From the NCBI GenBank assembly GCA_016213455.1, contig JACRAG010000094.1:1-6319 (forward strand): a stretch of DNA of 6,319 nucleotides. Direction: 5' to 3'. Positions 1 to 6,319 of this stretch are shown here, piece after piece (positions within the stretch are counted from its first letter, which is position 1; every line of letters begins with the position of its first letter). The notes beneath the pieces were generated by a model that was not told where the DNA came from, made no database searches, and saw only the letters and a program-made list of their open reading frames with translations. This stretch comes from Anaerolineae bacterium (GTDB taxonomy: Bacteria > Chloroflexota > Anaerolineae > Anaerolineales > Anaerolineaceae). The position numbers and the translations under genes are program-made.

Positions 1-506
1 CGCCTACACCCACCCCCACCAACACGCCGACTGTCACGCCCACCCCGACCGAAACGCCCACCGCCACCCCCACGCATACACCGGACCCGACCAATACGCC
101 TGAACCGCCCCCCACCGAGGAACCCGACGAACCTGACGTGGTGGCAGCCGACGATGGACGCTGGATCGATGTGGACCTTTCGGACCAGATGCTGTATGCC
201 TACGACGGCGACACCCTGGTCAACTCCTTCGTTGTGTCCACCGGCACCTGGCAGCACCCCACCGTGCTGGGGCAGTACAACATTTACGTGAAATACCGCT
301 ACACCGACATGTCCGGGCCAGGTTACTACCTGCCGGATGTGCCATACACGATGTATTTCTACAAAGGCTACGGCCTGCACGGCACCTACTGGCACAATAA
401 CTTCGGCACGCCCATGAGCCACGGCTGCGTCAACCTGCGCACCGAAGAGGCCGGCTGGCTGTTTGATTGGGCGTCCGTGGGGACGCTGGTCAACGTCCAC
501 GAGTGA
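1..506 (+). CDS. L,D-transpeptidase (YkuD domain) with Thr/Pro-rich linker, 5'-truncated
   Basis: This is the C-terminal part of a secreted cell-wall enzyme. The frame is open to the left edge (first full codon at base 3), so the true start and any signal peptide lie outside. The visible protein begins with about 45 residues dominated by Thr-Pro pairs, a flexible spacer of the kind seen on exported Chloroflexota proteins. The YkuD domain follows (from about base 150), starting with [17 protein letters not shown], a typical first strand. The catalytic region has HGTYWHN (378-398) and SHGCVNL, with the nucleophile Cys at 426-428. Known family role: cleaving the L-Lys/DAP-D-Ala bond of a donor stem peptide and forming 3-3 cross-links or attaching proteins to peptidoglycan. 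The GTG at 138 is an internal Val codon, not a start, because the Thr/Pro tract is in frame before it. The next gene begins 7 nt downstream and is a paralogue, suggesting co-transcription. Confidence 0.9.
3..137 (+). repeat. Low-complexity Thr/Pro codon tract (extracellular linker)
   Basis: The first 135 bases are an imperfect array of ACC/ACG and CCC/CCG codons with occasional Glu, Asn, Asp, Val, Ala and His codons. Translated, they give alternating Thr-Pro that turns acidic (Glu/Asp-Pro) before the YkuD domain. It is coding sequence, not a noncoding satellite. Such tracts usually link a membrane anchor or signal to a surface domain. Repeat number is likely variable between strains because of the repetitive codons. 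Confidence 0.8.
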
Positions 507-513
507 AACGGCG

Positions 514-1593
514 ATGAACACCCTCTTTGCAGCCGACCTGGCCCATCTTTCCCGGCGCGAGTTTTTACGTCTCTCGGGCCAGGGCTTACTGGGCCTGTTC
601 GGGCTGCCCTTCTTGAGCCGCGCCGGTCAGGCGCTGCGCCTCAACGAACCCGGCCATTCTCCGTCCGCTGAGCCAGTGCGCATGGGCCGCAGCGTGGATG
701 ATGAACTGGAAATCTTTGACAAGCCTACCTTTTCCGGTGAACTCCAGCAGGTGTATTGGCGCGACCTGGTTTTCGACATCGACGAAGTCGTCTTCGGCGA
801 CATGCAGCCGCGCCACAACCGCGTCTGGTACCACATCAAGGGCAAGGGCTTTGCCCATTCCGGCAAGATCCAACCGGTGGAGCTGAAAACCAACACCCTG
901 GTGCGCGCCGTACCCGAAGGCGGGCGGCTGGCGCAGGTCACCGTGCCCTACACCGACGCGATCAAAGACCCACTGAAACCGGACGAGCACGCCTCGCGCC
1001 TGTACTACGACACCGTGCACTGGGTAATGGACGTGTCGGAAGACCGCAACGGCAAATCCTGGTACAAAATCTGGGACGACAAGCGCAAGCGCCATTTTTT
1101 CGCCGAACCCGAGCACCTGCACCTGCTGGATGCCGAAGATGTGACTCCCATCTCGTCAACCCTGCCGCAGGAAGCGCGCCGCATCGAGGTGCACCTGCGC
1201 GACCAGATCGTCATCGCCTACGAGAATGACGAACCGGTGCTGATCACGCGCGCCGCCACCGGCGGCAAGTTCATCGACGGCGATTACACCACGCCCTTCG
1301 GCAATTACATCACCAGCCGCAAGCGCCCTTCGCGCCACATGGCCAGCGAAGACCTGGCAGCGCCCAACAGCTTTGACCTGCCCGGCGTGCCCTGGGTCTC
1401 CTACATCACCGGCGGGGGCATCTCCTTCCACGGCACCTACTGGCACAACGACTTCGGCAAACCGCGCAGCCACGGCTGCATCAACCTCTCCTGCGACGCC
1501 GCCGAATGGATCTATCGCTGGACGCATCCGGTGGTGCCCTTTGACCAGGCTACCTGGACGGATGATAGCGGTACACAGGTGCGGGTGTTATAA
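514..1593 (+). CDS. Tat-exported L,D-transpeptidase with two SH3-like modules and YkuD domain
   Basis: A 359-aa exported peptidoglycan L,D-transpeptidase. The start is ATG 514, because it places a twin-arginine signal near the N-terminus: S13-R14-R15-E-F-L-R, a near-perfect Tat motif, followed by a Gly/Leu-rich hydrophobic stretch to about residue 34. The longer frame from 463 overlaps the preceding gene and adds 17 unrelated residues. Residues about 57-124 and 134-206 look like two SH3-type modules (WYHIKGKGFAHSGKIQPV and SWYKIWDDK...EHLHLL), probably wall-binding. The YkuD domain spans about 222-345, with H306-G-T-Y-W-H311 and S319-H320-G321-C322-I-N-L; C322 is the expected nucleophile and H320 its partner. 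No strong Shine-Dalgarno precedes 514, so translation may be coupled to the upstream transpeptidase, whose stop lies 7 nt before. Tat export implies folding before transport, which I infer from the signal only. Confidence 0.92.
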   Translation: MNTLFAADLAHLSRREFLRLSGQGLLGLFGLPFLSRAGQALRLNEPGHSPSAEPVRMGRSVDDELEIFDKPTFSGELQQVYWRDLVFDIDEVVFGDMQPRHNRVWYHIKGKGFAHSGKIQPVELKTNTLVRAVPEGGRLAQVTVPYTDAIKDPLKPDEHASRLYYDTVHWVMDVSEDRNGKSWYKIWDDKRKRHFFAEPEHLHLLDAEDVTPISSTLPQEARRIEVHLRDQIVIAYENDEPVLITRAATGGKFIDGDYTTPFGNYITSRKRPSRHMASEDLAAPNSFDLPGVPWVSYITGGGISFHGTYWHNDFGKPRSHGCINLSCDAAEWIYRWTHPVVPFDQATWTDDSGTQVRVL

Positions 1594-1594
1594 T
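1586..1594 (+). promoter_or_regulatory. Extended -10 promoter, probable leaderless start for the 141-aa gene
   Basis: TGTTATAAT is a consensus TGn extension plus a perfect TATAAT (1589-1594). The hexamer contains the TAA stop of the upstream transpeptidase. No convincing -35 lies 16-18 bp upstream, which extended -10 promoters do not need. The expected +1, about 7 nt after the hexamer, falls at 1601-1602, the A of the next ATG. No Shine-Dalgarno precedes that ATG, which fits a leaderless mRNA. Prediction from sequence only. Confidence 0.55.
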
Positions 1595-1601
1595 TAATCG
1601 C

Positions 1602-2027
1602 ATGTCCGCACAACCGTTGTTTACCGGATTGGTGATTGACGAACTGGACCGTCCCGTCCAGACCGCCTACGTGGGCGAAGAACCGTGCTACGTGATCGAC
1701 GACCACGGTTTTCGCCGGCATATCCCTGCCGAACAGGTCGACCGGCAGGTGCTGCAGTACATCCGCGATCAGATGAAAGGCAGCGAAGACGCCATCGCCG
1801 ACCAGACGGCCAAGATGTTGGGGCAGGATGACATCTTCAGCCGCGCGATGATCCAGAACCAGCTCAAGAACATCGATCAGCAGTTCGACCAACTGCTCAA
1901 AAACGGCATCCCCGAAGCCGGACGCGCCTACATGGGCATGATGGGTTTTCGCGTGGTGATCAACTTCCACGGCGAAGTGCTGCGCGTGGATCAACCCGGC
2001 GCGATTGGCGGGGAAGACGAAGAATAA
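1602..2027 (+). CDS. Conserved-looking hypothetical protein, 141 aa
   Basis: I do not recognise this family. It is a soluble, acidic protein of 141 residues with no signal peptide or membrane segment. Residues 1-45 look like a small beta-rich unit (FTGLVIDELDRPVQTAYVG, then CYVIDDHGFRRHIP). Residues about 46-100 are charged and Gln-rich and likely helical, possibly coiled coil (around IQNQLKNIDQQFDQLLKNG). The C-terminus returns to beta strands (FRVVINFHGEVLRVD, 116-130) and ends in an acidic tail. The start ATG 1602 is 8 nt after the preceding stop and is fed by the extended -10 promoter at 1586-1594. It lies 21 nt upstream of the DUF4037 gene, so the two are probably co-transcribed. The domain pattern and codon use similar to the neighbours argue for a real gene. 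Confidence 0.8.
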   Translation: MSAQPLFTGLVIDELDRPVQTAYVGEEPCYVIDDHGFRRHIPAEQVDRQVLQYIRDQMKGSEDAIADQTAKMLGQDDIFSRAMIQNQLKNIDQQFDQLLKNGIPEAGRAYMGMMGFRVVINFHGEVLRVDQPGAIGGEDEE

Positions 2028-2032
2028 ATCAC

Positions 2033-2043
2033 GGAGAGAAGGG
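2033..2043 (+). promoter_or_regulatory. Ribosome binding site of the DUF4037 gene
   Basis: A purine-rich stretch GGAGAGAAGGG lies in the short gap between the two genes. AAGGG ends 5 nt before ATG 2049 and an upstream GGAG ends 12 nt before it. This supports ATG 2049 as the start and contrasts with the lack of such a site before 1602. Confidence 0.7.
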
Positions 2044-2048
2044 AACGC

Positions 2049-3146
2049 ATGGTAGAAACCCGATTGCCCGAATTTATCCCCGGATTGAAACTGAGCGAGA
2101 TGTATTACCGCGAAGCTGTGCGGCCCATCTTGCAGCGCTCTTTTCCCGATCTCAAGCACGCCGCGGCGTTGATCGGGTTTGGCTCCGACGTGATCGGCTT
2201 TGATGATCTGCGCTCGCGCGACCACATGTGGGGACCGCGCGTGGTGCTGTTCCTGCCGGAAGAGCGCTTTGGCGAGATGGAAAGCGCCGTGTGCGACAAA
2301 CTGCGCGCCGGCCTGCCCACCTCTTTCCGCGGCTACCCCACCAGCTTCGGCACCCCCGATTCGGAGGGTGTGCGCCTGCTGGAAGAGCGCGAAAACGGCC
2401 CGGTGGACCCCTTTATCGACATCACCACCCTGCCGGCCTTCTTCCAGAACGAAATCGGCTGGGACACCCGCCGTCCGCTGACCACCGCCGACTGGCTCAC
2501 CTTCTCCGAACACAAGCTGCTCACCCTCACCGGCGGCGGCGTGTGGCACGACGAGCTGGGCCTGGAAAGCGCCCGCCAGGCGCTGGCTTACTACCCCAAA
2601 GAGATCTGGATGTACCTGCTGGCCTGCGCGTGGATGAAGATCGGGCAGGAAGAGCCGTTTGTGGGCCGGACCGCCGAAGTGGGCGACGAGATCGGCTCGC
2701 GCATCATCGCGGCGCGCATGGTGCAGTCGGTCATGCACCTGTGCTTCATCATGGAGCGGCGCTACGCCCCGTACAGCAAATGGTTTGGCACCGGCTTTAG
2801 CCGCCTGGAGATCGCGCCGCTCATCCAGCCCAACCTGACCGGCGCGCTGGAAGCCAACGATTTCCGCACCCGCGAGCAGTACCTCAGCCGCGCCTATGAA
2901 ATCTGCGCCTGGAAGTTCAATTCGCTGGACCTGGTCAAGCCCGTGCCGGGGCGCGTGACCTTCTTCCACGACCGGCCATTCAAGGTCATTCACGGCGACG
3001 CAATTGCCGGGAAGATCATGGAAGCCATCAGCGACGAACAAATCCGCGCCATCCCCGGTTATGTCGGCTCGGTCAACCAGCTCAGCAACTCCACCGATGT
3101 GATCTCATACAACGCGGTCACCGAACGACTGAAAGCCCTGTACTAA
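2049..3146 (+). CDS. DUF4037 domain protein (nucleotidyltransferase-like)
   Basis: A 365-aa cytoplasmic protein that I match to the DUF4037 family by its two conserved blocks. The N-terminal block (about 40-64) reads G45-S46-D-V-I-G-F-D52-D53...S56-R57-D58-H59-M-W-G-P-R, resembling the GS...D.D signature of nucleotidyltransferase-fold proteins. The C-terminal block has V205-G-R-T-A-E-V-G-D-E-I-G-S217 and E236-R-R-Y-A-P-Y-S-K-W-F-G247, in a mostly helical region. No signal or transmembrane segments are seen. The biochemical activity of the family is not established as far as I know; nucleotide transfer is inference from the fold-like motif. The start ATG 2049 has a good Shine-Dalgarno, and a strong terminator begins 6 nt after the stop, so this is the last gene of the unit beginning at 1602. 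Length is full for the family as I know it. Confidence 0.85.
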   Translation: MVETRLPEFIPGLKLSEMYYREAVRPILQRSFPDLKHAAALIGFGSDVIGFDDLRSRDHMWGPRVVLFLPEERFGEMESAVCDKLRAGLPTSFRGYPTSFGTPDSEGVRLLEERENGPVDPFIDITTLPAFFQNEIGWDTRRPLTTADWLTFSEHKLLTLTGGGVWHDELGLESARQALAYYPKEIWMYLLACAWMKIGQEEPFVGRTAEVGDEIGSRIIAARMVQSVMHLCFIMERRYAPYSKWFGTGFSRLEIAPLIQPNLTGALEANDFRTREQYLSRAYEICAWKFNSLDLVKPVPGRVTFFHDRPFKVIHGDAIAGKIMEAISDEQIRAIPGYVGSVNQLSNSTDVISYNAVTERLKALY

Positions 3147-3152
3147 GCAAGC

Positions 3153-3185
3153 AAAAACCTCTCCAGAAAACGGAGAGGTTTTTTT
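3153..3185 (+). terminator. Rho-independent terminator, probably bidirectional
   Basis: AAAAACCTCTCC (3153-3164) pairs perfectly over 12 bp with GGAGAGGTTTTT (3172-3183), with a 7-nt loop AGAAAAC. The + strand reading ends in seven T (3179-3185). Read on the - strand the same stem ends in five T, so it can also stop transcripts arriving from the CPBP protease gene. It sits just after the DUF4037 stop. Confidence 0.93.
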
Positions 3186-3271
3186 ATGGGTTCGAGGTTT
3201 CAAATCTGGGCCCTGGAGGCTCTGCGAGAACGCCGTGGCGATCTTCCACTTTTGTACCACGCCTGTAGAAT

Positions 3272-3348
3272 TCCCTCTTCCCAACCTTCTCCCATCGGGA
3301 GAGGGTGCGCCGGGCTTGGACGGCGCGGGTGAGGGAGTCCTGACTCCC
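3272..3348. repeat. REP-like palindromic intergenic element
   Basis: The gap 3186-3362 has no gene that I can support. It contains a cluster of inverted repeats. CCTTCTCCC (3285-3293) pairs with GGGAGAGGG (3297-3305, one G-T pair). GCGCCG (3307-3312) pairs with CGGCGC (3321-3326). TCCCTC (3272-3277) pairs with GAGGGA (3331-3336) and encloses both. A fourth hairpin, GGGAGTC/GACTCCC (3333-3339, 3342-3348), shares bases with the outer stem. The CTCCC..GGGAG plus GGTGAGGG layout resembles dispersed palindromic elements in GC-rich bacterial genomes. No T-run follows, so it is not a classical terminator. A single copy is visible, so its repeated nature is inferred. Confidence 0.55.
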
Positions 3349-3362
3349 TTGTCCTTACCGGC

Positions 3363-4325
3363 TTACCCCATCCCATCCGGGGTGTGATAGATCGCCACTT
3401 CTTCTTCCAGGGCCACCTTGCCATCCCGCCGGTGCAGGTACCACACCGTCAGCGCGCTGCCCAGCGCAATCGCCAGCAGGCCTATCACCCCGGCTTCCGG
3501 GCCATACGCGCCGCCGGTCAACCACTCCGGTCCACCCTGCTGAATGGCGACAAAAGTCGCGCCCGCGTTGGAACCGCTGACCGGGAAGCCGAACACATTA
3601 CCCTGGAAGAAATTCCAGGCAATGTGCAGGCCGATGGGAATGGCGAGTTGGCCGGTGAGCATGAAACCCAGCCCCAGGAAGATCCCCGCCAGCATGGTGG
3701 TGAACACACTGGTCGGCGTCGCGCCGGGGTTGGCTGCATGCAAATAGCCAAACAGCACCGACGACAGCCCAAAGGCAATCCCCAGCGCCCAGCGCGGCTT
3801 GATCACCCAACCGTTCAGCCCCTCAGCCAGGTTGGTGATCAGGTAACCGCGCGAGGTCAATTCTTCCTGAATACCGACACAGATGAACAGCACCAACGAC
3901 AAGCCCATCCCGGCCCAGAAGGATTCTCCCTGACCATTCATAAAACCGGTTATCGTCACCATGCCGGCGCCTAGCTCCACCCCAAAGATGAGCGCAATCA
4001 ACCCCGCGCCCAGCGCCAGGCCAAAGGCGAAATCCTGCCACCAGCGCCGCGAAATACGCAGCCCATAATCGGCAAACTTGCGCCGGTCGATCAACATGCC
4101 CACCAGGAAAACCCCCAGCGTCACCCCACCGGTCAGGACCACATAGCTGATCCCGGTGACCAGGTTGATGGAGATATCCGCCGGCAGCAGATTGAACAGC
4201 CAGCCCAGGGGAAGCTGCATACCACCGGTCACCAGGGCCATCAAAACCAGGCCCAGCACCAGCCGCAGGATCGCCCGGAAGCGCCCCTCGCCGTAATGCC
4301 AGAAAAATGATAAAAAAGTGCGCAT
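3363..4325 (-). CDS. CPBP family intramembrane glutamic-type protease (CAAX/Abi)
   Basis: A polytopic membrane protein of 320 aa with the three CPBP active-site motifs: E154-E155-L-T-S-R159 (EExxxR), F192-G-Y-L-H196 (FxxxH) and H234-I-A-W-N238 (HxxxN). Several hydrophobic segments are evident (about 19-33, 55-79, 99-121, 137-153, 180-195, 207-232 and near the C-terminus), and the tail is charged. Known members (Rce1, MroQ, Abi proteins) cleave prenylated proteins or peptides or confer bacteriocin immunity; the substrate here cannot be told. Three in-frame ATGs exist (4343, 4334, 4325). I chose 4325 because GGAGAGG (4335-4341) lies 9 nt before it, whereas that site abuts 4334 and lies inside the frame from 4343. 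It follows the ThyX-like gene by 34 nt on the same strand, so it is probably the last gene of that operon, without an obvious functional link to flavin or thymidylate metabolism. Confidence 0.9.
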   Translation of the reverse strand: MRTFLSFFWHYGEGRFRAILRLVLGLVLMALVTGGMQLPLGWLFNLLPADISINLVTGISYVVLTGGVTLGVFLVGMLIDRRKFADYGLRISRRWWQDFAFGLALGAGLIALIFGVELGAGMVTITGFMNGQGESFWAGMGLSLVLFICVGIQEELTSRGYLITNLAEGLNGWVIKPRWALGIAFGLSSVLFGYLHAANPGATPTSVFTTMLAGIFLGLGFMLTGQLAIPIGLHIAWNFFQGNVFGFPVSGSNAGATFVAIQQGGPEWLTGGAYGPEAGVIGLLAIALGSALTVWYLHRRDGKVALEEEVAIYHTPDGMG

Positions 4326-4334
4326 GGGGCTCAT

Positions 4335-4341
4335 CCTCTCC
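4335..4341 (-). promoter_or_regulatory. Ribosome binding site deciding the CPBP protease start
   Basis: GGAGAGG on the - strand lies 9 nt upstream of ATG 4325 and directly against ATG 4334. It selects the 320-aa form over the 326-aa and 323-aa alternatives. Confidence 0.6.
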
Positions 4342-4359
4342 ATTCAGCCAGGACAGACA

Positions 4360-5796
4360 TTAATCGGGATAAATGGTCGCAGCCGCGAAGTGATCGCGCT
4401 CGACCGACTGCCAGCTTTCGCCGGTATCATTGGCAATATAGCCCCCCAGCAGGGGCGAAACCGCGCGGATTTCCTCAGCCACGCGCTGGGCAGCCCGGCG
4501 CATGGAAAAGTGTGCGTTGGCCGCCGACCGCAGGCTGATCAGATGCAGCGCGCTGCGCAGGTTGAGGTCCATCAACACGCGCCGGTTGTAGCCGTTGGGC
4601 ACCACATAGGCGGCTGCCGCGGGAAGGCTGGTCTCCAGCTGGCTGAAGGCCAGGTGCGCAGCCTGCATGGCTGCCCGGTAGGGCTGCTCAAAACCAGCCT
4701 CCTGGATGAAGCGCGGCAGGGCATAGCCCAGGCGGGTGCTGAGCGGCTGCACGGTCTGGGTCATCATGCGGTGGCGCTTCAACTCAAAATACCCGCCCTG
4801 GTCCAGGGTCAGGTCGATGGTGTAGCGCGCGTATTCCAGCTCGCGGGGCGGAAGGTCATGCCGCCCGCGCCCACCCAGCAGTGTCTCTGCCAGCGCTGTC
4901 CGTTGATCCGGCGACATGGCGCGCACACGGTGCAGCGCCTGTCCAAAGCTGACCGCACCGGCGCGGTACAGTGCCGCCGCCAGCACGCGCAGTTCGCCGT
5001 CCGCGTCGCAGGCTTCCAGGTGACACCAATCCTCGGCACGGTCCACGCCGGGCAGTTCCGCCGCAGCCACGCCGAAATCATGCGCCACCTGTTCCCAGTA
5101 GGGCACCGCCTGGACATATTTGATCAAGGTCGGCACGCGCATCTCCGCCACATGGCGGATCTCATCGCCCATCTGGCGCACTTCCGCCAGCGGGTGAGAG
5201 AGCATCTTGCGCAGGGCATGCTCCAGCGCGCGCGCGTTGATGGTCATGCCCACGTTGGCCAGGGCCGCCGCCGGCAGCAAAAAGCGGCACACATCCACAT
5301 AATCCGAGCGAATGCGCCGCTCCAGGGCCGCATCCGATTCGCCTTCCTTGCGCGGTGTGCGCGCAGCCACCACCTGCCGGACCGGCTCCAACGATTGCTG
5401 GTAGGTCTCAAAGAGCATCTGCACCGTCTCGCGATACAGCCCCAGCAGGGGGTGTCCGTCCAGTTCGGTCGGGGTGTGGAAATCCTCCGCGCCCCACTTC
5501 TGGTAGCGCGTGGATTTTTCGGTGTAGGAGGCCAGCCGGTTGGATTCCAGGCATTCCACCGCCAGGCGCGAGATGTTCTCCACAGCAATGTGCAGCACGG
5601 CATGTTCCGCCACCGAGGCATGACCGTAGCCCACCACCCACTTTTCGTGGAACTCGGCGGACCGTTCTTCGGTCAGCTCTGCGGCGATTTGGCGAAAAGA
5701 TTGTGGGGAACGGGATGTCTTGGCGAACGCCACCGCGATCGTCTCGGGCGGCAGGTCCATCGGGTCCAGCAGATAAACGTCACGTTTGGGGGTCAC
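4360..5796 (-). CDS. Tandem ThyX-like (FAD-dependent thymidylate synthase family) protein
   Basis: A 478-aa protein, about twice the usual ThyX length (roughly 210-260 aa), made of two ThyX-like halves. Classical ThyX methylates dUMP using methylene-tetrahydrofolate, NADPH and FAD. N-half: G58-H59-A-S-V-A-E64-H65, then N86-R87-L-A-S90-Y-T-E-K-S95-T-R97-Y98, matching the family signature RHRxxSxNxxSxRY except that the RH is replaced by SN; its closing helix has N187-A-R189. C-half: R341-H342-R343 is intact but the following serines are replaced (MMTQTVQPLSTR), GHxxxxEH is missing, and the closing helix shows N412-L-R414 and A428-H-F-S-M-R433. The GTG at 5796 is preferred: GGAGGT lies 8 nt before it, and the family-like sequence starts there, while the upstream ATG 5832 adds 12 residues inside ribF. 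The gene overlaps ribF by 17 nt. Whether it makes dTMP is open. Confidence 0.82.
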   Translation of the reverse strand: MTPKRDVYLLDPMDLPPETIAVAFAKTSRSPQSFRQIAAELTEERSAEFHEKWVVGYGHASVAEHAVLHIAVENISRLAVECLESNRLASYTEKSTRYQKWGAEDFHTPTELDGHPLLGLYRETVQMLFETYQQSLEPVRQVVAARTPRKEGESDAALERRIRSDYVDVCRFLLPAAALANVGMTINARALEHALRKMLSHPLAEVRQMGDEIRHVAEMRVPTLIKYVQAVPYWEQVAHDFGVAAAELPGVDRAEDWCHLEACDADGELRVLAAALYRAGAVSFGQALHRVRAMSPDQRTALAETLLGGRGRHDLPPRELEYARYTIDLTLDQGGYFELKRHRMMTQTVQPLSTRLGYALPRFIQEAGFEQPYRAAMQAAHLAFSQLETSLPAAAAYVVPNGYNRRVLMDLNLRSALHLISLRSAANAHFSMRRAAQRVAEEIRAVSPLLGGYIANDTGESWQSVERDHFAAATIYPD

Positions 5797-6319
5797 GGGC
5801 CAATACCTCCAGTGCCTTGCGAATATCAGCATGAATCTGGTCGATCAATTCCTGCACAGAAGCGAAGCGCAGTTCGCTGCGCAGCTGCTCCACAAATTCC
5901 AGGCGCATGGTTTTACTGTACAGTTCGCTGGCAGCGCCGGGCAGGTGGGTTTCCACACGCAGCGGCGCATGATTGCCAAAGGTCGGGCGGACGCCCACGT
6001 TGGTGACTGCCGGATGCCTTTTGCCTTCAACAATCGCCCAGCAGGCATATACGCCGTTGGCGGGCAGCAGTTTGTGTTCCCACAAATCCAGATTGGCAGT
6101 CGGGAAACCGATCTTGCTCCCGCGCCCATCGCCGTGCACCACCGGGCCTTCCACACTGTAAAAACGCCCCAACTGGCGGGCGGCATCCGCCACGCGGCCC
6201 TCCCCCAGCAGCGCGCGCACCTGGCTGGAAGAACCCTGCCCGCCTTCCAGCACCACCGGCTCCATGCGCCGCACCGTGAAGCCCATCGCTTCTCCCAGGC
6301 GGCTCAGGGTGGGCAAATC
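5780..6319 (-). CDS. ribF: Bifunctional riboflavin kinase/FMN adenylyltransferase, N-terminus outside window
   Basis: The last 179 residues of RibF; the frame is open to the right edge, so about the first 130 residues (the nucleotide-binding HxGH part) are missing and the TTG at 6316 is not a start. Visible first is the end of the FMN adenylyltransferase domain with S30-S31-S32-Q-V-R35, corresponding to the SSTxIR motif. The riboflavin kinase domain follows: LGRFYSVEGPVVHGDGRG, then G71-F-P73-T74-A75-N76, the flavokinase PTAN motif, then NVGVRPTFG, RVETHL (its Glu is the expected catalytic base) and the usual C-terminal helix ending QIHADIRKALEVLA. The enzyme phosphorylates riboflavin to FMN and adenylates FMN to FAD in the cytoplasm. 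Its 3' end overlaps the ThyX-like gene by 17 nt, so the FAD maker and a FAD-binding enzyme family member are translated from one message. Confidence 0.95.
   Translation of the reverse strand, partial: DLPTLSRLGEAMGFTVRRMEPVVLEGGQGSSSQVRALLGEGRVADAARQLGRFYSVEGPVVHGDGRGSKIGFPTANLDLWEHKLLPANGVYACWAIVEGKRHPAVTNVGVRPTFGNHAPLRVETHLPGAASELYSKTMRLEFVEQLRSELRFASVQELIDQIHADIRKALEVLARDPQT
5805..5810 (-). promoter_or_regulatory. Ribosome binding site deciding the GTG start of the ThyX-like gene
   Basis: GGAGGT on the - strand, a full Shine-Dalgarno core, lies within the 3' end of ribF and 8 nt before GTG 5796. No comparable site precedes ATG 5832. This supports a GTG start inside ribF and likely translational coupling. 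Confidence 0.8.

Follow-up and report, generated by a model that had tools for sequence, protein, structure and literature searches.

The tandem ThyX-like protein encoded in our window, the whole 6,319-nucleotide stretch of Anaerolineae DNA that we analysed, divides the active-site residues of classical ThyX between its two halves, and this partition is conserved among 254 aligned tandem rows. We think it probable that two such chains pair into a mimic of the ThyX tetramer that contains two complete FAD/dUMP sites and two dead ones, and that this assembly is the thymidylate synthase of the cell. An earlier note on this DNA had proposed composite sites in a dimer of the fused protein; the division of the subunit A and subunit C residue sets between the halves in the 254 rows supports that reading, with the assembly itself suggested by sequence.

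The tandem gene occupies a minus-strand open reading frame from 5832 to 4360, with its first ATG at 5832 and its stop at 4360. Translation most likely starts at GTG 5796 and not at this ATG, because a GGAGGT stands eight bases upstream of the GTG, within the end of ribF, and because the database copy of the protein (P0001, 478 aa) has GTG 5796 as its first codon. Residue numbers of the window protein follow the 490-aa frame from ATG 5832. The gene, its upstream neighbour and its two domains are:

4360..5796, minus strand: gene of the tandem ThyX-like protein (478 aa when started at GTG 5796; 490 aa from ATG 5832)
5780..6319, minus strand: ribF, riboflavin kinase / FAD synthetase (Pfam Flavokinase 7.2e-43), truncated by the window edge
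5113..5784, minus strand: N-terminal Thy1 half, residues 17-240 (PF02511, 100.7 bits at 5131-5748; Pfam best stretch 29-234)
4408..5049, minus strand: C-terminal Thy1 half, residues 262-475 (PF02511, 57.9 bits)

The ribF and tandem genes overlap by 17 bases, and a CPBP protease gene comes next after the tandem gene on the same strand. The top NCBIfam match of the ribF fragment is the bifunctional riboflavin kinase/FAD synthetase, which this fragment matches below the cut-off.

That the frame encodes a tandem ThyX-like protein, as first noticed from the letters alone, is borne out by Pfam: the whole protein scores 156.6 bits against Thy1 (PF02511) in two stretches, and each half alone exceeds the cut-off of 24.8. 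Its score against the NCBIfam thyX equivalog (TIGR02170), 77.4 bits, lies under the cut-off of 87.9. A structure model of the C-half, the part covered by the fold comparison table, predicts the classical ThyX/FDTS fold. The earlier note had named a C-half without a ThyX fold as one result that would overturn its proposal; Pfam and the fold model both point to a ThyX-type C-half, and on these grounds we reject a non-ThyX domain there. No match to ThyA (PF00303, Thymidylat_synt) was found in the window protein or in its assembly, which is 61.6% complete.

Classical ThyX is known by the motif RHRx7S. In the window protein this motif, R199 and S71 do not stand together in one subunit; the set is divided between the halves. 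The published account of the FDTS site, a review of the enzyme's structures, gives R95-H96-R97 and R199 to subunit A, S71 and R190 to subunit B, and R87, S105, R107 and Y108 to subunit C, in M. tuberculosis numbering (PMC6514825). The 3gwc chain numbering in our HMMER output agrees with these places, and the corresponding features of the window protein, with subunit roles after the same passages, are:

5602..5625, minus strand: GHASVAEH, N-half residues 70-77; M. tuberculosis S71 is S73, a subunit B FAD-binding residue
5536..5544, minus strand: SNR in place of RHR, N-half residues 97-99 (M. tuberculosis 95-97)
5503..5514, minus strand: STRY, N-half residues 107-110; M. tuberculosis S105, R107 and Y108 are S107, R109 and Y110, subunit C dUMP residues
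5230..5238, minus strand: NAR, N-half residues 199-201; M. tuberculosis R190 is R201
5203..5205, minus strand: Met210, at the N-half place of M. tuberculosis R199
4834..4845, minus strand: R-E-L-E, C-half residues 330-333, at the GHxSxxEH place, with a conserved Arg330 where S71 was
4768..4776, minus strand: RHR, C-half residues 353-355 (M. tuberculosis 95-97), subunit A FAD/dUMP residues
4528..4530, minus strand: Arg435 of the C-half, equal to M. tuberculosis R199, a subunit A dUMP residue

All three N-half motifs that had been picked out earlier (GHASVAEH, SNR and STRY) were thus found, as was an N-x-R in each half (NAR at 199-201 and NLR at 424-426). The N-half also has a counterpart of R87 (R89), and S97-N98 stand for R95-H96. 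The description of the C-half needs amending: RHR is kept and the GHxxxxEH block is lost as described, but the serines are not all gone, since a Ser-Thr-Arg remains at 365-367, two residues farther from RHR than usual. The C-half further carries an R190 counterpart (R426), with Q345 for R87 and L368 for Y108. The second dUMP arginine (M. tuberculosis R199), absent from the earlier note, segregates too, with R435 in the C-half versus M210 in the N-half.

The conservation of this arrangement was read from an alignment of the window's own frame, 120 database proteins, 29 class-survey loci, 80 named loci, 20 phylum-wide loci and 6 phage or viral-contig loci, minus 2 identical entries. The database proteins are the best 120 of 6291 (7998 candidates scored) and include P0001, so that the window is counted twice; the named loci are the best 80 of 518, and 7 of them repeat cores of database proteins. 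The 254 rows reduce to 246 distinct cores and to 209 clusters at 90% identity, and are related, not independent, sequences. Of four near-identical Vibrio phage matches one was included, and a tandem interrupted by a contig break (G133) was left out of the residue tables; the L124 row is included and agrees with the partition.

Across these rows the C-half has R95 and H96 in 254/254, R97 in 252/254 and R199 in 254/254, and the N-half has neither R95 nor R199 in any. The N-half in turn keeps R107 throughout, S105 in 253 and Y108 in 246, with F in the other 8, and its S71 place holds S in 245 rows and T in 9; S71 occurs in no C-half. With R95, H96 and R199 uniform in 254/254 rows, the partition is not due to chance, and the division of the A and C roles between the halves is firm. 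R190 does not segregate (R in 238/254 N-halves and 233/254 C-halves, and in the C-half only in 5/20 phylum rows), so that S71 is the one residue by which we assign subunit B to the N-half. R87 is kept in 228/254 N-halves, but in 1/20 phylum rows and 2/6 phage rows, so that most N-halves of types other than the window's lack it. The single-domain ThyX rows, having been chosen by motif, cannot serve as a motif control. Nor does symmetry by itself discriminate, since D2 admits each of the three ways in which three residue sets can be divided between two halves; what tests the idea is that residues of a set that lie far apart segregate jointly.

In FDTS, a D2 tetramer, the A, B and C residues of each site come from three different subunits. 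Between the tandem halves, only the C-half, with RHR and R199, could act as subunit A, and only the N-half, with S105, R107 and Y108, as subunit C; its S71 would let the N-half play subunit B too. A dimer of tandem chains would keep one twofold axis exact; if this axis relates A to the fourth subunit D, the two C-halves and two N-halves would give two site make-ups. Two sites would be complete, with a C-half as A and N-halves as B and C, a make-up that the sequences fit, and two reverse sites would be without RHR, R199 and S71, their S105-R107-Y108 set lost or drifting. The outcome would be a pseudo-tetramer with a single FAD and a single dUMP for each chain, presumably performing ThyX-type dUMP methylation from methylene-THF.

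The genomic distribution points to a role in dTMP supply. Our class survey covered 150 genomes, all at least 85% complete except the window's own (61.6% complete). A Thy1 match occurs in 113 of them; 31 of these have the tandem form, 17 the split type and 65 another form, the tandem and split forms being checked in extracted loci. A ThyA-family match occurs in 24 of the 150, none of them among the 31 tandem genomes. Dihydrofolate reductase (DHFR) and thymidine kinase were of little use as markers: DHFR, above cut-off in 6/150 genomes, is missing from 31/31 tandem genomes, but most of the remaining genomes lack it as well, and it thus tells little about ThyX chemistry, and thymidine kinase, in 141/150 class genomes and 30/31 tandem genomes, is present almost everywhere and fails as proof that a synthase is needed.

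Of the 201 phylum genomes sampled, 67 encode the two halves within a single open frame (60 as one long match, 7 as two matches), a count made with a window-type profile that misses T2-type tandems (T1b, T2 and T3 are labels coined in this analysis), e.g. in G030, and that excludes G155 and G226, where a single half is present or the halves lie on separate contigs. No full-length ThyA was found in these 67 genomes; two of them, G211 and G324, show a weak and incomplete match to the ThyA family. Thy1 matches number at most two in 64/67, their identity with the two halves having been seen in some genomes, not each, and three in G101, G227 and G330. The search for a separate thyA or thyX suggested earlier thus gives no PF00303 match in the window's assembly and, in nearly all tandem genomes, no Thy1 match beyond two. 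Among the named tandem loci (the best 80 of 518), which come from Anaerolineales and other Chloroflexi and include the cultured species Anaerolinea thermolimosa, Longilinea arvoryzae and Bellilinea caldifistulae, ribF lies upstream on the same strand in 45/80, its stop at most 60 bases from the expected tandem start in 29 of 43 measured; it adjoins the tandem in only 3/29 class-survey loci, which have short flanks. This replacement pattern, the upstream ribF and a dCMP deaminase gene before the tandem gene in phage Tunturi_5 together suggest a role in dTMP synthesis, from which we infer that the tandem is the main thymidylate synthase of the cell; salvage could also feed dTMP, as thymidine kinase is near-universal.

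Three genomes of the surveys merit separate mention. G299, of the window's family and assembled as a single contig at 99% completeness, has neither a Thy1 nor a ThyA match, so a synthase is not strictly needed, and the cell may depend on salvaged thymidine or on a synthase not yet known. G101, with a window-type tandem elsewhere, also encodes a strongly diverged Thy1-like frame of 319 aa that lacks both RHR and GHxxxxEH (L021, G101:C13:37262-37702). In G097 (L025, G097:C28) the motif of a single-domain ThyX is broken between RHR and S-G-R-Y by what looks, by eye, like an intein that includes an HNH-like stretch.

The reverse sites invite another explanation, which we hold to be unlikely: that the RHR-less sites form a second regulatory or ligand-binding site, which would make the protein a synthase that carries its own allosteric control. 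Several conserved residues would suit such a role. The Arg330 place holds R in 249/254 C-halves, a conservation for which plain drift does not account; Glu333, at the C-half GHxSxxEH place, is invariant in the 215 rows of the window's type; Arg99 of the N-half (M. tuberculosis R97) is R in 233/254; and the shifted Ser/Thr-x-Arg is kept in 123/254 C-halves, so that the second kind of site may be not wholly dead. However, these residues may serve only the fold or the interface, and the main residues of the RHR-less site vary. The C-half place of R107 has R in 124/254 among 17 residue types, Y108 is kept in 10/254 C-halves, the shifted Ser/Thr-x-Arg is accompanied by Tyr or Phe at the Y108 place in none, and 10 residue types, R never among them, occur where the N-half would have R95.

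It is considerably less probable that the tandem catalyses a different flavin or nucleotide reaction, such as methylation of another pyrimidine nucleotide, with thymidine being salvaged. The thymidine kinase of 30/31 tandem genomes would allow for this, and PolB, a ThyX relative, can use UMP according to the relevant passage of PMC5954106. Yet the FAD/dUMP residues are kept in the pair, except R87 and R190 in some branches, and the tandem takes the place of other synthases (full-length ThyA in 0/67, at most two Thy1 matches in 64/67). We give very little credence to a simple duplication of ThyX, with each half acting independently beside a partner of its own and doing without the missing motifs. 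The names of homologues agree with it, being ThyX, FAD-dependent or predicted alternative thymidylate synthase, or hypothetical, with many of the 120 listed unnamed; but the whole residue set occurs in no half of the 254 rows, the N-half never having R95 or R199 and the C-half never S71 or a full S105-R107-Y108. The divided-site pseudo-tetramer is therefore the reading that we prefer.

A second two-part ThyX, which we call S-type (L020, L032, L033, L056-L069, P0121-P0240), offers a differently cut version for comparison. It consists of two unequal Thy1 parts, split or fused, and occurs in G052, G106, G045 and other genomes, in families f15, f24 and f36 of the window's class; some homologues are named Caldilineaceae. 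As in the tandem, two Thy1 parts share one site, but the residues are divided differently: by the published subunit map, the subunit B motifs GHxxxxEH and NxR lie in another part than RHR, SxRY and R199, which belong to subunits A and C. One of the 120 S-type database rows was unreadable at R190/R199. Its origin looks separate, since its C-parts branch with single-domain ThyX in our tree. A broader proposal, which we consider as likely as not, is that the symmetry of the ThyX tetramer has been broken at least twice and on two axes (A apart from B and C; B apart from A and C), that both forms are obligate two-part enzymes with half the sites, and that the abandoned tandem sites may have a new job around Arg330.

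In the tree of halves, the N-halves of the window type, T1b, T3 and the phages form one group (support 100/99) and their C-halves a second (98/97), which is consistent with one fusion. The GHHTT-type T2 tandems, of which 4/9 rows are in the tree, stand apart on long branches, against which the tree program cautions, so that their placement is uncertain. Tandem ThyX partitioned like that of the window is also encoded in phages of about 280-310 kb and in viral contigs: Tunturiibacter phage Tunturi_5 (L159), Vibrio phage vB_VmeM-Yong MS32 (L160) and L155-L158 from IMG/VR. The Vibrio phages have it annotated as hypothetical. L155 and L157 have RHN in place of RHR. Apart from Tunturi_5, L156 is the phage or viral locus whose neighbours were compared with families; next to it lies a fragment of adenylosuccinate synthetase, and no other clear nucleotide link was found.

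The tandem resembles classical ThyX/FDTS (T. maritima TM0449, M. tuberculosis ThyX; PF02511) in its Thy1 matches, in the modelled fold of its C-half and in its FAD/dUMP residues, but the classical enzyme, a D2 homotetramer with bound FAD that methylates dUMP using methylene-THF and NADPH, has all site residues in each of four identical subunits, whereas the tandem divides them over two halves. Thermus thermophilus Thy1 (6j61) shares the ThyX fold and a longer chain and differs, by its title, in having one Thy1 and an extra C-terminal domain. A duplicated form was mentioned in 2009 by Valas and Bourne in a paper on rooting the tree of life. Its passage on ThyX states that sequenced Chloroflexi except Dehalococcoides have only ThyX, domain-duplicated and uncharacterised, and, unlike our residue map, that passage contains no motif, active-site or mechanism analysis (PMC3224940); judged from it, this is very probably the same family as the tandem. 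We found no description of a residue partition or split ThyX in the open-access library that our search covered, and the relevant parts of PMC9931769, PMC1274311, PMC8316439 and PMC3498832 make no mention of a divided ThyX. The family is thus known by name, and its divided site is, within that open-access search, undescribed. If our reading is true, the tandem is a natural and testable case of a homotetramer turned into a half-sited two-part enzyme with catalytic residues allotted by subunit role. Mutating single halves would separate the roles of RHR and R199 from those of S105, R107 and Y108, which is impossible in a homotetramer. The tandem's occurrence, in a third of the sampled phylum genomes, usually without another known thymidylate synthase, and in some very large phages, adds to this interest.

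Elsewhere in the window are two consecutive L,D-transpeptidase-like genes of the YkuD type (GTYWHN...SHGCxN) at 3-506 and 463-1593, the Pfam match having been run for the second only. They are followed by a 141-aa protein without a convincing Pfam match (1602-2027) and then by a 365-aa DUF4037 protein (2049-3146). By eye, a hairpin with a T run at 3153-3186 is terminator-like, and positions 3262-3362 hold a dispersed repeat with two more partial copies in the same assembly.
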